A stretch of 64,000 nt of DNA from Halobacterium wangiae (GTDB lineage: Archaea > Halobacteriota > Halobacteria > Halobacteriales > Halobacteriaceae): assembly GCF_021249345.1 (NCBI RefSeq), contig NZ_CP089588.1:1550001-1614000 (forward strand), read 5' to 3'. The notes below the pieces were generated by a model that saw nothing but the letters and a program-made list of their open reading frames with translations, ran no database searches and was not told the origin of the DNA. Made by a program: the position numbers and the translations under genes. Below are positions 1 to 64,000 of this stretch, piece after piece (the first letter of the stretch is position 1; each line of letters begins with the position of its first letter).

Positions 1-1802
1 TGCCCGTACTGCTCTGCACCCATCACGCCTTGGAGGAGTTCTTCGTAGTGGCTTGCCTTTCGTGAGCGTGCTTCCTCGTGGGGGACACCCGCCTCGAGGA
101 GACGGGTGATATCGAAGAACGTGAGCGCAGGCAACACCCGAGTGAAATCAAAGTAGTGGACGTCCTCGAGGTCGCCGTAGGCCGCGAAATGCGCTCGGAG
201 GTATTCTAGTGCGGTGCCCCCGCCTTTCGTATCGAAGACGATCGCCGGGCCATCCGTCGCGATTGTATTCGTGAGCATCGCGGTACACTGCAGGACGGAT
301 TTACCCGACCCAGTGTCACCAACCACGAGGACGTGGCGAGTCTGCTGGGCGGGCGGCAGTATGAGTGGGTGGCCGTAGGGCTGGCGGTCGCGCGTAAGCG
401 GCATACCAAGTGCCATACCCGGCCCGCGATACCTGCCTAGAAGTTCTGGGGGTGGCAATGGAATCCCGATTCGCTCCGGGGACCGCGTTGCCAGCGCGCG
501 TCGACCACTGGGAGTGAGGCCAGCACCCCCAAGGAGGCAGAAACCCGGGAGCTCCTCGGGGGCGACGATGAACCCCGTGCTTTCGTGTGGAACCCACGGC
601 AGGTAGCTTCGCTTCGCATCATAGGATACTCGCCCGACGAGACGGTCACAGACTGCTTCGAAGATCTGGGTTCCCGGTGGATACCCTGGTCCAGCGTAGA
701 GTTCGTCGTCAGTAGTCACCCTACCCGTGATGGTGTGGGTCTCACCGCCTATTGATGCGAAGACGCTCCGGAGTCGTTTTGCTGCACTATCGGCATCGGT
801 CGGTGACTCGTGGGTGAGTGCCACCGCGCGTGCACTCATTCGGAAGGTGCGCCGGAGCGTCCGCCCTCGAATACCTTCGATTCGGTGTTGATCAGCTCTT
901 GGGGGCGTGTAGGATGCTTCGGTCTCGTCGTCTCTCGGAACGATGGCTTCGAGAACGCGATCTTGGACCGTCCCGAGTCCACGCTCTAGGTCGTAGATTG
1001 TACTATCGGCCTGAGTCGTCCAGTCACCACCAGGACAACAGACGGCCTGATAGATGACCGGGACGTCGACGTCCTGCATCGTCTCGACTAGTGTGGCCAA
1101 TGGAATCCGCCGAGACTCCGCTTGTGTGGGGTGCCCGCGTGACTGGGTGTGTCGCTTCGATGGCGTACGAGGTTCGTTGGCGTTCGTGAAGTCCTCGAAT
1201 GACCTCAGGGGTGTCTGCCAGTCGTCCCGGCGTACAGTACGGCCGCGGTAGGTGACGCCCGCAACGTAGGGGGGACCTCGCGTACCCGCGGAATGCGTAG
1301 CACTGGTGTTGGTGGTTGAGTTGTCTGGTCGTGTTTGTGGGAGTGAACGTGGGAGGTGTTCTTCGATGTGCCGGGGGTGCCATTGGGCTTCTCGTAGCTC
1401 GTAGGTGTTGGGCAACGCAGTCCGCAGAACGCTCTTGAGTTGAGAGAATAGGTCTGCGTGTGTCGTCCCGGCGAGATAGCGGATGGTCGTATCTGGTCGC
1501 CCGTCAGAGACGAGGACCCATTCTATGAGTGGTGTTTGTGATGAACGACCCAGGACCGCGCGAATCCCGGTTTTCGTCTCGCTGTCGAGGAGTGCGTGCA
1601 GGGAGTCCATCGCACGCCCAATCGTTCGTGCGTCGAGTGGAGTCTCGGACGGACGAATCTCGAGGTATGTACGAGGGGTCACCGACTCAGGCGGTGCTTC
1701 GAGTTCGGAGTAATGTTTGAGTGGGAGCGCTGACTCGGCTTCTTCGACGATATCTGGGTGGGCGGTATCGGGTTCAGTATTAGGAGTATTTGGGGTCGAC
1801 AT
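1..1802 (-). CDS. VirD4/HerA-like conjugation-type ATPase, C-terminus beyond window
   Basis: The frame is open from an ATG at 1802 to the left edge, so about 600 residues are visible and the C-terminus is missing. A Walker A motif GDTGSGKS sits at residues 495-502, followed by AIVFDTKGGG, as in VirD4/TraD/HerA-type DNA-pumping ATPases. The residues before the P-loop have no motif I recognise. Such ATPases drive DNA transfer at the membrane and, in haloarchaea, occur on plasmids and integrated elements. Codon use (many A/T-ending codons such as GAT, AGT, CGA, ACA) and the lower GC differ clearly from the genes after 2162, which suggests transfer. Its partner genes would lie left of the window. 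The family is fairly certain; the exact role is inferred. Confidence 0.75.
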   Translation of the reverse strand, partial: MSTPNTPNTEPDTAHPDIVEEAESALPLKHYSELEAPPESVTPRTYLEIRPSETPLDARTIGRAMDSLHALLDSETKTGIRAVLGRSSQTPLIEWVLVSDGRPDTTIRYLAGTTHADLFSQLKSVLRTALPNTYELREAQWHPRHIEEHLPRSLPQTRPDNSTTNTSATHSAGTRGPPYVAGVTYRGRTVRRDDWQTPLRSFEDFTNANEPRTPSKRHTQSRGHPTQAESRRIPLATLVETMQDVDVPVIYQAVCCPGGDWTTQADSTIYDLERGLGTVQDRVLEAIVPRDDETEASYTPPRADQHRIEGIRGRTLRRTFRMSARAVALTHESPTDADSAAKRLRSVFASIGGETHTITGRVTTDDELYAGPGYPPGTQIFEAVCDRLVGRVSYDAKRSYLPWVPHESTGFIVAPEELPGFCLLGGAGLTPSGRRALATRSPERIGIPLPPPELLGRYRGPGMALGMPLTRDRQPYGHPLILPPAQQTRHVLVVGDTGSGKSVLQCTAMLTNTIATDGPAIVFDTKGGGTALEYLRAHFAAYGDLEDVHYFDFTRVLPALTFFDITRLLEAGVPHEEARSRKASHYEELLQGVMGAEQYG

Positions 1803-2161
1803 ATACGGGGGCCATCTGGGCTGATTTTCGGGGTAGCGAGTCAGCCCACTCACTAGGGGGTAATTAGTTGCATTTCTGTTGAACAGGACAGTCAACGCCC
1901 GTGAACACTCCGCTCGCGCGGATTATCCCACTCTCAGTGGTTTCCTGGCTCGGGTGAAACCCGACGCGCATGTCTTTCTGGGTGACAGGGCCAGCGCGCA
2001 CTTGTGCCGAGACGGAAACCCCCGTCAGTGACACACAACGGCCAGCGCGAGAATCTCGCCCGTCGAGGAGTCCCCCTGTGGGGAAGCCTGTTGGGCAGAC
2101 GAGGATTCCACGCCGTCTACGTAGCAATGATTGCTCCCACTATTCTGGTCTTCTCTCCTTT
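1803..2161. other. Non-coding, lower-GC gap at the edge of the foreign region
   Basis: About 360 bases lie between two genes that are both read on the minus strand. No tRNA, integrase, inverted repeat or convincing gene is visible. A minus-strand frame of 87 codons (1864-2127) has no recognisable motif. The sequence shares the lower GC of the ATPase gene on its left. It may be a decayed end of a mobile element, but nothing in it proves this. Confidence 0.4.
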
Positions 2162-3439
2162 TTAGACCCTGATGTCAGCACCGAGTTCGGGTGCCCGAGC
2201 ATCGTATCCGTCCCCGCGGAGTTCCGACGCGAAGTCGGCACAGCGATCCCCGTGATTGACGAGAACCTGGCTCCCGCGGTACTCGTCGAGGAACGACAAC
2301 AGGCCGTCGCGGTCGGCGTGCGCAGAGAAGTCGTGGCTCTCGACCTGCGCGGCGACGCGACGGTGGCGGCCGTCGAGTTCCGCACTCCCGGTCTCGAGGA
2401 GTTCGCGGCCGGGCGTTCCCTCGACTTGGTAGCCCGTGAACGCGACCTTGTGCTGGGGGTTGCCTGCGATGGCGGGGACGTAGGTCATCGCGGGGCCGCC
2501 CGCGAGCATCCCGGCGGTGGTGACGATGGCGGTCTGCTTCTCGGCGATGCGACGCCGCTGGCCGTTCCGCGTGCTCGCGTCGACGAAGCGCGCGTGGCCG
2601 CAAGCCCGGCCGAAGGCGTCGGGGTCGCGGAGGAACCCGGGAGTCTCCCGGAACCGCCTGGTGACCGCGACCCCCATGCCATCGACGTAGCACGGCACGT
2701 CGTGGGCATCGCAGACGAGCATCGCCTCCTGGGTGCGCCCGATGGCGAACGCGGGGACGACGACGGTGCCGCCCTCGTGGATGGTCTGGGTCACCGAGCG
2801 CGCGAACCCCTCCTCGACGGTCGCGCGGTCGGGGCGGGTGACGTCCGCGTACGTGGACTCACAGAGAACGATGTCCGCGTCCGGGCGCGCGGTCGTCCCT
2901 GAGAGTAGGCGCTGGTCTTCTGTGTTGAAGTCGGCGGTGTACAGCAGGCGCGTGTCGCCGTCGTCGACGAGGACGTGGGCGCTCCCGGGGATGTGACCGG
3001 CGTTGAAGAACGTCACCTCGTGGCCCGCGGCGTCGAAGGACTCCTCGTAGTCGTGGGTCTCGGAGACTTCGCCGAGGCGGGCGACCTCGGTGTGCGTGAA
3101 CGGGCAGTCGTAGCGGCCGCCGCGGTCGTTCCACTTGTGGTGGTCGCCGGGCGCCATCCCTTGGAGTTTGAGCGTGTCTGTCGCGAGGAGGCGTGTGAGG
3201 TCCCGGGTCGGCGGTGTCCAGTGGATGGGTGGGCGGCGGTCGCCGGAGAGGAGTGCGGGGAGGAGGCCGACGTGGTCGAGGTGGCCGTGGCTGGCGACCA
3301 CGGCGTCGGGGTCGACGGAGTCGACGGGGAACTGCGGTGGGGTGCCGGACTGCATGCCGTAGTCCAGCAGGAGGCGGTCGTTGACGAGGATGGCGCTCCG
3401 ACCGACCTCACGGGCGCCGCCGAGGAACCGGATCTGCAT
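2162..3439 (-). CDS. Metallo-beta-lactamase / beta-CASP family nuclease-like protein
   Basis: The 425-residue protein opens with the beta-CASP style MQIRFLGGAREVG and has the metal-binding motif HGHLDH at residues 51-56. Further acidic and His segments follow (CESTYADVTRP, FTGYQVEG), with a C-terminal LVNHGDRC. This order matches the CPSF/RNase J group, which cuts or trims RNA with two zinc ions in the cytoplasm. It lacks the N-terminal KH domains of archaeal CPSF1 and is slightly short for aRNase J, so a specialised paralogue is possible. The ATG start fits the family N-terminus. GC content returns to the chromosomal norm here. RNA as substrate is inferred from the family. Confidence 0.8.
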   Translation of the reverse strand: MQIRFLGGAREVGRSAILVNDRLLLDYGMQSGTPPQFPVDSVDPDAVVASHGHLDHVGLLPALLSGDRRPPIHWTPPTRDLTRLLATDTLKLQGMAPGDHHKWNDRGGRYDCPFTHTEVARLGEVSETHDYEESFDAAGHEVTFFNAGHIPGSAHVLVDDGDTRLLYTADFNTEDQRLLSGTTARPDADIVLCESTYADVTRPDRATVEEGFARSVTQTIHEGGTVVVPAFAIGRTQEAMLVCDAHDVPCYVDGMGVAVTRRFRETPGFLRDPDAFGRACGHARFVDASTRNGQRRRIAEKQTAIVTTAGMLAGGPAMTYVPAIAGNPQHKVAFTGYQVEGTPGRELLETGSAELDGRHRRVAAQVESHDFSAHADRDGLLSFLDEYRGSQVLVNHGDRCADFASELRGDGYDARAPELGADIRV

Positions 3440-3579
3440 TGGCGGGGTGTAGTGTGGCGGGGCGTTTCATGCCGTCGGTCCGCAGCGCTCGCCGACCGCA
3501 GACTGTTCCTGACCTGACCCTCGAACCCCCACCGCGGCTCTGCGCGGGGTTTAGGGGGTTCGCGGACGTACCTCCGTAC

Positions 3580-4098
3580 ATGAACGAGTCCTATTCGAGA
3601 CGACAGTTCGTGGCTGGCGTCGGCGTCGCAAGTGCAGTGGCACTCGCAGGTTGTGGAGGTAGCGGCGGGGACGGCGACGGTGGCGGCGAGATGACCGACC
3701 CAGGGGGCGGTGGTGGCGACGAGACGACGGAGACGACGGAGACGACGGAAACGACCGAAACAGGGGGCGGCGGTGGCGGCGGGAACGTCGTCGCCGCGGG
3801 ACCGGACGGGGAACTGGTGTTCGAACCCGAGGAGATCACCGTCTCGAGCGGGGACACCGTGACCTGGGAGTTCGAGAGCCCGAGCCACAACGTCTCCGCG
3901 TGGCCGGAGATGGACGATCAGGTGTCGATTCCGGAGGGTGCCGAGGGGTTCGGGACGATGCCGGAGGACGGTGACCCGTACGCCACCGTCGCGCAGGGCG
4001 AGACGTTCGAGCACACGTTCGAGACGACCGGCGAGTTCACGTACGTCTGCGTGCCGCACGCGGCGTCCAACATGGTCGGCACCGTCGTCGTCGAGTAA
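3580..4098 (+). CDS. Halocyanin-type blue copper lipoprotein 1
   Basis: 172 residues. The twin-arginine motif SRRQFVAGVG and lipobox ALAGC show Tat export and lipid anchoring on the outer face of the membrane. A Gly/Asp/Thr-Glu-rich linker follows, then one cupredoxin domain. The copper ligands are visible: His in SPSHNV, Cys and His in YVCVPH, and Met in SNMVG. The start at 3580 was chosen because the Tat motif begins five residues in. An A/T-rich TTTAG about 28 bases upstream suits a leaderless transcript. It lies just before a second halocyanin and nosZ, so it probably carries electrons to nitrous oxide reductase. That role is inferred from position. Confidence 0.88.
   Translation: MNESYSRRQFVAGVGVASAVALAGCGGSGGDGDGGGEMTDPGGGGGDETTETTETTETTETGGGGGGGNVVAAGPDGELVFEPEEITVSSGDTVTWEFESPSHNVSAWPEMDDQVSIPEGAEGFGTMPEDGDPYATVAQGETFEHTFETTGEFTYVCVPHAASNMVGTVVVE
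3718..3764 (+). repeat. Short tandem repeat coding Thr-Glu linker
   Basis: A nine-base unit close to GAGACGACG is repeated about five times with slight decay and encodes the Thr-Thr-Glu run in the linker of halocyanin 1. Repeats like this can change copy number by slippage, which would alter linker length without breaking the frame. Confidence 0.75.
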
Positions 4099-4288
4099 CG
4101 CACCCCCAACCGCACTCCACGCGAGCCGGTCTCCTTCTCGAACGCTACCGATACTCACTGGAGCCTGTGGGGGTCCACACGCGCCTTACCAACGACCTCA
4201 CTAACATATTCGGCCGCGTTCCCGACTTCCTGTACTCTGCTTGCTGGTTTACGTGGAACCCACTCTGAGGCCCAGACGAGGCAAGAGT

Positions 4289-4783
4289 ATGAGGGAACAC
4301 TCACGACGTACGTTCCTGGCATCGGTAGGTGCAGCGAGCGCGCTCGCGCTCGCGGGCTGTTCCTCCGGGTCCGGGGAGAGCGACGACGGCGGTGGCGACA
4401 CGACGACCACCGCGTCCGACGACTCCGGGAGCAGTGGTGACTCGGGGTCGTTCACGGAGACCAGCACCGTCGAGATGAACGACGAACTCGCGTTCGCGCC
4501 GAAGCAGATCCAGGTGTCGGCGGGGACGACGGTGACCTGGGAGAACGTCGGTGCGGTCGCCCACTCGGTCACCGCCTACGAGGACGAGATCCCCGACGGC
4601 GCGGCGTACTTCGCGTCCGGCGGGTTCGACAGCGAGAGCGCCGCCACCGACGCCTACCCCGACGAGGGGAACATCGAGGAGGGCGGCACCTACGAGCACA
4701 CGTTCGAGACGACCGGCACGTACGAGTACTACTGCATCCCCCACGAGATGAACGGGATGGTCGGCACTATCAAGGTGGTCTGA
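4289..4783 (+). CDS. Halocyanin-type blue copper lipoprotein 2
   Basis: 164 residues, starting at the ATG that places HSRRTFLASVG next to the N-terminus; a longer in-frame start at 4241 would bury the Tat signal. The lipobox is ALAGC. An acidic Ser/Thr/Asp linker leads into a plastocyanin-like domain with copper ligands His (VAHSV), Cys and His (YYCIPH) and Met (MNGMVG). The stop is followed after one base by the nosZ start, so the two are surely co-transcribed. It is the likeliest direct electron donor to NosZ. It is homologous to the preceding halocyanin but has a shorter linker, so the pair may be a duplication. Confidence 0.88.
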   Translation: MREHSRRTFLASVGAASALALAGCSSGSGESDDGGGDTTTTASDDSGSSGDSGSFTETSTVEMNDELAFAPKQIQVSAGTTVTWENVGAVAHSVTAYEDEIPDGAAYFASGGFDSESAATDAYPDEGNIEEGGTYEHTFETTGTYEYYCIPHEMNGMVGTIKVV

Positions 4784-4784
4784 A

Positions 4785-6794
4785 ATGACAGATTCGCCGT
4801 CCGACGGCACCGACAGCACCGAACTCGACCCCGAGGCGGTCGTCGAGCGACACGAACGCCAGATCGAGGACCTCCTCGCCGAGGTCGACGAACCGACTCC
4901 ACGGGGCGACGACTCGCCGACGCTGGAGCTGGCGGGTCTCGAACTGAACCGCCGCGACTTCGTGAAGGCCGGCGTCGCGACCGGCGCGATGGCCGGGCTC
5001 GCGGGCTGTTCCGGCGACATCATCAACCGAGGCGGCTCGGGCGGGAACTCGAACAACGGTGGCAGCCAGAGCGGGTCGGCGCCCGACCACAAGGTCCCGC
5101 CGGGCGAACACGACGAGTACTACGGCTTCTGGTCGGGCGGCCAGTCCGGCGAGATCCGCATCGTCGGCATCCCGTCGATGCGCGAACTGATGCGCATCCC
5201 GGTGTTCAACAAGGAGGCCTCCCGGGGGTACGGCTTCGACGACGAGACCCGGGAGATGCTGGAGGGCGCCGGCGACTACACGTGGGGCGACAACCACCAC
5301 CCCGTCCTCTCGGAGACGGACGGCGACTACGACGGCGAGTACCTCTGGGTGAACGACAAGGCCAACGGTCGCATCGCCCGCGTGAGCCTGAAGTACTTCG
5401 AGACGGACGCCATCACGGACGTCCCGAACGTCCAGTCCGTCCACGGCTGCGCCGTCCAGAGCCCCGACACGGGCTACATCTTCGGGAACGGCGAGTTCCG
5501 GACGCCGCTGCCCAACGACGGCCGCGACGTCCACAACCCGGAGAAGTACACCGCGCTGTTCTCCGCGATCAACCCGCAGACGATGGAGACGGAGTGGCAG
5601 GTCGAGGTCGACGGTAACCTCGACATCGTCGACACGGACAAGGACGGCCGCTGGGCCATCGCGTCGGCGTACAACTCCGAGGAGGCCACCGAGGTCTCCG
5701 GGATGACCCACGACGACCGCGACTACGTGAAGGCCTTCGACGTGCCCCAGATCGAGAAGGCCGTCGAGGCCGGCAACTACCGCGAGGTCAACGGCGTGCC
5801 GGTCGTCGACGGCACGCAGGACAGTTCGTTGAACAGCGGGGACAGCCCCATCGTGCGCTACATCCCGACGCCGAAGAGTCCGCACTGCGTCGAGGTCGGG
5901 CCGGACGGGAAGTACGCGTTCATCGCCGGCAAACTGTCGCCGACGGTGACGATGCTCGACATCGAGGCCCTGGACTCCTCGAGTGACCCCGACGACGTCG
6001 TCGCGGGCCGGCCGAAGGTCGGTCTCGGTCCGCTGCACACGACCTTCGACGGCAACGGACACGCGTACACGTCGCTGTTCATCGACTCGCAGGCCGCCAA
6101 GTGGGACATCGAGGCCGCCGTCGACGCCGAGGCCGGGTCGACGGACCCCGTCATCGAGAAGCAGGACGTCCACTACAACCCCGGCCACATCCAGGCCGTC
6201 GAGGCGATGACCACCGACCCCGACGGCGAGTGGCTGGTCAGCCTCAACAAGCTCTCGAAGGACCGGTTCCTGCCGGTCGGCCCCATCCACCCGGACAACG
6301 ACCAGCTCATCCACATCGGCCAGGGTGACAAGGAGATGGAACTCGTCGCGGACCACCCGGCGTACCCCGAACCCCACGACTGCGTGTTCGCCCACCGGGA
6401 CAAACTCGACCCCGCGACGACGTACGACAAGGCCGACTATGAGGGCGAGAAGGAGTTCGTCAAGCAGTCCGACTCGGGCGTCGAGCGCACGGGCGAGCGC
6501 TCCGTGGACGTGAAGATGTCCTCGATGCGCAGCGAGTTCGGCCTCAAGGAGTTCACGGTGAAGGAGGGAGACGAGGTCACGTTCACCGTGACGAACATCG
6601 AGGGTGTCCGCGACATCATCCACGGTGTCGCCATTCCCGAGTACGACGTCCACCTCGCCATCGCACCCCAGGACACCCGGTCGGCGACGTTCACCGCGGA
6701 CGAACCCGGCGTGTACTGGTTCTACTGCACGTACTTCTGCAGCGCACTCCACCTGGAGATGCGCTCGCGGATGATCGTGGAACCGCGCGACTGA
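4785..6794 (+). CDS. nosZ: Nitrous oxide reductase NosZ
   Basis: 669 residues. NosZ reduces N2O to N2 outside the membrane. The N-terminal beta-propeller shows the CuZ-type histidines (WGDNHHP, SVHGC, SPHC, NPGHIQA, YPEPHDC). The C-terminal cupredoxin domain has the CuA set Cys648, Cys652, His656, Met659 in FYCTYFCSALHLEM, with an upstream His in IIHGVA. The Tat pair is Arg56-Arg57 and the lipobox Cys is residue 75, so the enzyme is Tat-exported and probably lipid-anchored. The roughly 55-residue acidic stretch before the arginines is unusually long for a signal peptide n-region. The start is fixed by the tight spacing to the halocyanin gene. Confidence 0.96.
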   Translation: MTDSPSDGTDSTELDPEAVVERHERQIEDLLAEVDEPTPRGDDSPTLELAGLELNRRDFVKAGVATGAMAGLAGCSGDIINRGGSGGNSNNGGSQSGSAPDHKVPPGEHDEYYGFWSGGQSGEIRIVGIPSMRELMRIPVFNKEASRGYGFDDETREMLEGAGDYTWGDNHHPVLSETDGDYDGEYLWVNDKANGRIARVSLKYFETDAITDVPNVQSVHGCAVQSPDTGYIFGNGEFRTPLPNDGRDVHNPEKYTALFSAINPQTMETEWQVEVDGNLDIVDTDKDGRWAIASAYNSEEATEVSGMTHDDRDYVKAFDVPQIEKAVEAGNYREVNGVPVVDGTQDSSLNSGDSPIVRYIPTPKSPHCVEVGPDGKYAFIAGKLSPTVTMLDIEALDSSSDPDDVVAGRPKVGLGPLHTTFDGNGHAYTSLFIDSQAAKWDIEAAVDAEAGSTDPVIEKQDVHYNPGHIQAVEAMTTDPDGEWLVSLNKLSKDRFLPVGPIHPDNDQLIHIGQGDKEMELVADHPAYPEPHDCVFAHRDKLDPATTYDKADYEGEKEFVKQSDSGVERTGERSVDVKMSSMRSEFGLKEFTVKEGDEVTFTVTNIEGVRDIIHGVAIPEYDVHLAIAPQDTRSATFTADEPGVYWFYCTYFCSALHLEMRSRMIVEPRD

Positions 6795-6945
6795 CGACAC
6801 TCGACGGTCGGCCACCGGGGCCGACTCGAACGTCGGCCCATCCGGCCGGCGCCGACGACTACCGGCGGTCGCCCGGGGTGCGGTGCGGGACGGCGTGCTA
6901 GTATCTGGCGCCGTCCCCACTGTGGCCCGCGTGGCCGTCACCGGT

Positions 6946-6962
6946 GGTTCGTCAGACGAACC
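6946..6962. promoter_or_regulatory. 17-base palindrome upstream of nosB-like gene
   Basis: GGTTCGTCAGACGAACC is a perfect inverted repeat (8-base arms around a central A), ending 17 bases before the nosB-like start. A one-base centre does not make a good hairpin, so an operator for a dimeric regulator is more likely. No regulator was identified. Confidence 0.45.
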
Positions 6963-6979
6963 CCGGACGAGGTGACACC

Positions 6980-7714
6980 ATGGACTACGAACTCCCCAAG
7001 CGGACGGCGTTCTACCAGCTACGTCGGGGGCTGCCGGTGCTGGCGGCGCTGCTGTTCGTCGCCGCGCTCGCGCTCCCGATGTGGCGCATCAGCGTCGACG
7101 CCGTCCAGTACCCGAGTACGACGCTCCACCTGCAGCTGTACGCCTATCCGCGCATCACCGGCGACTACGTGGAGATGGCGAATCTGAACAAGTACATCGG
7201 GTTCTACTACCCGGATCCGGTGTACTGGCAGCCGAACTACGAGCCCCACCCCCGGGCGGTCGACGTCCCCGAGTGGTCGTTCGGGCCGCTCGCGTTCGTC
7301 GCCGTGTCGGCGTGCAGCGTCTTCGTCGCGCTCGCGCCGACCACCCGGAAGCTCAAGCGCGGGCTCACCGCGCAGTTCGTCGGCACCACTGCGGTGTTCG
7401 GCGTCATGCTCGCGGACATCCAGTACCGGCTCTACCAGACCGGGCACACGCTCGACCCGGCCGCGCCGGTGATGGGCGTCGAGGGGTTCACGCCGCCGCT
7501 CTGGGGGAGCTACCAGGTCGCGAACATCACGAGCCACTCCCGGTTCGGGCTGGGCGCGTACCTCTCGATGGTCGCCGTCGGCCTGCTCGCGGTGGCGTTC
7601 TACTACCGCGACCGGGACACCACACCCGGGGACCTCTGGGCCGCGCTCGCGCGCCGGTTCGGCGACGACGCGCCAGAGGATCCCGCCCACGCCGAGGAAC
7701 CGGGTGGGAGGTGA
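6980..7714 (+). CDS. NosB-like integral membrane protein
   Basis: 244 residues with hydrophobic segments near residues 15-35, 95-115, 130-150 and 195-215. The middle part (VEMANLNKYIGFYYPDP) lies between the first two, probably outside the cell. GAGGTGA lies just upstream of the ATG and decides this start over an earlier in-frame GTG. It sits between nosZ and nosD, the place where clade II bacterial nos clusters carry nosB, a membrane protein also found next to nosZ. I infer a NosB-like role in NosZ maturation or electron supply from position and topology; there is no motif that proves it. Confidence 0.6.
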   Translation: MDYELPKRTAFYQLRRGLPVLAALLFVAALALPMWRISVDAVQYPSTTLHLQLYAYPRITGDYVEMANLNKYIGFYYPDPVYWQPNYEPHPRAVDVPEWSFGPLAFVAVSACSVFVALAPTTRKLKRGLTAQFVGTTAVFGVMLADIQYRLYQTGHTLDPAAPVMGVEGFTPPLWGSYQVANITSHSRFGLGAYLSMVAVGLLAVAFYYRDRDTTPGDLWAALARRFGDDAPEDPAHAEEPGGR

Positions 7715-7720
7715 GCGCCC

Positions 7721-9100
7721 GTGACTGACCGCCGTTTCGAGCGCGGCTTCGCCGCCGTCACGGCGGTGTTGCTCGTCGTGAGCGTCGGCGCCGTCGTCGC
7801 CAGCCCCACAGCGGACCCCGGGACCGACCGCAGCGTCGACTTCGACGCGGACGTGCCCGCCGAGTACGACTTCTCGGCACCGCCCGACGAGGGCCACGCC
7901 AGCGTCGACGGGGAGCGCTTCGACACGCTCGCCGGCGCGCTCGACGCCGCCGCCCCCGGCGACACCGTGCGCGTCCAGGGCACCGTCGACGGCGACGTCA
8001 GCGTCGACACACGCGGTGTCACCATCGTCGGCGCCTCCCCCGCCGAGTCCGTCGTCTCCGGGACCGGCGACGGGACCGTACTGACCGTCAACGCCACCGA
8101 CGTCACCGTCCGGGACGTCTGGGTCAAGGACGCCGGCTACTCCACCACCGACAACGACGCCGCCGTCTGGCTGGCCGGCGCGAACGCCACCGTCGACGGC
8201 GTCCGCGTCACGAACACGACGTTCGGCGTCTGGGTGGACGGCGCCACGGACGCCACCGTCCGGGACGCCACCATCGTCGGGCGAGCGTCCATCGAGCGGT
8301 TCTCCGACCGCGGCAACGGCATCCAGCTCTGGGAGGCCCGCGACGCCGTCATCGAGAACAACACCATCACGGACGTCCGCGACGGCGTCTACTTCTCGTG
8401 GAGTTCGGGCGTCACCGCCCGCGAGAACACGCTGTGGGACCTCCGCTACGGCGTCCACTACATGTACTCCGACGACAACCGCCTCGCGAACAACACCGCG
8501 TTCGGCAACGACGTCGGCTACGCGCTGATGGTCTCCGACAACCTCGAGATCGTCGACAACGTCGCGGTCAACAACTCGGGGACCAGCGGACACGGCATCC
8601 TCCTGAAGGAGGTCGACCACACCCGCATCGCCCGCAACGACCTCGTCGGCAACGGCAACGGGCTGTTCGTCTACAACTCCATGGACAACGACGTCACGGA
8701 CAACCTCGTGCTCGCCAACGACGTCGGCGTCCACCTCACCGCGGGAAGCACCGACGCCCGCGCCCACGGCAACTCCTTCGTCGACAACGACGACGCGATG
8801 AAGGCGGTCATCGGCCAGCAAGTCGCCTGGAACGGCAGCGACCGCGGGAACTACTGGGACGGCGCCCGACCCGTGGACGTCGACCACGACGGCGTCAGCG
8901 ACGTCCGGTTCCAGGCGACCGGCGTCCTCGACGACCTGAGCCACAGACACCCGGAGGTGGAGGTGTTCGCGTCGAGCCCGGCGTTCGACGCCGTGCGACT
9001 GGCGACGCGCTCCGTGCCGCTGCTCGAGACGCCGGGCGTCGTCGACCACCACCCGCTCGCGGCCCCCGCACACGACGACTGGAGGCGATACTATGAGTGA
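7721..9100 (+). CDS. nosD: NosD, beta-helix copper-centre maturation protein
   Basis: 459 residues with a GTG start six bases after the previous stop and a GGGAGGTGAG ribosome site. A hydrophobic N-terminal segment (AAVTAVLLVVSVGAVVA) acts as signal or anchor. The body consists of repeated Asn/Asp-rich turns (IENNTITDVRDG, LANNTAFGND, ARNDLVGNGNG), typical of the right-handed parallel beta-helix (CASH domain) of NosD. It works outside the membrane with the NosFY transporter to assemble the CuZ sulfide-bridged cluster of NosZ. It overlaps nosF by eight bases, so translation is coupled. The C-terminal region ends with a His-rich DHHPLAAPAHDD. Confidence 0.92.
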   Translation: MTDRRFERGFAAVTAVLLVVSVGAVVASPTADPGTDRSVDFDADVPAEYDFSAPPDEGHASVDGERFDTLAGALDAAAPGDTVRVQGTVDGDVSVDTRGVTIVGASPAESVVSGTGDGTVLTVNATDVTVRDVWVKDAGYSTTDNDAAVWLAGANATVDGVRVTNTTFGVWVDGATDATVRDATIVGRASIERFSDRGNGIQLWEARDAVIENNTITDVRDGVYFSWSSGVTARENTLWDLRYGVHYMYSDDNRLANNTAFGNDVGYALMVSDNLEIVDNVAVNNSGTSGHGILLKEVDHTRIARNDLVGNGNGLFVYNSMDNDVTDNLVLANDVGVHLTAGSTDARAHGNSFVDNDDAMKAVIGQQVAWNGSDRGNYWDGARPVDVDHDGVSDVRFQATGVLDDLSHRHPEVEVFASSPAFDAVRLATRSVPLLETPGVVDHHPLAAPAHDDWRRYYE

Positions 9101-10034
9101 GATCGAACTCAGAGACGTGGCGAAGCGCTACGGCACCGTCACCGCCCTCGACGGCGTCTCCCTCTCCGTCGACCGCGGGGAGACGTTCGGCCTCATCGGC
9201 CGCAACGGGGCCGGCAAGACGACGCTGTTCAAGATGCTCGTCGGGCACGCGACGCCGGACGCGGGCAGCGTCTCCGTCGGCGGGCTCTCCCCGAACGCCG
9301 GCACCGCGCTCCGCGAGCGCGTCGGCTACCTGCCCGAGCAGGCCGGCTTCCCGCCGTCGTTCACGGGCCGGGAGGTGCTCGACTTCCACGCGCGCGTCCG
9401 CGACGTCCCCGGTGACGTCCGGGCCGAGCGCGTCCAGCAGGTGCTCCAGACGGTCGGCCTCGCGGACGCCGCCGACCGCCGCGTCGGCGGCTACTCCAAC
9501 GGGATGAACCGCAGGCTCGGCCTCGCAACCACGCTCGTCGGCAACCCCTCGGTGCTCCTGCTGGACGAACCGACCGCCGGCCTCGACCCCGCGGGCGTCG
9601 CGGACTTCCACGAGATCGTGGAGACGCTCTCCCGGGAGACCGCCGTCACCATCGTCGTCACGTCCCACGTGCTCAGCGAGATCGAGCGCCTCTGCGACCG
9701 GGTCGCCATCCTCGACGAGGGGACGGTCACCGTCGAGGGCGACGTCGCCGACCTCCGACGCGCCGCGGGCGAGCGCGTCTCCGTGGTCGCCACGGTCGAG
9801 GACGCCGAGAGCGCCGCCGACTACCTGGCAGACAGCGCAGGCGTCGTCGCCGTCGCCGCGGACCCGCCACAGCTCCGCCTGAAGTGCGAGCGCGCCGCCG
9901 TCTTCGACGTGCTCGACGACCTGCGGAACGCCGCCGAGGTGGCGGACGTCGAGGTCGCGGAGCCAGGGCTCGACGCCGTGTTCCGGGACTCCGTCGCCCC
10001 CGACCGCGGCCTCACGGGAGGTGAGCGCCGATGA
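9093..10034 (+). CDS. nosF: NosF, ABC transporter ATPase for NosZ maturation
   Basis: 313 residues. Walker A GRNGAGKTT is near residue 37, the signature is YSNGMNRRLG, and Walker B with D-loop is LLLDEPTAGLDP, followed by a switch His in TSHVLSE. The C-terminal extra domain of about 90 residues is of the kind found in NosF/CcmA-type ATPases. NosF powers the NosY channel, which with NosD supplies the sulfur species needed for CuZ. The gene overlaps nosD at its start and nosY at its end (ATGA), giving a tightly coupled D-F-Y unit. Confidence 0.92.
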   Translation: MSEIELRDVAKRYGTVTALDGVSLSVDRGETFGLIGRNGAGKTTLFKMLVGHATPDAGSVSVGGLSPNAGTALRERVGYLPEQAGFPPSFTGREVLDFHARVRDVPGDVRAERVQQVLQTVGLADAADRRVGGYSNGMNRRLGLATTLVGNPSVLLLDEPTAGLDPAGVADFHEIVETLSRETAVTIVVTSHVLSEIERLCDRVAILDEGTVTVEGDVADLRRAAGERVSVVATVEDAESAADYLADSAGVVAVAADPPQLRLKCERAAVFDVLDDLRNAAEVADVEVAEPGLDAVFRDSVAPDRGLTGGERR

Positions 10035-10948
10035 CCGACGACGAGACCGCCACCACGGACGGCAGCGGCGTCTCGAACGCCGGCGTCGAACTCGGCCTCG
10101 AGACCGAGCGCCGGACCGCCACCGGGACAGCGTCGACGCTCCGCGCGGCCGCAGTCGACACGGCCCTCGTCGCCGTCCGGGAGTACCGCCTCGCGGTCCG
10201 GCGCCGCTGGGCGCTCGGCATCGCCGTGCTGTTCGCGCTGTTCTCCGTCGCGCTCGTCTTCCTCGGCGGGTCGGCGGTCGGCCCCACGCGGGTGGGCGCA
10301 GTGCTCGCGAGCTTCGCGCAACTCGGCGTCTACGTCGTGCCGCTGGCCGCGCTCGCGGTCGGGATCGACACCATCGTCGGCGCCGACGAGAGCGGCTCCC
10401 TGGAGATGCTGCTCGCGCTCCCGCTGTCGAACGCCGCCGTCGTCACCGGGACGTACCTCGGGCGGGCCGCCGCACTCGCCGGCGGGATGCTCGTCGGCTT
10501 CGCCGTCGGCGGCGCACTCCTCGTCCGGTTCGCCGGCCTCGGCGTGCTCGGCTCGTACGCGACCGTCGTCCTCACGGCGGTCGGCGCCGCGCTCGCGTTC
10601 CTCGGCGTCAGCGTCCTCGCGTCCACGCTCGCGAGCGAGAAGACCCACGCGCTCGGCGCCGCGCTCGCCGCGTGGGTGTGGTTCGTCCTCGTCCACGACC
10701 TCGTCGCGCTCGGCCTCGTCGCGACCTTCGACCTCCCGCAGTGGGTCGTCGCGGCCGCCGTGCTCGCGAACCCCGCGGACCTCTTCCGCGTGTTCGTGCT
10801 CCGCGGCGTCTCCACCACCGCCGGCGGCATCGCCGGCGTGCTCACCGGCACCGGTCTGACGACGCCCGTACTCCTCGCGGCGCTGGTGGCCTGGATCGTC
10901 CTGCCGGTCGGCGGCGCGGTGCTCGCGTTCCGCCGTCGGTCGGTCTGA
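10031..10948 (+). CDS. nosY: NosY, ABC transporter permease for NosZ maturation
   Basis: 305 residues. After a soluble N-terminal stretch of about 50 residues come six hydrophobic segments, including WALGIAVLFALFSVALVFL, YVVPLAALAVGI and LLAALVAWIVLPVGGAVLAF. The motif VGADESGSLEMLLALPLS is typical of the NosY/ABC-2 permease family. It pairs with NosF in the membrane. The start overlaps the nosF stop by four bases (ATGA). Confidence 0.92.
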   Translation: MTDDETATTDGSGVSNAGVELGLETERRTATGTASTLRAAAVDTALVAVREYRLAVRRRWALGIAVLFALFSVALVFLGGSAVGPTRVGAVLASFAQLGVYVVPLAALAVGIDTIVGADESGSLEMLLALPLSNAAVVTGTYLGRAAALAGGMLVGFAVGGALLVRFAGLGVLGSYATVVLTAVGAALAFLGVSVLASTLASEKTHALGAALAAWVWFVLVHDLVALGLVATFDLPQWVVAAAVLANPADLFRVFVLRGVSTTAGGIAGVLTGTGLTTPVLLAALVAWIVLPVGGAVLAFRRRSV

Positions 10949-10977
10949 CCACCGGCGATCCGACTCCATCCCCTACT

Positions 10978-11568
10978 ATGACACGACACACAAATCGACG
11001 CGCGTTCCTCGCGACCGGTGCCGCAGCGCTCACGACCGCACTCGCCGGCTGTACCGTGCTCGGCGGCGCCTCCGGAGACCAAGAAGCCGGCCCGAAACCC
11101 GACCCCGTCGACCTCTCGGGCGGCAAGGCCGACGACCAGGGCGGGATGCTCATCGGCGAGCACTTCGGCCCGAACGGCCAGATATTCTACGCGGACCACA
11201 GCCCCGAGGGCCACGACAACCCCGCGTGGTTCCACACGCTCGCCGTCGGCCTGTTCCCCTACCACTTCGCGCGGGAGCAGCAGGGGTGGACCGCCGACGC
11301 TATCTACGTGACGGACTACTCGACGGTCGACTACGACCTCACCGAGCGGAAGGGTCGGCAGTACATCACCAGCCACACGGCCGCCGACACGTTCGGCGAC
11401 GCCGAGGCGCTGACGTACGTCGCCGGCAGCCGCGTCCACGGCGGGATGGGCACGGAACTCCTCCCGTTCTCCGACGACAGCGACGCCTCGGAGTTCGTCA
11501 GCACGCACGGCGGCGAGACGGTGGCCTTCGACGACATCGACCGGGAGTTCCTCCAGTCCTCCCGGTAG
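10978..11568 (+). CDS. nosL: NosL-family lipoprotein lacking the usual cysteines
   Basis: 196 residues with Tat pair Arg7-Arg8 and lipobox Cys25. The stretch GEHFGPNGQIFYAD, then PYHFAREQ and YVTDYSTVDY, is NosL-like. NosL delivers copper to NosZ. In classical NosL the segment before GPNGQ carries a Cys-x-x-Cys-Gly-Met copper site; here the matching residues 52-57 read DDQGGM, keeping the Met but neither Cys. The gene starts 29 bases after nosY and ends the cluster. The start was chosen because the Tat signal begins at residue 7. Confidence 0.85.
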   Translation: MTRHTNRRAFLATGAAALTTALAGCTVLGGASGDQEAGPKPDPVDLSGGKADDQGGMLIGEHFGPNGQIFYADHSPEGHDNPAWFHTLAVGLFPYHFAREQQGWTADAIYVTDYSTVDYDLTERKGRQYITSHTAADTFGDAEALTYVAGSRVHGGMGTELLPFSDDSDASEFVSTHGGETVAFDDIDREFLQSSR

Positions 11569-11572
11569 CCGG

Positions 11573-11851
11573 TCACTCCTCTTCGGCCCACGCCGTCACG
11601 CGGAACTGCCGGTAGCCGCCGTGGGACGCCTCGAGAGCGCCCATCCACCAGTTCCAGCGCTCCGCAGGCGTCCCCTCGGGCGCGTCCGAGAGCTGCTCGA
11701 GGACGACGTCCGCCGTCAACTCCACGTCGAGGTCGTCCTCCAGTTTCCCCGCGTCCACGAGGTCCCCCGCAGCCCGTGCGACCGTGCGCCGCTCGGCTGG
11801 TGTCCCGCCGAACGCCTGTCGCAGGTGGAGCATGAGAACTTCGCGGTCCAT
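11573..11851 (-). CDS. Small conserved-looking haloarchaeal protein, unknown
   Basis: 92 residues, mostly helical and acidic, with no membrane segment or metal site. The C-terminal half has several tryptophans (ERWNWWMGALEASHGGYRQFRVTAW). It is convergent with nosL, leaving four bases between the stops. A plausible ATG start and a haloarchaeal amino acid bias support it as a gene. I do not recognise the family. Confidence 0.6.
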   Translation of the reverse strand: MDREVLMLHLRQAFGGTPAERRTVARAAGDLVDAGKLEDDLDVELTADVVLEQLSDAPEGTPAERWNWWMGALEASHGGYRQFRVTAWAEEE

Positions 11852-11940
11852 CAGGCGGAACTAGGGCACCGCGTGGCTTCAACACTCGGGTGGGGCGGAT
11901 TGGGGTAACGTTACCACTGTGGAAACCCAAGCTCACCTCG

Positions 11941-13410
11941 ATGTCCGACCTCGACCTCACCGACGTCGACTGGACCGTACAGTACATCGACGGCGAGTAC
12001 GTCCCGCCGACCGACGACGACACCCTCTCCGTCGAGGACCCGTCGACGCGCGAGCAGTTCACCGAGGTGCCCGCGGGCACCACGGACGACGTCGACGCCG
12101 CCTACGAGGCGGCCGCGGCCGCACAGGAGGCGTGGGCGGCGAAACCGCCCCAGCAGCGCGCCTCCGTCGTCCGAACCGTACAGGACCTCCTGAAAGAACA
12201 CCGCGACGAGGTGCTCGACCTCCTCGCCGCGGAGTCCGGGTCGACGCGCACCAAGGGGATGGCCGAGTTCTACACCGCCGTCGGCATCTCCGGCGAGGCC
12301 GCCTCCTTCCCCACACGGATGTCCGGTGACCACCACGAGTCGACGGTCGCCGGCAAGGAGAACATCGTCGTCCGCGAACCGAAGGGCGTCGTCGGCGTCA
12401 TCTCGCCGTGGAACTTCCCGATGCACCTCTCGACCCGCGCGGTCGCGCCCGCCATCGCCGCCGGCAACAGCGTCGTCCTGAAGCCCGCGACGAACACGCC
12501 CGTCACGGGCGGGCTCCTGCTCGCGAAACTGTTCGAGGCTGCCGGCCTCCCCGACGGCGTGCTCAACGTCGTCACCGGTCGCGGGTCGGAGGTCGGCGAC
12601 CGTGTCGCCGGCCACCCCGAGGCCGACGTCGTCGCGTTCACCGGGTCCACCGAGGTCGGCAAGCACGTGGCCGGCACCGCGGCCCAGAACCTCGCGACGC
12701 CCGCGATGGAACTCGGCGGTAACAACGTCCACGTCGTCACCGAGGACGCCGACCTCGACCGCGCCGTCGACGGCGGCGTCTTCGGCTCGTTCCTCCACTC
12801 CGGGCAGGTCTGCATCTCCGTCAACCGCCACCTCGTCCACGAGGACGTCTACGACGAGTACGTCGAGCGACTCACCGAGCGCGCTGACTCGCTGCCCACC
12901 GGGAGCGCCCACGACCCCCAGACGGTCGTTGGCCCCATCATCGACGAGTCCCAGCGCGACCAGATTCTCGACTACGTCGAGGAGACCGTCGATGCCGGCG
13001 CCACGCTCGAAACCGGCGGCGGCCACGACGGCCTCGTCGTCGAACCGACCGTCCTCTCGGACGCTACCAACGACATGGCCGCCGCGTGCAACGAGCACTT
13101 CGGCCCCGTCGCCCCCGTCATCCCGTTCAGCGACGACGACGAGGCCGTCGAGATGGCCAACTCGACGGACTACGGCCTCTCCGGCAGCGTCCACGCCGGC
13201 GACGTCGGCCGCGCCCGCGACATCGCCGACGGCATCGACACCGGGATGGTCCACATCAACGACCAGCCCATCAACGACGAACCCCACGTCCCCTTCGGCG
13301 GCGTCGGCGACTCCGGCATGGGCCGGTACAACGGCGAGGCGGTCCTCGAGGAGTTCACCGAACAGAAGTGGATCAGCGTGCAGCGCGACGAGCGGGACTA
13401 TCCCTTCTAA
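11941..13410 (+). CDS. NAD(P)-dependent aldehyde dehydrogenase
   Basis: 489 residues, the normal family length. Motifs in order: SPWNFPM, the cofactor-binding FTGSTEVGKHV, the catalytic Glu in MELGGNN, the nucleophilic Cys in SGQVCIS, and the C-terminal PFGGVGDSGMGRY. It oxidises an aldehyde to its acid in the cytoplasm; motifs alone do not give the substrate, though benzaldehyde- or succinate semialdehyde-type enzymes are close in style. The ATG at 11941 is preferred to an in-frame one 17 codons upstream because MSDLDLTDVDW starts like related haloarchaeal proteins. It stands alone. Confidence 0.9.
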   Translation: MSDLDLTDVDWTVQYIDGEYVPPTDDDTLSVEDPSTREQFTEVPAGTTDDVDAAYEAAAAAQEAWAAKPPQQRASVVRTVQDLLKEHRDEVLDLLAAESGSTRTKGMAEFYTAVGISGEAASFPTRMSGDHHESTVAGKENIVVREPKGVVGVISPWNFPMHLSTRAVAPAIAAGNSVVLKPATNTPVTGGLLLAKLFEAAGLPDGVLNVVTGRGSEVGDRVAGHPEADVVAFTGSTEVGKHVAGTAAQNLATPAMELGGNNVHVVTEDADLDRAVDGGVFGSFLHSGQVCISVNRHLVHEDVYDEYVERLTERADSLPTGSAHDPQTVVGPIIDESQRDQILDYVEETVDAGATLETGGGHDGLVVEPTVLSDATNDMAAACNEHFGPVAPVIPFSDDDEAVEMANSTDYGLSGSVHAGDVGRARDIADGIDTGMVHINDQPINDEPHVPFGGVGDSGMGRYNGEAVLEEFTEQKWISVQRDERDYPF

Positions 13411-13590
13411 ACGCACTTTTTCCAGCGCTCGGGCGGCCTGAGGCCGCCCTCGCTTGCAAATACGTGCGGAAAAAGCACTCCTCGTCGTTCGAAAGACGGC
13501 TCGCCGTCTTTCGTGATGACGAAAGGCGCTTCGCGCCTTTCGAACCACTCCCGGTGGTCGCTCGTCGGCCCGCGCCTGCGGCGCGGTGAA
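13411..13590. repeat. Array of five perfect hairpins downstream of aldehyde dehydrogenase
   Basis: Five inverted repeats follow each other: 13431-13449 (8-base arms, loop TGA), 13491-13512 (10-base arms GAAAGACGGC, loop TC), 13520-13542 (10-base arms CGAAAGGCGC, loop TTC), 13544-13558 (5-base arms) and 13571-13585 (6-base arms). A T-rich ACTTTTT just after the stop could end the aldehyde dehydrogenase transcript. No gene is visible. The region up to 13700 holds nothing else I recognise. Confidence 0.7.
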
Positions 13591-13700
13591 CCGACGACGT
13601 TCTGGGGCCTGACGGCCCGCTCGGTCGCCGGATGCTAGCCGCTTCCGGCTGTGTCCCTGTCTGGTTCCTGCGTAGGTTCAAGTAGGAGAGCGGGACCAAC

Positions 13701-13770
13701 CCGGGCTATGCTGTGAACGAAACCGCAGGGTGCCAGCGGTTGTGCGACCACCACCCTGCGGACAGCCCGG
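13701..13770 (+). ncRNA. Candidate structured RNA or 5' leader element before rps6e
   Basis: An outer helix pairs CCGGGCT (13701-13707) with AGCCCGG (13764-13770). Inside it, CCGCAGGGT (13723-13731) pairs with ACCCTGCGG (13753-13761). The bulge has 15 bases on the 5' side and 2 on the 3' side. All pairs are perfect. The strand is assumed from the downstream gene. It matches no RNA family I know. Confidence 0.4.
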
Positions 13771-13880
13771 TCGCCTGCTCGCCACTACCGCCGCAACTCC
13801 GGATTTCTCCGGGAAGCGCGCCAGCGTCGCTGCTCGGTCGCTTCGACGGGTTTTTGAACAGCGCCCGACTCGTTTCACGC

Positions 13881-14300
13881 ATGGCTACGTTCCAGGTCGT
13901 CGTCGCCGACCCCGAGTCGGGGCGAACCTACCAGCGCGAGGTAGACGGACAGGACGCGAACCGCTTCCTCGGTCTCGACATCGGTGACGAGGTCGACGGC
14001 GAGGCAGTCGGCCTCGACGGCTACACCGTGGAGATCACCGGCGGCAGCGACGCCGCCGGCCGACCGATGCGCCCCGACGTCGCCGGCGCCGGACTGCAGG
14101 ACGTCCTGCTGTCGGGCGGCCCCGGCTTCAAGCCGACCACCGACGGCGAACGCAAGCGCGTCAGCGTCCGCGGGAAGGAGGTCTCCGAGGCTACCGTCCA
14201 GCTCAACGTCGCCGTCGCCGAGCGCGGCGACGAGTCCGTTGAGTCCCTCTACGGCGAGGGCGAGGAGGAGGAGGCCGACGAGGAAGCGGCCGAAGCCTGA
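13881..14300 (+). CDS. rps6e: 30S ribosomal protein S6e
   Basis: 139 residues. The start [21 protein letters not shown], the core [14 protein letters not shown] and the stretch [11 protein letters not shown] are diagnostic of S6e, a small-subunit ribosomal protein shared by archaea and eukaryotes. The acidic C-terminal tail ([15 protein letters not shown]) is typical of haloarchaea. A T-rich TTTTTGAA about 30 bases before the ATG can serve as TATA box for a leaderless message. The structured element at 13701-13770 lies further upstream. Confidence 0.95.
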
Positions 14301-14341
14301 GTAACGCCACGCTTTTTCGCGGCGGTCGCGTACCCGGTGTC

Positions 14342-14779
14342 GTGAGCGACTACGACGCCTATCTCGCTGGCGACCGAACCGACCACGTCGCGCTCTACCT
14401 CTCGGACTCGTACGTCTCTGACGTCGACTCACTCGCCGACCGCGACGACGCCGAACGCGTCGGGGACGGCGTCGTCCTCGTCGTCGACGGCGAACGCGGC
14501 CGCAGCGTCTTCCAGAAGATCACTGGGATGGCCGCCATGGAGTTCGGGTCGACCGCGATGGACAACCCCGGCCACGTCGACGCCGACCTCGTCGGCGGGG
14601 ACTGTCCGGACGCGGAGGGCGGCCCGGAGGACCACCACGCCGAGTTCGTGTTCTCGTTCGCGGAAGCACAGAACGAGGAGGTCGGCGGTCTCTACGCCGA
14701 GGGCGACGTCATCCACGCCTACGTCTACTGCGCCTGTGGCACCGCCTACTCCGACAAGTGGGTGGCCGGAGAGCGCTGA
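14342..14779 (+). CDS. DUF5807-like haloarchaeal protein
   Basis: 145 residues from a GTG start. The pattern VALYLSDSYV, VVLVVDGERGR, GHVDADLVGGDCP and a C-terminal VYCACGTAYSDKWV resembles the haloarchaeal DUF5807 family, whose function is unknown. The C-terminal Cys-x-Cys and an earlier Cys might bind metal. Its stop overlaps the start of the PfkB kinase gene (TGATG), so the two are translated together. Confidence 0.65.
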   Translation: MSDYDAYLAGDRTDHVALYLSDSYVSDVDSLADRDDAERVGDGVVLVVDGERGRSVFQKITGMAAMEFGSTAMDNPGHVDADLVGGDCPDAEGGPEDHHAEFVFSFAEAQNEEVGGLYAEGDVIHAYVYCACGTAYSDKWVAGER

Positions 14780-15687
14780 TGGCCACCGTCGTCGCCGTCG
14801 GGAGCGCGGTGCTCGACCGCGTCTACGGCCTGTCGAACCTCCCGGAACCCGACGGCGGCGCGTTCGTCCGCGACTACGAGGAGCGCGCTGGCGGCGTCGC
14901 CGCGAACGTCGCCTGCGCGCTCTCCGCGCTCGACCACGACGCCAGCGTCGTCTCCCGCGTCGGCGACGACGACGCGGCCGACCGCGTGCTCGCATCCCTC
15001 GCCGACTGGAACGTCGACGCCACCGGCGTCCGGCGCGGGGACGAGGACTCCTCCTACTGCCTGATTCTCCGCGGCCCGGACGGCGACCGGATGATCGTCG
15101 CGGGCGGCGACAGCGTCCCGCAACTCCGCCTCGATGAGGCGGACCGCGAGCGCTGCCGCGACGCCGACTGCGTGTTCACGAGCGCCTACGCTCCCGACGC
15201 GGTCGTCAGCGAACTCGTGGCGATGCGGGAGACTGGCGAGATTTCGGCGCTCGTCTTCGACCTCGCTGGCCCCATCTCCGAACTCGAAGGCCGGGGAGCG
15301 ACCCGCGAGACGATCGACAGCGCGGCCGCCACCGTCGACCTGTTCGTCACGAACGAGGTGGCCGCGCGCTCCTACCTCGATTGCGGCCCCCGGGCGGCCG
15401 TCGAGGCGCTGTCCGCTGCCGGCGCCGACCGCGTGGCGGTCACGGTCGGTAGCGACGGCGCGTACCTCGGCGACGGCGAAGTGGTGCACGTCGGTGCCGA
15501 CGAGCGCGACGTCGTGGACACGACGGGCGCCGGCGACGCGTTCACCGCGGCGCTGGTTCACGCGTGGCTGCTCGGTGAGCGGTCGGCAGAAGCGGCGGGA
15601 CGAATCGCTGCCGCGGCCGCGGCGCAGAACTGTACCGCGGCGGGCGCGAGAGGCGCGCTCGCCGCGAGAGACGACCTCCCGGACTAG
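14779..15687 (+). CDS. PfkB-family sugar or nucleoside kinase
   Basis: 302 residues. The N-terminal AGGVAANVACALSALD substrate loop and the C-terminal DTTGAGDAFTAAL ATP-binding and anion-hole motif, including the catalytic Asp of GAGD, define the ribokinase/PfkB family. The substrate cannot be told from sequence. The ATG at 14779 overlaps the preceding stop. The stop is shared as a CTAG with the convergent btpA gene. Confidence 0.88.
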   Translation: MATVVAVGSAVLDRVYGLSNLPEPDGGAFVRDYEERAGGVAANVACALSALDHDASVVSRVGDDDAADRVLASLADWNVDATGVRRGDEDSSYCLILRGPDGDRMIVAGGDSVPQLRLDEADRERCRDADCVFTSAYAPDAVVSELVAMRETGEISALVFDLAGPISELEGRGATRETIDSAAATVDLFVTNEVAARSYLDCGPRAAVEALSAAGADRVAVTVGSDGAYLGDGEVVHVGADERDVVDTTGAGDAFTAALVHAWLLGERSAEAAGRIAAAAAAQNCTAAGARGALAARDDLPD

Positions 15688-16481
15688 CGCGCGTCGTCGA
15701 CGAGGCGCCGGACGCGCTGTTCGTCGACGGGTGCGGTCGTCTCGCCGTTCTCCTTCAGCGCCGTCCCGACGATGACGGCGTCCGCGGCGTCGAGGGTCTC
15801 GGCCACCGTCTCCCGCGTCACGCCGCTGCCGACGAATACCGGGGCGTCGACGCCGAGTTCGTCGCGGGCAGCCACCACGCTCCTGAGGTGGTCGAGGCTG
15901 GTCGCGTGGCCGGTGCCGCTGCCGCTGGCGACGAGCCCGTCGGCCCAGCCACGTTCGACGAGTTCCGCGACTTCCTCGGAGAGCGGTCGCTCCGCGAGTG
16001 GTGCCGAGTGTTTCACGTCGACGTCGGCGAGAATCGAGACGTCGGCGTCGAGGCGCTCGCGGAGTCGAACCGTCTCGGCCGCCGCGCCGGTGACGACGCC
16101 CTGGTCGGTGAGGCGGGCGGCGGCGTGGACGTTCACGCGCACGAACTCCGCGCCCGCCGCGGCCGCGACGGAGACGGCTGCGTCGGCGTCGTTCCGGAGC
16201 ACGTTGACGCCGAGAGGGAGGTCCGTCTCGCTCCGCACGTCGTCGGCGAGCGCGGCCATCGACGCCACGACGTGCTTGGGGACGTCGTCGGCGTAGAACG
16301 GCGCGTCGCCGAAGTTCTCCAGCATGAGTGCGTCCACGCCGCCCGATTCGAGGCGGCGGGCGTCACGCAGCATGTGCTCCCGGATGGCGGCCCGGTCGCC
16401 GTCGAACCCGGGGGCGCCGGGGAGCGCGTCGAGGTGGACCATCCCGACGACCGCTCGATCAGAATCGAAGTCGAGGCTCAT
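15684..16481 (-). CDS. BtpA/SgcQ family TIM-barrel protein
   Basis: 265 residues. MVHLDALPGAPGF near the start, ALMLENFGDAPFY, LGVNVLRNDA and the closing ADAVIVGTALKENG match the BtpA family, a cytoplasmic alpha/beta barrel named for a cyanobacterial photosystem I factor. Its role in archaea is unclear; a link to nucleoside or sugar metabolism has been suggested, and the neighbouring PfkB kinase would suit that. The start at 16481 fits the family N-terminus better than a longer Arg-rich extension. Confidence 0.85.
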   Translation of the reverse strand: MSLDFDSDRAVVGMVHLDALPGAPGFDGDRAAIREHMLRDARRLESGGVDALMLENFGDAPFYADDVPKHVVASMAALADDVRSETDLPLGVNVLRNDADAAVSVAAAAGAEFVRVNVHAAARLTDQGVVTGAAAETVRLRERLDADVSILADVDVKHSAPLAERPLSEEVAELVERGWADGLVASGSGTGHATSLDHLRSVVAARDELGVDAPVFVGSGVTRETVAETLDAADAVIVGTALKENGETTAPVDEQRVRRLVDDAR

Positions 16482-16521
16482 ACGCCGGTCGACGGCGGGC
16501 GACAGGATAAACGCCGCGACG

Positions 16522-17604
16522 TCAGTTCTCGGCCGGTTCGTCCTCGAGGTTGCGGAACGCGTCGAGGATGACCTGTTTCGCGGTCGCACCCTGGGAGGTC
16601 CAGTGGTTCGCGTAGTCCATCATGTCCTCGTAGATGTCGGGCTTGCAGCCGGCGGCCTTCGGGTGGCCCCCACCGTTGACCTGGCGGGCGACCTCGTGGG
16701 CGCGCTCGAAGCCCTCGGTGCCGCGGATACTCGCGCTCCCGGAGGGCTTGACGATCACGGCGGCGTCGGCGCCCTGCTCGCGGAGCGCTTCGGCGACCTC
16801 GTTCTGCGAGCAGCGGCCGTAGGTGACGCCGACCGTCCACTCACCGATCTCCTTCATCGCCGCGCGGGCGACCGCCCGGTCGATGAGGTCGTTCTTCTCG
16901 ACGCGGCGCTCCGCGAGGAACTCCAGGACGTCCTCGGGGAGGTCGGCGCCGTGCTCCTGGACGACGTCCATGTACTCCTCGGGGTCCGTCCAGTAGGAGT
17001 AGTCCGCCAGGTCGTCGCTTCGGGGGTCCTCCTTCAGCCAGAGGTCGTGGTCGCGGGTGACGACGGCGAGTTCCTCGAGGTGCTGTGGGACCGCTCCCTC
17101 GCCGAGACTCCGGACCGCGACGTCGGCGGTGCACTCCTCCTCGGAGTCGCCGACGACGAGGTCGACGCCTGCCTCGCGGACGGCTTCGGCCGTCTCCTCG
17201 GTCCACTGGTGGTGGTCGAACCACCGGACCTCGCTGGCGTGCTCGACGGCGTACGCGAGTTCGTCCTCGACGTACCGGAACTTGTCCGGGCAGAGGTCGC
17301 AGACGAAGATGCGGCAGTCGTCGGCGCCGAACTCCGCGGCGCGGCGCAGGCCGTCCTCGATCTCGTGGGGGCCGGCGGGCACGAGCGCCGCCTCGCCGTA
17401 CACCTCGCGGATGGTGGCCGCACACGCCAGTCCGTCGGCGTCGGGGTCCGCCACCACGACGACGTTCGCGCCCTCGATGCGCTCTCTGATCTCCCGGTCC
17501 TTCTGCTCCTCGCGGACGTCGTCCGGGACGAAGAAGCCCTTCCCGGGCAGCAGTGACTTGCGTTCGAGCGGCAAGCCCTCGTCCTCGATGACCCAGTCTT
17601 CCAT
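16522..17604 (-). CDS. DHH/DHHA1 phosphoesterase, RecJ-like
   Basis: 360 residues. Motif I ADPDADGLAC, motif III FDHHQW with the signature DHH, and the C-terminal DHHA1 glycine motif GGGHPKAAG are all present, so the enzyme looks intact. The family removes nucleotides from DNA, RNA or small dinucleotides using manganese. Archaeal members include the GINS-associated nuclease and RecJ-like exonucleases. This protein is shorter than the full GAN type, so I call it RecJ-like only. It is read alone on the minus strand. Confidence 0.85.
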   Translation of the reverse strand: MEDWVIEDEGLPLERKSLLPGKGFFVPDDVREEQKDREIRERIEGANVVVVADPDADGLACAATIREVYGEAALVPAGPHEIEDGLRRAAEFGADDCRIFVCDLCPDKFRYVEDELAYAVEHASEVRWFDHHQWTEETAEAVREAGVDLVVGDSEEECTADVAVRSLGEGAVPQHLEELAVVTRDHDLWLKEDPRSDDLADYSYWTDPEEYMDVVQEHGADLPEDVLEFLAERRVEKNDLIDRAVARAAMKEIGEWTVGVTYGRCSQNEVAEALREQGADAAVIVKPSGSASIRGTEGFERAHEVARQVNGGGHPKAAGCKPDIYEDMMDYANHWTSQGATAKQVILDAFRNLEDEPAEN

Positions 17605-17667
17605 ACCGGCTGGTGGGCCGGACGCGCAAAGAACCCCGCGATTCGGGGGTCGGCGAGGACGCCGGTC

Positions 17668-18696
17668 TCAGGTGTCGAGGTGCCACTCGCCGCGGCCGGT
17701 CGCCGTGGCGTAGTGACGGTCGGCGCCGAGGAGGTCGTCGCGCTTCCACTGGAAACTGGTCCGGTGGTCGTAGCCGACGCTCCCCTCCGTCTGCAGGCCG
17801 CCACAGCCGGTGAGCGCGCTCCTCGCGCGAGCGTTCTCGGGGGTCACCTCGACCGCGAACGTGCTCCGGATCGTGTCCGAGACGTTCGCGACCTGCACGC
17901 CGTTCCGCGTGTGCGCGTTCGGGAAGACGTCGTGGAGGCGCTGGTCGTCCGGGAAGTCCGCCTCCCTGCTGGCTTCCTCGACGGCGAACCCGTCGTTCGC
18001 CTCGGCGTGCAGCGTCGTCCGCAGGCGGACGTACTGACCCGTGTCCTGGTGGCTGACCGACGCGACCGTCCGCGAGGCGTAGGCCTCCCCGTTGTCGAGG
18101 CGGCCGACGACGTTCGCGGCGCCCGCGTAGTCGAAGGCGTCGTCCATCGACGACTCGGGGACGAACGTCTTGCACTCCGGGACGCGCCCGACGAGTGCCC
18201 ACCCGAAGGGGTCGAGGACCGGGTCGTCCCAGCCGCCCTCGTCGACGAACGTGTACGTCTCGACGGTGCCGTTCTCCGGCACCGCCACGACCACGCTGAC
18301 AGGGCGCGCACTCACCGCCTCGACGCCGAACGAGTACTCCTGGCGCACGCTCTCCAGCAGTCCCGTCATCGCGTCGAACCCGCTGCCCGTCGCGAACGCC
18401 ACGGGTCTACCGGCGCGGAACGCCCGCACGAGGGTCGCCCGGTTCGCGTTCGGGGTGGCGAGTACGGCGTCCGCGTCCTCGACGGTGTCTGCGGTGTTCG
18501 GCGGGGTCGGCAGGTCCCCGGTGTCGCCCGCGAGGTAGACGGCGTCGTTCTCGAGGGCTTGGCTCGTGTCCTCGCTCAGGCCGCTGCCGGTGTCGACGTC
18601 CGGGCGGCCGCCGCCGAGCGCGGTACAGCCGGCGAGTGCGGCCGAGGCTGCGGCGCCTGCGGTCGCGAGGAAGCGGCGTCGGTTCGTGGAGGGCAT
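17668..18696 (-). CDS. Tat-exported lipoprotein, function unknown
   Basis: 342 residues with NRRRFLATAG at the N-terminus and the lipobox LAGC, giving export by Tat and a lipid anchor. The mature part has no motif I know. It contains blocks such as VYLAGDTGDLPTPPNTADTV and LATPNANRATLVRAF that could be a Rossmann-like fold acting outside the cell, and Cys residues in PECKTFV and TGCGGLQ. A stand-alone gene. Confidence 0.75.
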   Translation of the reverse strand: MPSTNRRRFLATAGAAASAALAGCTALGGGRPDVDTGSGLSEDTSQALENDAVYLAGDTGDLPTPPNTADTVEDADAVLATPNANRATLVRAFRAGRPVAFATGSGFDAMTGLLESVRQEYSFGVEAVSARPVSVVVAVPENGTVETYTFVDEGGWDDPVLDPFGWALVGRVPECKTFVPESSMDDAFDYAGAANVVGRLDNGEAYASRTVASVSHQDTGQYVRLRTTLHAEANDGFAVEEASREADFPDDQRLHDVFPNAHTRNGVQVANVSDTIRSTFAVEVTPENARARSALTGCGGLQTEGSVGYDHRTSFQWKRDDLLGADRHYATATGRGEWHLDT

Positions 18697-18735
18697 CGTC
18701 CGAGCACTGCGCTCGGCGCCGGAATAAGTCTCGTG

Positions 18736-19167
18736 TTACGTTTCCGGTTCGAGCTGGCGGACCGTCAGCACCGGAACCGGACACGTCCGCACGACGCGTT
18801 CTGCGACGCTCCCGATGAAGAAGCGGTTCTCGCCGTGGCGGCCACGGGTCCCGGTCGCGACCACGTCGGCGTCCACGTCGCGGGCGTACTGACTGATCTC
18901 CGCGGGCGGCCGCCCCTCGCGCACCGCCGTCGTGACGTCCCGCTGTGCTCTCTCGGCCACCTTCGCCACCGCGTCCTCGCCGCGGGACTCGAGGGCCGCG
19001 TGCATCTCGTCGCGGACCTCCTCGGGCGCGGTCTCCACCTCGCTCTCCTCGAGAACGTAGAGGGCGTGCACCTCGGCGTCGAACCGCGTGGCGACGTCGA
19101 GGGCCACGTCCACCGCGCGCCCGACGCTCTCGGAGCCGTCGGTCGCGATGACTACCGTCTCTATCAT
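18736..19167 (-). CDS. Universal stress protein, UspA family
   Basis: 143 residues. It starts METVVIATDGS-like (MIETVVIATDGSESV) and ends with the nucleotide-binding loop GTRGRHGENRFFIGSVAERVV before VPVLTVR. This is the ATP-binding subgroup (G-x2-G-x9-G-S). It is divergent from a second usp gene at 19243, and the 75-base gap presumably holds both promoters. Confidence 0.9.
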   Translation of the reverse strand: MIETVVIATDGSESVGRAVDVALDVATRFDAEVHALYVLEESEVETAPEEVRDEMHAALESRGEDAVAKVAERAQRDVTTAVREGRPPAEISQYARDVDADVVATGTRGRHGENRFFIGSVAERVVRTCPVPVLTVRQLEPET

Positions 19168-19242
19168 ACGACGTCGTTCCGCGCCGGACACCTTAAACCC
19201 ACACGCGGAGCGCTTTAGTAGCCCCGCGGCGCAGTCCACTCC

Positions 19243-19686
19243 ATGAGCCTCGAAGTGGACACCGTCCTCGTCCCGGTGGACGGCACGGAGGCCTCCGTCA
19301 CGGCCGTCGAGTACGCCGTCGCCATCGCCGAACGCTACGGCGCCGACGTGCACGCGCTGTACGTCCTCGGCGAGACGGTCACGCGGAGCATCGACGCCGG
19401 CAACGTCGCCGAGGACGAGGTCGTCGACGACACGAACACGTTCCTCGCGGAGATCGAGGCGCTCGCGCCGGAGGGTGTGAGCGTCGACTCCTCTATCGCG
19501 TACGGCTTCTCCACGTCGCGGAAACTCCAGCACCCCGGCAGCGTCATCCTCGACTGCGCGGACGACGTGGACGCCGACTTCCTCGCCATCCCCCGCGAGG
19601 GACTGCGTGGCGACGCGGGCGACGTCCTCGAGAAGGCCGCGGAGTACGTCCTGCTGTACGCCAGCCAGCCCGTTCTCTCCGTCTAG
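19243..19686 (+). CDS. Universal stress protein, UspA family, degenerate nucleotide loop
   Basis: 147 residues. The N-terminal VDTVLVPVDGTEASVTAVEYAVAIAERYGADVHALYVL is UspA-like and it ends with QPVLSV. The usual G-x2-G-x9-G-S/T loop is replaced by AIPREGLRGDAGDVLEKAAEYV, so ATP binding may be lost. A TTTAGTAG about 30 bases upstream of the ATG fits a TATA box. Its stop is shared as CTAG with the convergent GNAT gene. Confidence 0.88.
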   Translation: MSLEVDTVLVPVDGTEASVTAVEYAVAIAERYGADVHALYVLGETVTRSIDAGNVAEDEVVDDTNTFLAEIEALAPEGVSVDSSIAYGFSTSRKLQHPGSVILDCADDVDADFLAIPREGLRGDAGDVLEKAAEYVLLYASQPVLSV

Positions 19687-20273
19687 TTCAGCCGAATCGA
19701 CATCTCCATCTCGAAGCTCTCGGCGGCCGCCGTCTCGAAGCCCACCTTCTCGTAGAGCGCGACCGCCGGCCGGTTCCACCGTTCGACGGTCAGCCAGACG
19801 TACTCGACGCCGTGTGCCTGGCCGTGACCGAGCAGCGCCTCGATGAGTCGCGTGCCGATGCCCGCGCCCTGGTAGTCCTGGTGGACGAAGATGGCGAGTT
19901 CGTACGTCTCCCCCGAGTCGGGGACGAGCGTCGCGTGGCCCGCTACGCTGTCTTCGTGCCACGCCAGCACGTCGAAGCCCTCCCGTGCGAGCAGCGTGTC
20001 GAGCCAGTCCCGGATTCGCACCTCTCCGACCGGTGGCACGCCCTGCGCGCGGTCCGCCGGGTCGAAGTCCGCGTACATCGCCACGAGCGGCTCGAAGGCC
20101 GCGTCCTCCGGCGGTGGGTCGCTCTCCTCGTCGGTGGCGAGGGTCGCGTCCGGTGGGCCGTGTTGTTCGTACGCCCGCACCTCGATGGGTCTCCCCTCCG
20201 CGTCCGTGAACGAGACGGGTGGCTGCGGGAACTCTGTGGCGACCGTCTCGGGGTAGATGCGTTCGCCAGCCAT
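19683..20273 (-). CDS. GNAT-family N-acetyltransferase
   Basis: 196 residues. Motif A HQDYQGAGIGTRLIEALL binds acetyl-CoA, and RWNRPAVALYEKVGFE is motif B. These are the usual C-terminal GNAT elements; the N-terminal 80 residues are less conserved. The acceptor is unknown. The start follows the stop of a usp gene by one base, so the two minus-strand genes form an operon. Confidence 0.88.
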   Translation of the reverse strand: MAGERIYPETVATEFPQPPVSFTDAEGRPIEVRAYEQHGPPDATLATDEESDPPPEDAAFEPLVAMYADFDPADRAQGVPPVGEVRIRDWLDTLLAREGFDVLAWHEDSVAGHATLVPDSGETYELAIFVHQDYQGAGIGTRLIEALLGHGQAHGVEYVWLTVERWNRPAVALYEKVGFETAAAESFEMEMSIRLN

Positions 20274-20274
20274 C

Positions 20275-20643
20275 TTATCGCACCAGTTTCACCGACACGC
20301 GGGAGTTCAACAGCACGAACTCGGAGATGTGGCCGAGCCGTATCTTCCCCATGGGGCTGCGCTGGCCGCCGCCGAGGACGATCTGGTCGAACCCCTCGGA
20401 CTCCGCGAGTTCCACGATGGCGCTCCCCGGGTGCCCGGAGAGTCGTCGCACGTCTCTGGGGAGTCCCGCGTCCTCGAGTGCCGCCTTGGCGGCGTCGACG
20501 AGTTCCTCGGGCACCCGGTCACTCTCGGGGTTCTCGACCACCGCGACGGTGAGGTCGTCGCCCGCGTCTACCGCGCGCGTGACGGTCTCTTCGAGGGCGT
20601 CGAGCGAGTCGTCGGCACCCCCGATTCCCAGCAGCACGTTCAT
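20275..20643 (-). CDS. UspA-like stress protein
   Basis: 122 residues starting MNVLLGIGGADDSLDAL; a longer in-frame start is less likely because this one opens directly on the first beta strand. The C-terminal nucleotide loop IVLGGGQRSPMGKIRLGHISEFVLL has the G-x2-x9-G-type pattern of ATP-binding UspA proteins. It is the first gene of a two-gene unit with the GNAT. It is shorter than the usual 140 residues. Confidence 0.82.
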   Translation of the reverse strand: MNVLLGIGGADDSLDALEETVTRAVDAGDDLTVAVVENPESDRVPEELVDAAKAALEDAGLPRDVRRLSGHPGSAIVELAESEGFDQIVLGGGQRSPMGKIRLGHISEFVLLNSRVSVKLVR

Positions 20644-20701
20644 AGTCGGAGTGTCACTGCCTCCCGGCAAAAGCGTTCGGTCGGTGGTCGTGCGCCGGCG
20701 T

Positions 20702-21094
20702 TCATCCGCCGCCGTCGCCGCGCGCACCCGTCGCGTCGACGGCTGGCGGGCGGACGGCGATGATGCCGTAGCTGTGAACGGTCACCGTACAGTCGGCGTA
20801 CTCGAAGGAGAGTCGGAAGTCCTTCGCGGCCGAGTCGCGGTCTCGCCGCTCGACGAGGCTGTCGAGTGCCTCCGGGTCGAGCACGTCGTTGAGCGTCGGC
20901 AGCGACGTCGGCCCAGTCTCGGTGACGACGGCGACCGTCGAGACGACCGCCATACTCACCGACTCGGTACTCCCGTCGAACGACGTGCGGTAGGTATCCG
21001 TCTCGGGACTGTAATCGACCGCTTCGCTCCGATCTATCGAATCGACGTCGAGCTCTGACACCTCGGGGGGAGCCGGAGGAGGGTCGTTATCCAC
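20702..21094 (-). CDS. HalOD1 output-domain protein
   Basis: 130 residues if read from the GTG at 21094. The region VVSTVAVVTETGPTSLPTLNDVLDPEALDSLV and the later FRLSFEYADCTVTVHSYGIIAV match the HalOD1 domain, a haloarchaeal output module of two-component and bacteriorhodopsin-associated proteins. This one stands without a sensor. An in-frame TTG at 21139 is possible, but TATAT 25-29 bases upstream of the GTG suits a leaderless start there. Confidence 0.72.
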   Translation of the reverse strand: MDNDPPPAPPEVSELDVDSIDRSEAVDYSPETDTYRTSFDGSTESVSMAVVSTVAVVTETGPTSLPTLNDVLDPEALDSLVERRDRDSAAKDFRLSFEYADCTVTVHSYGIIAVRPPAVDATGARGDGGG

Positions 21095-21117
21095 AGCGGG
21101 CGTAGGGAGGTCGTAGC

Positions 21118-21124
21118 CATATAC
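21118..21124 (-). promoter_or_regulatory. TATA-like box for the HalOD1 gene
   Basis: Read on the minus strand this is GTATATG, centred about 27 bases before the GTG at 21094. That is the distance expected between an archaeal TATA box and a leaderless start. Confidence 0.45.
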
Positions 21125-21219
21125 TTTGTTTAGGAGCAATCTGATAGCTTAGAAAATCCAAGGGGTAGCGGCCGTCGCTCGGGCAGGTCGCGGGTGCTCG
21201 CTTCGCTGATCGTGCACCA

Positions 21220-21248
21220 GGAGACGCTTCGCTTCGCTCAGCGTCTCC
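21220..21248. repeat. Hairpin with loop TCGCTTCGCTC
   Basis: GGAGACGCT and AGCGTCTCC form a perfect 9-base stem around an 11-base loop. The loop is the exact reverse complement of the loop in two hairpins at 60391-60446. The gap 21095-21366 holds no gene. Confidence 0.7.
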
Positions 21249-21366
21249 CGTGCCTCGCGGGTCGTTTCGCTCACTCCGTTCGCCGTTCGCGCAACCGGGG
21301 ACTTCTCCCTGCAGTCGGAGTCTCCCGCCCGACACGCTTTTGCGACCCCCCCGGCAATCCCCGGGC

Positions 21367-21981
21367 ATGCCCGAACAGCGTGCTCCGCCGGCCGAGTGGG
21401 ACCTCGCGCCCGCGGTCGAACCGGTCGCCGCGGCCGACCCCGAACCCGACTCCGACGTGCCACGGGACGTCCGGGAGTACAAGCGGTTCTCGAAGATGGA
21501 CGGCGCGCAGTACGACCGCGTCAACGAGTTCCTGCGGGACCGCACGTACATCACCGCCCGCGAGTGGGCTATCGCGCGGCTCTGTGCGGACTTCCGCACG
21601 GAGACCGGCGTCGAGATGACGAAGATCGGCGAGAACCTCCCGGAACTCGTGCCGTTCATGACCGACACGTACAGCCCACAGGCCGTCAACCAGGCGCGGT
21701 CGGCGTTCGAGGACAAGGTGCGGAAGGCCGGCGCGACCTTCCTCTACGGCGCGATGTGCGACTTCTTCACGGCGGACGAACTCGACGACCTGATGTACGA
21801 GGTGACGGAGGTGGCGAAGTTCCTCCTGGAGGTCGAGGGCGTCGACCTCGCCGTCGAGGAGGAGCTCGCGGCCGAGGAACGCATCTCGACGGTGATGCGG
21901 GACGTCCGGTCGGCGAGCGACGAACTCCGCCACGACGGCACGGAGTGCCCGAACTGCGGGCACGAGTTCGGCGGCGACTGA
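21367..21981 (+). CDS. DUF5806-like haloarchaeal protein with C-terminal zinc-ribbon half
   Basis: 204 residues. The block YKRFSKMDGAQYDRVNEFL and TGVEMTKIGENLPELVPF is very typical of the haloarchaeal DUF5806 family. The protein is helical and acidic, with no signal or membrane segment. The C-terminal CPNCGHEF is half a zinc ribbon and might pair in a dimer. The start lies after an Arg-rich non-coding stretch that contains a hairpin. Function unknown. Confidence 0.72.
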   Translation: MPEQRAPPAEWDLAPAVEPVAAADPEPDSDVPRDVREYKRFSKMDGAQYDRVNEFLRDRTYITAREWAIARLCADFRTETGVEMTKIGENLPELVPFMTDTYSPQAVNQARSAFEDKVRKAGATFLYGAMCDFFTADELDDLMYEVTEVAKFLLEVEGVDLAVEEELAAEERISTVMRDVRSASDELRHDGTECPNCGHEFGGD

Positions 21982-22008
21982 CGCTCCGGTCGCGACGCCG
22001 TCTGCTAC

Positions 22009-22506
22009 TTACTGCTCGGAGAGGAACAGCGACGGATCCTCGTGGGTGAACGTGAGCACCCGGCGCTCGTCGAGCGGTCGGATGTGGGTGCGTACCTCGC
22101 CCTCTTCCTCGACCATCTCCACGAACTCCTCGTGCTCGCCGGGGCTGAAGTACGCCGGGAACAGCACCGCCGTCTCCGCGTCCGGGTCCTCGAGGGCGAC
22201 GACGACGTAGACGGTTCCGGCGGTGTCTCCGCGGAACACCTGGGCGTTGTCGAAGCCGCCAGCCTCGTCGAACGCCTCGACGGCTGGGTCGAACTCGTTG
22301 TCCGGTGCGAGCAACTCGATGCCCGTGCGGTCGACGTCGCCGGTCAGGATGGCGACGTCGCCCGGGTGGATCTCGTGGGCGTCCCAGCCGCGCTCGCGGT
22401 ACTCCTCGGCAGTCGCGGCCATGTCGTCGACGACTTGCTCCCAGCGGGGCATCGCGTCCGCCGTGGGGTTGTCCGGTTCTCCGGCGGGGTCGGAGTCGTT
22501 GGGCAT
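22009..22506 (-). CDS. Acidic haloarchaeal protein, unknown
   Basis: 165 residues starting MPNDSDPAG. The order WEQVVDDMAATAEEYRERGW, HPGDVAILTGDV, FDNAQVFRGDTAGTVYVVVALED and LFPAYFSPGEHEEF suggests one alpha/beta domain without cysteines. It may belong to one of the haloarchaea-only DUFs, but I cannot assign it. It is divergent from the peptide transporter ATPase gene, with 90 bases between the starts. Confidence 0.7.
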   Translation of the reverse strand: MPNDSDPAGEPDNPTADAMPRWEQVVDDMAATAEEYRERGWDAHEIHPGDVAILTGDVDRTGIELLAPDNEFDPAVEAFDEAGGFDNAQVFRGDTAGTVYVVVALEDPDAETAVLFPAYFSPGEHEEFVEMVEEEGEVRTHIRPLDERRVLTFTHEDPSLFLSEQ

Positions 22507-22596
22507 GCGTCGTGAACCGACAGCCACCCGCAAAAACCTTCCTTATCGGCAAGTATGGCGGAAGGTATATGCGTCCCGTGTCACCAGTGTGTGGCA

Positions 22597-25500
22597 ATGA
22601 GTAGCCTCCTCTCCATCTCGAATCTCCGGACGCAGTTCGACACGGACCGCGGTGCTGTGAAGGCGGTCGACGGCCTCGACCTGGACATCGAGGAAGGCCA
22701 GACGGTCGGCTTGGTCGGCGAGAGCGGATCGGGGAAGAGCGTCACTGCGCTCTCCGCGATGAAACTCGTTGACGACCCGGGCGACGTCGTCGGCGGCGAG
22801 ATGACGTTGAACGACCCCGACCTGGCGGCCCGCCTCGCCGCGAACCACGGCGGCGCCGTCGCCTCCTATCCCTACGACCTCGTGGCGGCCTGCCGGGAAC
22901 TGGCCGCGGACCTGCGTGGTGACGCCAACGTGGGCTCGACGCCAGCGGAACTCCGCGGTATCGCCGAGGACCTCGACGCCCGTGACGACCCGAACGACCT
23001 CGCGTCGGACCTCCGTGAGTTTGCCGACCGGCTGGACGACGGCGACGACCCCGACGAGGTTGGCGCCGAACTCGACCACGCCGTCGCCGACGCCCTCGAC
23101 GGCTTCATCTTCGTCGAGGACGCCCGCGTCGTCCCTGCGCCGGGGAGCGACGTCGACTCGTCGGCGGATCCCTGGGACGTCCTCCGCGACCACGAGAACG
23201 GCCACGAGCACGTCCGACTGGAGGGCGCCAGAATCGACCTCACGACCGCGCCCGAGCACGTGATGCGGGACGTCCGGGGCGGCGAGATGAGCATGATCTT
23301 CCAGGACCCGATGACGTCGCTCAACCCCGCGCTCACTGTCGGCGAGCAGATCGCCGAGAGCCTCCGGCTCCACCGCCACGGCGGGAAGAAGAAGGACACG
23401 TGGCTGAACGGCATCCGGGAGGCGCTCTCCCGGGGCGACACGGACAAGGAGATCGTCCAGGAGACCGTCGACATCCTCGACGAGGTCGGCATCCCCGAAC
23501 CCGAGGCGCGCCTCGACGAGTACCCCCACGAGTTCTCCGGTGGGATGCGCCAGCGCGTCCTCATCGCGATCGCGCTGGCCTGCCGCCCGAAACTCCTCGT
23601 CGCCGACGAACCGACGACGGCCCTCGACGTCACCATCCAGGCCCAGATCCTCGACCTCATCAACGACCTCCAGGACGAGTTCGGGATGAGCGTCCTGTTC
23701 ATCACGCACGACCTCGGCGTCGTCGCGGAGACCTGTGACCGGGTCGCCGTCATGTACGCAGGCGAAGTCGTCGAGGAGGGTCCCGTGGACGACATCTTCC
23801 ACGACCCGAGCCACCCGTACACGTACGCGCTCCTGGAGTCCATCCCGCGGGAGGACACCGAGCGCCTCCAGCCCATCGAGGGCAACGTCCCGGACCTCAT
23901 CGACCTCCCCGACGGCTGCCACTTCGCGCCGCGCTGTCCGTGGGCCCACGAGGAGTGCACCGAGGGCGAGATTCCGTACCTCCAGCACGGCCCGGAGGAC
24001 GTCGACCACCGCTCGAAGTGCGTGCTCGAGGAGTTCGACACCTCCGAGTACGGCGCCGAGAAGGGGATGGCTGCCGAATCCGGGACGTTCACCGGCGAAC
24101 CGCTGATGCACGTCGAGGGCCTTCGGAAGTACTTCTCGCGCGCAGACGGCTGGCTCGACCGGTGGCTGGCCGACGAACCCCAGACCGTGAAGGCCGTCGA
24201 CGGCGTCGACTTCGACATCTACGAGGGCGAGACGCTCGGCCTCGTTGGCGAGTCGGGCTGCGGGAAGTCGACCACGGGTCGCTCAATCCTCCGGTTGCTC
24301 GAACCGACGGACGGTCGCGTGCTGTACGCGGGCGAGGACGTCGCCGAACTGAGCGACGACGAACTCCGCGGGAAGCGCCGCGACATGCAGATGATCTTCC
24401 AGGACCCGCTGTCCTCCCTTGACCCCCGACAGAGCGTGGGGCAGACGATCGTGGAGCCGCTGAAGATCCACGGCCTCCCGGAGAGCGACCCCGAGGTCAC
24501 CGCCCGCGCGGACGTCACGGTCGAGGGCATCGAGCGAGACGCGGTGACGGTCAACGTCGCCGACGACGTCGACGCGCTCGTCAACATCACTGACGGCGAG
24601 GCCGTGGTCCCGGTCGCTGTCACCGTCGCCGGCGACGAGGTGGAGATCGACGTCGCCAAGCACCTCGACGTGAACACGAGCATTACGCGCGACGACGGTC
24701 GCGTCACGGACGTCCACGTCGACGTGTCGGCGGGCGACTCCAAGCGCGCCAAGCGCCGCAACCGCGTCACTCAGCTCCTGACCGCCGTCGGCCTCGAACC
24801 CGCGCAGTACGACCGCTACCCCCACGAGCTCTCTGGCGGCCAGCGCCAGCGCGTCGGCATCGCCCGCGCGCTCGCCGTCGACCCAGACTTCATCGTCGCC
24901 GACGAACCGGTGAGCGCCCTCGACGTGAGCGTGCAGGCCCAGATCCTCAACCTCATGGAGGATCTCCAGGAGGAGTTCGGGCTGACGTACCTGTTCATCG
25001 CCCACGACCTCTCCGTCGTCCGGCACATCTGTGACCGCGTCGCCGTGATGTACCTCGGCAAGGTCGTGGAGACGGCGCCGACGGAACTGCTGTTCGCCGA
25101 CCCGAAACACCCCTACACGAACGCGCTGCTCTCCTCGATTCCCGACCCGGACCCGCGGGCGACCAACGAGGACCGCATCCTCCTCGAGGGCGACGTCCCG
25201 AGCCCCATCGACCCGCCGTCTGGCTGCCGCTTCCGGACGCGGTGCCCCGAGGTCATCCCGCCGGCGGACCTCGACGTCGACCAGGACGTGTTCCGCGAGG
25301 TGATGGACCTCCGGGAGTCCGTCGAGAAGCGCAACATCCCGCTCGACGCCGTCTGGGAGGACGCCAGCGCCGGGCAGCCGGGAACCGTCGAACCGGCGGG
25401 AGCGCAGGCCGACGGTGGCCGGGACGCCGACCGCGAGGCGTTCGTCCGGGAGCTGTGGAACCGCGAGTTCAGCACAGACCCGTCGGGTGAGGTCCGTGAC

Positions 25501-25662
25501 GTCGTCGACCACGCGTTCGACGCGCTCGCCACCGAGGACTGGGACGAGGCGGCCGACGTCCTCGCCGAGACGTTCGAGAGTCCCTGTGAACGGGAGGAAC
25601 CGCCGCTCGAGGGCGACGAGCAGACGGTCGCCTGCTACCTCTTCGACGGCCCGGGCGAGTAA
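22597..25662 (+). CDS. Fused double ATPase of an oligopeptide ABC transporter (DppD-DppF type)
   Basis: 1021 residues with two complete ATPase domains. Domain 1: Walker A GESGSGKS (residues 41-48), Q-loop [12 protein letters not shown], signature FSGGMRQRV, Walker [14 protein letters not shown]. Domain 2: Walker A GESGCGKS (about 551), Q-loop [12 protein letters not shown], signature LSGGQRQRV (about 746), Walker [14 protein letters not shown]. Each domain ends with the oligopeptide-family CHFAPRCP / CRFRTRCP element. Two insertions are unusual: about 140 acidic helical residues between Walker A and the Q-loop of domain 1, and about 80 beta-rich residues before the signature of domain 2. An acidic tail of about 140 residues follows. 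The ATPase gene comes first, ahead of the binding protein and permeases. Confidence 0.9.
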
Positions 25663-25668
25663 CGCTCG

Positions 25669-25685
25669 GTGGGTCGGCGACCCAC
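25669..25685 (+). terminator. Hairpin after the fused ATPase gene
   Basis: GTGGGTC and GACCCAC form a 7-base stem around GGC, seven bases after the stop and followed by A/T-rich ACATATAG. It may end or process the ATPase message, since the binding-protein gene has its own promoter-like region. Confidence 0.45.
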
Positions 25686-25733
25686 ATATAGTCGGGCCAT
25701 ACCATGTTAACAGTTATCGTATTTAGGCGTTGG

Positions 25734-25746
25734 TACTGGTCCAGTA
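25734..25746. promoter_or_regulatory. Palindrome in the A/T-rich promoter region of the binding-protein gene
   Basis: TACTGGTCCAGTA is a perfect 6-base inverted repeat about one centre base, located 43-55 bases before the start. TATTATTAAG follows it and could be the TATA box. The area is much richer in A and T than its surroundings. An operator role is inferred. Confidence 0.4.
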
Positions 25747-25788
25747 TTCTCCGGTATTATTAAGTGACGGACTCATCGATACGGTGGT

Positions 25789-27462
25789 ATGGCAGGCGAT
25801 AACGTAAGCCGACGAAGCTTCCTGAAGGCAGCGGGGACCGCGACGGTCGCCGCGACATCGACAGCAGGGTGTACGAGTCTCATGGGCGGCGGCGATGGTG
25901 GCGGCGGCACCCTCGTCTACTCCCGTGGTGACCACCCGAGCAACTACGACCCCCAGCAGACCACCAGCGGCGAGGTGGCGAAGGTCACGAACCAGGTCTT
26001 CGACACGACCGTCGACTTCAAGCCGGGCAGCGGTGGCGCGCTCACCGACGGCCTCGCCAAGGAGTGGTCCCTGGACGGGAAGACGGCGACCATCACGCTC
26101 AAGGAGGATGTCACGTTCCACAACGGCGAGGAACTCACGTCCGCGGACGTCCGTGCGACCATCCGACGCTTCATCGACGAGGAGTACAAGTACTTCCTCG
26201 GCGAGAACCGCTCGGGATACGCCTCTGTCACCTTCGGTGACTGGATCGAGAGCATGGAGGAGAGCGGCACGTACGAGCTCACCATCAACCTGAGCCAGCG
26301 CTACGCGCCGTTCGTCCGGAACCTCGCGATGTTCGCGGCCGCCATCCTCTCGAAGGCGCAGATCGAGGAGATGGGCGAGGGCGCGGACGCCCAGGCCGAA
26401 CTCGGTACGGACCCGCAGGGGACCGGCCCGTTCGTCTTCGAGGAGCTCGACAACGACAACGAGCGCATCCGCTTCAGCGCGTACGACGACTTCTGGGGCG
26501 ACGGCCCGAAGGTCGACGAACTGATCATCAAGACGATCAAGTCCAACTCGACGCGCGCCCAGGACCTCATCAACGGTGACAGCCACCTCACCGACAACCT
26601 CAGCGCGCAGGCCATCCAGCAGATCGACAACTCCGACTCGGCGTCCTCGAAGCTGAAGGACGGCATCAACATCGGCTACATGGCGTTCAACCAGTCCCGG
26701 AAGGAGGCCTTCCGGAAGCCGAAGGTCCGCCGCGCCATCAGCTACGCCGTGGACACGGAGGCCATCGTGGACTCCATCTACCAGGGCTTCGCGTCGCAGG
26801 CCGACCAGCCGCTCCCGCCGAACGTCCTCGGTCACAACGACGACCTGGACCCGTACCCGCAGGACCAGGAGGAGGCGACGCAGCTCCTCGAAGAGGCCGG
26901 CGAGACGGACCTCACCTTCGAGCTCGCGACGTTCTCGAACCCGCGTGGCTACAACCCGAGCCCGGTCGAAACGGCGAACCAGATCAAGTCGGACCTCGAA
27001 GACATCGGCATCACGGTCGAGATCAACCAGTTCTCCTCGTTCGGTCCGTACATCGAATACACGTACGCGGGGAAGCACGACGCGGCGCTGCTCGGCTGGT
27101 ACACCGACAACGCCGACCCGGACAACTTCCTCTACGTGCTCCTGCACCCCGGCGTCTCCGTCGACGACGTGCCGAGCGGCCAGGACTACGTGGACTGGGA
27201 GACGAAGGCCAACGCCTCCAACATCTCCGCGTGGGCGAACACGGACTACATGGAGCTCGTCAACCAGGGACAGACGACCTACGACGAGGGCGAGCGCGAA
27301 GAGCTCTACCTCGAGGCGACCAAGCTGGCCCACGAGCAGGCTCCGTGGGTGTACCTCGACTACGCGCAGACCACGCGTGGCGTCCACGAGTCGGTGAAGT
27401 CGGACAGCTTCATCGTGAGCTCCGTCGGCCAGCCGTACCTGGAGCTCGTCGAACTGAAGTGA
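25789..27462 (+). CDS. Peptide/nickel-type substrate-binding lipoprotein (SBP family 5)
   Basis: 557 residues. SRRSFLKAAG is the Tat motif and STAGC the lipobox, so the protein sits anchored outside the membrane. The family-5 pattern is clear: PSNYDPQQ, AKEWSLDGKTATITLKEDVTFHNGEELTSADV near the N-terminus, and a C-terminal ALLGWYTDNADPDNFLY. It binds a peptide or similar ligand and hands it to the two permeases that follow. It is longer than a nickel binder usually is. Ligand unknown. Confidence 0.93.
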   Translation: MAGDNVSRRSFLKAAGTATVAATSTAGCTSLMGGGDGGGGTLVYSRGDHPSNYDPQQTTSGEVAKVTNQVFDTTVDFKPGSGGALTDGLAKEWSLDGKTATITLKEDVTFHNGEELTSADVRATIRRFIDEEYKYFLGENRSGYASVTFGDWIESMEESGTYELTINLSQRYAPFVRNLAMFAAAILSKAQIEEMGEGADAQAELGTDPQGTGPFVFEELDNDNERIRFSAYDDFWGDGPKVDELIIKTIKSNSTRAQDLINGDSHLTDNLSAQAIQQIDNSDSASSKLKDGINIGYMAFNQSRKEAFRKPKVRRAISYAVDTEAIVDSIYQGFASQADQPLPPNVLGHNDDLDPYPQDQEEATQLLEEAGETDLTFELATFSNPRGYNPSPVETANQIKSDLEDIGITVEINQFSSFGPYIEYTYAGKHDAALLGWYTDNADPDNFLYVLLHPGVSVDDVPSGQDYVDWETKANASNISAWANTDYMELVNQGQTTYDEGEREELYLEATKLAHEQAPWVYLDYAQTTRGVHESVKSDSFIVSSVGQPYLELVELK

Positions 27463-27548
27463 GGTTGCGGGGGTAGTCCCCGTCCACCGCCGTCGCGAAG
27501 TAACGTTCATACGGCCGGACGACACACGTCCGGACACTACTCATATAC

Positions 27549-28592
27549 ATGGTCTCGAAGCGGTTCATCCTGAAACGGCTGCTGTTGCTCGTGCCGGTAC
27601 TTCTCGGCGTAGCGACGTTCGTCTTCGTCATTCTCCACCTCTCCGGTGGTGACCCCGCGCGGGTCATCCTCGGACAGCGCGCCTCCCAGGCGCGCGTCCT
27701 CGAGTTACGCCAGAACCTCGGCTTGAACGACCCCCTCTACGTCCAGTACGGTCGGTTCCTCCTGGACGTCGTCCAGTTCGACTTCGGCCAGTCCTACAAG
27801 GTCGCACAGGGCCAGCCGGTCCGCAGCATCCTGGCCTCGCGGCTCCCGATCACCATCGAACTCGCGCTGTACGGCCAGTTCATCGGCCTGCTGATCGGCC
27901 TGCCGCTGGGCGTCATCTCCGCGGTGAAACAGGACTCCATCGTCGACCACCTCGGTCGCGTCGGCGCGCTGTCGGGCATCTCCATCCCCATCTACTGGTC
28001 TGGCCCAATGCTCATCCTGTTCTTCTCGACGTTCCTCGGCATCTTCCCGGCGAGCGGCCGCATCGACTCGACGATGTTCCTCGCCGACCACTGGACGCTG
28101 TTCGGTATGGAACTTCCCCTCACCGGCATGGTGACCGTGGACACGCTCCTGCTCGGGCGGCTGGAGGCGTGGTTCTCGGCGGTCCGGCACATGTTCCTGC
28201 CGGCGGCGACCATCGGCATCTACTCGCTCGCGCTCATCTCTCGGATGATGCGGTCGTCGATGCTGGAGGTCGTGCGCCAGGACTACATGCGGACGGCGCG
28301 CGCGAAGGGCCAGGGCTCGAAGATCACCATCATGAAACACGGCTTCCGGAACGCCCTCATCCCCGTCGTGACTGTCATCGGCATTCAGTTCGGCACGCTG
28401 CTCGGTGGCGCGGTCCTCACGGAGACCGTCTTCAGCATCAACGGTATCGGGACGACCATCGTCGCCGCCATCAACGCGACGGACTACCCGCTCGTCCAGG
28501 GCGCCGTGCTGACGTTCGCGCTGCTGTTCACGCTCGTGAACCTCGGCGTCGACATCACCTACAGCTACCTCGACCCCCGCATCCAACAGTGA
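27549..28592 (+). CDS. Peptide ABC transporter permease 1 (DppB type)
   Basis: 347 residues. The N-terminal KRLLLLVPVLLGVATFVFVILHLSGGDPAR is diagnostic of the DppB family. Six membrane segments are visible, and the EAA loop near RQDYMRTARAKGQG contacts the ATPase. It pairs with the next gene to form the channel. The gap to the following start is one base, so translation is probably coupled. Confidence 0.93.
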   Translation: MVSKRFILKRLLLLVPVLLGVATFVFVILHLSGGDPARVILGQRASQARVLELRQNLGLNDPLYVQYGRFLLDVVQFDFGQSYKVAQGQPVRSILASRLPITIELALYGQFIGLLIGLPLGVISAVKQDSIVDHLGRVGALSGISIPIYWSGPMLILFFSTFLGIFPASGRIDSTMFLADHWTLFGMELPLTGMVTVDTLLLGRLEAWFSAVRHMFLPAATIGIYSLALISRMMRSSMLEVVRQDYMRTARAKGQGSKITIMKHGFRNALIPVVTVIGIQFGTLLGGAVLTETVFSINGIGTTIVAAINATDYPLVQGAVLTFALLFTLVNLGVDITYSYLDPRIQQ

Positions 28593-28593
28593 A

Positions 28594-29532
28594 ATGAGCA
28601 CGACCGAAACATCGTCTCAACCGGCGGAGCGCGGCTTCGTAGACCGCTTACGCTCCTCGCAGTTCCTCTCGGAGCTGCTGTCGAATCGCATCGCGCTCAC
28701 CGGCATCGTCATCATCGTCGCGATGGTCCTCATCGCGCTGTACGCGCGCATCTTCATGGACGTCAATGTGCTCGCCAGCTCGCGTCTCGGCGGCACGATC
28801 CCGGACCGCGCGCCCCCGGGCTGGGCCGGTCCCGCCCCAGCGGACACGTACCTCTTCGGGACGGACGCGGCCGCCCGCGACATCTTCAAGCGCACGCTGT
28901 ACGGCGCCTGGGTCGCGCTGAAGTTCGGCACCATCGCCGTCGGCGTCTCGACGGTCGCCGGCATCGCGCTGGGTACCATCGCGGCCTACTACAGCGACCT
29001 CACCGACAACGTCATCATGCGCACGATGGACGTGCTGCTGGCGTTCCCGTCGCTGCTGCTCGCGCTCGCGCTGGTCTCCATCTTCGGCGCGGGCCTCTGG
29101 AAGGCCACCGCCGCGCTCATCCTCGTCTACACGCCCCGGTTCGCCCGCGTCGTGCGCGGCGCGGCGCTGAAAGTGCTCGAGGACGAGTACATCGAGGCGA
29201 CCGAAGCGCTCGGCGCGAAGGACCCCCGCGTCCTCGTGCGCCACGTCGTCCCGAACTCGCTGGCGCCCATCACGGTGCAGTCCACGCTGAACTTCGGGCT
29301 CGCCATCATCGACATCGCGGCGCTGTCGTTCCTCGGGTTCGGCGCACAGGCTGGCATGCCGTCCTGGGGGTTGATGCTCTCGAACGGCGTGAAGAACGGC
29401 CTCCTCACCGGGAAGTGGTGGATGTCCGTCTTCCCGGGGCTGTTCCTCGCGATTACGGTCCTCGGGTTCAACCTCCTCGGGGACGGGATGCGCGACGCCC
29501 TCGACCCGCGGATGCGGGAGACGGTCGACTGA
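28594..29532 (+). CDS. Peptide ABC transporter permease 2 (DppC type)
   Basis: 312 residues. The N-terminal segment LTGIVIIVAMVLIALYARIF and TYLFGTDAAARDIFKR (LGTDxxGRD-like) are typical of DppC. The EAA loop is YIEATEALGAKDPRVLVRHVVPNS, and it ends with FNLLGDGMRDALDPRMRE. About six membrane segments. It completes the transmembrane channel with the previous gene. Confidence 0.93.
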   Translation: MSTTETSSQPAERGFVDRLRSSQFLSELLSNRIALTGIVIIVAMVLIALYARIFMDVNVLASSRLGGTIPDRAPPGWAGPAPADTYLFGTDAAARDIFKRTLYGAWVALKFGTIAVGVSTVAGIALGTIAAYYSDLTDNVIMRTMDVLLAFPSLLLALALVSIFGAGLWKATAALILVYTPRFARVVRGAALKVLEDEYIEATEALGAKDPRVLVRHVVPNSLAPITVQSTLNFGLAIIDIAALSFLGFGAQAGMPSWGLMLSNGVKNGLLTGKWWMSVFPGLFLAITVLGFNLLGDGMRDALDPRMRETVD

Positions 29533-29535
29533 CCG

Positions 29536-29892
29536 ATGCAGGAGGGCGTCGAGGCACGGGGCCGCGACTGGGGGCTGCTCGCCCGCTTCGCCGGCGCCGG
29601 CTTCGTCGCCGCGTTCTCGCTGTTCTACGCGCTCGTCTTCGGCCTCGGTTACGCGCCCCGTACGGCGAGTGGGCTGGCGTTTCCACTCGCGGCGATCCCG
29701 TTCGCCCTCGGCCTCATCGGCTGGTCCGCAGTGTTGCTGTCGGGCGAGGCTGTCGAGACGTTCTCGACGGAACTCGGCATCAGCGATAGCTGGACCGTCG
29801 AGAGCGGCCGGCAGGCGATGGCCGTCCTCCTCGTCTTCGGCCTCGGCGGCATGGTCGGCGCCGCCGTCGCTGGCGCGCCCTACGGTGTCTGA
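29536..29892 (+). CDS. Small three-segment membrane protein after the peptide permeases
   Basis: 118 residues with three hydrophobic stretches: FAGAGFVAAFSLFYALVFGLGYA, LAFPLAAIPFALGLIGWSAVLL and AMAVLLVFGLGGMVGAAVAGA. No family motif is known to me. Its ATG is three bases after the DppC stop, which makes it part of the transporter operon. It could be an accessory subunit or simply a passenger. Confidence 0.7.
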   Translation: MQEGVEARGRDWGLLARFAGAGFVAAFSLFYALVFGLGYAPRTASGLAFPLAAIPFALGLIGWSAVLLSGEAVETFSTELGISDSWTVESGRQAMAVLLVFGLGGMVGAAVAGAPYGV

Positions 29893-29916
29893 CTGCCCAG
29901 AATCTCCGTCTCTTCC

Positions 29917-31182
29917 TCAGCTTCGGACGTTCTCGCCGGCGTGGTCCACGAACGTCTCGCCGTCCCAGACGACGGTTCCGCGGACCATCGTCCACTCCGG
30001 GAACACGCCCTCCATCCCCTCGAACGGCGTCCACCCGCAGTTCGAGTGGCAGTCTGCGCCCCGGATCTCCCGCGAGTCGTCGGGGTCGACGAGCACGAGG
30101 TCGGCGTCCCGGCCGGCCTCGATTCGCCCCTTCCGGGGCAGGTCGAAGATTGCGGCGGGGTTCGCGGCGGTCACGTCCCGCACGCGTTCGTAGGTGAGTT
30201 CTCCCTCGCTGGCAGCCTGCAACAGCAGGGGGAGCGCCGTCTCGACCCCCGGCACGCCGGAGGGCGCGTCCCAGATGCTCGCGTCTTTCTCCTCGCGCGT
30301 GTGGGGTGCGTGGTCGGTCGCTACGACGTCCACGCGGCCGTCGGCCAGTCGATCGAACAGCGCCTCCCGTCGCTCCTCGCTACGCAGCGGGGGGTTCATC
30401 CGCCCGAACGTCCCCAACTCGTCGAGGTCGACCCGCGAGAGGAAGAGGTGGTGCGGGGTCACCTCGCAGGTGGCGCCGCCCGCCCTCGCCGCGTCGACGC
30501 CCTCCGGGGTGGACGTGTGGGCGACGTGGACGGTCGCTCCAGCCTCGCTACCGACCGTCACGGCGCGTTCGACGGCGGCCGCCTCTGCCCCGGCGGTGCG
30601 GTAGGCGCTCCACGCGTCGGCGTCGTCGCGCTCCTTCGCTGCGCTATCGAAGCGGTCGGCGTCCTCCGCGTGGACCGTGACGACGACGTCCTCGTCCGCC
30701 GCGAGCTCACAGGCCTCGCGGAACAACGCGGCCTCGATACCCATGTCGCCCGTCGAGTCCGCGAGGAACACCTCGCCGAGCGCGAACAGTGGTCGGTTGA
30801 ACAGCGAGTCGGGGTCCCAGTCGGGCGTGACGCCGCCGTTGATGCCCCAGTCGACGAGCGAGTCGGCGGCGAACGCTGCCTTCTCGTCGAACGCCGCGCC
30901 CGTCACCGTCGCCGGGTCCGTGTTCGGCTGGTCGACGACGGTGGTGACGCCGCCCGCGGCCGCGCTACGCGACCCCGACGCCCACGTCTCCTTGTGGCCG
31001 TAGCCCGGCTGGCGGAAGTGGACGTGGACGTCGATCATCCCCGGGAGGAGCAGTTTGCCGCTGGCGTCGACGAGTTCGTCGCCAGCGAGGGACTCGCCGA
31101 CGGCGTCGATGCGGCCGTCGTCGCCGACGCGCACGTCCCGCGTCCGGCCGTCCGCGAGCGTGGCGTTCCGGATGACCTGCAT
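29917..31182 (-). CDS. pyrC: Dihydroorotase
   Basis: 421 residues. The zinc ligands are visible in DVHVHFRQPG near the N-terminus, VTVHAED, HVAHTSTPE and the catalytic Asp in VATDHAPHT. GVPGVETALPLLL is the substrate loop region. The enzyme cyclises carbamoyl aspartate in pyrimidine synthesis. The start MQVIRNATL is the usual family N-terminus. The lysine that is carbamylated in type I enzymes is not obvious here, as in other class II or archaeal types. It stands alone. Confidence 0.93.
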   Translation of the reverse strand: MQVIRNATLADGRTRDVRVGDDGRIDAVGESLAGDELVDASGKLLLPGMIDVHVHFRQPGYGHKETWASGSRSAAAGGVTTVVDQPNTDPATVTGAAFDEKAAFAADSLVDWGINGGVTPDWDPDSLFNRPLFALGEVFLADSTGDMGIEAALFREACELAADEDVVVTVHAEDADRFDSAAKERDDADAWSAYRTAGAEAAAVERAVTVGSEAGATVHVAHTSTPEGVDAARAGGATCEVTPHHLFLSRVDLDELGTFGRMNPPLRSEERREALFDRLADGRVDVVATDHAPHTREEKDASIWDAPSGVPGVETALPLLLQAASEGELTYERVRDVTAANPAAIFDLPRKGRIEAGRDADLVLVDPDDSREIRGADCHSNCGWTPFEGMEGVFPEWTMVRGTVVWDGETFVDHAGENVRS

Positions 31183-31206
31183 ACGCGGACTCTCTCGGCA
31201 GCGCGC

Positions 31207-31959
31207 CTAAGTGCTGCGGAGCCAGTCGGGCGGGGTGACGCGCGTCTCGTTCACGCCCGTGACGCGGAACTCGAGTGACTGGCTCGCCGCCGTTCCACTG
31301 TCCTGGAAGCGGACGCGCAACGAGTACGCTCGAACGAACCCGCGGTCGTCGACGACGAGGCGTGCGCTCACACGCTCTACGTGCTCTCGCTTCCAGGGAA
31401 CGTACGAGGCGTCTTCTGCCGACTCGAGGGAATCAGATTCGAAGACGTACGCGCCGTCGCGGTGTCCGCTGAATTCGTAGTCGAAGCTCGCGACGACCGC
31501 GGGGAGGGGCAACTGCACTTCGGACGCCCAGACGTAGTTGGAGTGGAACGCGTACTGTGGCTCCGTGCGCGCCCGATACTCGGTCTCCTCGCCGCTATCG
31601 TCGTACTCGACGTACCTGCCGCTGCGGTTCACGTACGTCGTCTCTGTCGAAGCGCCGTCCGGCCGTACGTATCGTTCGTTGAGGGTGGCTCGCCTCAACG
31701 GCTGGTCCAAGTGTAGTTCGGTGGCTCGAACGACGCTCCCGTTTTTCGCCTGACTGAGCTCGATGCGGTACGAGGAAGCGTTTTCGAGCGCCCTCCTGTG
31801 GCTGTCGTACAACGCTCTGACGTCGGCCTGGTCCCCGTTCGTGACCGTTCGGACGACGGCGTCGTCGCTGTAGTCCGGCGCTGGACCCGTTGGAGCGGTC
31901 AGACAGCCTGCGGGAGCGACGAGGAGGACCACTGCAAGGGCGGCACACACCTCTCGCAT
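31207..31959 (-). CDS. Haloarchaeal lipoprotein of unknown function
   Basis: 250 residues. The signal AALAVVLLVAPAGC is a Sec or Tat-independent lipobox without a twin arginine. The mature part is rich in beta strands (SYRIELSQAKNGSVVRATELHL, RYVEYDDSG, GAYVFESDSLESAED) and resembles LolA/LppX-like sheets, as in several haloarchaeal lipoprotein families. No catalytic motif. The fold comment is only an impression. Confidence 0.7.
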   Translation of the reverse strand: MREVCAALAVVLLVAPAGCLTAPTGPAPDYSDDAVVRTVTNGDQADVRALYDSHRRALENASSYRIELSQAKNGSVVRATELHLDQPLRRATLNERYVRPDGASTETTYVNRSGRYVEYDDSGEETEYRARTEPQYAFHSNYVWASEVQLPLPAVVASFDYEFSGHRDGAYVFESDSLESAEDASYVPWKREHVERVSARLVVDDRGFVRAYSLRVRFQDSGTAASQSLEFRVTGVNETRVTPPDWLRST

Positions 31960-32001
31960 ATTCCCGCCTCGTTCGTGTCAGAGATAATTCTTCTGGTAGC
32001 T

Positions 32002-32676
32002 CTACGTTCCCACCCGCCGGACGTCCGGGTCGGCGTCCCCGACGAGCGTGGCCTCCAGTTCGTCGCGCACGCGCCCGGTGTCGCCGCCGCTGGCCGCGAC
32101 GCTCCCCACGGAGTCTGGGTCGAAGGGGACGCCTAGCGCCGGGTAGACGTCGGCGAGCACGCTCACGATCTCCTCGCGGTCGTCGACGACGAGCACGCCC
32201 GAGGTGAGCGCCGCGCCCTTCGTCACGCGCTGGGCGACGCCCGCGAGTTTCCCGTCCGCGGAGACGGAGTGGTCGCCCGGGCAGAACGAGTCCGGCGGTT
32301 CGCCCTCGCTCGCCTGGACTCCCACGGCGTCGAGCGCGCCGACGACGTCCGCGACCATCGCGTCGTAGCGCTCGGAGAGTCCCGTCCGGAGGTCCGCGAC
32401 CGGTTCGATGCGCGCGAACGCCAGCGTCGTCTCCGTGTACGCGACGGCCCGCCCGCCGACGCCGCGCTCGACCGGCGGGAAGCCGTGGTCGCGGGCCGCC
32501 GCCTTCGCGTCGCTGTAGCCGTCCTCGTTCGCGTCCCGCCGCCCGAACGCTAGCTGCCGACCGGGCGCCCACACGCGGACTGCCGGCTCGCCGTGCTCGC
32601 GGACGAACTCGAGGAGGTCCCGGGTCACCTCGCGGTCCGCGTCCCGACTGCTCGCTCGACCGCGCAGCACTCGCAT
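32002..32676 (-). CDS. Lipoate-protein ligase A-like (biotin/lipoate ligase fold)
   Basis: 224 residues. Family motifs in order are LAFGRRDA (RRxxGGGxxxH neighbour), ERGVGGRAVAYTETTLAFA, and SADGKLAGVAQRVTKGAAL, where the Lys of DGKLAG is the catalytic lysine. The fold joins lipoate or octanoate to carrier proteins. The canonical His of the GGGxVxH motif is replaced by GGRAVAY, so substrate or mechanism may differ. It lies alone, not near a 2-oxoacid dehydrogenase gene. Confidence 0.82.
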   Translation of the reverse strand: MRVLRGRASSRDADREVTRDLLEFVREHGEPAVRVWAPGRQLAFGRRDANEDGYSDAKAAARDHGFPPVERGVGGRAVAYTETTLAFARIEPVADLRTGLSERYDAMVADVVGALDAVGVQASEGEPPDSFCPGDHSVSADGKLAGVAQRVTKGAALTSGVLVVDDREEIVSVLADVYPALGVPFDPDSVGSVAASGGDTGRVRDELEATLVGDADPDVRRVGT

Positions 32677-32727
32677 ACGGTCGCTACGGACCGACGCCCG
32701 TAACTCTTCTCGGTTCCAACCCGGCGC

Positions 32728-33543
32728 ATGGTCACGCTGGACGGCGACGTCCTACGCCGGTACCCGCGCGTCTCCCGTTACAACTCCCCGTACCCCGCTC
32801 ACGACGCGGGGTGTGCCGTCGACCTGTATCCTGGCACTGACCGTGCTGGGAGTCCCGTCGCCGGCGACGTCGTCGAGACGCGGACCGTGCGCTGTCCAGA
32901 CCAGCCGTACGCCGAGGACGAAGACCACCTCGTCGTCGTGGACACGGGCGAGTACCTGGCACGCATGCTCCACGTCGACCCGGCGGTCGAACCCGGCGAC
33001 ACTCTCGCCGTGGGCGACCACGTCGGTCGGCTGGTGCGCTCGGGCTTCTTCGCGCCGTGGGTCGACAACCACGTCCACCTCGGGTTCCGCGAACGCGACC
33101 AGAACGCGGTGCGGGCCTCGGGGTCGCTGCCGCTCGACCTCGGGTTGCCGGTCGAGTCGGTGGCCTGGGACGGCACCGGCCGCGTCGTCGAGACGGGCGA
33201 GACGTGGGCGCGCCTCGACGCGCCCGAACACCCCGCGCCCGGCGAGACGTTCGCGGGACTCGCGGCCGACGACGGCGCGGTCATCGACGGCGGCCTCCCG
33301 CACTACGAGGCCGGCGGTGCGACCGGCGACGCCGACACCGTCTCGCTGCTCGGCACCGTCGTCGGGGACCGCCGCAACGACCGGACGGTGACGTGGCGGG
33401 ACGTCACGCCGACCGCGAACGGTGTCCCGATCCGGGGGCTGTCGCTGTGGCTCGGCGTCGACGACCTCGGCCTGAAACTCGTCTGTCCCGGCCACGACCT
33501 CTCGGTCGGCGACCGCGTCGACGTGGGGTTCCGGGAGCAGTAG
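32728..33543 (+). CDS. M23/LytM-like protein with altered metal site
   Basis: 271 residues, no signal peptide. The part GCAVDLYPGTDRAGSPVAGDVVE, then LVVVDTGEYLARMLHVD, GDTLAVGDHVG and NHVHLGFRERD follows the lysostaphin-type M23 fold step by step. Asp32 and His115-x-His117 correspond to metal and catalytic residues, but the first metal-binding His of the H-x3-D motif is Gly28; the nearest His is residue 25. After residue 130 a second part of about 140 residues is unknown. It is probably cytoplasmic, and may be catalytically changed or dead. Confidence 0.6.
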   Translation: MVTLDGDVLRRYPRVSRYNSPYPAHDAGCAVDLYPGTDRAGSPVAGDVVETRTVRCPDQPYAEDEDHLVVVDTGEYLARMLHVDPAVEPGDTLAVGDHVGRLVRSGFFAPWVDNHVHLGFRERDQNAVRASGSLPLDLGLPVESVAWDGTGRVVETGETWARLDAPEHPAPGETFAGLAADDGAVIDGGLPHYEAGGATGDADTVSLLGTVVGDRRNDRTVTWRDVTPTANGVPIRGLSLWLGVDDLGLKLVCPGHDLSVGDRVDVGFREQ

Positions 33544-33555
33544 TCCCCTCGCGGT

Positions 33556-34953
33556 CTACGCGGTCGCGTCCGTCTCGGCCGTGGTGTCGGCGTCCACGTC
33601 GTAGCCCGCGGTGTGGAACGAGCCGAGGCAGTTGTAGAGGCCGCGCTCGTAGATGTCGGGCACCTTGCTGATGCCGATGTGGGACCCGATCTTCGCGTCC
33701 GCCCAGTAGGCGCTGTGCGGTCCCTCGAACAGCCGGCGCAGCAGGCGGGGGTCGACGTCCATCTTCACCCAGCCGTCGTAGTCGTCCGTGTCGACGTCGT
33801 GGACGACCCTGTAGCCCTCGCCGTCCATCGACAGTTCGAGGCAGGCGTCGTCGACGAGCGGCAGGAGCACGGTCGTGTCGCTGCTGAAGCCGATCTTCTC
33901 GCGTTTGGACTCCAGGCTCTCGTAGGCGTGGGGGAGGTAGGCTTTCAGTTCGTCGAGGGTGGGCATCGGGTCCGCCTCGTAGTCGAAGCTGCGCTCGGCG
34001 AGCACCTCGTCGATGTACTCCTGTTTGGCCTCCTTGTCGAGGGGTTCGAACGGCGCGGACACCTCCCTCGCGTCGAGGTCGACGTACTCGCCGGTGTTCA
34101 GGAAGACACACTCGTGGTCGTCGCTCGTGTGCTCGTCGAAGAACGCCTTCGCCTGCTCGCGTGGCGGGTTCGCGGTGTACTGGTTCAGGTCCGCGAGGTC
34201 GCCCGCGAGGACGTACTCGCCCGCGAACGGCATGTAGTAGTCCGGTTCGAAGAGGTCGACGAAGTTGAGCGCGAGTTCGTGTTTCTCCTGGATGACGCGG
34301 TCGCGCTCGGAGATCATCTCCTCGTGGGTGTAGTTCGTCACCGCCTGTGGGTAGAACTGCGCGGCGCTGTACTGGTGGCACAGCAGGTCGACACTCCCGT
34401 AGTCCTCCTTCACCTGCTCGCAGGTCGGCTCCACGAGCGGGTACGGGCAGTCGTTCGTGTTCACGACGACGTGGTCGCCGTCGTCGATGACCGCCATCGA
34501 GTCGACCTGTGTCGACCCCGTCTTGTCGGCCTCCGTGTCGTACCAGGTGCAGCCGAAGAAGTTCCCGCAGAGTTCGGGGTCGCAGCCGTCCGCCGCGAGC
34601 ACGTTGATGTGAACGTCGCCTTTCAGCTGCGTGCGGTCGTCGTGGGCGAGCTCGATGACCTCGAAGCCGAGGTCCTCGATTGCGTCCCGGAGGTAGTCCC
34701 AGCGGTAGTCGTGGATGAGCACGGGGATGTCCGTGTCCATCCGCCGGAGCGTCGCGGGGTCGAAGTGGTCCGGGTGGATGTGCGAGATGTAGATGTAGTC
34801 GAGGTCGTCGAAGTCCTCCGGCCCCTTCGCCGGTTCCGGGTAGTGGCACCACGATCCGTAGTACGCGCCGTCGACGAGCCACGGGTCACACAGGATGTCC
34901 GCGTCCTCGGCCTCGATGTGGATGGCGGCTGACGACAGGTACGTTACTTGCAT
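33556..34953 (-). CDS. Metallo-beta-lactamase fold protein, CMP-sialate hydroxylase-like
   Basis: 465 residues. The metal site HIHPDH is at residues 58-63 after LSSAAIHIEAEDADILCDPWL, the start typical of UlaG/CMAH-like proteins. HQYSAAQFYPQAVTNYTHEEM and LFEPDYYMPFAGEYVL resemble the middle of CMP-N-acetylneuraminate hydroxylases, and HTAGYDVDAD closes the protein. The Rieske iron-sulfur domain of true hydroxylases is absent. It may act on an activated sugar or a lipid phosphate. The likeness is by eye only. Confidence 0.65.
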   Translation of the reverse strand: MQVTYLSSAAIHIEAEDADILCDPWLVDGAYYGSWCHYPEPAKGPEDFDDLDYIYISHIHPDHFDPATLRRMDTDIPVLIHDYRWDYLRDAIEDLGFEVIELAHDDRTQLKGDVHINVLAADGCDPELCGNFFGCTWYDTEADKTGSTQVDSMAVIDDGDHVVVNTNDCPYPLVEPTCEQVKEDYGSVDLLCHQYSAAQFYPQAVTNYTHEEMISERDRVIQEKHELALNFVDLFEPDYYMPFAGEYVLAGDLADLNQYTANPPREQAKAFFDEHTSDDHECVFLNTGEYVDLDAREVSAPFEPLDKEAKQEYIDEVLAERSFDYEADPMPTLDELKAYLPHAYESLESKREKIGFSSDTTVLLPLVDDACLELSMDGEGYRVVHDVDTDDYDGWVKMDVDPRLLRRLFEGPHSAYWADAKIGSHIGISKVPDIYERGLYNCLGSFHTAGYDVDADTTAETDATA

Positions 34954-35117
34954 ACGTCCCGCTGAGGTGGTGTCGGGGCTTTGTTATCACTCGAGTACCG
35001 CCCGGAAGGCGGAGGCAGAACAGCCGTTACCGTGGGGCTTCAGCCGGGTAACGCCCCGCTACGAGCGCGCTCCCAGTAGGCGCTCCTTACCGCGAGCTAT
35101 CGGGAGTACGGGCCGGC

Positions 35118-35690
35118 TCAGACGAACTCGACGTCCGTCCGCTGCGCGCCCTCGCCGAACAGCCAGGTGGCGTGCTCGACGGCGTACTCGTGGTGTTCGT
35201 CCTCGATGTAGCCGATCGCGTCCTCGACGACGACGGGACGGTAGTCGCGGAGGCCGGCGGAGCTAGCGGTGTGGAGCACGCAGACGTTCGCCAGCGTGCC
35301 ACAGAGCAGCAGGTCGTCGATCGCGTGGGCGTCGAGGTACCCCTCGAGTTCGGTCTGGTAGAACGCGTCGTACGTGTGCTTCTCGACGACGTGGTCGTCC
35401 TCGCGGACGTCGAGGTCCTCGTGGAGTTCGGCGTCCCACGTCCCCTCGACGACGTGCTCGCCCCAGCGCTCGAACTCGTCGTAGTAGTGGTTCCCCTCGA
35501 ACTGCTCGGGCGGGTGGACGTCACGCGTGTAGACGACGCTCGCACCGGCGTCCCGCACACGCGAGACGAGGTCGGTGACCGGGTCGAGGGCGTCCTCGCT
35601 GGCGGGCGCGTAGAGGCTGCCGTCCGGGTGACAGAAGCCGTTCTGCATGTCCACGACGACGACTGCAGTGGTGTCTGGGTCGAGGTTCAT
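35118..35690 (-). CDS. Isochorismatase-family cysteine hydrolase, nicotinamidase-like
   Basis: 190 residues. The catalytic triad is Asp14 (VVVDMQNGF), Lys104 (VVEKHTYDAFY) and Cys137 (GTLANVCVLHT), all in place. Metal-binding residues could lie in VHPPEQFEGNHYY. Nicotinamidases belong here, and a nicotinate phosphoribosyltransferase gene lies 2.3 kb to the right, so nicotinamide deamidation in NAD salvage is likely. Other amide substrates remain possible. The start MNLDPDTTAVVVVD avoids an Arg-rich upstream extension. Confidence 0.85.
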   Translation of the reverse strand: MNLDPDTTAVVVVDMQNGFCHPDGSLYAPASEDALDPVTDLVSRVRDAGASVVYTRDVHPPEQFEGNHYYDEFERWGEHVVEGTWDAELHEDLDVREDDHVVEKHTYDAFYQTELEGYLDAHAIDDLLLCGTLANVCVLHTASSAGLRDYRPVVVEDAIGYIEDEHHEYAVEHATWLFGEGAQRTDVEFV

Positions 35691-35766
35691 GTTCGAGCCT
35701 ACGTCGTGCCCGCCAAAAAACGGTGTGCGAGTGGCCCACGTGGGAACCCAGTGGTCACGAGTCCGG

Positions 35767-36363
35767 TTACGTGACGTACTCCTTGACGCTCCACGCGCCA
35801 CCGCTGGCCATCGCCGCGGCGAGCACGCCGAACACCACGCTGTTGATCAGCGCCTGCCCCGTGTCCAGCGAGAAGCCACTCTGGTTCTCGAAGGTCGGCA
35901 TCTGCTGGGCGGCGAGGAACTCCGCGAAGAAGACGAGTGCGACGGTCCCGACGAGTGCGCCGGCGCCCGCCGCGACCATCGCCTTCCGGGACCCGCCGCC
36001 GATGCGTGCGCCGACGAGCAGTCCCGCGACGGCCGCGATACCGAACGCGACGAACGGCGCGTTCTGGAACACGGAGTTCACGAGGTTCGCCGTGTACTGC
36101 TTGTCCTGGTAGGCCCGTTCCTCGGCAGAGAGGTCCTGCTGGAAGCCGTCCTGCGTGAGTTCCATCCCGCCGACCGACCCCATCAGGAACACCAGCAGTC
36201 CGAGTGCGACGCCGACGACGGCCATCGTGACGGCGATGGCCTTGACGTGTTCTTTCGTCTCCGGTTCCTCGAGCAGGTCGGTCACCGACTTCGAGCCGTG
36301 CCGTGGCTGCTGCGGTTCGTTCGGCGACGATCGAACGCCCCCTTCGTTGCCATTCCCTGACAT
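35767..36363 (-). CDS. Four-segment membrane protein, unknown
   Basis: 198 residues. A charged soluble N-terminus of about 40 residues precedes segments at AIAVTMAVVGVALGLLVFLMG, FVAFGIAAVAGLLVGARI, MVAAGAGALVGTVALVFFAEFL and a last one around INSVVFGVLAAAMASGGAW. It has no family motif I recognise. It ends 77 bases from the hydrolase start and could share its transcript. It is divergent from the surface metalloprotein gene. Confidence 0.75.
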   Translation of the reverse strand: MSGNGNEGGVRSSPNEPQQPRHGSKSVTDLLEEPETKEHVKAIAVTMAVVGVALGLLVFLMGSVGGMELTQDGFQQDLSAEERAYQDKQYTANLVNSVFQNAPFVAFGIAAVAGLLVGARIGGGSRKAMVAAGAGALVGTVALVFFAEFLAAQQMPTFENQSGFSLDTGQALINSVVFGVLAAAMASGGAWSVKEYVT

Positions 36364-36477
36364 ACAGGCCACGATTCGAGTGGGGGTACTTAATCCCTCG
36401 CGTCATCTCGGCTCTGCGTCTCACACCGACTGCGACCGTGCGCAGCCTTTTACCCCCCGAGACCCACAGTTTTGGTA

Positions 36478-37932
36478 ATGGCACGCCGCACTCTGGCCGT
36501 CGGACTGGTTCTCCTCGTGGTACTCGCGGGCTGTCAGTCGGTGTCGTTCTCCGGCGACACCACGGAACCGGAGACCACCCAGCCGACCACCACCGCGACC
36601 AACACGACCAGCGAGTCGGAGTTCGACTTCGCGGACCCCGACTCGGACGTACTGGGGTGGGAGAACGGCTACTGGTACAACGAATCGATACCGGTCGACG
36701 TTGGTGACGGGCTGAACGAGACCGAGCGCAACGCGACCGTCGACCGCGCGATGGCGCGCGTCGAGCAGATCCGGGGCATTGAGTTCGAGGAGCGAGTGCA
36801 GGTCGAGGTCATCTCCCGGGACACGTACCGCCAGGAGTACGCGGACTCCACCAACGCGACCGAGGCGCTGCGGACGTTCGACGACACGAAGTTCGAGGCG
36901 CTGTTCCTCGTCGGTGAGGACGAGAACTCCATCGACGTTCAGGAGTCCAACCGCGGCGAGAACGTCCTCGGGTTCTACACCCCGAAGGACGACCGCATCG
37001 TGATCATCTCCGAGTCGGAGACGCCGACCATCGAGGAGACCACGCTCGGCCACGAACTGGTCCACGCCCTCCAGTTCCGGAACTTCGACGCCAACTTCTC
37101 CTCGCAGACCCGTGACGCGTCGAACGCCCGTAACGGCCTCATCGAGGGCGAAGCGCGCTTCGTCGACAGACAGTACGGCGACAACTGCGGGACGAACTGG
37201 AGCTGTGTCTCCCCCGAGGCGGGTGGTGGTGGCGGCGGTGACCTCCACCTCGGCATCTACATCATGAAGTACTTCCCGTACAGCGACGGGCCGGGCTTCG
37301 TCGAGCACTTCTACGCCGAGGACGGCTGGTCGGGCGTCGCGGACCTCTACGAGGACCCCGCGGAGTCCTCCGAGCAGGTCGCCCTGCCCGAGAAGTACGG
37401 CTCCGACCGCCCCGGGAACCCCACGCTGCGGGACCGCTCGTCGGCCGACTGGGAGCGGGTCACCGTCGACGGCCGGGCGCCGTACGGCGAAGTCGGGGTC
37501 GGTGGACTCACGGCGATGTTCGCCTACCCCGCCTACCACGAGGACCGCCAGGGGTTCGTGCTCAGCCCCCAGGAGTTCCTGAACACCGACGGCGGGGCGG
37601 TCGACCGGAACGACCCGTTCAACTACACCACCACGCCCGTCGAGGGCTGGGACGGTGAGCGGATGTGGGTCTACGAGAACGGCGACGGCGAGACGGCGTA
37701 CACGTGGCGCATCGCGTGGGACTCCGAGGCCGACGCCCGGGAGTTCGCCGAGACGTACCGCAGCCTCCTCGAGTACTGGGGCGCCGAACAGCGCGACGAC
37801 GGCGTCTGGCGCATCCCCGAGGGCGAGAGCGAGTTCGCCGACGCGTTCCGCGTCACCGTCTCCGGCGATCGGGTCACCATCGTGAACGCGCCGACCGTCG
37901 ACCAGCTGGGCGACGTCCACGCGAGACAGTAG
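36478..37932 (+). CDS. Hvo_1808-type surface lipoprotein with HExxH metalloprotease motif
   Basis: 484 residues. Signal peptide VGLVLLVVLAGC with lipobox, then a Thr-rich linker. The motif GHELVHALQF provides the zinc HExxH, and EGEARFVDRQYG about 40 residues later could give the third ligand. The C-terminus has repeated AFRVTVSGDRVTIVNAP strands. This matches the haloarchaeal Hvo_1808 surface protein family as I remember it. Peptidase activity is not shown for the family to my knowledge. The ATG at 36478 was preferred to a TTG two codons upstream. Confidence 0.85.
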   Translation: MARRTLAVGLVLLVVLAGCQSVSFSGDTTEPETTQPTTTATNTTSESEFDFADPDSDVLGWENGYWYNESIPVDVGDGLNETERNATVDRAMARVEQIRGIEFEERVQVEVISRDTYRQEYADSTNATEALRTFDDTKFEALFLVGEDENSIDVQESNRGENVLGFYTPKDDRIVIISESETPTIEETTLGHELVHALQFRNFDANFSSQTRDASNARNGLIEGEARFVDRQYGDNCGTNWSCVSPEAGGGGGGDLHLGIYIMKYFPYSDGPGFVEHFYAEDGWSGVADLYEDPAESSEQVALPEKYGSDRPGNPTLRDRSSADWERVTVDGRAPYGEVGVGGLTAMFAYPAYHEDRQGFVLSPQEFLNTDGGAVDRNDPFNYTTTPVEGWDGERMWVYENGDGETAYTWRIAWDSEADAREFAETYRSLLEYWGAEQRDDGVWRIPEGESEFADAFRVTVSGDRVTIVNAPTVDQLGDVHARQ

Positions 37933-37969
37933 GCGAGCCTTTTTCGCCCGGGGCGCAGTACCCCCAGCT

Positions 37970-37999
37970 ATGTACACGCACAGGGAGGTCGCGTCGTGA
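37970..37999 (+). CDS. Nine-codon leader ORF overlapping the next start
   Basis: ATG at 37970 opens a frame for MYTHREVAS whose TGA overlaps the GTG start of the nicotinate phosphoribosyltransferase gene (GTGA). GGGAGGT inside it serves as ribosome site for the GTG. It may couple translation, or be a chance frame. Confidence 0.35.
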   Translation: MYTHREVAS

Positions 38000-39135
38000 C
38001 CTTCGACATCGTCGGCGCCGACGCCATCGCCGACGGCCGCGCGACCGACGCCTACTTCGAACGGACGGAGGCCACCCTCGACCACGCCGGGAAGAACCCT
38101 CGCGTGGTCGCGGAGGTGACCGCAGACCAGTTCCCGACCGGCGAGTTCGAACTGTTCGCCGGCGCGAAGGACGCCGCCCACCTCCTCGAGGGACTCCCGG
38201 TGGACGTCGAGGCGCTCCCCGAGGGGACGCTGTTCGACGGCGGACCAGTGATGCGAATCGAGGGCCAGTACCGCGACTTCGCGCGCTACGAGACGTCGCT
38301 GCTGGGGTTCCTCTCGCACGCCTCCGGCGTCGCCACCGCCGCTCTCGAAGTCCGGCGCGCCGCTCCGGACTCGCAGGTGTTGAGCTTCGGCGCGCGCCAC
38401 GTCCACCCCGCTATCGCCGCGATGGTCGAGCGCTCCGCGCTCGTCGGCGGCCTCGACGGCTTCTCGCACGTCGCTGCCGGGGACGTCCTCGGCCGGGAGG
38501 CCGGCGGCACGATGCCCCACTCGCTGCTCATCTGCTTCGGGCGCGGCAACCAGGAGGCGGCGTGGCGGGCCTTCGACGAGGCCGTCTCCCCGGATGTCCC
38601 GCGCGTCGCGCTCTGTGACACGTACTCCGACGAGAAGGACGAGGTGTTGCGGGCCGTCGACGAACTCGGCGAGAATCTCGACGCCGTCCGCCTCGATACC
38701 ACCTCGTCGCGACGCGGGAACTTCCGGCACATCGTCCGGGAGATACAGTGGGAACTCGACGTCCGCGGCCGCGGCGACGTCGACGTCTTCCTCAGCGGTG
38801 GCCTCGGCCCGGAGGAACTCCGGGACCTGCGGGACGTCGCGGACGGCTTCGGCGTCGGCGGCCACGTGTCGAACGCCGACCCCGTGGACTTCGCACTCGA
38901 CATCGTCGAACTCGACGGCGAACCCGCCGCCAAGCGGGGGAAGCTCTCCGGGAAGAAGGACGTCTACCGGACGCGGGACGGCGGCCACCACATCGCGCTC
39001 GCGGGTCGCCCCGGTCCGACGGACGGCTCGACGCTGATGGAACCGCTCGTCCGCGACGGCGAGATCGTCCAGGCGTTCGACGTGGACGCCGCTGCGGCGC
39101 GCGCGGTCGACGACGCAGAAACTGTCGACTTCTAG
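37996..39135 (+). CDS. Nicotinate phosphoribosyltransferase
   Basis: 379 residues, the short archaeal type. The order ATDAYFERTEATLDHAGKNPRVVAEV, the active-site block FGARHVHPAIAAMVERSALVGGLDGFSHV, HSLLICFGRGNQE, VRLDTTSSRRGN and VFLSGGLGPEEL fits the family. It makes nicotinate mononucleotide in NAD salvage. The GTG start has GGGAGGT ten bases before it. The stop is shared as CTAG with the convergent AMMECR1 gene. A nicotinamidase-like gene lies to the left. Confidence 0.9.
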   Translation: MTFDIVGADAIADGRATDAYFERTEATLDHAGKNPRVVAEVTADQFPTGEFELFAGAKDAAHLLEGLPVDVEALPEGTLFDGGPVMRIEGQYRDFARYETSLLGFLSHASGVATAALEVRRAAPDSQVLSFGARHVHPAIAAMVERSALVGGLDGFSHVAAGDVLGREAGGTMPHSLLICFGRGNQEAAWRAFDEAVSPDVPRVALCDTYSDEKDEVLRAVDELGENLDAVRLDTTSSRRGNFRHIVREIQWELDVRGRGDVDVFLSGGLGPEELRDLRDVADGFGVGGHVSNADPVDFALDIVELDGEPAAKRGKLSGKKDVYRTRDGGHHIALAGRPGPTDGSTLMEPLVRDGEIVQAFDVDAAAARAVDDAETVDF

Positions 39136-39767
39136 GCGGTCAGCTCTTCGACCGGCTCCTCGCTGTCCTCGTCGGTCTCCCGGAACACCTGGCCCTCGAA
39201 CAGCGTCACCATCACGTCGTCGTCCTCCCACGCGCCGTTCGGCAGCCCGGCCTTCCGGCAGGTGCGGTCGAGGTACTCGAAGACGCTCCAGTCGTTCTCG
39301 ACGGGGAGCGTCGGATACATCCAGCCGTGCTGGCCGTCGCCGTCGATGGCGACGCCGTGGACGCCGAGTTCGATGTCCTCGACCGGGTCGTCCGTCAGCA
39401 CGAGGTTCGACACCGTGCAGACGGAGACGCGGAGGTTCGGGAGTTCGGCGGCCTCTACTTCTGAGCCACACGACGCCTCGCTGGCGGCCTTGATGGACGC
39501 CTCGACGATGGCGTGGCCGAGCTGCTGGGAGCCGTTCCCGAGTTCGCGCGCCGAGTCCTGGGCCCCGGCGCAGCCACGGAGGCGGCCACGACCCTGCGTC
39601 GACTCGAGGCGGACGAACGCACTCGTGCGGTTGTAGAACGCGTCCCGCATGCTGCCTGGCTGCTCTCGCTGTCCGTTCCGGACGAACGCCTCGACCGATT
39701 CTCGTGCTAGTTCGACGGTCCGAGCGCCATCCTCGAAGGAGAGTGTTACTGACTGGGCCTCGGCCAT
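39132..39767 (-). CDS. AMMECR1 domain protein
   Basis: 211 residues. TSAFVRLESTQGRGRLRGCAGAQ matches the family hallmark LRGCIG with Ala in place of Ile. LPNLRVSVCTVSNLV and MYPTLPVENDWSVFEYLDRTCRKAGL follow in the expected order. AMMECR1 proteins are small conserved proteins in archaea and eukaryotes whose exact function is unsettled. An A/T-rich stretch just upstream (TTATGCAACGTATTACGG) likely holds the promoter. Confidence 0.9.
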   Translation of the reverse strand: MAEAQSVTLSFEDGARTVELARESVEAFVRNGQREQPGSMRDAFYNRTSAFVRLESTQGRGRLRGCAGAQDSARELGNGSQQLGHAIVEASIKAASEASCGSEVEAAELPNLRVSVCTVSNLVLTDDPVEDIELGVHGVAIDGDGQHGWMYPTLPVENDWSVFEYLDRTCRKAGLPNGAWEDDDVMVTLFEGQVFRETDEDSEEPVEELTA

Positions 39768-39848
39768 TATGCAACGTATTACGGTAAGGATTAACTTGAA
39801 CTCTTCCCTTGTCAGTGACCCACGCGGACGGGTACGATTGTGCTACCC

Positions 39849-39911
39849 GGCGGTCCCTGCGCCGAAAGAGAACGCAGTACGGGGTGGCGAAAGTCCAGCT
39901 TACCGACCGCC
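39849..39911 (+). ncRNA. Weak candidate structured element upstream of RNase P RNA
   Basis: GGCGGTC (39849-39855) pairs with GACCGCC (39905-39911), and inside it CTGCG (39857-39861) pairs with CGCAG (39873-39877). The rest contains GGCGAAAGTCC. It lies in a 260-base gap with no gene. The strand is not known, and pairing by chance is easy in such GC-rich DNA. Confidence 0.25.
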
Positions 39912-40031
39912 CGGCGGGATGATTTCGGGTTAATTGACGTGAACGTTTCCCCGGGGCGTCGAACGGCACCTTCGACAGACCACGAACTCCCGGCGACCGA
40001 ACCGCTTAACGCCGTCCCGCAGCTAGAGACA

Positions 40032-40416
40032 GTGGGCAGAGGGAGCCCGGCTCCCGTGCCGCGAGGCATGAGGAAAGTCCCCCCACCAGTCGGGCGGGCG
40101 GCCGGACGCAAGTCCGGGACGGGAGACCGTCGGCACTGGAACAGAGACGACACGTCCCTCCCCGACCGATGAGGCGTGCGACCCGACCCGGAAGGGAAGG
40201 AAGCTAACCCGCCTAGGGCGCGTGGTCGGCTGACGCCGACCACGTTAGGGGTTAACGGCGTAGCCGTGAACCCGAAGGGAGGGGACCGATGGAACGGCCA
40301 ATCCCCGCCGGTGCAAGTCCGTGCGTGCGAGGTAGCCCGACCGACCCGAGAGGGGCCGCGCGGACGCTGAGCCGAATGCCGGGCCGAACAGAAGGGGGCT
40401 TACTCCCCTCAGCCAC
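40032..40416 (+). ncRNA. rnpB: RNase P RNA
   Basis: The conserved core is plain: GAGGAAAGTCC near the 5' end and ACAGAAGGGGGCTTAC near the 3' end. GTGG at the start pairs with CCAC at 40413-40416 to close helix P1. Long helices such as GTGGTCGG/CCGACCAC lie between. RNase P removes 5' leaders from tRNA precursors. The ends are set from P1 and may be off by a few bases. CTTAAC upstream may be part of its promoter. Confidence 0.95.
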
Positions 40417-40475
40417 ACTTCCACCGCCGAGCGACGCTCACCGACAGTATTCTGCGAAAAGACCGCCAGCGACCG

Positions 40476-40730
40476 CTATCGCGCCGTCGTTCCCGCGGTG
40501 TCCGCGGTCGCGATGGCCGACAGCGGCGACGCGCCGCCGACGATGGCGCCGGCGGTCAGCACCGCCGCCGACAGCGTCACGAAGTCCGAGCCCGGGTCGA
40601 GGCCAGCGAGCGCCGCGCCCGCGTCCACAATGAAGATGGTGATGAAGAAACTCACCACCGCGAGCACGAGCAGGAGTACGACCGCGATGATGCTACTTGC
40701 GAGCTGACCGAACGAATCGAGAAATCCCAT
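40476..40730 (-). CDS. Small membrane protein, unknown
   Basis: 84 residues with a first segment LASSIIAVVLLLVLAVVSFFITIFIV and a second, weaker one around VTLSAAVLTAGAIVGGASPLSAIA. The N-terminal MGFLDSFG is amphipathic. Longer upstream frames run through the promoter area and are not credible. Function unknown; it may serve in a membrane complex. Confidence 0.65.
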   Translation of the reverse strand: MGFLDSFGQLASSIIAVVLLLVLAVVSFFITIFIVDAGAALAGLDPGSDFVTLSAAVLTAGAIVGGASPLSAIATADTAGTTAR

Positions 40731-40846
40731 TGTATCTACCCTCGAACGTTGCAAGCCACGCCACCCGGATAAAACGACGTGTGGTCGACACGAGAAATCG
40801 CTGCCCTCGCTCCGGACTGCGCGGGTCCCCACTCCGTTCGCTGGAG

Positions 40847-41956
40847 TTACGCGTCGGCGTCGAACCCGTCCTCCCACCGGAACGTCCCGTCGCGCTGCAC
40901 CACTTCGCCGTCTACCTCCAGGAACGAGTCCTCGCTCACGTCCGTGATCATGTCCACGTGGACCGCGGAGTCGTTGGCCTCGTCCTCGTGGCCCTCCGGA
41001 AAGTTCGACCCGTACGCGCGGCCGAGCGCGAGGTGGATGGTGTCGCCCATCTTCTCGTCGAAGAGGATGGAGTCCGTGAACTGGTCGATGCCGCGGTTCA
41101 TCCCGATGCCGAGTTCGCCGAGTCGCTTCGCGCCGTCGTCGGTGTCCAGGATGTCGCCGATCACGCTCTCGTTCTCGGCCGCCGAGTAGTCGACGACCTC
41201 GCCGTCCTCGAACGTCAGGTGGACGTCCTGGACGCGCTCGCCGCGGATGGTCATCGGCACGTCGAAGAACACCTCGCCCTCCGTGGCCGCAGGCGCGGTG
41301 AACACCTCACCGGAGGGGAGGTTGTGGGAGTCGTAGGCGACCGAGGCCGCGGAGTTCACCGCGACGCGGTTCTCGATGCTCATCGTGAGGTCGGTGTCCT
41401 CCTTGACGATGCGAACCTCGCTGCCCGCGTCGAGGACGTCCTTCATCTTCGCCATCTCGTCGGCGAGGGACTCCCAATCGCGGAGGATGGCGTCGTAAGC
41501 GAACTCCCGGTACTCCTCGTAGGACATGTTCGCCTGCTGGGCGAGCGACCGCGTCGGGTGGACGGTGCCCACCCAGTCGGTGTCCATGTACGCCTCCCGG
41601 ATGCCCTGACGGGCCTTCGACTGGGCCTGCTGGACCTCCGGCGGGACGTCCGACCCCTCGCTCGCGTTCCGGCCGCCGCCGATGGAGAGCACGACGTCGG
41701 CGTTCTCCATGAGCGCGAGCACGTGGTCGGGGTCCTCCTCGAAGTCGCCGTCGTGGGCCAGCGCGTACGCGCGACCCACCTCGCCCGACGAGTAGGCGGT
41801 GTGGAGGTTCGCGCCGCGCTCGCCGACCTTCTCGGCTACGGCGACGGCGAGCTCGTGGGCGTCCGGGCCGACGTTCAGGACGACGTTGTCGCCCTCCTCG
41901 ACGCGCGCGCTCCACTCTACCAGTACCTCGGCGTGTTCCTCGACGCGGGGGTCCAT
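40847..41956 (-). CDS. M29-family aminopeptidase
   Basis: 369 residues. EGDNVVLNVGPDAHELAVAVAEKVGERGAN at the start and the metal-binding C-terminal half (NLPSGEVFTAP, AENESVIGDILDTDDGAKRLGELGIGMN, DTIHLALGRAYGSNFPEGHEDEANDSAVHVDM) match aminopeptidase T/S of clan M29. It removes N-terminal residues from peptides in the cytoplasm. The oligopeptide transporter in this window could supply substrates, but no direct link is shown. Stand-alone gene. Confidence 0.92.
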   Translation of the reverse strand: MDPRVEEHAEVLVEWSARVEEGDNVVLNVGPDAHELAVAVAEKVGERGANLHTAYSSGEVGRAYALAHDGDFEEDPDHVLALMENADVVLSIGGGRNASEGSDVPPEVQQAQSKARQGIREAYMDTDWVGTVHPTRSLAQQANMSYEEYREFAYDAILRDWESLADEMAKMKDVLDAGSEVRIVKEDTDLTMSIENRVAVNSAASVAYDSHNLPSGEVFTAPAATEGEVFFDVPMTIRGERVQDVHLTFEDGEVVDYSAAENESVIGDILDTDDGAKRLGELGIGMNRGIDQFTDSILFDEKMGDTIHLALGRAYGSNFPEGHEDEANDSAVHVDMITDVSEDSFLEVDGEVVQRDGTFRWEDGFDADA

Positions 41957-42028
41957 GTCTCACCGGTCGCACCTGCCCGGTCAAAAGGTGTCGGATGCCG
42001 GTCGGTTACGGGGGTTACTCGCCGCCGG

Positions 42029-44665
42029 TCACTCGTAGACGAGGACGGTGCCGAACGACGTCTCGACGACGGCGACCTCCTCGCCGGAGGCCGCGCGGTA
42101 CTCCTCGTCGACGGTGAGCCACTCGCTGTCCAGGTCGAACGCCTGGCCGTCGGACTCGACGGTGACGGTGTCACCGGAGTGGATCTGGGCCTGTATCTCC
42201 GCGGGGTCGGCGGCGTCGAGGGCCGCCATCACGGCGCCCGCGTCGCTCCGGAACTCGGGGCCGATCTTCGAGTCGTCGCCGTCGACGTCGACGGGGACGA
42301 GTTCGATGTCCGGTCGGCCGGAGGCGAGTTTGATGGGGGCGTTGACCGTCTCGCTGAGGTCGTACGTGTCGAGGTGGTTGTCGTCGCCGTCGAAGTACAG
42401 TTCGACGCGGTCGAGGTCGGCGTTCAGCGGCATCCCCTGCTCGGACTTCCAGGCGCGGATCTCGCTGGCGGTCTCCGCGATGCGGCGACCCGCGACCTCC
42501 GCGTCCTCGTCGAGCAGGTCGACGTCCGGCCAGTCGGCCTGGTGGACGCTCCCCTCGGTCCCGGGGAGGGACCGCCAGATCTCCTCGGTGGCGTGGGGGC
42601 TGAACGGCGAGAGCAGCCGCACGACTGCGGTGACGGCTGTGTAGAGGGTCTTTTCGGCGGCGTCGCGCTCGCCCGGCCGGCCGTTGTACAGCCGCCCCTT
42701 CACGAGTTCGACGTAGTCGTCGGCGAGGTCCTCCCAGACGAACTCCCGGAGGCGGCGGAGCGCGGCGTCGAAGCGGTAGTTCTCCATCTCGCGCTCCACG
42801 TCGTCGCTCACGCGCGTCAGCTCCGAGAGCAGCCAGCGGTCGGCGTCGCGGTAGGCGGGGTCCGCGATGTCGGGGGTGCCCTCGTCGAAGTGGCTCTCGG
42901 CGAACTTCACGATGTTCCACAGTTTGGTGAGGAACCGGGAGGCGGACTTGGCCTCCTTCCACTGGAACTGGACGTCGCTGCCGGGCTGGCCGCCCAGCGC
43001 CATCGCCTGGCGGAACGCGTCCGCGGAGTGCTCCTCGACGACCTCGCTGGGCGCGACGACGTTCCCGCGGGACTTGCTCATCTTGTTCCCGTCGGCGCCG
43101 AACACCATGCCGTTGATGAGCGCGTCCTCCCAGGGCTTCTCGTCGGTGAGCGCGCCCGTCCGGAGGAGCGTGTAGAACGCCCACGTCCGGATGATGTCGT
43201 GGCCCTGCGGGCGCAGTGAGACCGGTTCGAACTCGTCGAGGTCGATCTCCTCGGGCCACCCGGAGATGTGCAGTGGCGTGATCGAGGAGTCCATCCACGT
43301 GTCCATCACGTCGCGCTCGCCGGTCCACTCTGTCCCACCACACTCGGGACAGGCGCCGACGGCTGGCCCCTCCTCGGTCGGGTCGACGGGGGTCTTCTCC
43401 GGGCTGGCGATGTGCCAGTGGCCGCAGTCCGCACACTCCCACGCCGGGATCGGCGTGGCGAACACGCGTTGCCGGGAGACGACCCAGTCCCACTCCATGC
43501 CCTCCGTCCAGTCGACGAGGCGGTCGTGCATGTGGTCGGGGATCCAGTCGACCTCCGCGGCCTTCTCCAGGACGAGGTCCTGGTCGACCTCCACGAACCA
43601 CTGCTCCTTCGAGAGGATCTCGATGGGCGTGTCGCAGCGCCAGCACGCGCCGACGCTCTGCTCGGTGGGTTCGGAGTCGCCGAGGTACCCCTCGTCGTCG
43701 AGGGCGTCGGCGATCTCGTCTTTCGCCTCGTCGATGCCGAGGCCCGCGAACTCGCCGGCCTGGTCGTTCAGGTGGCCGTCCTCGGTGAACACCGAGCGCA
43801 GGTCGAGGTCGTACTCCGCCCACCAGTCGACGTCCTGCTTGTCGCCGAACGTACAGATCATCACGGCGCCCGTCCCGAACTCGGGGTCGACGTCGGCGTC
43901 CGCAACGAGTTCGACCTCCTGGCCGAACAGCGGCACCTCGAAGGTGTCACCGACCCGGTCGGTGTAGCGTTCGTCGTCCGGACTGACGGCCATGCCGACA
44001 CAGGCCGCGAGTAGTTCCGGGCGCGTGGTCGCGATTTCGATGTCGTCGTTGCCGACGCCGTCGAAGGTGACGTAGTACAGCGTCCCCTCGCGGTCGACGT
44101 TCTCGACCTCCGCGTCCGCGATGGCGGTCTCGCAGCGCGGACACCAGTTGACCGGGTGTTCGTCCCGGTAGACCATCTCCTGGTCTGCCATCCGGACGAA
44201 CGACTCCTGGGTCTTCCCCCAGTACTCGGGGTCCATCGTCCGGAACTCGGCGTCCCAGTCCTGGGAGTAGCCGAGTTCGCGCATCGTCTCCTTCATCGCG
44301 GCGATCTGCTCGTCGGTGTGCTCGATGCACATCTCGCGGAACTCCTGTCTGGAGACGTCCGTGCGGTGGATGTCGTGGTTCTCCTCGACTTTCACCTCGG
44401 TCGGGAGGCCGTGGCAGTCCCACCCCTGCGGGAAGAGGACGGCGTCGCCCTGGAGGCGGTGGAACCGCGCGACGAAGTCCATGTAACACCAGCCGAGCGC
44501 GTTCCCGATGTGGAGGTTCCCCGTCGGGTACGGCGGCGGCGTGTCGACGATGTAGCTGGTGTCGGCGTCAGCGGGGTCGTACTCGTAGACGTTGCTGTCC
44601 TGCCACTCGTCCTGCCACTTCGGTTCGATACGGTCGGGGTCGTAGCTGTCCGGGAGTTCTGTCAT
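42029..44665 (-). CDS. valS: Valyl-tRNA synthetase
   Basis: 878 residues, normal length. Class I signatures are [13 protein letters not shown] (HIGH-type) and [10 protein letters not shown]. The zinc-finger-like [10 protein letters not shown] and [10 protein letters not shown] segments, and the tryptophan-rich [10 protein letters not shown], agree with ValRS. The editing domain contains [22 protein letters not shown]. The enzyme charges tRNA-Val. The start is followed upstream by the 250-base gap before the siderophore operon. Confidence 0.97.
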
Positions 44666-44861
44666 AGCTGTCTGGGTCGTCGGTCGCCTGGCTGCGTGTG
44701 AGAGCCACGTCGCTCGCGAGAAAGGAGGTTACACACGTACTACGGCGGTACCGACGCTCATACTAGCCGAGAGCGGCGGGCCGCTGATAAAGGTTCCCGT
44801 CCCGGGGCGCGTCGCCCGCCCGAGACTGCCGCTACGCCGGGGGTGTGCTACCCATCCACGT

Positions 44862-44877
44862 TTTAGGCCTGCCGAAA
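44862..44877. promoter_or_regulatory. Iron-box-like palindrome 1 (DtxR/IdeR type)
   Basis: TTTAGGCCTGCCGAAA is an inverted repeat with one mismatch per arm (TTAGGC versus TTCGGC). It lies 41 bases before the siderophore-binding gene and resembles DtxR/IdeR family sites, whose consensus is built from TTAGGN repeats. Confidence 0.6.
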
Positions 44878-44897
44878 AATCGACGCACTTTTGTTCT

Positions 44898-44911
44898 TTA
44901 GGTTGGCCTAA
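44898..44911. promoter_or_regulatory. Iron-box-like palindrome 2 (DtxR/IdeR type)
   Basis: TTAGGTTGGCCTAA has perfect TTAGG/CCTAA arms around TTGG and ends six bases before the start codon. Binding here would cover the transcription start of a leaderless message and block it when iron is plentiful. Confidence 0.65.
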
Positions 44912-44917
44912 ACGAGT

Positions 44918-46018
44918 ATGCGACGACGCAGGTTCATCAAGACGACCGGTGCTGCGACGGTCGCCGGACTGCTCGCGGGTTGTGCCAGCCCCGTGGAGGG
45001 CGGCGACGGGAACAACTCCGAATCTGACTCCTACACCGTCTCCATGACGCCCGTCGGCGAAGTCACGTTCGACGGCGTCCCGGAGACGGCCGCCGTCTAC
45101 ATGCCCGGCTACGCCGACATGGCTGTCGCGCTCGGCCACGGCGACGCCGTCGCGTCCGTCGGCCAGAAGGGCCGGTTCAACACCAACTACTACGACGAAC
45201 TCGACGGCGTCGACGTCGACGAGTCTGGGATGGTCGACCTCGTCGAGAGCGGCGTCACCCGCGAGACGCTGCTCTCCCTCGACGCCGACGTCCACCTGAT
45301 CGACCCGAACTGGCTGCTCAACGTCTTCGACAGCGTCGACCAGGACGACGTCGACGTCCTCGAGGAGCGCAACGGCCCGTTCTTCGGCAACACCATCTTC
45401 CGGCGCACCGACGAGTGGCACGACTACGACTACTACACCCTCTACGGCGCCTTCGAGAAGGTCTCCGAGGTCTTCCGAGAGACCGAGCGCTTCGAGGCGT
45501 TCCAGTCGTTCCACGACGACTTCGTCGCCGGTCTCGACGCCGACCTCCCGAGCGAGGGGCCCCGCGCCGCGCTCGTCTGGGGCGGGGAGGACGAACCGTC
45601 GTCGTTCTCGCCGTACCACCTCAGCGGCCAGGGGTCGAACAAGAAACCGTTCCACGACCTCGGCGTCCGGGACGCCCTGAAGGAGGCCGGCGTGGGCGCG
45701 CTCTCGACGGGCAACCGCTCGAAGGTCGACTACGAGACGCTGCTCGACGTCGACCCCGAGGTGCTGTTCGTGCGCGGGCACGAGGACAAGACCAGCGACG
45801 AGTTCGAGGACACCGTCGTCTCGTTCATGCAGGACCACGACACCGCCAGCCGCATCACCGCCGTCGAGAACGGCGACGTGTTCCGTGGCGGCCCCATCTA
45901 CCTCGGCCCCATCGAACACCTCTTCGTCACCGAACGCTTCGCTACCGACCTCTACCCCGACAGCTTCGAGGGCGACCTCTTCGACCGCGATGAACTCGCC
46001 AGTATCGTCACCTCGTAA
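44918..46018 (+). CDS. Siderophore-type ABC transporter binding lipoprotein
   Basis: 366 residues. RRRRFIKTTGAATVAG and LLAGC give a Tat lipoprotein signal. The fold is of the FepB/FhuD class: PVGEVTFDGVPETAAVYMPGYADMAVALG at the start and DVFRGGPIYLGPIEHLFVTERFATDLYP at the end. It captures an iron-siderophore or similar complex outside the cell. It is the first gene of the operon with permease and ATPase and directly follows the iron-box palindromes, which supports iron as the cargo. Confidence 0.88.
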   Translation: MRRRRFIKTTGAATVAGLLAGCASPVEGGDGNNSESDSYTVSMTPVGEVTFDGVPETAAVYMPGYADMAVALGHGDAVASVGQKGRFNTNYYDELDGVDVDESGMVDLVESGVTRETLLSLDADVHLIDPNWLLNVFDSVDQDDVDVLEERNGPFFGNTIFRRTDEWHDYDYYTLYGAFEKVSEVFRETERFEAFQSFHDDFVAGLDADLPSEGPRAALVWGGEDEPSSFSPYHLSGQGSNKKPFHDLGVRDALKEAGVGALSTGNRSKVDYETLLDVDPEVLFVRGHEDKTSDEFEDTVVSFMQDHDTASRITAVENGDVFRGGPIYLGPIEHLFVTERFATDLYPDSFEGDLFDRDELASIVTS

Positions 46019-46031
46019 CCCGGCCACCCAC

Positions 46032-47153
46032 ATGTCACGACGCCACCGCCTCCGAGACACCCTCGTCCCAGAGTTCGACGCCACGCTCGCCTCGATCGTC
46101 GTCGGGAGCGTCCTGCTCGTGGCCGTCGCCAGCGTCCTCCAGGTGCGCTACGGCACCTACGAGATGCCACTCGAGACGGCCGTCCGCGCGCTGCTCGACC
46201 GGGCCGTCTGGACGGACCTCCACGTCCTCGCGACGCTGGTGCTCGGCGAGGACGCCGCGCGCACGGTCGGCCTCTACAGCGACCTCCGCCACCTCACCGA
46301 CCCCACCATCGTCGTCTGGACGGTCCGCCTGCCCCGTGTCGTCGTCGCCGCGTTCGTCGGCCTCAACCTCGCCGTCTCCGGCGCCGTCTTCCAGGCCATC
46401 ACGCGCAACGAACTCGCCAGCCCGTACATCCTCGGCGTCTCCTCGGGGGCCGGCCTCGCCGTCGTCTTCACGCTCGTCTTCTCCGTCGGCGCGTACCTGC
46501 TCCCGCTGGCCGCCGTCGCCGGCGGCACCGCCGCGTTCCTGCTCGTCTACGCCGTCGCGTGGCGCGGCGGCACCACCCCCGTGCGCCTCGTCCTCGCGGG
46601 CGTGGTCGTCGGCACCATCTTCAACAGCCTCCAGACCGGGCTGTTCTACTTCATCGACAGCAACGGCGTGATGCGCCTCGCGGTCGCGTGGCTCGCGGGG
46701 TCGCTGACCGGGGTCGACTGGACGGAGGTCCGCACCGTCGCCGTCCCCACCCTCGTCGTCGTGCCCGCCGCGCTCGTGAGCGCGCGGCAACTGGACGTCC
46801 TCCTGCTCGGCGAGCGCACCGCGCGCTCGCTTGGGATGCCCGTCGAACGGATGCGCTTCCTGCTGTCGGCGCTCGCTATCGTCGCGGCGTCTGCGGCCGT
46901 CGCCGTCGCGGGCCTCGTCGGCTTCGTGGGGCTCGTCGTCCCCCACGCCGTGCGCACGCTCGTCGGCAGCGACTACCGGCGGCTGATGGTCGGCTGTCTG
47001 TTCGCCGGCCCGGCGCTCGTGGTCGTCGCCGACGTCGTCGGCCGCCTGGCGCTCGGCGGGACGCAGGTCCCGGTCGGCGTCGTCACCGGCCTCATCGGCG
47101 GCCCGTACTTCCTGCTGTTGCTGCGGCGCACCGACTCGTTCACGGAGTTCTGA
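46032..47153 (+). CDS. FecCD/BtuC-type ABC transporter permease
   Basis: 373 residues. About ten hydrophobic segments and the family block WTVRLPRVVVAAFVGLNLAVSGAVFQAITRNELASPYILGVSSGAGLAVV identify the FecCD family. GLVGFVGLVVPHAVRTLVGSDYRRL and the C-terminal GGPYFLLLLRR complete it. The ATG at 46032 comes 13 bases after the previous stop. It forms the channel with the ATPase gene that follows four bases after its end. Confidence 0.92.
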   Translation: MSRRHRLRDTLVPEFDATLASIVVGSVLLVAVASVLQVRYGTYEMPLETAVRALLDRAVWTDLHVLATLVLGEDAARTVGLYSDLRHLTDPTIVVWTVRLPRVVVAAFVGLNLAVSGAVFQAITRNELASPYILGVSSGAGLAVVFTLVFSVGAYLLPLAAVAGGTAAFLLVYAVAWRGGTTPVRLVLAGVVVGTIFNSLQTGLFYFIDSNGVMRLAVAWLAGSLTGVDWTEVRTVAVPTLVVVPAALVSARQLDVLLLGERTARSLGMPVERMRFLLSALAIVAASAAVAVAGLVGFVGLVVPHAVRTLVGSDYRRLMVGCLFAGPALVVVADVVGRLALGGTQVPVGVVTGLIGGPYFLLLLRRTDSFTEF

Positions 47154-47156
47154 CCA

Positions 47157-48005
47157 ATGCCAGACATCCCACTCGTCTCGACCGGCGCGGAATCGACGAC
47201 CGAATTCGACCGCGAGGAGCCGGTCGACGACGCCGCGCTGCTCGCCTCCGAGATCGAATTCGGCTACGGCGACGGCACCGTCGTCGACTGCGAGGACCTC
47301 GTCGTCCCCGCCGGCGAGGTCACCGCGCTCGTCGGACCGAATGGCTCCGGGAAGTCGACGCTGCTGAAGGGGCTCTCCGCGGAACTCGACCCCGCGGCGG
47401 GCATCGTCCTGCTGAACGGTCGCGCCGTCCAGGAGCGCTCCCCGAAGGAACTCGCTCGCGAACTCGGCCTCCTCGACCAGGAGAACGACGCGCCCGGCGG
47501 TCTCACGGTCGCCGACCTCGTCACGCACGGCCGCTACCCACACCGCGGCTTCCTCGATCCGATCACCGACGCGGACCGGGCGGCAATCGACCGCGCCATC
47601 GACCTGGCGGGCGTCGACCACCTCCGCGACACGCCGCTCTCGCGGCTCTCCGGCGGGCAGAAGCAGCTCGCGTTCGTCGCGATGACGCTCGCCCAGGACA
47701 CCGACGTCCTGCTGCTGGACGAACCCACGACGTACCTCGACCTCCACCACCAGCTCCGCGTGATGGAGGTCGTCCGCACGCTCAACGAGGAACGCGACGT
47801 CACGGTCTGTGTGGTCCTCCACGACCTCCAGCAGGCGGCGCGGTTCGCCGACTACCTGGTCGCGCTCCACAACGGCAGCGTCTACGACTGGGGGCCGCCC
47901 CAGGACGTCGTCACCGAACGGCTGCTCGCGGACGTCTTCGACGTCGACGCCGCCGTCAGCTACGACGACGAACCGCGCATCGTGCCGCGGCGCGCCATCG
48001 ACTGA
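47157..48005 (+). CDS. Siderophore/cobalamin ABC transporter ATPase (FecE/BtuD type)
   Basis: 282 residues. Walker A GPNGSGKSTLLKGL, signature LSRLSGGQKQLAFVAMTLAQ, Walker B LLLDEPTTYLDLHHQ and the switch His in VLHDLQQAARFAD are of the FecE/HmuV class. The N-terminal 35 residues are extra and acidic. It powers the FecCD-type permease and ends the operon. Confidence 0.93.
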   Translation: MPDIPLVSTGAESTTEFDREEPVDDAALLASEIEFGYGDGTVVDCEDLVVPAGEVTALVGPNGSGKSTLLKGLSAELDPAAGIVLLNGRAVQERSPKELARELGLLDQENDAPGGLTVADLVTHGRYPHRGFLDPITDADRAAIDRAIDLAGVDHLRDTPLSRLSGGQKQLAFVAMTLAQDTDVLLLDEPTTYLDLHHQLRVMEVVRTLNEERDVTVCVVLHDLQQAARFADYLVALHNGSVYDWGPPQDVVTERLLADVFDVDAAVSYDDEPRIVPRRAID

Positions 48006-48066
48006 CCGTCGCCTCGGGTAGCCGCGACCGTAACCGACTTCGGCGACGCCCCTGTTTCGAATCGTA

Positions 48067-49917
48067 ATGGGAGCGACGGAGGACAGCGTCTTCGACCAGT
48101 ACAGGGACCGCGTCGAGCGCCCGCTCGGCAGGCTGTTCCGCGAGTACGGCGTCCCCGAGTGGGAGTACTTCGCGCTCGGGATGGTGGCGAACGTGATCGC
48201 GCGGGTCGCCAGCCTCCTGCCGCCGGTCGTGCTCGGCGCCGCCATCGACAGCGTGTTCACCGGGGACTCCCCGTACGACCTGCCGCTCGCGCCCGCGGGC
48301 TGGTTCCCGACGACGGACGCCGCGCAGTTCGAACTGTCGGCGTTGCTCATCGCGGGGTCGTTCGTCGTCACCGCCGTCTTCACCTACGCCTACGGCGTCG
48401 CCGCGAACCTCTTCGCCCACCGCGTGATGCACGAGGTGCGCACCGACTCCTTCGAGAAGATGCAGAACCTCGACATGACGTTCTTCGACGACAAGCAGAC
48501 CGGCGAGGTGATGTCGGTGTTGAACAACGACGCCTCCAACCTCGAGGTGTTCCTCGACAACGCGCTCCAGAACTCCGCGCGCCTCGTCGTGATGCTCGCT
48601 GGCATCACCGCCATCCTGCTGTACGAGAACGCACAGCTGGCGGTCGTCACGCTCACCGCCATCCCGCTGATGGTCGTGCTCACGTCGTGGTTCATGAAGC
48701 GCGCCGAACCCCGGTACGAGCGCCAGCGCGCCGCCGTCGGCAACCTCAACACGCGCCTGGAGAACAGCCTCGCGGGCGTCGAACTCGTGAAGACCAGCGC
48801 CGCCGAGGAGTACGAGACAGAGCGCGTCACGGACGCCTCCTACCGGTTCTTCCAGGACACGATGGACGTCCTCCGGTTGAGCTACGTCTACCGCCCGGGG
48901 ATGGAACTCCTGGCCGGTATCTCCTTCGCGGTGACGTTCGGCGTCGGCGGTTACTGGCTGCTGTACGGCGCGCCCGCCCCGCTCACCGGGACGCTCTCGC
49001 CGGGCGCGTTCGTCACGTTCATCTTCCTCACGCAGCGGTTCGTCACGCCGCTCGCGGAGGTGTCGAACATCGTCGACCAGTACGAGAACGCGAAGGCCTC
49101 CTCGGCCCGCGTCTTCGGCCTGATGGACGTGCCCGCGAGCGTCACCACCGCACCCGACGCCACCGAACTCGCGGACGTCGCGGGCCGCGTCGAGTACGAC
49201 CACGTCACCTTCGGCTACGGGGACGACGAGGACGTGATCCGGGACGTCTCCTTCGACGCCGACCCCGGGGACACCGTCGCGCTCGTCGGCCCGACGGGTG
49301 CCGGGAAGTCGACGCTCTGCAAACTCCTGCTCCGGATGTACGACGTGGACGACGGCGCGATTCGCGTCGACGGCCACGACGTCCGCGACGTCACGCTCGA
49401 CAGCCTCCGCGAGCACATCGGCTACGTCAGCCAGGACACGTTCCTCTTCGACGGCACCATCGCGGAGAACGTGAAGTACGGCCGCTTCGACGCCGACCGG
49501 GACGCGGTCGTCGCGGCCGCGGAGGCCGCCGACGCCCACGAGTTCATCGAGGACCTCCCGGACGGCTACGACACCGAGGTGGGTGAACGCGGCGTCAAAC
49601 TCTCGGGCGGCCAGCGCCAGCGAATCTCCATCGCCCGCGCGGTGCTCCAGGACCCCGAGATCCTGGTCTTCGACGAGGCCACCAGCGACGTCGACACGGA
49701 GACCGAACTGCGCATCCAGGAGAGCCTCGACGAACTCGCCGCCGACCGCACCGCCGTCGTCATCGCCCACCGACTCTCCACGGTCCGGGACGCCGACCGC
49801 ATCCTCGTCGTCGAAGGTGGGGAAGTCGTCGAACGGGGCACCCACGACGAACTGCTCGATTCGGGCGGTCGCTACGCCGACCTGTGGGGCGTGCAGGCAG
49901 GCACACTCGACCGCTGA
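48067..49917 (+). CDS. ABC transporter, fused membrane and ATPase domains (exporter type)
   Basis: 616 residues. The first 330 form a six-helix membrane domain (RVASLLPPVVLGAAIDSVF, LLIAGSFVVTAVFTYAYGVAANL), and the second part has Walker A GPTGAGKSTLCKLLLRMY, signature [17 protein letters not shown] and Walker B LVFDEATSDVDTETE. It probably works as a homodimer that exports lipid, drug or peptide. It is close to the siderophore operon, 62 bases downstream, but has its own start region; a link is unproven. Confidence 0.92.
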   Translation: MGATEDSVFDQYRDRVERPLGRLFREYGVPEWEYFALGMVANVIARVASLLPPVVLGAAIDSVFTGDSPYDLPLAPAGWFPTTDAAQFELSALLIAGSFVVTAVFTYAYGVAANLFAHRVMHEVRTDSFEKMQNLDMTFFDDKQTGEVMSVLNNDASNLEVFLDNALQNSARLVVMLAGITAILLYENAQLAVVTLTAIPLMVVLTSWFMKRAEPRYERQRAAVGNLNTRLENSLAGVELVKTSAAEEYETERVTDASYRFFQDTMDVLRLSYVYRPGMELLAGISFAVTFGVGGYWLLYGAPAPLTGTLSPGAFVTFIFLTQRFVTPLAEVSNIVDQYENAKASSARVFGLMDVPASVTTAPDATELADVAGRVEYDHVTFGYGDDEDVIRDVSFDADPGDTVALVGPTGAGKSTLCKLLLRMYDVDDGAIRVDGHDVRDVTLDSLREHIGYVSQDTFLFDGTIAENVKYGRFDADRDAVVAAAEAADAHEFIEDLPDGYDTEVGERGVKLSGGQRQRISIARAVLQDPEILVFDEATSDVDTETELRIQESLDELAADRTAVVIAHRLSTVRDADRILVVEGGEVVERGTHDELLDSGGRYADLWGVQAGTLDR

Positions 49918-50009
49918 CGGGTGTTCCGGGTCGTATCGGGTTTGCGACGGGTCGTGGTACCGCGACCCTCGGAAGCGTTATCCCTGGAACGGCCCTACGA
50001 TAGGTTGTA

Positions 50010-50216
50010 ATGGCAGAAGGCAAGGTTGACTTCTTCAACGACACTGGCGGCTACGGTTTCATTTCGACTGACGACGACGACGTCGACGACGACGAAGACG
50101 TGTTCTTCCACATGGAGGACGTTGGCGGTCCGGACCTCGAAGAGGGTCAGGAGGTCGAGTTCGACATCGAATCGTCCCCGAAGGGACCGCGCGCGACGAA
50201 CCTCGTTCGTAACTAA
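50010..50216 (+). CDS. cspA: Cold-shock-domain protein, CspA type
   Basis: 68 residues. RNP1-like GGYGFIST and RNP2-like VFFHMEDV bind single-stranded nucleic acid, and the start MAEGKVDFFND is that of CspA. Between them lies an insert of Asp residues (DDDDVDDDED) instead of the usual short basic loop, so RNA binding may need high salt. It stands alone, with a hairpin at 50228-50244. Confidence 0.9.
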   Translation: MAEGKVDFFNDTGGYGFISTDDDDVDDDEDVFFHMEDVGGPDLEEGQEVEFDIESSPKGPRATNLVRN

Positions 50217-50227
50217 TCGGATTTCCC

Positions 50228-50244
50228 CCGTCGCCTAGCGACGG
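50228..50244 (+). terminator. Hairpin after cspA
   Basis: CCGTCGC and GCGACGG form a perfect 7-base stem around CTA, eleven bases after the stop. T-rich TCTCCGTTCTTTC follows. It may end the short message or protect its 3' end. Confidence 0.45.
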
Positions 50245-50479
50245 ACATATCTCCGTTCTTTCACAGTAACAGCCCCGTAGCACTCGCTACAGCTGTTCAC
50301 TGCACCCACGACTGCTCCGAGCGACAGCACCGCAGGATTCGCCCGGCGGACAGCACTCGTTGGCGGGTCACTCCGCTCACGGCTGGCGCCGTTCGCCTCT
50401 CGTGGCCTCCCGTCGGTCGGCCACGCGCTCCGAACCACACAACCGCAACCACTACCTACTGCGCCCGGCAGTTCACGGT

Positions 50480-51382
50480 ATGGAACTGGGAGTCGTCGGC
50501 CTCGGCCGCATGGGACGCATCGTCGTCGACCGGTGTCTCGACGCCGGCCACGACGTGGTCGCCTTCGACATCGACGCGGACGCCCGCGCGGACGCCGCGA
50601 GCGCCGGCGCGACAACCGTGGACTCGCTGGCCGGGCTCGCCGACGAACTCGGCGACGAGAAGCGCATCTGGCTGATGGTCCCGGCGGGCGACCCCGTCGA
50701 CGCCGCGCTGGAGGAACTCGCGCCGGAACTCGAGAGCGACGACGTCGTCGTCGACGGCGGGAACAGCCACTTCGAGGACTCCACGCGTCGCGCCGCATCC
50801 CACGAGTTCGCCTACCTCGACTGTGGCACCTCCGGCGGCCCGGCGGGCGCGGACCTCGGGTTCTCGCTGATGGTCGGCGGCCCCGAGTGGGCCTACGACG
50901 AACTCGTCCCCGTCTTCGACGCCGTCGCCACCGGCCCCGAGGGCCACGACCGCATGGGGCCGGCCGGCTCTGGCCACTACGTGAAGATGGTCCACAACGG
51001 CGTCGAGTACGCGCTCATGCAGACGTACGGCGAAGGGTTCGAACTGCTCCACGAGGGCCGTTACGACCTCGACCTCGAGGCCGTCGCGCGGACCTGGAAC
51101 AACGGCGCCGTCATCCGGTCGTGGCTCCTCGAACTCTGTGAGGAGGCGTTCCGCGAGGAGGGCGGTGACCTCGGCGACGTCGCCGACCACGTCGCCGGCG
51201 GGTCGACGGGCACGTGGACGGTCCAGGAGGGCCTCGAACAGGAGGTCCCGCTCCCGCTCATCTACCAGGCGCTGTCTGAGCGCTTCGGGTCGCGTGCGCC
51301 CGAGGAGGGCCGGTTCTCGCGGCGGCTCGCGAACCGGCTGCGGTACGGGTTCGGGAGGCACGAAGTGGAACGCCGAGACTGA
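50480..51382 (+). CDS. 6-phosphogluconate dehydrogenase, decarboxylating, short type
   Basis: 300 residues, as in archaeal and some bacterial GndA-like enzymes rather than the long 470-residue form. GVVGLGRMGRIV is the dinucleotide-binding motif, DCGTSGGPAGAD the substrate loop, and GHYVKMVHNGVEYALMQ holds the catalytic Lys and Asn. It yields ribulose 5-phosphate and CO2. A 260-base gap lies before it; a start 40 codons upstream would be Arg-rich and is rejected. Confidence 0.9.
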   Translation: MELGVVGLGRMGRIVVDRCLDAGHDVVAFDIDADARADAASAGATTVDSLAGLADELGDEKRIWLMVPAGDPVDAALEELAPELESDDVVVDGGNSHFEDSTRRAASHEFAYLDCGTSGGPAGADLGFSLMVGGPEWAYDELVPVFDAVATGPEGHDRMGPAGSGHYVKMVHNGVEYALMQTYGEGFELLHEGRYDLDLEAVARTWNNGAVIRSWLLELCEEAFREEGGDLGDVADHVAGGSTGTWTVQEGLEQEVPLPLIYQALSERFGSRAPEEGRFSRRLANRLRYGFGRHEVERRD

Positions 51383-51397
51383 CGATAGACAAGGCGG

Positions 51398-51973
51398 CTA
51401 CCGCTCGTACTCGATTTCCTCGGCGACCTTCTCCGCGACGTCCTCGCCGCACTCCTCGCTCACGACGTGGAGCGCGAGGTCGATGCCCGACGTGACGCCG
51501 CCGGCGGTGAGCACGTCGCCGTCGTCGACGAACCGTTCGTCCCGGACCGTCACGTCGTACGTCGCGAGATCGTCCTTTGCCGACTCGTGAGTGGTCGCGG
51601 GCCGCCCCTCTAGCAGTCCCGCCTCGGCGGCGAGCATCGCACCCGTACAGACGGTGGCGATTCGAGCGCCCGCGTCGTGGAGCGTGCCGAGTCGCTCCGG
51701 GAACGTGCCGTCCTGGACCTCGGCCCACGCCCCGTGCTCTCCTCGATCGTTCCACCCGCCGCCAGGGACGAGCACGAGGTCGGGCGTGCCCAGCAGCACG
51801 TCGTCGGGTTCCACGCGGAGGCCGTGGCTGGCAGTCACCTGCTCGCTCGGCACGAGCGTCCGTAGCGACGCGTCGACGTCGCCGCCGAACTCGGCGGCGG
51901 TCCGGAACACCTCGTAGGGAGCGACGGCGTCGAGTTCGTCGAAGCCCTCGTACAGCAGGATCGCGACGTCCAT
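51398..51973 (-). CDS. DJ-1/PfpI-family protein
   Basis: 191 residues. DVAILLYEGFDELDAVAPYEVF starts the family domain, and the nucleophile elbow ATVCTGAMLAAEAGLLEGR carries the conserved Cys. The C-terminal VLTAGGVTSGIDLALHVV is as in isonitrile-hydratase or GATase-1-like members. The exact activity (deglycase, chaperone, hydratase) cannot be fixed. Start at 51973 opens directly on the first strand. Confidence 0.88.
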   Translation of the reverse strand: MDVAILLYEGFDELDAVAPYEVFRTAAEFGGDVDASLRTLVPSEQVTASHGLRVEPDDVLLGTPDLVLVPGGGWNDRGEHGAWAEVQDGTFPERLGTLHDAGARIATVCTGAMLAAEAGLLEGRPATTHESAKDDLATYDVTVRDERFVDDGDVLTAGGVTSGIDLALHVVSEECGEDVAEKVAEEIEYER

Positions 51974-52065
51974 GCGAACGCGTTCGACACGCCCCCACAA
52001 AACTCGCCCGAAGGCGCCGTAGCGCAATCACAATACTGTTAAACACCGCTTCCGTACCGCCGAAC

Positions 52066-52647
52066 ATGGTTGACACACTGGGGCTGGCCCTCGGGCTGGG
52101 GACGGCGCTCACGCTCGTCGTGCTCCACTTCTTCAAGGGCACGTCGAAGCCCATCCCGGAGGACATCGCACAGGAGGTCCTCGAACGGCGCGCCTCCACC
52201 GTCCCGGAGACCGACTTCCCGGAGCCGTACAACCGCTCCATCGGCGGCGGTGGCGGTGCGGGCGCGGTCGCTGGCGCCGGCGCGGAGGGCGAACTCGAGG
52301 AGACCGAGGAGGAAGACGCGGGCTTCGACCCGGCGTCCATCGCCGAGGACGAAGTCGAGTACTACGAGATCGAGTTCGCCAAGGAGGGCGAGACCATCGA
52401 GGTCGCGAACAACGAGAACCTCCTCGAGGCCGGCGAGGACGAGGGCTGGGACCTCCCGTACGCCTGCCGGGAGGGCCAGTGTCTCTCCTGTGGTGGCCGC
52501 GTCGCCAGCGGCGAGGACGCCAGCGAGTACATCCGCCACTCCAACAACGAGACGCTCGGCGACGACGAGATCGAGAAGGGGTACATGCTCACCTGCACCG
52601 CGTACCCGACCGCCGCGTTCTCACTCGAGACCGACGAGACGCCGTAA
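52066..52647 (+). CDS. Membrane-anchored 2Fe-2S ferredoxin
   Basis: 193 residues. An N-terminal segment LGLALGLGTALTLVVLHFF is followed by a Gly/Ala/Glu-rich linker (residues 60-90) and a plant-type ferredoxin domain with cluster ligands Cys134, Cys139, Cys142 and Cys177 (PYACREGQCLSCGG, MLTCTAYP). The membrane anchor fused to a ferredoxin is unusual against the free haloarchaeal ferredoxin of about 130 residues. It would tie electron transfer to the membrane. Stand-alone. Confidence 0.87.
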   Translation: MVDTLGLALGLGTALTLVVLHFFKGTSKPIPEDIAQEVLERRASTVPETDFPEPYNRSIGGGGGAGAVAGAGAEGELEETEEEDAGFDPASIAEDEVEYYEIEFAKEGETIEVANNENLLEAGEDEGWDLPYACREGQCLSCGGRVASGEDASEYIRHSNNETLGDDEIEKGYMLTCTAYPTAAFSLETDETP

Positions 52648-52721
52648 CCGGCAACCCACGCAGTTTGCCGCCTAACTCGAAGTCGGAGTTTTCAAATCCT
52701 CCCGCCGTCTGAGCGCCTCTA

Positions 52722-54191
52722 GTGACCGACTCCCGCTCGAAATCCTCCATCACCGACGGTGACCTCCTCGGGCCCATGGTCCGGCTCGCGTGGCCCATCG
52801 TCGTGATCCAGCTCCTCCAGGTTGCGTACAACCTCGCGGACACGTTCTGGCTCGGCCAGCTCTCGGGCAACGCCGTCGCCGCCATCAGCATCGCGTTCCC
52901 GCTCGTCTTCTTCCTCATCTCCGTCGGCGGCGGGTTCACCACCTCCGGGTCCATCCTCGTCGCACAGTACACGGGCGCCGACAGCGAGACCTCCGCCGGG
53001 AAGGTCGCCGCCCAGACGCTCGGCTTCGTCGTCACCATCTCGACGCTGCTCGGCCTCGTCGGCCACTTCGTCACCGGCGACATGCTCGCGCTCCTCCCCG
53101 CGGACGAGGAGACCGCACGCGTCGTCATCCCGATGGCGGCCGACTACATGCGCGTGTTCTTCCTCGGGATGCCCGCGCTGTTCGGCTTCTTCGTCTTCTC
53201 CTCGCTGATGCGCGGCTACGGCAACACGCGCACGCCGATGATCGTCATGCTCGTCAGCGTCGTCGTGAACGTGGTCCTCGACCCCATCCTCATCTTCGGG
53301 TTCGCGGACAACCCGCTGTTCTCGATGCTCGGCGCCGGCGGCCTCGAGTCCTCGCTGTACGCAGCGAGTGGCTTCGGCGGCATGGGTATCGAGGGCGCCG
53401 CCATCGCGACCATCTTCTCGCGCTCGGTCGCCGCCGTCCTCGGCATCTACGTCCTCTTCTTCACGACCGCCGGCCCCGTCATCGAACTCGCTCACTTCGT
53501 CCCTGACCTCTCGATGGTGTCGAAGATCGTTCGCGTCGGCACGCCCAGCGCCGCCGAGCAGTCCACCACGGCGCTCGCGATGATCACGCTCACCGCGATG
53601 GTCGCCTCGTTCCCGCCGGCTGTCGTCGGCGCATTCGGCCTCGGTAACCGCCTCATCTCGCTCGTGTTCCTGCCCGCGATGGGGCTCGGCCGCGCCACCA
53701 ACACGATGGTGGGCCAGAACCTCGGCGCCGAACAGACCGAGCGCGCCGAACGCGCCGTCTGGCTCGCCGCGAAGTTCGCCGCCGCGGTCCTCTTCGGCAT
53801 CGCCGTCGTCGCCGCCATCTTCCCCCGGCCGATCGTCGCGGTGTTCCTCGGCCCGAACACGGAACACGCCGCCGCGATCATCGAGTACGGCAGCACCTAC
53901 GTGCGGATCCGTGCCGTCGAGTTCGTCTTCATCGGCGTCCTCCAGGTATTGCTCGGCGCGTTCCGCGGTGCCGGCAACACCAAGATCGCGATGGCCATCT
54001 CGATGGTGACGCTGTGGCTCGGCCGCGTCCCCACCGTCTACTTCTTCGCGTTCACCCTCGGCTGGGGCGCCACGGGAATCTGGGTCGGGATGGCCCTCGG
54101 GAACATCGTCGGCGCCGCCGTCGCCGCGCTCTGGTTCACCCGCGGCACATGGAAGAAGTCTCTCGTCGACACCTCGCCCGACCCGGTCTGA
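52722..54191 (+). CDS. MATE-family efflux transporter
   Basis: 489 residues with about twelve hydrophobic segments in two similar halves. Family features are the early LAWPIVVIQLLQVAYNLADTFWLGQLSGNAVAAISIAFPL and the repeat MVRLAW...TPSAAEQSTTALA. It exports drugs or metabolites in exchange for ions. The GTG start fits the amphipathic N-terminus; no ATG lies nearby. It is followed by the tRNA-Arg gene. Confidence 0.9.
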   Translation: MTDSRSKSSITDGDLLGPMVRLAWPIVVIQLLQVAYNLADTFWLGQLSGNAVAAISIAFPLVFFLISVGGGFTTSGSILVAQYTGADSETSAGKVAAQTLGFVVTISTLLGLVGHFVTGDMLALLPADEETARVVIPMAADYMRVFFLGMPALFGFFVFSSLMRGYGNTRTPMIVMLVSVVVNVVLDPILIFGFADNPLFSMLGAGGLESSLYAASGFGGMGIEGAAIATIFSRSVAAVLGIYVLFFTTAGPVIELAHFVPDLSMVSKIVRVGTPSAAEQSTTALAMITLTAMVASFPPAVVGAFGLGNRLISLVFLPAMGLGRATNTMVGQNLGAEQTERAERAVWLAAKFAAAVLFGIAVVAAIFPRPIVAVFLGPNTEHAAAIIEYGSTYVRIRAVEFVFIGVLQVLLGAFRGAGNTKIAMAISMVTLWLGRVPTVYFFAFTLGWGATGIWVGMALGNIVGAAVAALWFTRGTWKKSLVDTSPDPV

Positions 54192-54241
54192 CCACCCCGA
54201 CTCACAATCGTTATACGGTCGCTCGCACTACGTGGCCCCGA

Positions 54242-54314
54242 GGGCGCGTAGCTCAGCGGACAGAGCACTTGGTTCCGGACCAAGATGTCGAGGGTTCAAA
54301 TCCCTTCGCGCCCG
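54242..54314 (+). tRNA. tRNA-Arg (anticodon CCG)
   Basis: Acceptor GGGCGCG pairs with CGCGCCC, the D-arm is GCTC..GAGC, anticodon stem CTTGG/CCAAG with loop TTCCGGA, and the T-arm GAGGG-TTCAAAT-CCCTT (one G-T pair). Discriminator base G. No intron and no encoded CCA. Confidence 0.93.
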
Positions 54315-54411
54315 CTTCTGCGACGAACGCACGAACAGAGACGCCCTCGTTCACGTCAGAGAACGGCCGAAACAGAAGCCTGAAGTACAGTCGCCGATTG
54401 GAATCGTGTGC

Positions 54412-54483
54412 GGGCTCGTAGATCAGCGGTAGATCGCTTCCTTCGCAAGGAAGAGGCCCTGGGTTCAAATCCCAGCGAGTCCA
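54412..54483 (+). tRNA. tRNA-Ala (anticodon CGC)
   Basis: Acceptor GGGCTCG pairs with CGAGTCC, D-arm GATC..GATC, anticodon stem CTTCC/GGAAG with loop TTCGCAA, T-arm CTGGG-TTCAAAT-CCCAG. The G3-T70 pair of alanine tRNA is present. Discriminator A. No intron. Confidence 0.93.
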
Positions 54484-54515
54484 TGGTTCTCCGAATCCTA
54501 CGCGGCGAGCGGCGG

Positions 54516-54971
54516 CTACGGCGTCGTGAACGTGAACGTGTCGCGGGCGCCCGTGGGGTTGACGACGACGCGGGTGTGCGCGCCGTCGGCGAGCGTGACG
54601 TTCACGCGGACGCGCAGGAGCCCCCCGGGCCGCCACTGGTCGTCGTCGAGGACGGTCGTCCGGACGTCGGACTCGTGGTGGCCGTTCACGAGGACGGTGA
54701 CGCCACTGGGGGTTCCGGGGAGGGTGCTGGCGCCGACGTTCTTCACGTAGAGCGTGAGCGTGTCGGTGTCGTTGTCGTACACCGCGGCCGGGCTGTCGGG
54801 GTCGCTGACGATGACGATCTCGGCGTCGGTCTGGGCGCTCTCGACGTCGCTGCGCTCCTCGATGGCGTTGCCGAGACGGCTCGCGCTCTCGGTCATGGTG
54901 CCCGCGAGCACCGCGGCGACGAGGATGGCAGCGATGAACAGCACGAGGTGTGCGGACGACACCGAGGCCAT
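54516..54971 (-). CDS. arlG: Archaellum stator-like protein ArlG (FlaG)
   Basis: 151 residues if started at MASVSSAHLVLFIAAILVAAVLAGTM, the hallmark N-terminus of FlaG/ArlG. The rest is an Ig-like extracellular beta domain (LTLYVKNVGASTLPGTPSGVTVLVNG). ArlF/ArlG anchor the archaellum motor to the S-layer. It lies apart from any other archaellum gene. An in-frame start 37 residues upstream is possible but would hide the signal-like segment. Confidence 0.82.
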   Translation of the reverse strand: MASVSSAHLVLFIAAILVAAVLAGTMTESASRLGNAIEERSDVESAQTDAEIVIVSDPDSPAAVYDNDTDTLTLYVKNVGASTLPGTPSGVTVLVNGHHESDVRTTVLDDDQWRPGGLLRVRVNVTLADGAHTRVVVNPTGARDTFTFTTP

Positions 54972-55121
54972 CAGGCCCACCTCGTGGTCGGAGCGCGCGC
55001 CATTGTCGTACGCTTCCGCGGGAGACGTTTCAATGTTCGTTCCGTCGGTCGGGACACGAGGCCCCTCGATAGCACGTGTCAAGATTTATGGTGGTGGGGC
55101 GAAACGTGATTGCAAGCAGTC

Positions 55122-55655
55122 ATGCGAGGGGAGGGAATCGAGGGGGAGTCGACGCACGTTCTCGTCGCGGGGACCGGGGATTCGGTCGCGACACCGGCCG
55201 TTACGGACGAGTGTAGCGTGCTCGGCGTGACGTACGAGACGGACGCGGAGACGTGGCTCGGGCGCTGGGCCGGGGACGTCGAACGGGCGGCGGTCGTGAG
55301 CGTCGGGGAGCGCTCGCGGTCCGCGGCGAGTACGAGCGCCAGTGGGCGCCCGCTCACCGCGGTGACGGGTATCGTCGAGACAGTCCCCGACGAGACCGAC
55401 GTGGGGACCGTCGGGTCGCTCGTCCACGACTACCTGTCGGCGTGGGCGGACGACGGCGAGACAACGGTGTTCGTGGACGACCTGGCGGCCGTCATCGACC
55501 GCACGTCCACGGAGACGGCGTTCCGGTTCGTCCACGCCGTCCTGTCGTGTGCGGACGCGACGGGTGCGCGGGTGGTCGTGACCCTCGACCCCGACGCGTA
55601 CCCGCCACACGTCGTCGGGACGTTCGCCGAACTGTTCGACGACGTGCGACGCTAG
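55122..55655 (+). CDS. RecA/KaiC-like domain protein without P-loop, unknown
   Basis: 177 residues. GESTHVLVAGTGDSVATPAVTDE, SVLGVTYETDAETWLGRW and TVFVDDLAAVIDRT have the layout of haloarchaeal KaiC-like proteins that follow archaellum or signalling genes, but there is no Walker A Gly-Lys-Ser/Thr. ALSCADATGARVVVTLDP is the last core strand. It is divergent from arlG, with 150 bases between, and convergent with corA (shared CTAG). The family likeness is by eye. Confidence 0.6.
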   Translation: MRGEGIEGESTHVLVAGTGDSVATPAVTDECSVLGVTYETDAETWLGRWAGDVERAAVVSVGERSRSAASTSASGRPLTAVTGIVETVPDETDVGTVGSLVHDYLSAWADDGETTVFVDDLAAVIDRTSTETAFRFVHAVLSCADATGARVVVTLDPDAYPPHVVGTFAELFDDVRR

Positions 55656-56632
55656 AGCCAGTTCTCCCGGCGGAAGTAGCCGACGAGTATCGCCGCCATC
55701 AGCGCCATGCCGAGCATCACCGCTGGGTAGCCGAACTCCCAGCCGAGTTCGGGCATGCTCGTCGGGGTCCCCTCGAAGTTCATCCCGTAGATGCCGGCGA
55801 CGAACGTCAACGGCAGGATGATGGTCGCGACGACGGTGAGCGTCTTCATCACCTCGTTGGTGGACATCGACAGCGCGTTCAGGTAGATGTCCCGCGCGCC
55901 GTTCGTGAGGTCGCGGTACGTCTCCGCGAGGTCGACGAGCTGGACCAGGTGGTCGTAGACGTCCCGGTAGAACTTCTCGGTGTTCTCCTCGATCTGTTCG
56001 GGGTCGCCACGGGCGAGCGCACCGACCGCGTCCCGGGTTGGCCACAGCAGGCGCCGCACCGACAGCAGGTCCCGTCGGAGGCTGTTGATGCGTTCGAGGA
56101 CGTCGTCGCCGGTGGCGTCCATCACGTCGTTCTCGACGGCCTCGATGTCGTCCTCGATCTCGTCGAGGATCTCGTAGTAGTCGTCGACGATGCGGTCGAT
56201 GCCGCGGTAGGCGGTGAAGTCCGGGCCGAAGGACAGCAGCCGGGGGTCGTCGCGGTCGACGCGCTCCCAGACGGCGTCGAGGGCGGGCAGGCGCTCGGGT
56301 TCGATGGTCACCAGCCAGTCGTCGCCGAGGAAGAAGGCGATCTGCTGGTCGCGGAGTTCGTCGGCGAACGCGACGTCGCCGCGGCGCAGCGTCGCGGCCT
56401 TCAGGAGGACGAACGTGTGGCCGTCGAACTCCTCGACCTTCGGCCGGACGTCCCCGAAGACGTCCTCTATCTCGAGGTGGTGGAGCCCGTAGCCGTCGGT
56501 GACGTCCCGGAGTTCCTCCTCCGCCGGGTCGACGACCCGGACCCACGTCGTGCCGGCCTCGTCCCGCGCCGCCGCCGCGTCGTCGTACTCGGCGTGGATC
56601 CCGTCCGCGTAGACGACGGTGTGGACGGTCAC
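55652..56632 (-). CDS. corA: CorA-type divalent cation channel
   Basis: 326 residues. The end of the protein has two membrane helices, with the diagnostic YGMNF between LPLTFVAGI and the last helix AVMLGMALMAAILVGYF. The long cytoplasmic part is helical (VENDVMDATGDDVLERINSLRRDLLSVRRLLWP). It admits magnesium or cobalt as a pentamer. The GTG start overlaps the stop of a tiny upstream membrane gene (GTGA), so its translation depends on that gene. Confidence 0.93.
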   Translation of the reverse strand: MTVHTVVYADGIHAEYDDAAAARDEAGTTWVRVVDPAEEELRDVTDGYGLHHLEIEDVFGDVRPKVEEFDGHTFVLLKAATLRRGDVAFADELRDQQIAFFLGDDWLVTIEPERLPALDAVWERVDRDDPRLLSFGPDFTAYRGIDRIVDDYYEILDEIEDDIEAVENDVMDATGDDVLERINSLRRDLLSVRRLLWPTRDAVGALARGDPEQIEENTEKFYRDVYDHLVQLVDLAETYRDLTNGARDIYLNALSMSTNEVMKTLTVVATIILPLTFVAGIYGMNFEGTPTSMPELGWEFGYPAVMLGMALMAAILVGYFRRENWL

Positions 56633-56793
56633 GTCGCTACCTCCGAGTTCCCGCCGATGCTCGCGAGCGTGACGCCGACGATGACGGCGGTCACGCTGAA
56701 CGCGCGCCCGGGGTACGGAGTGGCGATTCCCAGGAGGTAGCCCGCGACACCCACTCCTGTGAGCCCCAGGCCGAACGCCCGCAGTCGATCCAT
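56629..56793 (-). CDS. 54-residue membrane protein coupled to corA
   Basis: ATG at 56793 begins MDRLRAFGLGLTGVGVAG, and two hydrophobic halves (LGLTGVGVAGYLLGIATP, AFSVTAVIVGVTLASIGG) follow. The TGA overlaps the corA GTG by four bases, a sign of translational coupling. It is too short for usual gene finders. Its role may be in the channel complex or only in coupling. Confidence 0.6.
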   Translation of the reverse strand: MDRLRAFGLGLTGVGVAGYLLGIATPYPGRAFSVTAVIVGVTLASIGGNSEVAT

Positions 56794-56835
56794 ACCCCTC
56801 CCTCTTCGCGGACCGTCAAAAAAGGCGACCCCGTG

Positions 56836-57306
56836 CTACTCGAGCCGTTCTTCCTGGTAGCTCCCGTCGTAGGCTCCCTCGTGTGCCGCCTCGGAGAGCA
56901 CTAGCTGGGCGACGCGGGCGCCTCGCTCCAGTTCGACGTCGTGGTGGACCTCCAGCAGGCCCTCTCCCTTCCCCGTGTAGCCGGCGTCCCAGACGGCCGT
57001 GTTCAGCATGCAGGAGTTCCGCATGAGCGACGACCGCGGGTAGAGGAAGCCGACGTGGCCCTCGGGGATGGAGATGGTCTCGGCGTACTGGAGGATGTAG
57101 CCGCCCGGCGGGAGGTCGAAGGTGTCGTCGTCTCCCTCTGGCTGTCTGGCCTCCCGGTCGCCGATGGACTTCCCGTCCCGGCCGATGCGTCCGGCTTCGA
57201 CCTGTTCGAGGACGGCCTCGACGGTCAGGTCCACGCCGTTGGGCTGTATCTGCGCCTCGTCGACAGGGTCGACGTGCTCGGCGACGAACGCTCCGCTCTT
57301 GAACAT
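56836..57306 (-). CDS. dut: dUTPase / dCTP deaminase-like nucleotidohydrolase
   Basis: 156 residues. IQPNGVDLTVEAV, YPRSSLMRNSCMLNTAVWDAGYTGKGEGLLEV and RGARVAQLVL are the conserved motifs of the dUTPase superfamily. The archaeal members either hydrolyse dUTP or deaminate dCTP; I lean to dUTPase, since the Glu of deaminases (in the RxSLGR-x-G-E layout) is not evident. It keeps uracil out of DNA. Confidence 0.85.
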   Translation of the reverse strand: MFKSGAFVAEHVDPVDEAQIQPNGVDLTVEAVLEQVEAGRIGRDGKSIGDREARQPEGDDDTFDLPPGGYILQYAETISIPEGHVGFLYPRSSLMRNSCMLNTAVWDAGYTGKGEGLLEVHHDVELERGARVAQLVLSEAAHEGAYDGSYQEERLE

Positions 57307-57432
57307 ACGCTCACTGTACGTGCTGCCCGGTTAGCGGTTGCGTTGTGGGCCGAACGTGTGTCTCGTCCACACGCCTCAATTAAGGAATGAGGGGCTGTAT
57401 TAGGCGAATCCCCGAATCCTGAAACACGCGGG

Positions 57433-57440
57433 ATTTATAA
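57433..57440 (+). promoter_or_regulatory. TATA box of the aconitase gene
   Basis: ATTTATAA lies 27-34 bases before the ATG, the distance for a leaderless archaeal transcript. GCGGG just before it could be the BRE. Confidence 0.6.
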
Positions 57441-57466
57441 TCGTAGAAGGTCCATCTTCGCACGCT

Positions 57467-59452
57467 ATGGGACAGACGCTCACGGAAAAAATTCTCGATG
57501 ACCATCTCGTCGAGGGCGAACTGACGCCCGGCGAAGAAATCGGCATCGAGATCGATCAGACGCTCTCCCAGGACACCACTGGGACGATGGTCTGGCTGCA
57601 GTTCGAGGCGCTGGAGATGGACGAGGTCCAGACGGAGCTCGCGGCGCAGTACTGCGACCACCAGACGTACCAGTTCGACTTCAAGAACACCGACGACCAC
57701 CGATTCCTGCGGTCTGCGGCCGGCACGTACGGCGCGTACTTCTCCCGACCGGGCAACGGCATCTGCCACAACGTCCACAAGGAGAACTTCGCGGCGCCCG
57801 GCAAGACCCTGCTCGGCTCGGACAGCCACACGCCGACGCCCGGCGGCCTCGGCCAGCTGGCGATCGGCGCGGGCGGCATCGACATCGCGGTCGCCATGGG
57901 TGGCGGCCCCTACTACGTCGAGATGCCCGATGTCGTCAACGTCCGTCTGGAGGGTGAGCTCCCCGAGTGGGCCACCGCGAAGGACGTCATCCTCGAGATG
58001 CTCCGTCGCCTCTCGGTGAAAGGCGGCGTCGGCAAGGTGCTGGAGTACACGGGGCCGGGCGTGGAGACGCTCTCGGTGCCCGAGCGCACCACCATCACGA
58101 ACATGGGGACGGAACTCGGTGCGACCTCCTCCATCTTCCCGACCGACGAGACCACGAAGGAGTGGATGGCGAACTTCGACCGCGAGGACGAGTTCGTCGA
58201 GCTCACGCCGGACGAGGACGCCGAGTACGCCGACGAGATCGTCGTCGACCTCTCGGACCTCGAACCCCTCATCTCGACGCCGTCGATGCCCGACAACGTC
58301 GTTCCCGTCCGCGAGGTCGCGGGCGAGAAGGTCGAGCAGGTCGTCGTCGGCTCCTGTACGAACGGCGGCTACGAGGACATCCTCCCGGCCGCGAAGATGC
58401 TCGAGGGCCGGCAGATCAACCCCGGCACCGAGATGATCGTCGCGCCCGGCTCCAAGCAGGCCTCCGAGATGCTCGCCCGCCAGGGCTGGACCGCGGAGAT
58501 GATGGCGGCCGGCGTCAACTTCTCCGAGGCGACGTGTGGCGCGTGTATCGGTATCGGTCACGTGCCCGCCTCCGACTCCGTCTCGCTGCGGACGTTCAAC
58601 CGCAACTTCGAGGGTCGCTCCGGCATCGAGGACGACTCCGTCTACCTCTGCTCGCCGGAAGTCGCCGCCGCGGCCGCCCTCAAGGGCGAAATCGTCGACC
58701 CGCGTGACCTCGCCGACGAACTCGGCGACCTCGAGGACCCCGGCTTCGAGATGGGGACCACGTACACCGCGGGCTACGGCGAAGGCGACGCCGACATCAT
58801 CACGCCCGAGGAGGCCATCGACGACGACCTCATCAAGGGCCCGAACATCTCCAGTGTGCCCGTGAAGGACCCCATCGACGCGGACGTCTCCGGTGAGACG
58901 CTCCTGAAGATGGGCGACAACATCACCACGGACCACATCATCCCGGCGACCTCCGACATCCTCAAGTTCCGCTCGAACATCGAGCGGCTCTCGGAGTTCA
59001 CGCTCTCGCGCATCGACGACACGTTCGCCGAGCGCGCGAAGGCCACCGACAGCGGCGTCATCGTCGCCGGCGAGAACTACGGCCAGGGGTCGTCCCGCGA
59101 ACACGCGGCGATGTGCCCGATGTTCCTCGGCGTCGAGGCGGTGCTCGCACAGAGCTTCGCCCGCATCCACAAGGCCAACCTGTTCAACTTCGGTCTCATC
59201 CCCCTCGCCATCGACGAGGAGACCTACGACCGCATCGAGCAGGGCGACGACATCGAGATCGTCGACGACGCCCGTGCGGGCGTCGAGTCCGGCCAGGAGG
59301 AGTTCACCATCCGCGTGAACGACGACTGGGAGGCGACCGCCCACCTCGACGCCTCCGAGCGCGAGCGGCGCACGCTCGCCGCCGGTGGCAAGCTCTCGCT
59401 GACGAAGCAGCGCCACGGCGAGGACAGCGGCGCGGCGCCCGCCGACGACTAA
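57467..59452 (+). CDS. acn: Aconitate hydratase
   Basis: 661 residues, the long archaeal monomeric type with mobile swivel domain at the C-terminus. The 4Fe-4S ligands are in VVGSCTNGGYED and ATCGACIGIGH. GSDSHTPTPGGLGQLAIGAGGIDIAVAMGG is the family active-site stretch, and NYGQGSSREHAAMCPMFLGVEAVLA lies in the swivel domain. It isomerises citrate to isocitrate in the cytoplasm. It stands alone with its own TATA box. Confidence 0.96.
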   Translation: MGQTLTEKILDDHLVEGELTPGEEIGIEIDQTLSQDTTGTMVWLQFEALEMDEVQTELAAQYCDHQTYQFDFKNTDDHRFLRSAAGTYGAYFSRPGNGICHNVHKENFAAPGKTLLGSDSHTPTPGGLGQLAIGAGGIDIAVAMGGGPYYVEMPDVVNVRLEGELPEWATAKDVILEMLRRLSVKGGVGKVLEYTGPGVETLSVPERTTITNMGTELGATSSIFPTDETTKEWMANFDREDEFVELTPDEDAEYADEIVVDLSDLEPLISTPSMPDNVVPVREVAGEKVEQVVVGSCTNGGYEDILPAAKMLEGRQINPGTEMIVAPGSKQASEMLARQGWTAEMMAAGVNFSEATCGACIGIGHVPASDSVSLRTFNRNFEGRSGIEDDSVYLCSPEVAAAAALKGEIVDPRDLADELGDLEDPGFEMGTTYTAGYGEGDADIITPEEAIDDDLIKGPNISSVPVKDPIDADVSGETLLKMGDNITTDHIIPATSDILKFRSNIERLSEFTLSRIDDTFAERAKATDSGVIVAGENYGQGSSREHAAMCPMFLGVEAVLAQSFARIHKANLFNFGLIPLAIDEETYDRIEQGDDIEIVDDARAGVESGQEEFTIRVNDDWEATAHLDASERERRTLAAGGKLSLTKQRHGEDSGAAPADD

Positions 59453-59532
59453 CGCTCCGTTCTTTCTTTCTTTCGCCGCGACTCCCAGCCGCTGCCACAG
59501 ACACTTTATCCGCGGTCCGCTTAGCGGGGAGC

Positions 59533-60033
59533 GTGACGACAGCTGAGTCCGCGGACGCCACGTCGTCGATCCGACAGGCGACCCGCGCGGACCTGCTGGA
59601 GGTGTTCCGCATCGAGCAGTCCGTGTTCCCCCAGCCGTGGCCGTACTCCGGGTTCGAGCGCCAGCTACAGACGCCGGGGTTCCTCGTCAGCGAAGCGAGC
59701 GGCGACGGGGAGCCACCAACCATCGTCGGCTACGTGGTCGCGGACACCGTCTCGAACCACGGCCGGCCGCTCGGCCATGTGAAGAACCTCGCCGTCCACC
59801 CCGAGCGACGCGGCGAGGGCATGGGGCAGGCGCTGCTGGAACGGGGGCTCGCGGTGCTCTCGTCGCTCGGCGTGGAGCGCGTGAAACTCGAGGTCCGGGA
59901 GAGCAACGAGGCGGCCCGCGGCCTCTACGAAAAGTACGGGTTCGAGTACCTGCGGACCATCTCGGCGTACTACGCCGACGGTGAGGACGCCCACGTGCTG
60001 GTGGCGGACGTCGGCGACCGTGACGCGTTTTAG
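59533..60033 (+). CDS. rimI: RimI-like N-acetyltransferase (GNAT)
   Basis: 166 residues from a GTG start. FRIEQSVFPQPWPYSGFERQL is the typical opening of RimI/Ard1-like enzymes. Motif A is VKNLAVHPERRGEGMGQALLERGL, and ESNEAARGLYEKYGFEYLRTISAYYADGEDAHVL completes the active site. In archaea this group acetylates protein N-termini. It is 22 bases upstream of a DUF5810 gene, possibly in one transcript. Confidence 0.9.
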   Translation: MTTAESADATSSIRQATRADLLEVFRIEQSVFPQPWPYSGFERQLQTPGFLVSEASGDGEPPTIVGYVVADTVSNHGRPLGHVKNLAVHPERRGEGMGQALLERGLAVLSSLGVERVKLEVRESNEAARGLYEKYGFEYLRTISAYYADGEDAHVLVADVGDRDAF

Positions 60034-60055
60034 GAGGTAGCCCCACGCTGTGGGT

Positions 60056-60421
60056 ATGGGCTACGAGTGTCCGGTCTGTACCACCGAGGAGGCCGACGGC
60101 GAGCACCTGGCGAACCACCTGGCGTTCACGGCGCTCGTCCGCGGCGGCGAGCACGAGGCGTGGCTCGACGACCACGTTGCGGACTGGGCGGACCGCGACC
60201 CCGAATCGCTGGCGCCCGAGGTGACCCCGCACGCGACGGAGACGGAGACCGAGCCGTCGAGTGAACCACACGGCCACGACCACGAGATGCCGGCCGTCGA
60301 ACGGACCGGGAACGCGAACGTGTCGGGGGATGCCGCGGAGATTCTCGAGGAGGCACAGCGGCTGACAGAGGAGATGCGTGGCGAGGACAGCGAGGACGAG
60401 CGAAGCGAGTCCTCGGAGTGA
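60056..60421 (+). CDS. DUF5810-like zinc-finger protein
   Basis: 121 residues. YECPVCTTEEADGEHLANHLAFTALVRGGEHEAWLDDHV fits the haloarchaeal DUF5810, where C-x2-C and later His residues form a single finger. The C-terminus is disordered. Its last codons (DSEDERSESSE) are derived from the hairpin 60391-60415. A DUF5809 gene follows; the two families often sit together as far as I remember. Confidence 0.72.
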   Translation: MGYECPVCTTEEADGEHLANHLAFTALVRGGEHEAWLDDHVADWADRDPESLAPEVTPHATETETEPSSEPHGHDHEMPAVERTGNANVSGDAAEILEEAQRLTEEMRGEDSEDERSESSE

Positions 60422-60446
60422 GTGAACGGTGAGCGAAGCGAACCGT
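60391..60446. repeat. Two hairpins with the same 11-base loop
   Basis: CGAGGAC/GTCCTCG (60391-60397 with 60409-60415) and ACGGT/ACCGT (60426-60430 with 60442-60446) both enclose the loop GAGCGAAGCGA. The same loop, reversed, lies in the hairpin at 21220-21248. The first hairpin overlaps the end of the DUF5810 gene. Confidence 0.7.
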
Positions 60447-60523
60447 GAGCCGTACGGACAACGATGCGGCTTGACCCGTCAGCGTCCGAAAGTGAGTAGG
60501 GCGTGGCGGACGCCTCCAGAACT

Positions 60524-60943
60524 ATGACCGAGACACGCGGCCTGCTCGCGCCAGAGACGGCGGCCGAGGTCCGCGAGCGCTTCGAGGCGGTCGGGACGCC
60601 GGCACAGACGGTCACCCGCGAGATTGCACGCGCGATGGAGTTCCCGAAGGAGGAGTACGACGAGCGCGTCACCGGCGAGGTGGTGGCGACGGCCCGCGAC
60701 GCGCTGTTCGCGTCGCTGCTCCGGGTCGAGGTGGGCGACCGCGAGGAGTTCGCGGACGCCAAACGCGACTACCCTGACGCGGAGGTCCTCGAGAACGGGA
60801 GCCCGGACGTCGACGGCGTCGCCTGGCACTACGTCCCGTTCGCGGACGTGCTGGTGGCGACGACGTTCCAGAACGAACCGGACGCCGCGGTGGCGACGCT
60901 GCGGCGCATCGCGTTCGGGAAGTTCTACCGCGACGTGCTGTAG
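60524..60943 (+). CDS. DUF5809-like haloarchaeal protein
   Basis: 139 residues from the ATG. GLLAPETAAEVRERFEAVGTPAQTVTREIARAMEF, ERVTGEVVATARDALFASLL and FQNEPDAAVATLRRIAFGKFYRDVL match the haloarchaea-only DUF5809. An in-frame GTG seven codons upstream is possible. The last 19 bases overlap the convergent DtxR gene. Function unknown. Confidence 0.72.
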   Translation: MTETRGLLAPETAAEVRERFEAVGTPAQTVTREIARAMEFPKEEYDERVTGEVVATARDALFASLLRVEVGDREEFADAKRDYPDAEVLENGSPDVDGVAWHYVPFADVLVATTFQNEPDAAVATLRRIAFGKFYRDVL

Positions 60944-61362
60944 TCCGCACAGCACTCCTCGAAGTCGGCGTCCGGCGCGCGGCACTCGCCCGTGCAGGGG
61001 TGGTCGATGTATTGTTTGAGCGCCATCGCCGTCTCCTCGGTGAGCGCCTGGCCGATCTGTTCGGCGTCGGCATCCGGGAGCTGGAGGTCGTCGGTCGCGA
61101 AGTTCTCCACGAGACAGCGCTTCCACATCAGTTCGCGGGTGACCGACTCGCCCGCTTCGGTGAGGGTCGCGCCCTCGTAGCGCTCGTAGTCGACGAGACC
61201 CTCCTTGGCGAGCATGCCGAGGCGTTCGGTGACGGTCGCGGGGTTGACGTCGAGGCGGTCGGCGACCTCGCCGGTCTTCGCCGGTCGGCCGGACGTCGCG
61301 CTGGCGAGCAGGATGGCACTCAGGTACCGTCCAGCGCTCTCCGTGACCTCTGCGCCACTCAT
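60925..61362 (-). CDS. DtxR/SirR-family metal-dependent repressor
   Basis: 145 residues. The N-terminal winged helix contains GRPAKTGEVADRLDVNPATVTERLGMLAKEGLVDYERYEGATLTEAG. The dimerisation part has the metal ligands in ELMWKRCLVENF, and the C-terminal HPCTGECRAPDADFEECCADY is the Cys-rich end common in haloarchaeal SirR/Idr. It binds DNA when loaded with iron or manganese. The iron-box palindromes at 44862-44911 are a natural target, but other DtxR paralogues may exist in the genome. Confidence 0.9.
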   Translation of the reverse strand: MSGAEVTESAGRYLSAILLASATSGRPAKTGEVADRLDVNPATVTERLGMLAKEGLVDYERYEGATLTEAGESVTRELMWKRCLVENFATDDLQLPDADAEQIGQALTEETAMALKQYIDHPCTGECRAPDADFEECCADYSTSR

Positions 61363-61446
61363 CGCCTGAGTCTCCGCCACTCGGAGGGATAAGGCTGTTC
61401 CCCGCCGAGCCGTGGGACGTTTTGCGCCAGGTGCCCAACGGGACCC

Positions 61447-62019
61447 ATGGACGACCACGAGTGGCCCGTGCTCGCCTCGGAGACGGAGTACGAGACCTGC
61501 TGGTACGACGGCGGTTACGACCGCGTCGAACAGCCCGACGGCACCGAGAAGACCTACTACTGGGCGTCGCTCCCGCCGGCCGTCGTGGTGGTGGCCGTCC
61601 ACGACGGCGACGTGCTGTTCGTCGACCAGTACCGGCCGACCATCCGCGAGCAGTGCATCGAGTTGGTGGCAGGTGTAGTCGAAGAGTCCGAGGAGGAGAC
61701 AGACGAGGCGTCACCCGAGGAGGGCCGGGAGTCCTACGTCGCGGCGGCCGCCCGCGAACTCCGGGAGGAGACCGGCTACGTGGCCGACGACGTCCACTTC
61801 CTCCAGGAGTTCTACGCGGCGACCGGCGTGCTCCGGCACAAGCGCGGCATCGTCTACGCGGAGGGGTTGACGGAGGTGGGCCAGGAACTGGACGACAACG
61901 AGTTCCTCACCGTCGAGCGCATCCCCGTCGAGGACGCGTTGCACGCGGCCCGCGAGCTACCGGCTAACGACGCGACCATCGAGGGGCTGTTGCTCGCGAA
62001 GGCGGACGGCTACCTGTAG
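61447..62019 (+). CDS. NUDIX hydrolase, ADP-ribose pyrophosphatase-like
   Basis: 190 residues. The Nudix box GRESYVAAAARELREETGYV is intact, and it is preceded by DGDVLFVDQYRPTIREQCIELVAGVVEE, which is typical of ADP-ribose pyrophosphatases (the box itself carries an insert of acidic residues before it). It cleaves nucleoside diphosphates linked to another group. Divergent from dtxR; convergent with a 37-residue gene with overlap of ten bases. Confidence 0.88.
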   Translation: MDDHEWPVLASETEYETCWYDGGYDRVEQPDGTEKTYYWASLPPAVVVVAVHDGDVLFVDQYRPTIREQCIELVAGVVEESEEETDEASPEEGRESYVAAAARELREETGYVADDVHFLQEFYAATGVLRHKRGIVYAEGLTEVGQELDDNEFLTVERIPVEDALHAARELPANDATIEGLLLAKADGYL

Positions 62020-62123
62020 CCCAGCGCGGCCGCGAGCATCGGGTCGCGGTGGTCGGGGTCGACGTCCGCCGCTTCGTCGTCTTCGAGGAGGTAGGTCGGT
62101 ACGTAGCGCGTCTCCCGTTCCAT
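62010..62123 (-). CDS. 37-residue protein, unknown
   Basis: The frame MERETRYVPTYLLEDDEA ends with DPDHRDPMLAAALGYR, acidic and rich in aromatic residues at the ends, as in small haloarchaeal proteins. An upstream extension to 62273 would be Ser/Arg-rich and antisense to the rhodanese gene. Overlaps the NUDIX 3' end. I judge it more likely than not to be real. Confidence 0.45.
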   Translation of the reverse strand: MERETRYVPTYLLEDDEAADVDPDHRDPMLAAALGYR

Positions 62124-62154
62124 GGTACTCTGTACCACGCCGACTGCCTTCGGT

Positions 62155-62178
62155 GTTACGGCGACCGAAAGCCGTAAC
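62155..62178. promoter_or_regulatory. Inverted repeat between the 37-residue gene and rhodanese gene
   Basis: GTTACGGC and GCCGTAAC form perfect 8-base arms around an 8-base spacer, 25 bases before the rhodanese start and 31 bases before the start of the minus-strand gene. This could be an operator for both divergent genes. Confidence 0.4.
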
Positions 62179-62202
62179 GCCGCGGGCCACCACACTCGGG
62201 GC

Positions 62203-62556
62203 ATGGACGGCGAGCTCTCCGTGGACGAACTCGAGGCACTCCTCGAAGACGGCGACGTTCGCGTCGTCGACATCCGCCGCCGCGCGGCGTTCGAGCGCGG
62301 TCACATCCCCGGCAGCGAGTGCATCCCGTTCCACGAACTCCCGCAGTCGGTGGACCGACTGGACGGCGCCGAACGCGTCGTCACCGTCTGCCCGCACGGC
62401 GAGTCCAGCGTGCAGGCCGCCCGCCTCGTCGCGTCCTACGAGGGGCTGGCCGACGACGCGCGCGTCGAGAGCCTGGCCGAGGGACTGGTCGGCTGGTCGG
62501 GCGACCTGGAGACGGCCGACGCCGACGGAGAGTCGACTCCCGACGCGCCCTTCTGA
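62203..62556 (+). CDS. Rhodanese-domain sulfurtransferase
   Basis: 117 residues, one rhodanese domain. VRVVDIRRRAAFERGHIPGS is the first family motif, and Cys63 in VVTVCPHGESS is the persulfide-forming residue with its cradle loop. Such small rhodaneses move sulfur for cofactors or tRNA thiolation. The ATG at 62203 was chosen over a longer frame that runs through the inverted repeat. Confidence 0.9.
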   Translation: MDGELSVDELEALLEDGDVRVVDIRRRAAFERGHIPGSECIPFHELPQSVDRLDGAERVVTVCPHGESSVQAARLVASYEGLADDARVESLAEGLVGWSGDLETADADGESTPDAPF

Positions 62557-62629
62557 GAACGACGGTCCGACCGCTCGGCCGCGACGTACCGACGCGATTC
62601 CACAGAGAAGTGTGCCGCCGACGTGCGAT

Positions 62630-62947
<318 letters not shown>

Positions 62948-62957
62948 CTATTAAACA

Positions 62958-64000
62958 CTATCGCCAGGGTGCGGGGAGGCGGCTGTATTCGGCTGCCAGC
63001 GACCGCGCGAGGCGTTTCGCCTCCGCGGCGTCCTCGCCGTCGACCCGGCCCGCGTAGCGAGCGCGTTCCCGCAGGTTCGCGACGCGTTCGGCGCGCTCGC
63101 CGGCGCGGACGTCGACGACGTACTCCCGGACCGTCTCCCCGGCGTTGCGCGGCCGGTAGCGCTTCCCGAGCACGTACTCCACGCGCTCGAAGGCAGCCTC
63201 GACCTCCTCGGCGGGGTCACCCGTGTCCGGGAGCCACCGCAGCCACAGCGCGCGGTACACCCGGTCGGCCAGCCCCGTGAACTGGAGGACCGCGGCCGCA
63301 CCGAGGAGGAGGACGGCCCAGATGGCTAGCGTCGTCAGCGGCGGCAGCGTGGGACCGTCGTCGCCGCTCCCCGCTCCGCTACCGCCGTCCAGCGCCGGCG
63401 GCGCCGTGACGTTCGACACGTTCGAGCCGTTCCCCTGGGTGGCGCCGGACTGGAACGCCTGTGGGCCGTCTGGCGCCTGCAGGGGTTCGTCCGCCGACAG
63501 GTCGCTGCCGTTGTCCGTCGGCGTCTGTGTCGTGGTCGGCGTCCACGTGCCGTTCTCGCTCCCGGCGGCGTCGACGCCGTCGACGCCACTCTCGCGGGCC
63601 TCCTCGACGCGCTCGTCCTCCGCGGACGTGCGCTCGCTGGCGGGCGTCGGGTCGAACTGGATCCAGCCGCGGTCGGGGACGTACACCTCGACCCACGCGT
63701 GGGAGTCCACGCCGCGGACGACCCACTCGTCCTCGCCGACGCGCTGGCCCTCCGTGTAGCCGGTGACGAACCGGGCGGGGACGCCCTGGGAGCGCAACAT
63801 CACGACCATCGAACTCGCGTAGTACGTGCAGTAGCCGACCTCCCGATCCAACACGAAGTCGTTGACGAGGTTCCCCCTGGAGCCCCGGGCGTCCAGGGAG
63901 TACTCCTTGTTCGCCTCCAGCCACTGCTCGATGGCCTCCGCCTGCCGGTAGTTCGACGCCTCGTCGCCCGTGATGCGGTCCGCGAGGTCGACGACGCGGT
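62958..64000 (-). CDS. Transglutaminase-like (TgpA/DUF4129) membrane protein, N-terminus beyond window
   Basis: The frame is open to the right edge, so the N-terminal membrane part lies outside. The visible part holds the triad Cys (GYCTYYASSMVVML), His (DSHAWVEVYVP) and Asp (WIQFDPTP) of the transglutaminase core. After a Thr/Asn/Gly-rich external linker comes one membrane helix (LTTLAIWAVLLLGAAAVLQF) and a DUF4129-like cytoplasmic domain ending SLAAEYSRLPAPWR. Such proteins may cleave or crosslink surface proteins. About 347 residues are visible. Confidence 0.88.
   Translation of the reverse strand, partial: RVVDLADRITGDEASNYRQAEAIEQWLEANKEYSLDARGSRGNLVNDFVLDREVGYCTYYASSMVVMLRSQGVPARFVTGYTEGQRVGEDEWVVRGVDSHAWVEVYVPDRGWIQFDPTPASERTSAEDERVEEARESGVDGVDAAGSENGTWTPTTTQTPTDNGSDLSADEPLQAPDGPQAFQSGATQGNGSNVSNVTAPPALDGGSGAGSGDDGPTLPPLTTLAIWAVLLLGAAAVLQFTGLADRVYRALWLRWLPDTGDPAEEVEAAFERVEYVLGKRYRPRNAGETVREYVVDVRAGERAERVANLRERARYAGRVDGEDAAEAKRLARSLAAEYSRLPAPWR

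Follow-up and report, generated by a model that had tools for sequence, protein, structure and literature searches.

The window, which is the whole 64,000-nucleotide stretch of Halobacterium wangiae DNA that was analysed, carries a nos operon with the gene order nosZ, an open reading frame (ORF) of 256 amino acids, nosD, nosF, nosY, and nosL, in which nosL is the last gene and starts 29 bp after the end of nosY. The genes and the features within nosL are as follows.

3439–4783, + strand: two halocyanin-type copper proteins ahead of nosZ (3439–4098 and 4241–4783; PF00127)
4785–6794, + strand: nosZ, TAT-dependent nitrous-oxide reductase (TIGR04244, 750 bits; alignment to 6RKZ)
6944–7714, + strand: unnamed 256-amino-acid protein (by position)
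7721–9100, + strand: nosD (TIGR04247, 363 bits)
9093–10034, + strand: nosF, ABC ATPase (PF00005; operon position)
10031–10948, + strand: nosY, ABC permease (PF12679)
10978–11568, + strand: nosL, Cys-less NosL lipoprotein of 196 amino acids (Pfam PF05573, AlphaFold2, fold match)
10996–11052, + strand: twin-arginine and lipobox signal, RR at residues 7–8 and LAGC ending at C25 (sequence inspection)
11131–11148, + strand: motif D52-D53-Q54-G55-G56-M57 in place of CxxCGM (sequence, alignment)
11161–11163, + strand: His62, present in 38/38 Cys-less proteins and common to most other NosL too (alignment)
11233–11235, + strand: His86, present in 38/38 Cys-less proteins, immediately before the first helix (alignment, AlphaFold2)
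11446–11448, + strand: Met157, the invariant second Met of NosL, in HGGMG (alignment)

Aligned to 6RKZ, the NosZ of the window conserves the His residues that bind CuZ as well as the Cys, His, and Met ligands of CuA, and this conservation rules out a broken NosZ with no need for copper. The CuA loop reads C-T-Y-F-C in the window and C-S-W-F-C in P. stutzeri NosZ, and none of 80 haloarchaeal NosZ has Trp at this position of the loop, where Tyr (44), Phe (29), and His (7) occur instead. The 256-amino-acid ORF (6944–7714), for which no Pfam, NCBIfam, or PDB match was obtained, lies directly after nosZ on the same strand in 80/80 haloarchaeal nos loci and is apparently a constant partner of haloarchaeal NosZ.

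The ORF that runs from the ATG at 10978 through the stop codon ending at 11568 had been called NosL in the first-pass annotation, and this identity was borne out by the PF05573 profile (E 4e-37; 127.9 bits against a curated cut-off of 24) and by the predicted fold. The AlphaFold2 model (mean pLDDT 87, with the domain mostly >90) matches the crystal structure of NosL 7OG7 with Z 19.3 and an rmsd of 1.6 over 134 aligned residues, and the NosL chains of the NosDFYL complexes with Z 17.6–17.9. The protein resembles the NosL of P. stutzeri (7OSF) and S. denitrificans (7OG7) in fold (Z 17.7–19.3), as an extracytoplasmic (lipo)protein, and in its nosDFYL context, and it shares with these CxxCGM proteins G56-M57, M157, and a GPxGQ-type loop. 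The next family in the fold comparison is the organomercurial lyase MerB (Z 5.2), to which the window protein is only 9% identical and whose catalytic Cys it lacks; a relation between the MerB and NosL folds has been published (PMC4999995). An export signal of the lipoprotein type (RR and LAGC) was read by eye, and R8, G24, and C25 are invariant among 89 aligned NosL. Both characteristic Met residues, M57 and the GxMG residue M157, are present, and the gene stands next to nosDFY. The window copy is the only NosL found in a search of the whole H. wangiae genome (3.11 Mb, one contig), which excludes a second, Cys-bearing NosL; PCuAC was similarly ruled out as a substitute chaperone, having no match in this genome, and SCO gave one weak match there.

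The region expected to read CxxCGM does read DDQGGM at residues 52–57, as first annotated, whereas Cys occupies both position 52 and position 55 in 65/65 distinct Cys-type haloarchaeal NosL, so that the window protein carries the changes C52 to Asp and C55 to Gly. The Met is not the sole survivor of the motif, as had been stated, since the haloarchaeal alignment indicates that Gly56 is retained besides Met57; the downstream stretch GPNGQIFYAD was correctly described as well conserved (G64, P65, G67, Q68, F70, and Y71). The annotation had also allowed for the cysteines aligning elsewhere in the protein, but in the alignment the only Cys is C25 of the lipobox, which means that they were not relocated, and the mature protein would contain no free thiol if C25 is lipidated. 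The position of the CXM-motif Cys is held by G55, and the four Cys of a treble clef (CxxC and CxxxC) correspond to D52, G55, H86, and V90.

The protein had been treated as a single odd case; it belongs instead to a conserved clade, much of which lies outside nos operons. Searching the proteins of 84,980 species yielded 11 relatives, every one of them from haloarchaea and carrying either DDQGGM or DDWGGM. At the DNA level, 22 (8 genera) of 391 Halobacteria genomes matched the pattern DDxGGMxIG (reversed control, 0) and 38 (10 genera) matched the WFHT...VTDY part, which together place a Cys-less NosL in 40 of the 391 sampled genomes. From the pattern-matched loci, named contigs, and plasmid records, 38 distinct Cys-less proteins were assembled, in which D52, G56, M57, H62, W84, H86, and M157 are each invariant (38/38). 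Position 53 is Asp in 29, Tyr in 8, and Phe in 1, and position 55 is Gly in 37/38 and Gly or His in all. The domain is free of Cys in 37/38, and the lone exception carries its Cys at an unconserved place, which rules out a displacement of the cysteines elsewhere in the clade.

In a maximum-likelihood tree computed without the motif columns and with bacterial NosL as the outgroup, the Cys-less proteins form one clade (97/60; one change; 96% of bootstrap trees), and the deepest branching of the haloarchaeal NosL is weakly supported (83/80). Because the bacterial outgroup retains C55, the most economical account is a single loss of Cys in the stem. His86 and the Cys loss arose once on the tree, so that their coupling was seen as a single occurrence and not repeatedly, which weighs against a functional replacement of the Cys by His86. 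The nosL gene is under purifying selection, with a dN/dS of ~0.4 against the sister species (genome G014), or 0.32 when the signal region is excluded, and of ~0.12 between Haloferax copies (H. larsenii and H. elongans). The presence of the motif in all 11 relatives, together with purifying selection, puts the motif change far beyond chance, and a sequencing error or pseudogene is ruled out by this selection and by the recurrence of the motif across 38 distinct proteins. Full-text literature searches, whose coverage was partial, returned no description of a Cys-less NosL.

Published work describes NosL as TRASH-like treble clefs that were duplicated and fused (PMC4999995). Bennett 2019 (PMC6530538) proposes the CXM-motif Cys and Met as likely copper ligands, points to one further absolutely conserved Met, and demonstrates tight Cu(I) binding for P. 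denitrificans NosL. Positions 52, 55, 86, and 90 are the ligand positions of a TRASH-like treble clef, and the window protein has Cys at none of them. In the solved NosL of P. stutzeri and S. denitrificans, Cys stands at positions 52, 55, and 86, which are Asp, Gly, and His in the window protein, and position 90 is Glu or Asp. Among the 65 Cys-type haloarchaeal NosL, 45 have Asp at position 86 and 20 have Cys, and all 20 of the latter also have C90 and exactly four domain Cys (C52, C55, C86, and C90). In this four-Cys group (L033–L060), CTM replaces CGM in 13 of the 20, and these proteins are possibly a separate functional group. Since C52/C55/C86/C90 form the treble-clef ligand pattern, position 86 belongs by homology to the same metal site, and the Cys-less clade has exchanged Cys, Cys, and Asp or Cys for Asp, Gly, and His at positions 52, 55, and 86. 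The first proposal, that the protein uses other ligands (the Asp and His nearby) or has changed role, is upheld in part: of these two options, other ligands is the better supported, and the likely substitute is a specific residue, His86. The Asp and His near the motif are not in general the substitute, for H79, H133, and D53 are not constant among the Cys-less proteins. Clade I NosL (A. cycloclastes 2HPU and S. meliloti) resemble the window protein in M57, M157, H62, and a Cys-poor site, but retain the single thiolate C55 of the CXM motif and have no His at position 86.

With moderate confidence, the clade is most likely still a copper chaperone that uses a Cys-free Met57/Met157/His86 site, with help from Asp52 and/or His62, and feeds the NosD of a NosDFY system. 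The invariance of both Met residues in 38/38 proteins, and the fold and family shared with the chaperone NosL, support a retained copper role, and the choice of Met57, Met157, and His86 as putative core ligands follows from the two invariant Met, the homology of position 86, and the ligands proposed for NosL (Bennett 2019). In the clade, both Cys of the CxxC knuckle were lost (C52 to Asp and C55 to Gly) and a His was fixed at position 86, which belongs to the ancestral treble-clef site as they do. The lipid-anchored NosL domain would then bind copper extracellularly, hold it by Met57, Met157, and His86 with the assistance of Asp52 and/or His62, and pass it to NosD of the NosDFY ABC system, for the benefit of NosZ in the case of the window. 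The clade, its sequence changes, its fold, its genomic slot, and its purifying selection are observed, whereas the spatial proximity of these residues, their binding of copper, and the identity of NosD as partner are what we infer. PCuAC is a Met/His copper chaperone with a Cys-free site outside the cytoplasm. The window NosL would resemble it in having an extracytoplasmic, Cys-free Met/His copper site, and the two families are not known to be related.

Across 80 haloarchaeal nos loci, read up to ~9 kb on each side of nosZ, a CxxCGM NosL stands at the end of 30 and a Cys-less NosL at the end of 4 (5 including the window; the other four being G014, G202, G167, and G090, with nosL in the same slot of the operon), and no NosL lies within ~9 kb in 46, a few of which are cut by contig ends. 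Genome G012, from the same genus as H. wangiae, has a full nosZ-ORF256-nosDFY operon (L121) and no NosL anywhere in the genome; NosL is not essential everywhere in haloarchaea, and this dispensability speaks against the copper chaperone reading. The Cys-less clade showed no association with NosZ among 391 Halobacteria genomes (NosZ in 14 of 40 Cys-less genomes and 99 of 351 others; Fisher p 0.36). Cys-less copies adjoin NosDFY-like genes free of NosZ at L240, L241, and L245, a four-Cys NosL occupies the same kind of cluster in Haloarcula, and at L245 of genome G053 both NosL types occur within the one locus, each near a NosDFY-like set. That Cys-type and Cys-less proteins occupy the same slots suggests the same general task, namely metal delivery to NosD-type ABC systems. 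Most Haloferax Cys-less copies are orphans after glmM, their constant neighbour, and no conserved copper neighbour was seen when one was looked for around these copies. In Halorubrum plasmids (L197 and L202), genes of the SCO and TauE/SafE families are found close to a Cys-less NosL with the motif DYQGGM, and such genes accompany Cys-less nosL only in some Halorubrum cases.

These settings lend some weight to a change of metal or oxidation state, in which an Asp/His/Met site would serve NosDFY-like systems in general with a divalent ion such as Cu(II) or Zn(II), and the protein would not supply CuZ with Cu(I). As ligands, Asp52 and His86 are harder than thiolates; the clade has no association with NosZ, and its copies lie beside NosZ-free NosDFY-like clusters or away from evident copper genes. 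This reading is nevertheless rather unlikely given that both soft Met ligands are invariant and that nosL sits inside the nos operon in the window and in four other sampled genomes. Three organisms possess nosZ and lack a Cys-type NosL, namely H. wangiae, the Halobacterium genome G014, and Haloferax sp. Q22 (G167), and a search for gas data on these three found none. Haloferax denitrificans has a Cys-less NosL in its nos operon and produces dinitrogen (PMC7188791), which favours the copper chaperone reading, but it also encodes a Cys-type NosL, and its N2 output is consequently no proof that the Cys-less protein works.

In several NosZ-free clusters (L240, L241, L245, L249, L251, and L199), a NosD of ~630 amino acids has a NosL-like domain fused to its N-terminus in which none of the metal ligands survives, alongside an ABC ATPase and permease and often an HTH protein and a separate NosL. 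The fused domain has no Cys, neither Met, and no ligand at position 86, and it can be read as a natural control for the pattern that true loss of the site would leave. Its existence, and the many haloarchaeal nos loci without NosL, would be compatible with a dead metal site in a NosL left with a purely structural or docking function toward NosD or NosDFY. We regard such a loss as improbable for the Cys-less clade, however, because D52, M57, H62, H86, and M157 are kept in 38/38 proteins while the corresponding residues are lost in the fused domain, and because nosL is under purifying selection. Least probable of all is a Cu(I) site completed only upon docking by a ligand from NosD or NosZ, which would make Cys in NosL itself unnecessary and would suit the presence of NosL in the solved NosDFYL complexes (7OSF and 7ZNQ), since Cys-type and Cys-less proteins share the same slot with no evident change of partner.

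On its way to CuZ, where the greenhouse gas N2O is destroyed, Cu(I) is believed to be held by NosL through the Cys of the CXM motif. A natural Cys-free clade with a His fixed at the same site is a ready experiment on the ligands that a CuZ chaperone requires. More tentatively than for the copper chaperone role itself, a NosL lineage may have swapped its thiolate site for a His/Met/carboxylate site and may act as a metal-loading lipoprotein of NosDFY-type ABC systems generally, with or without NosZ. If this is true, haloarchaea would have in NosL-NosDFY a module of general use for delivering metal outside the cell, and the assembly of CuZ would be possible with a cysteine-free chaperone. The Cys-less clade has the look of a copper chaperone redesigned in nature.
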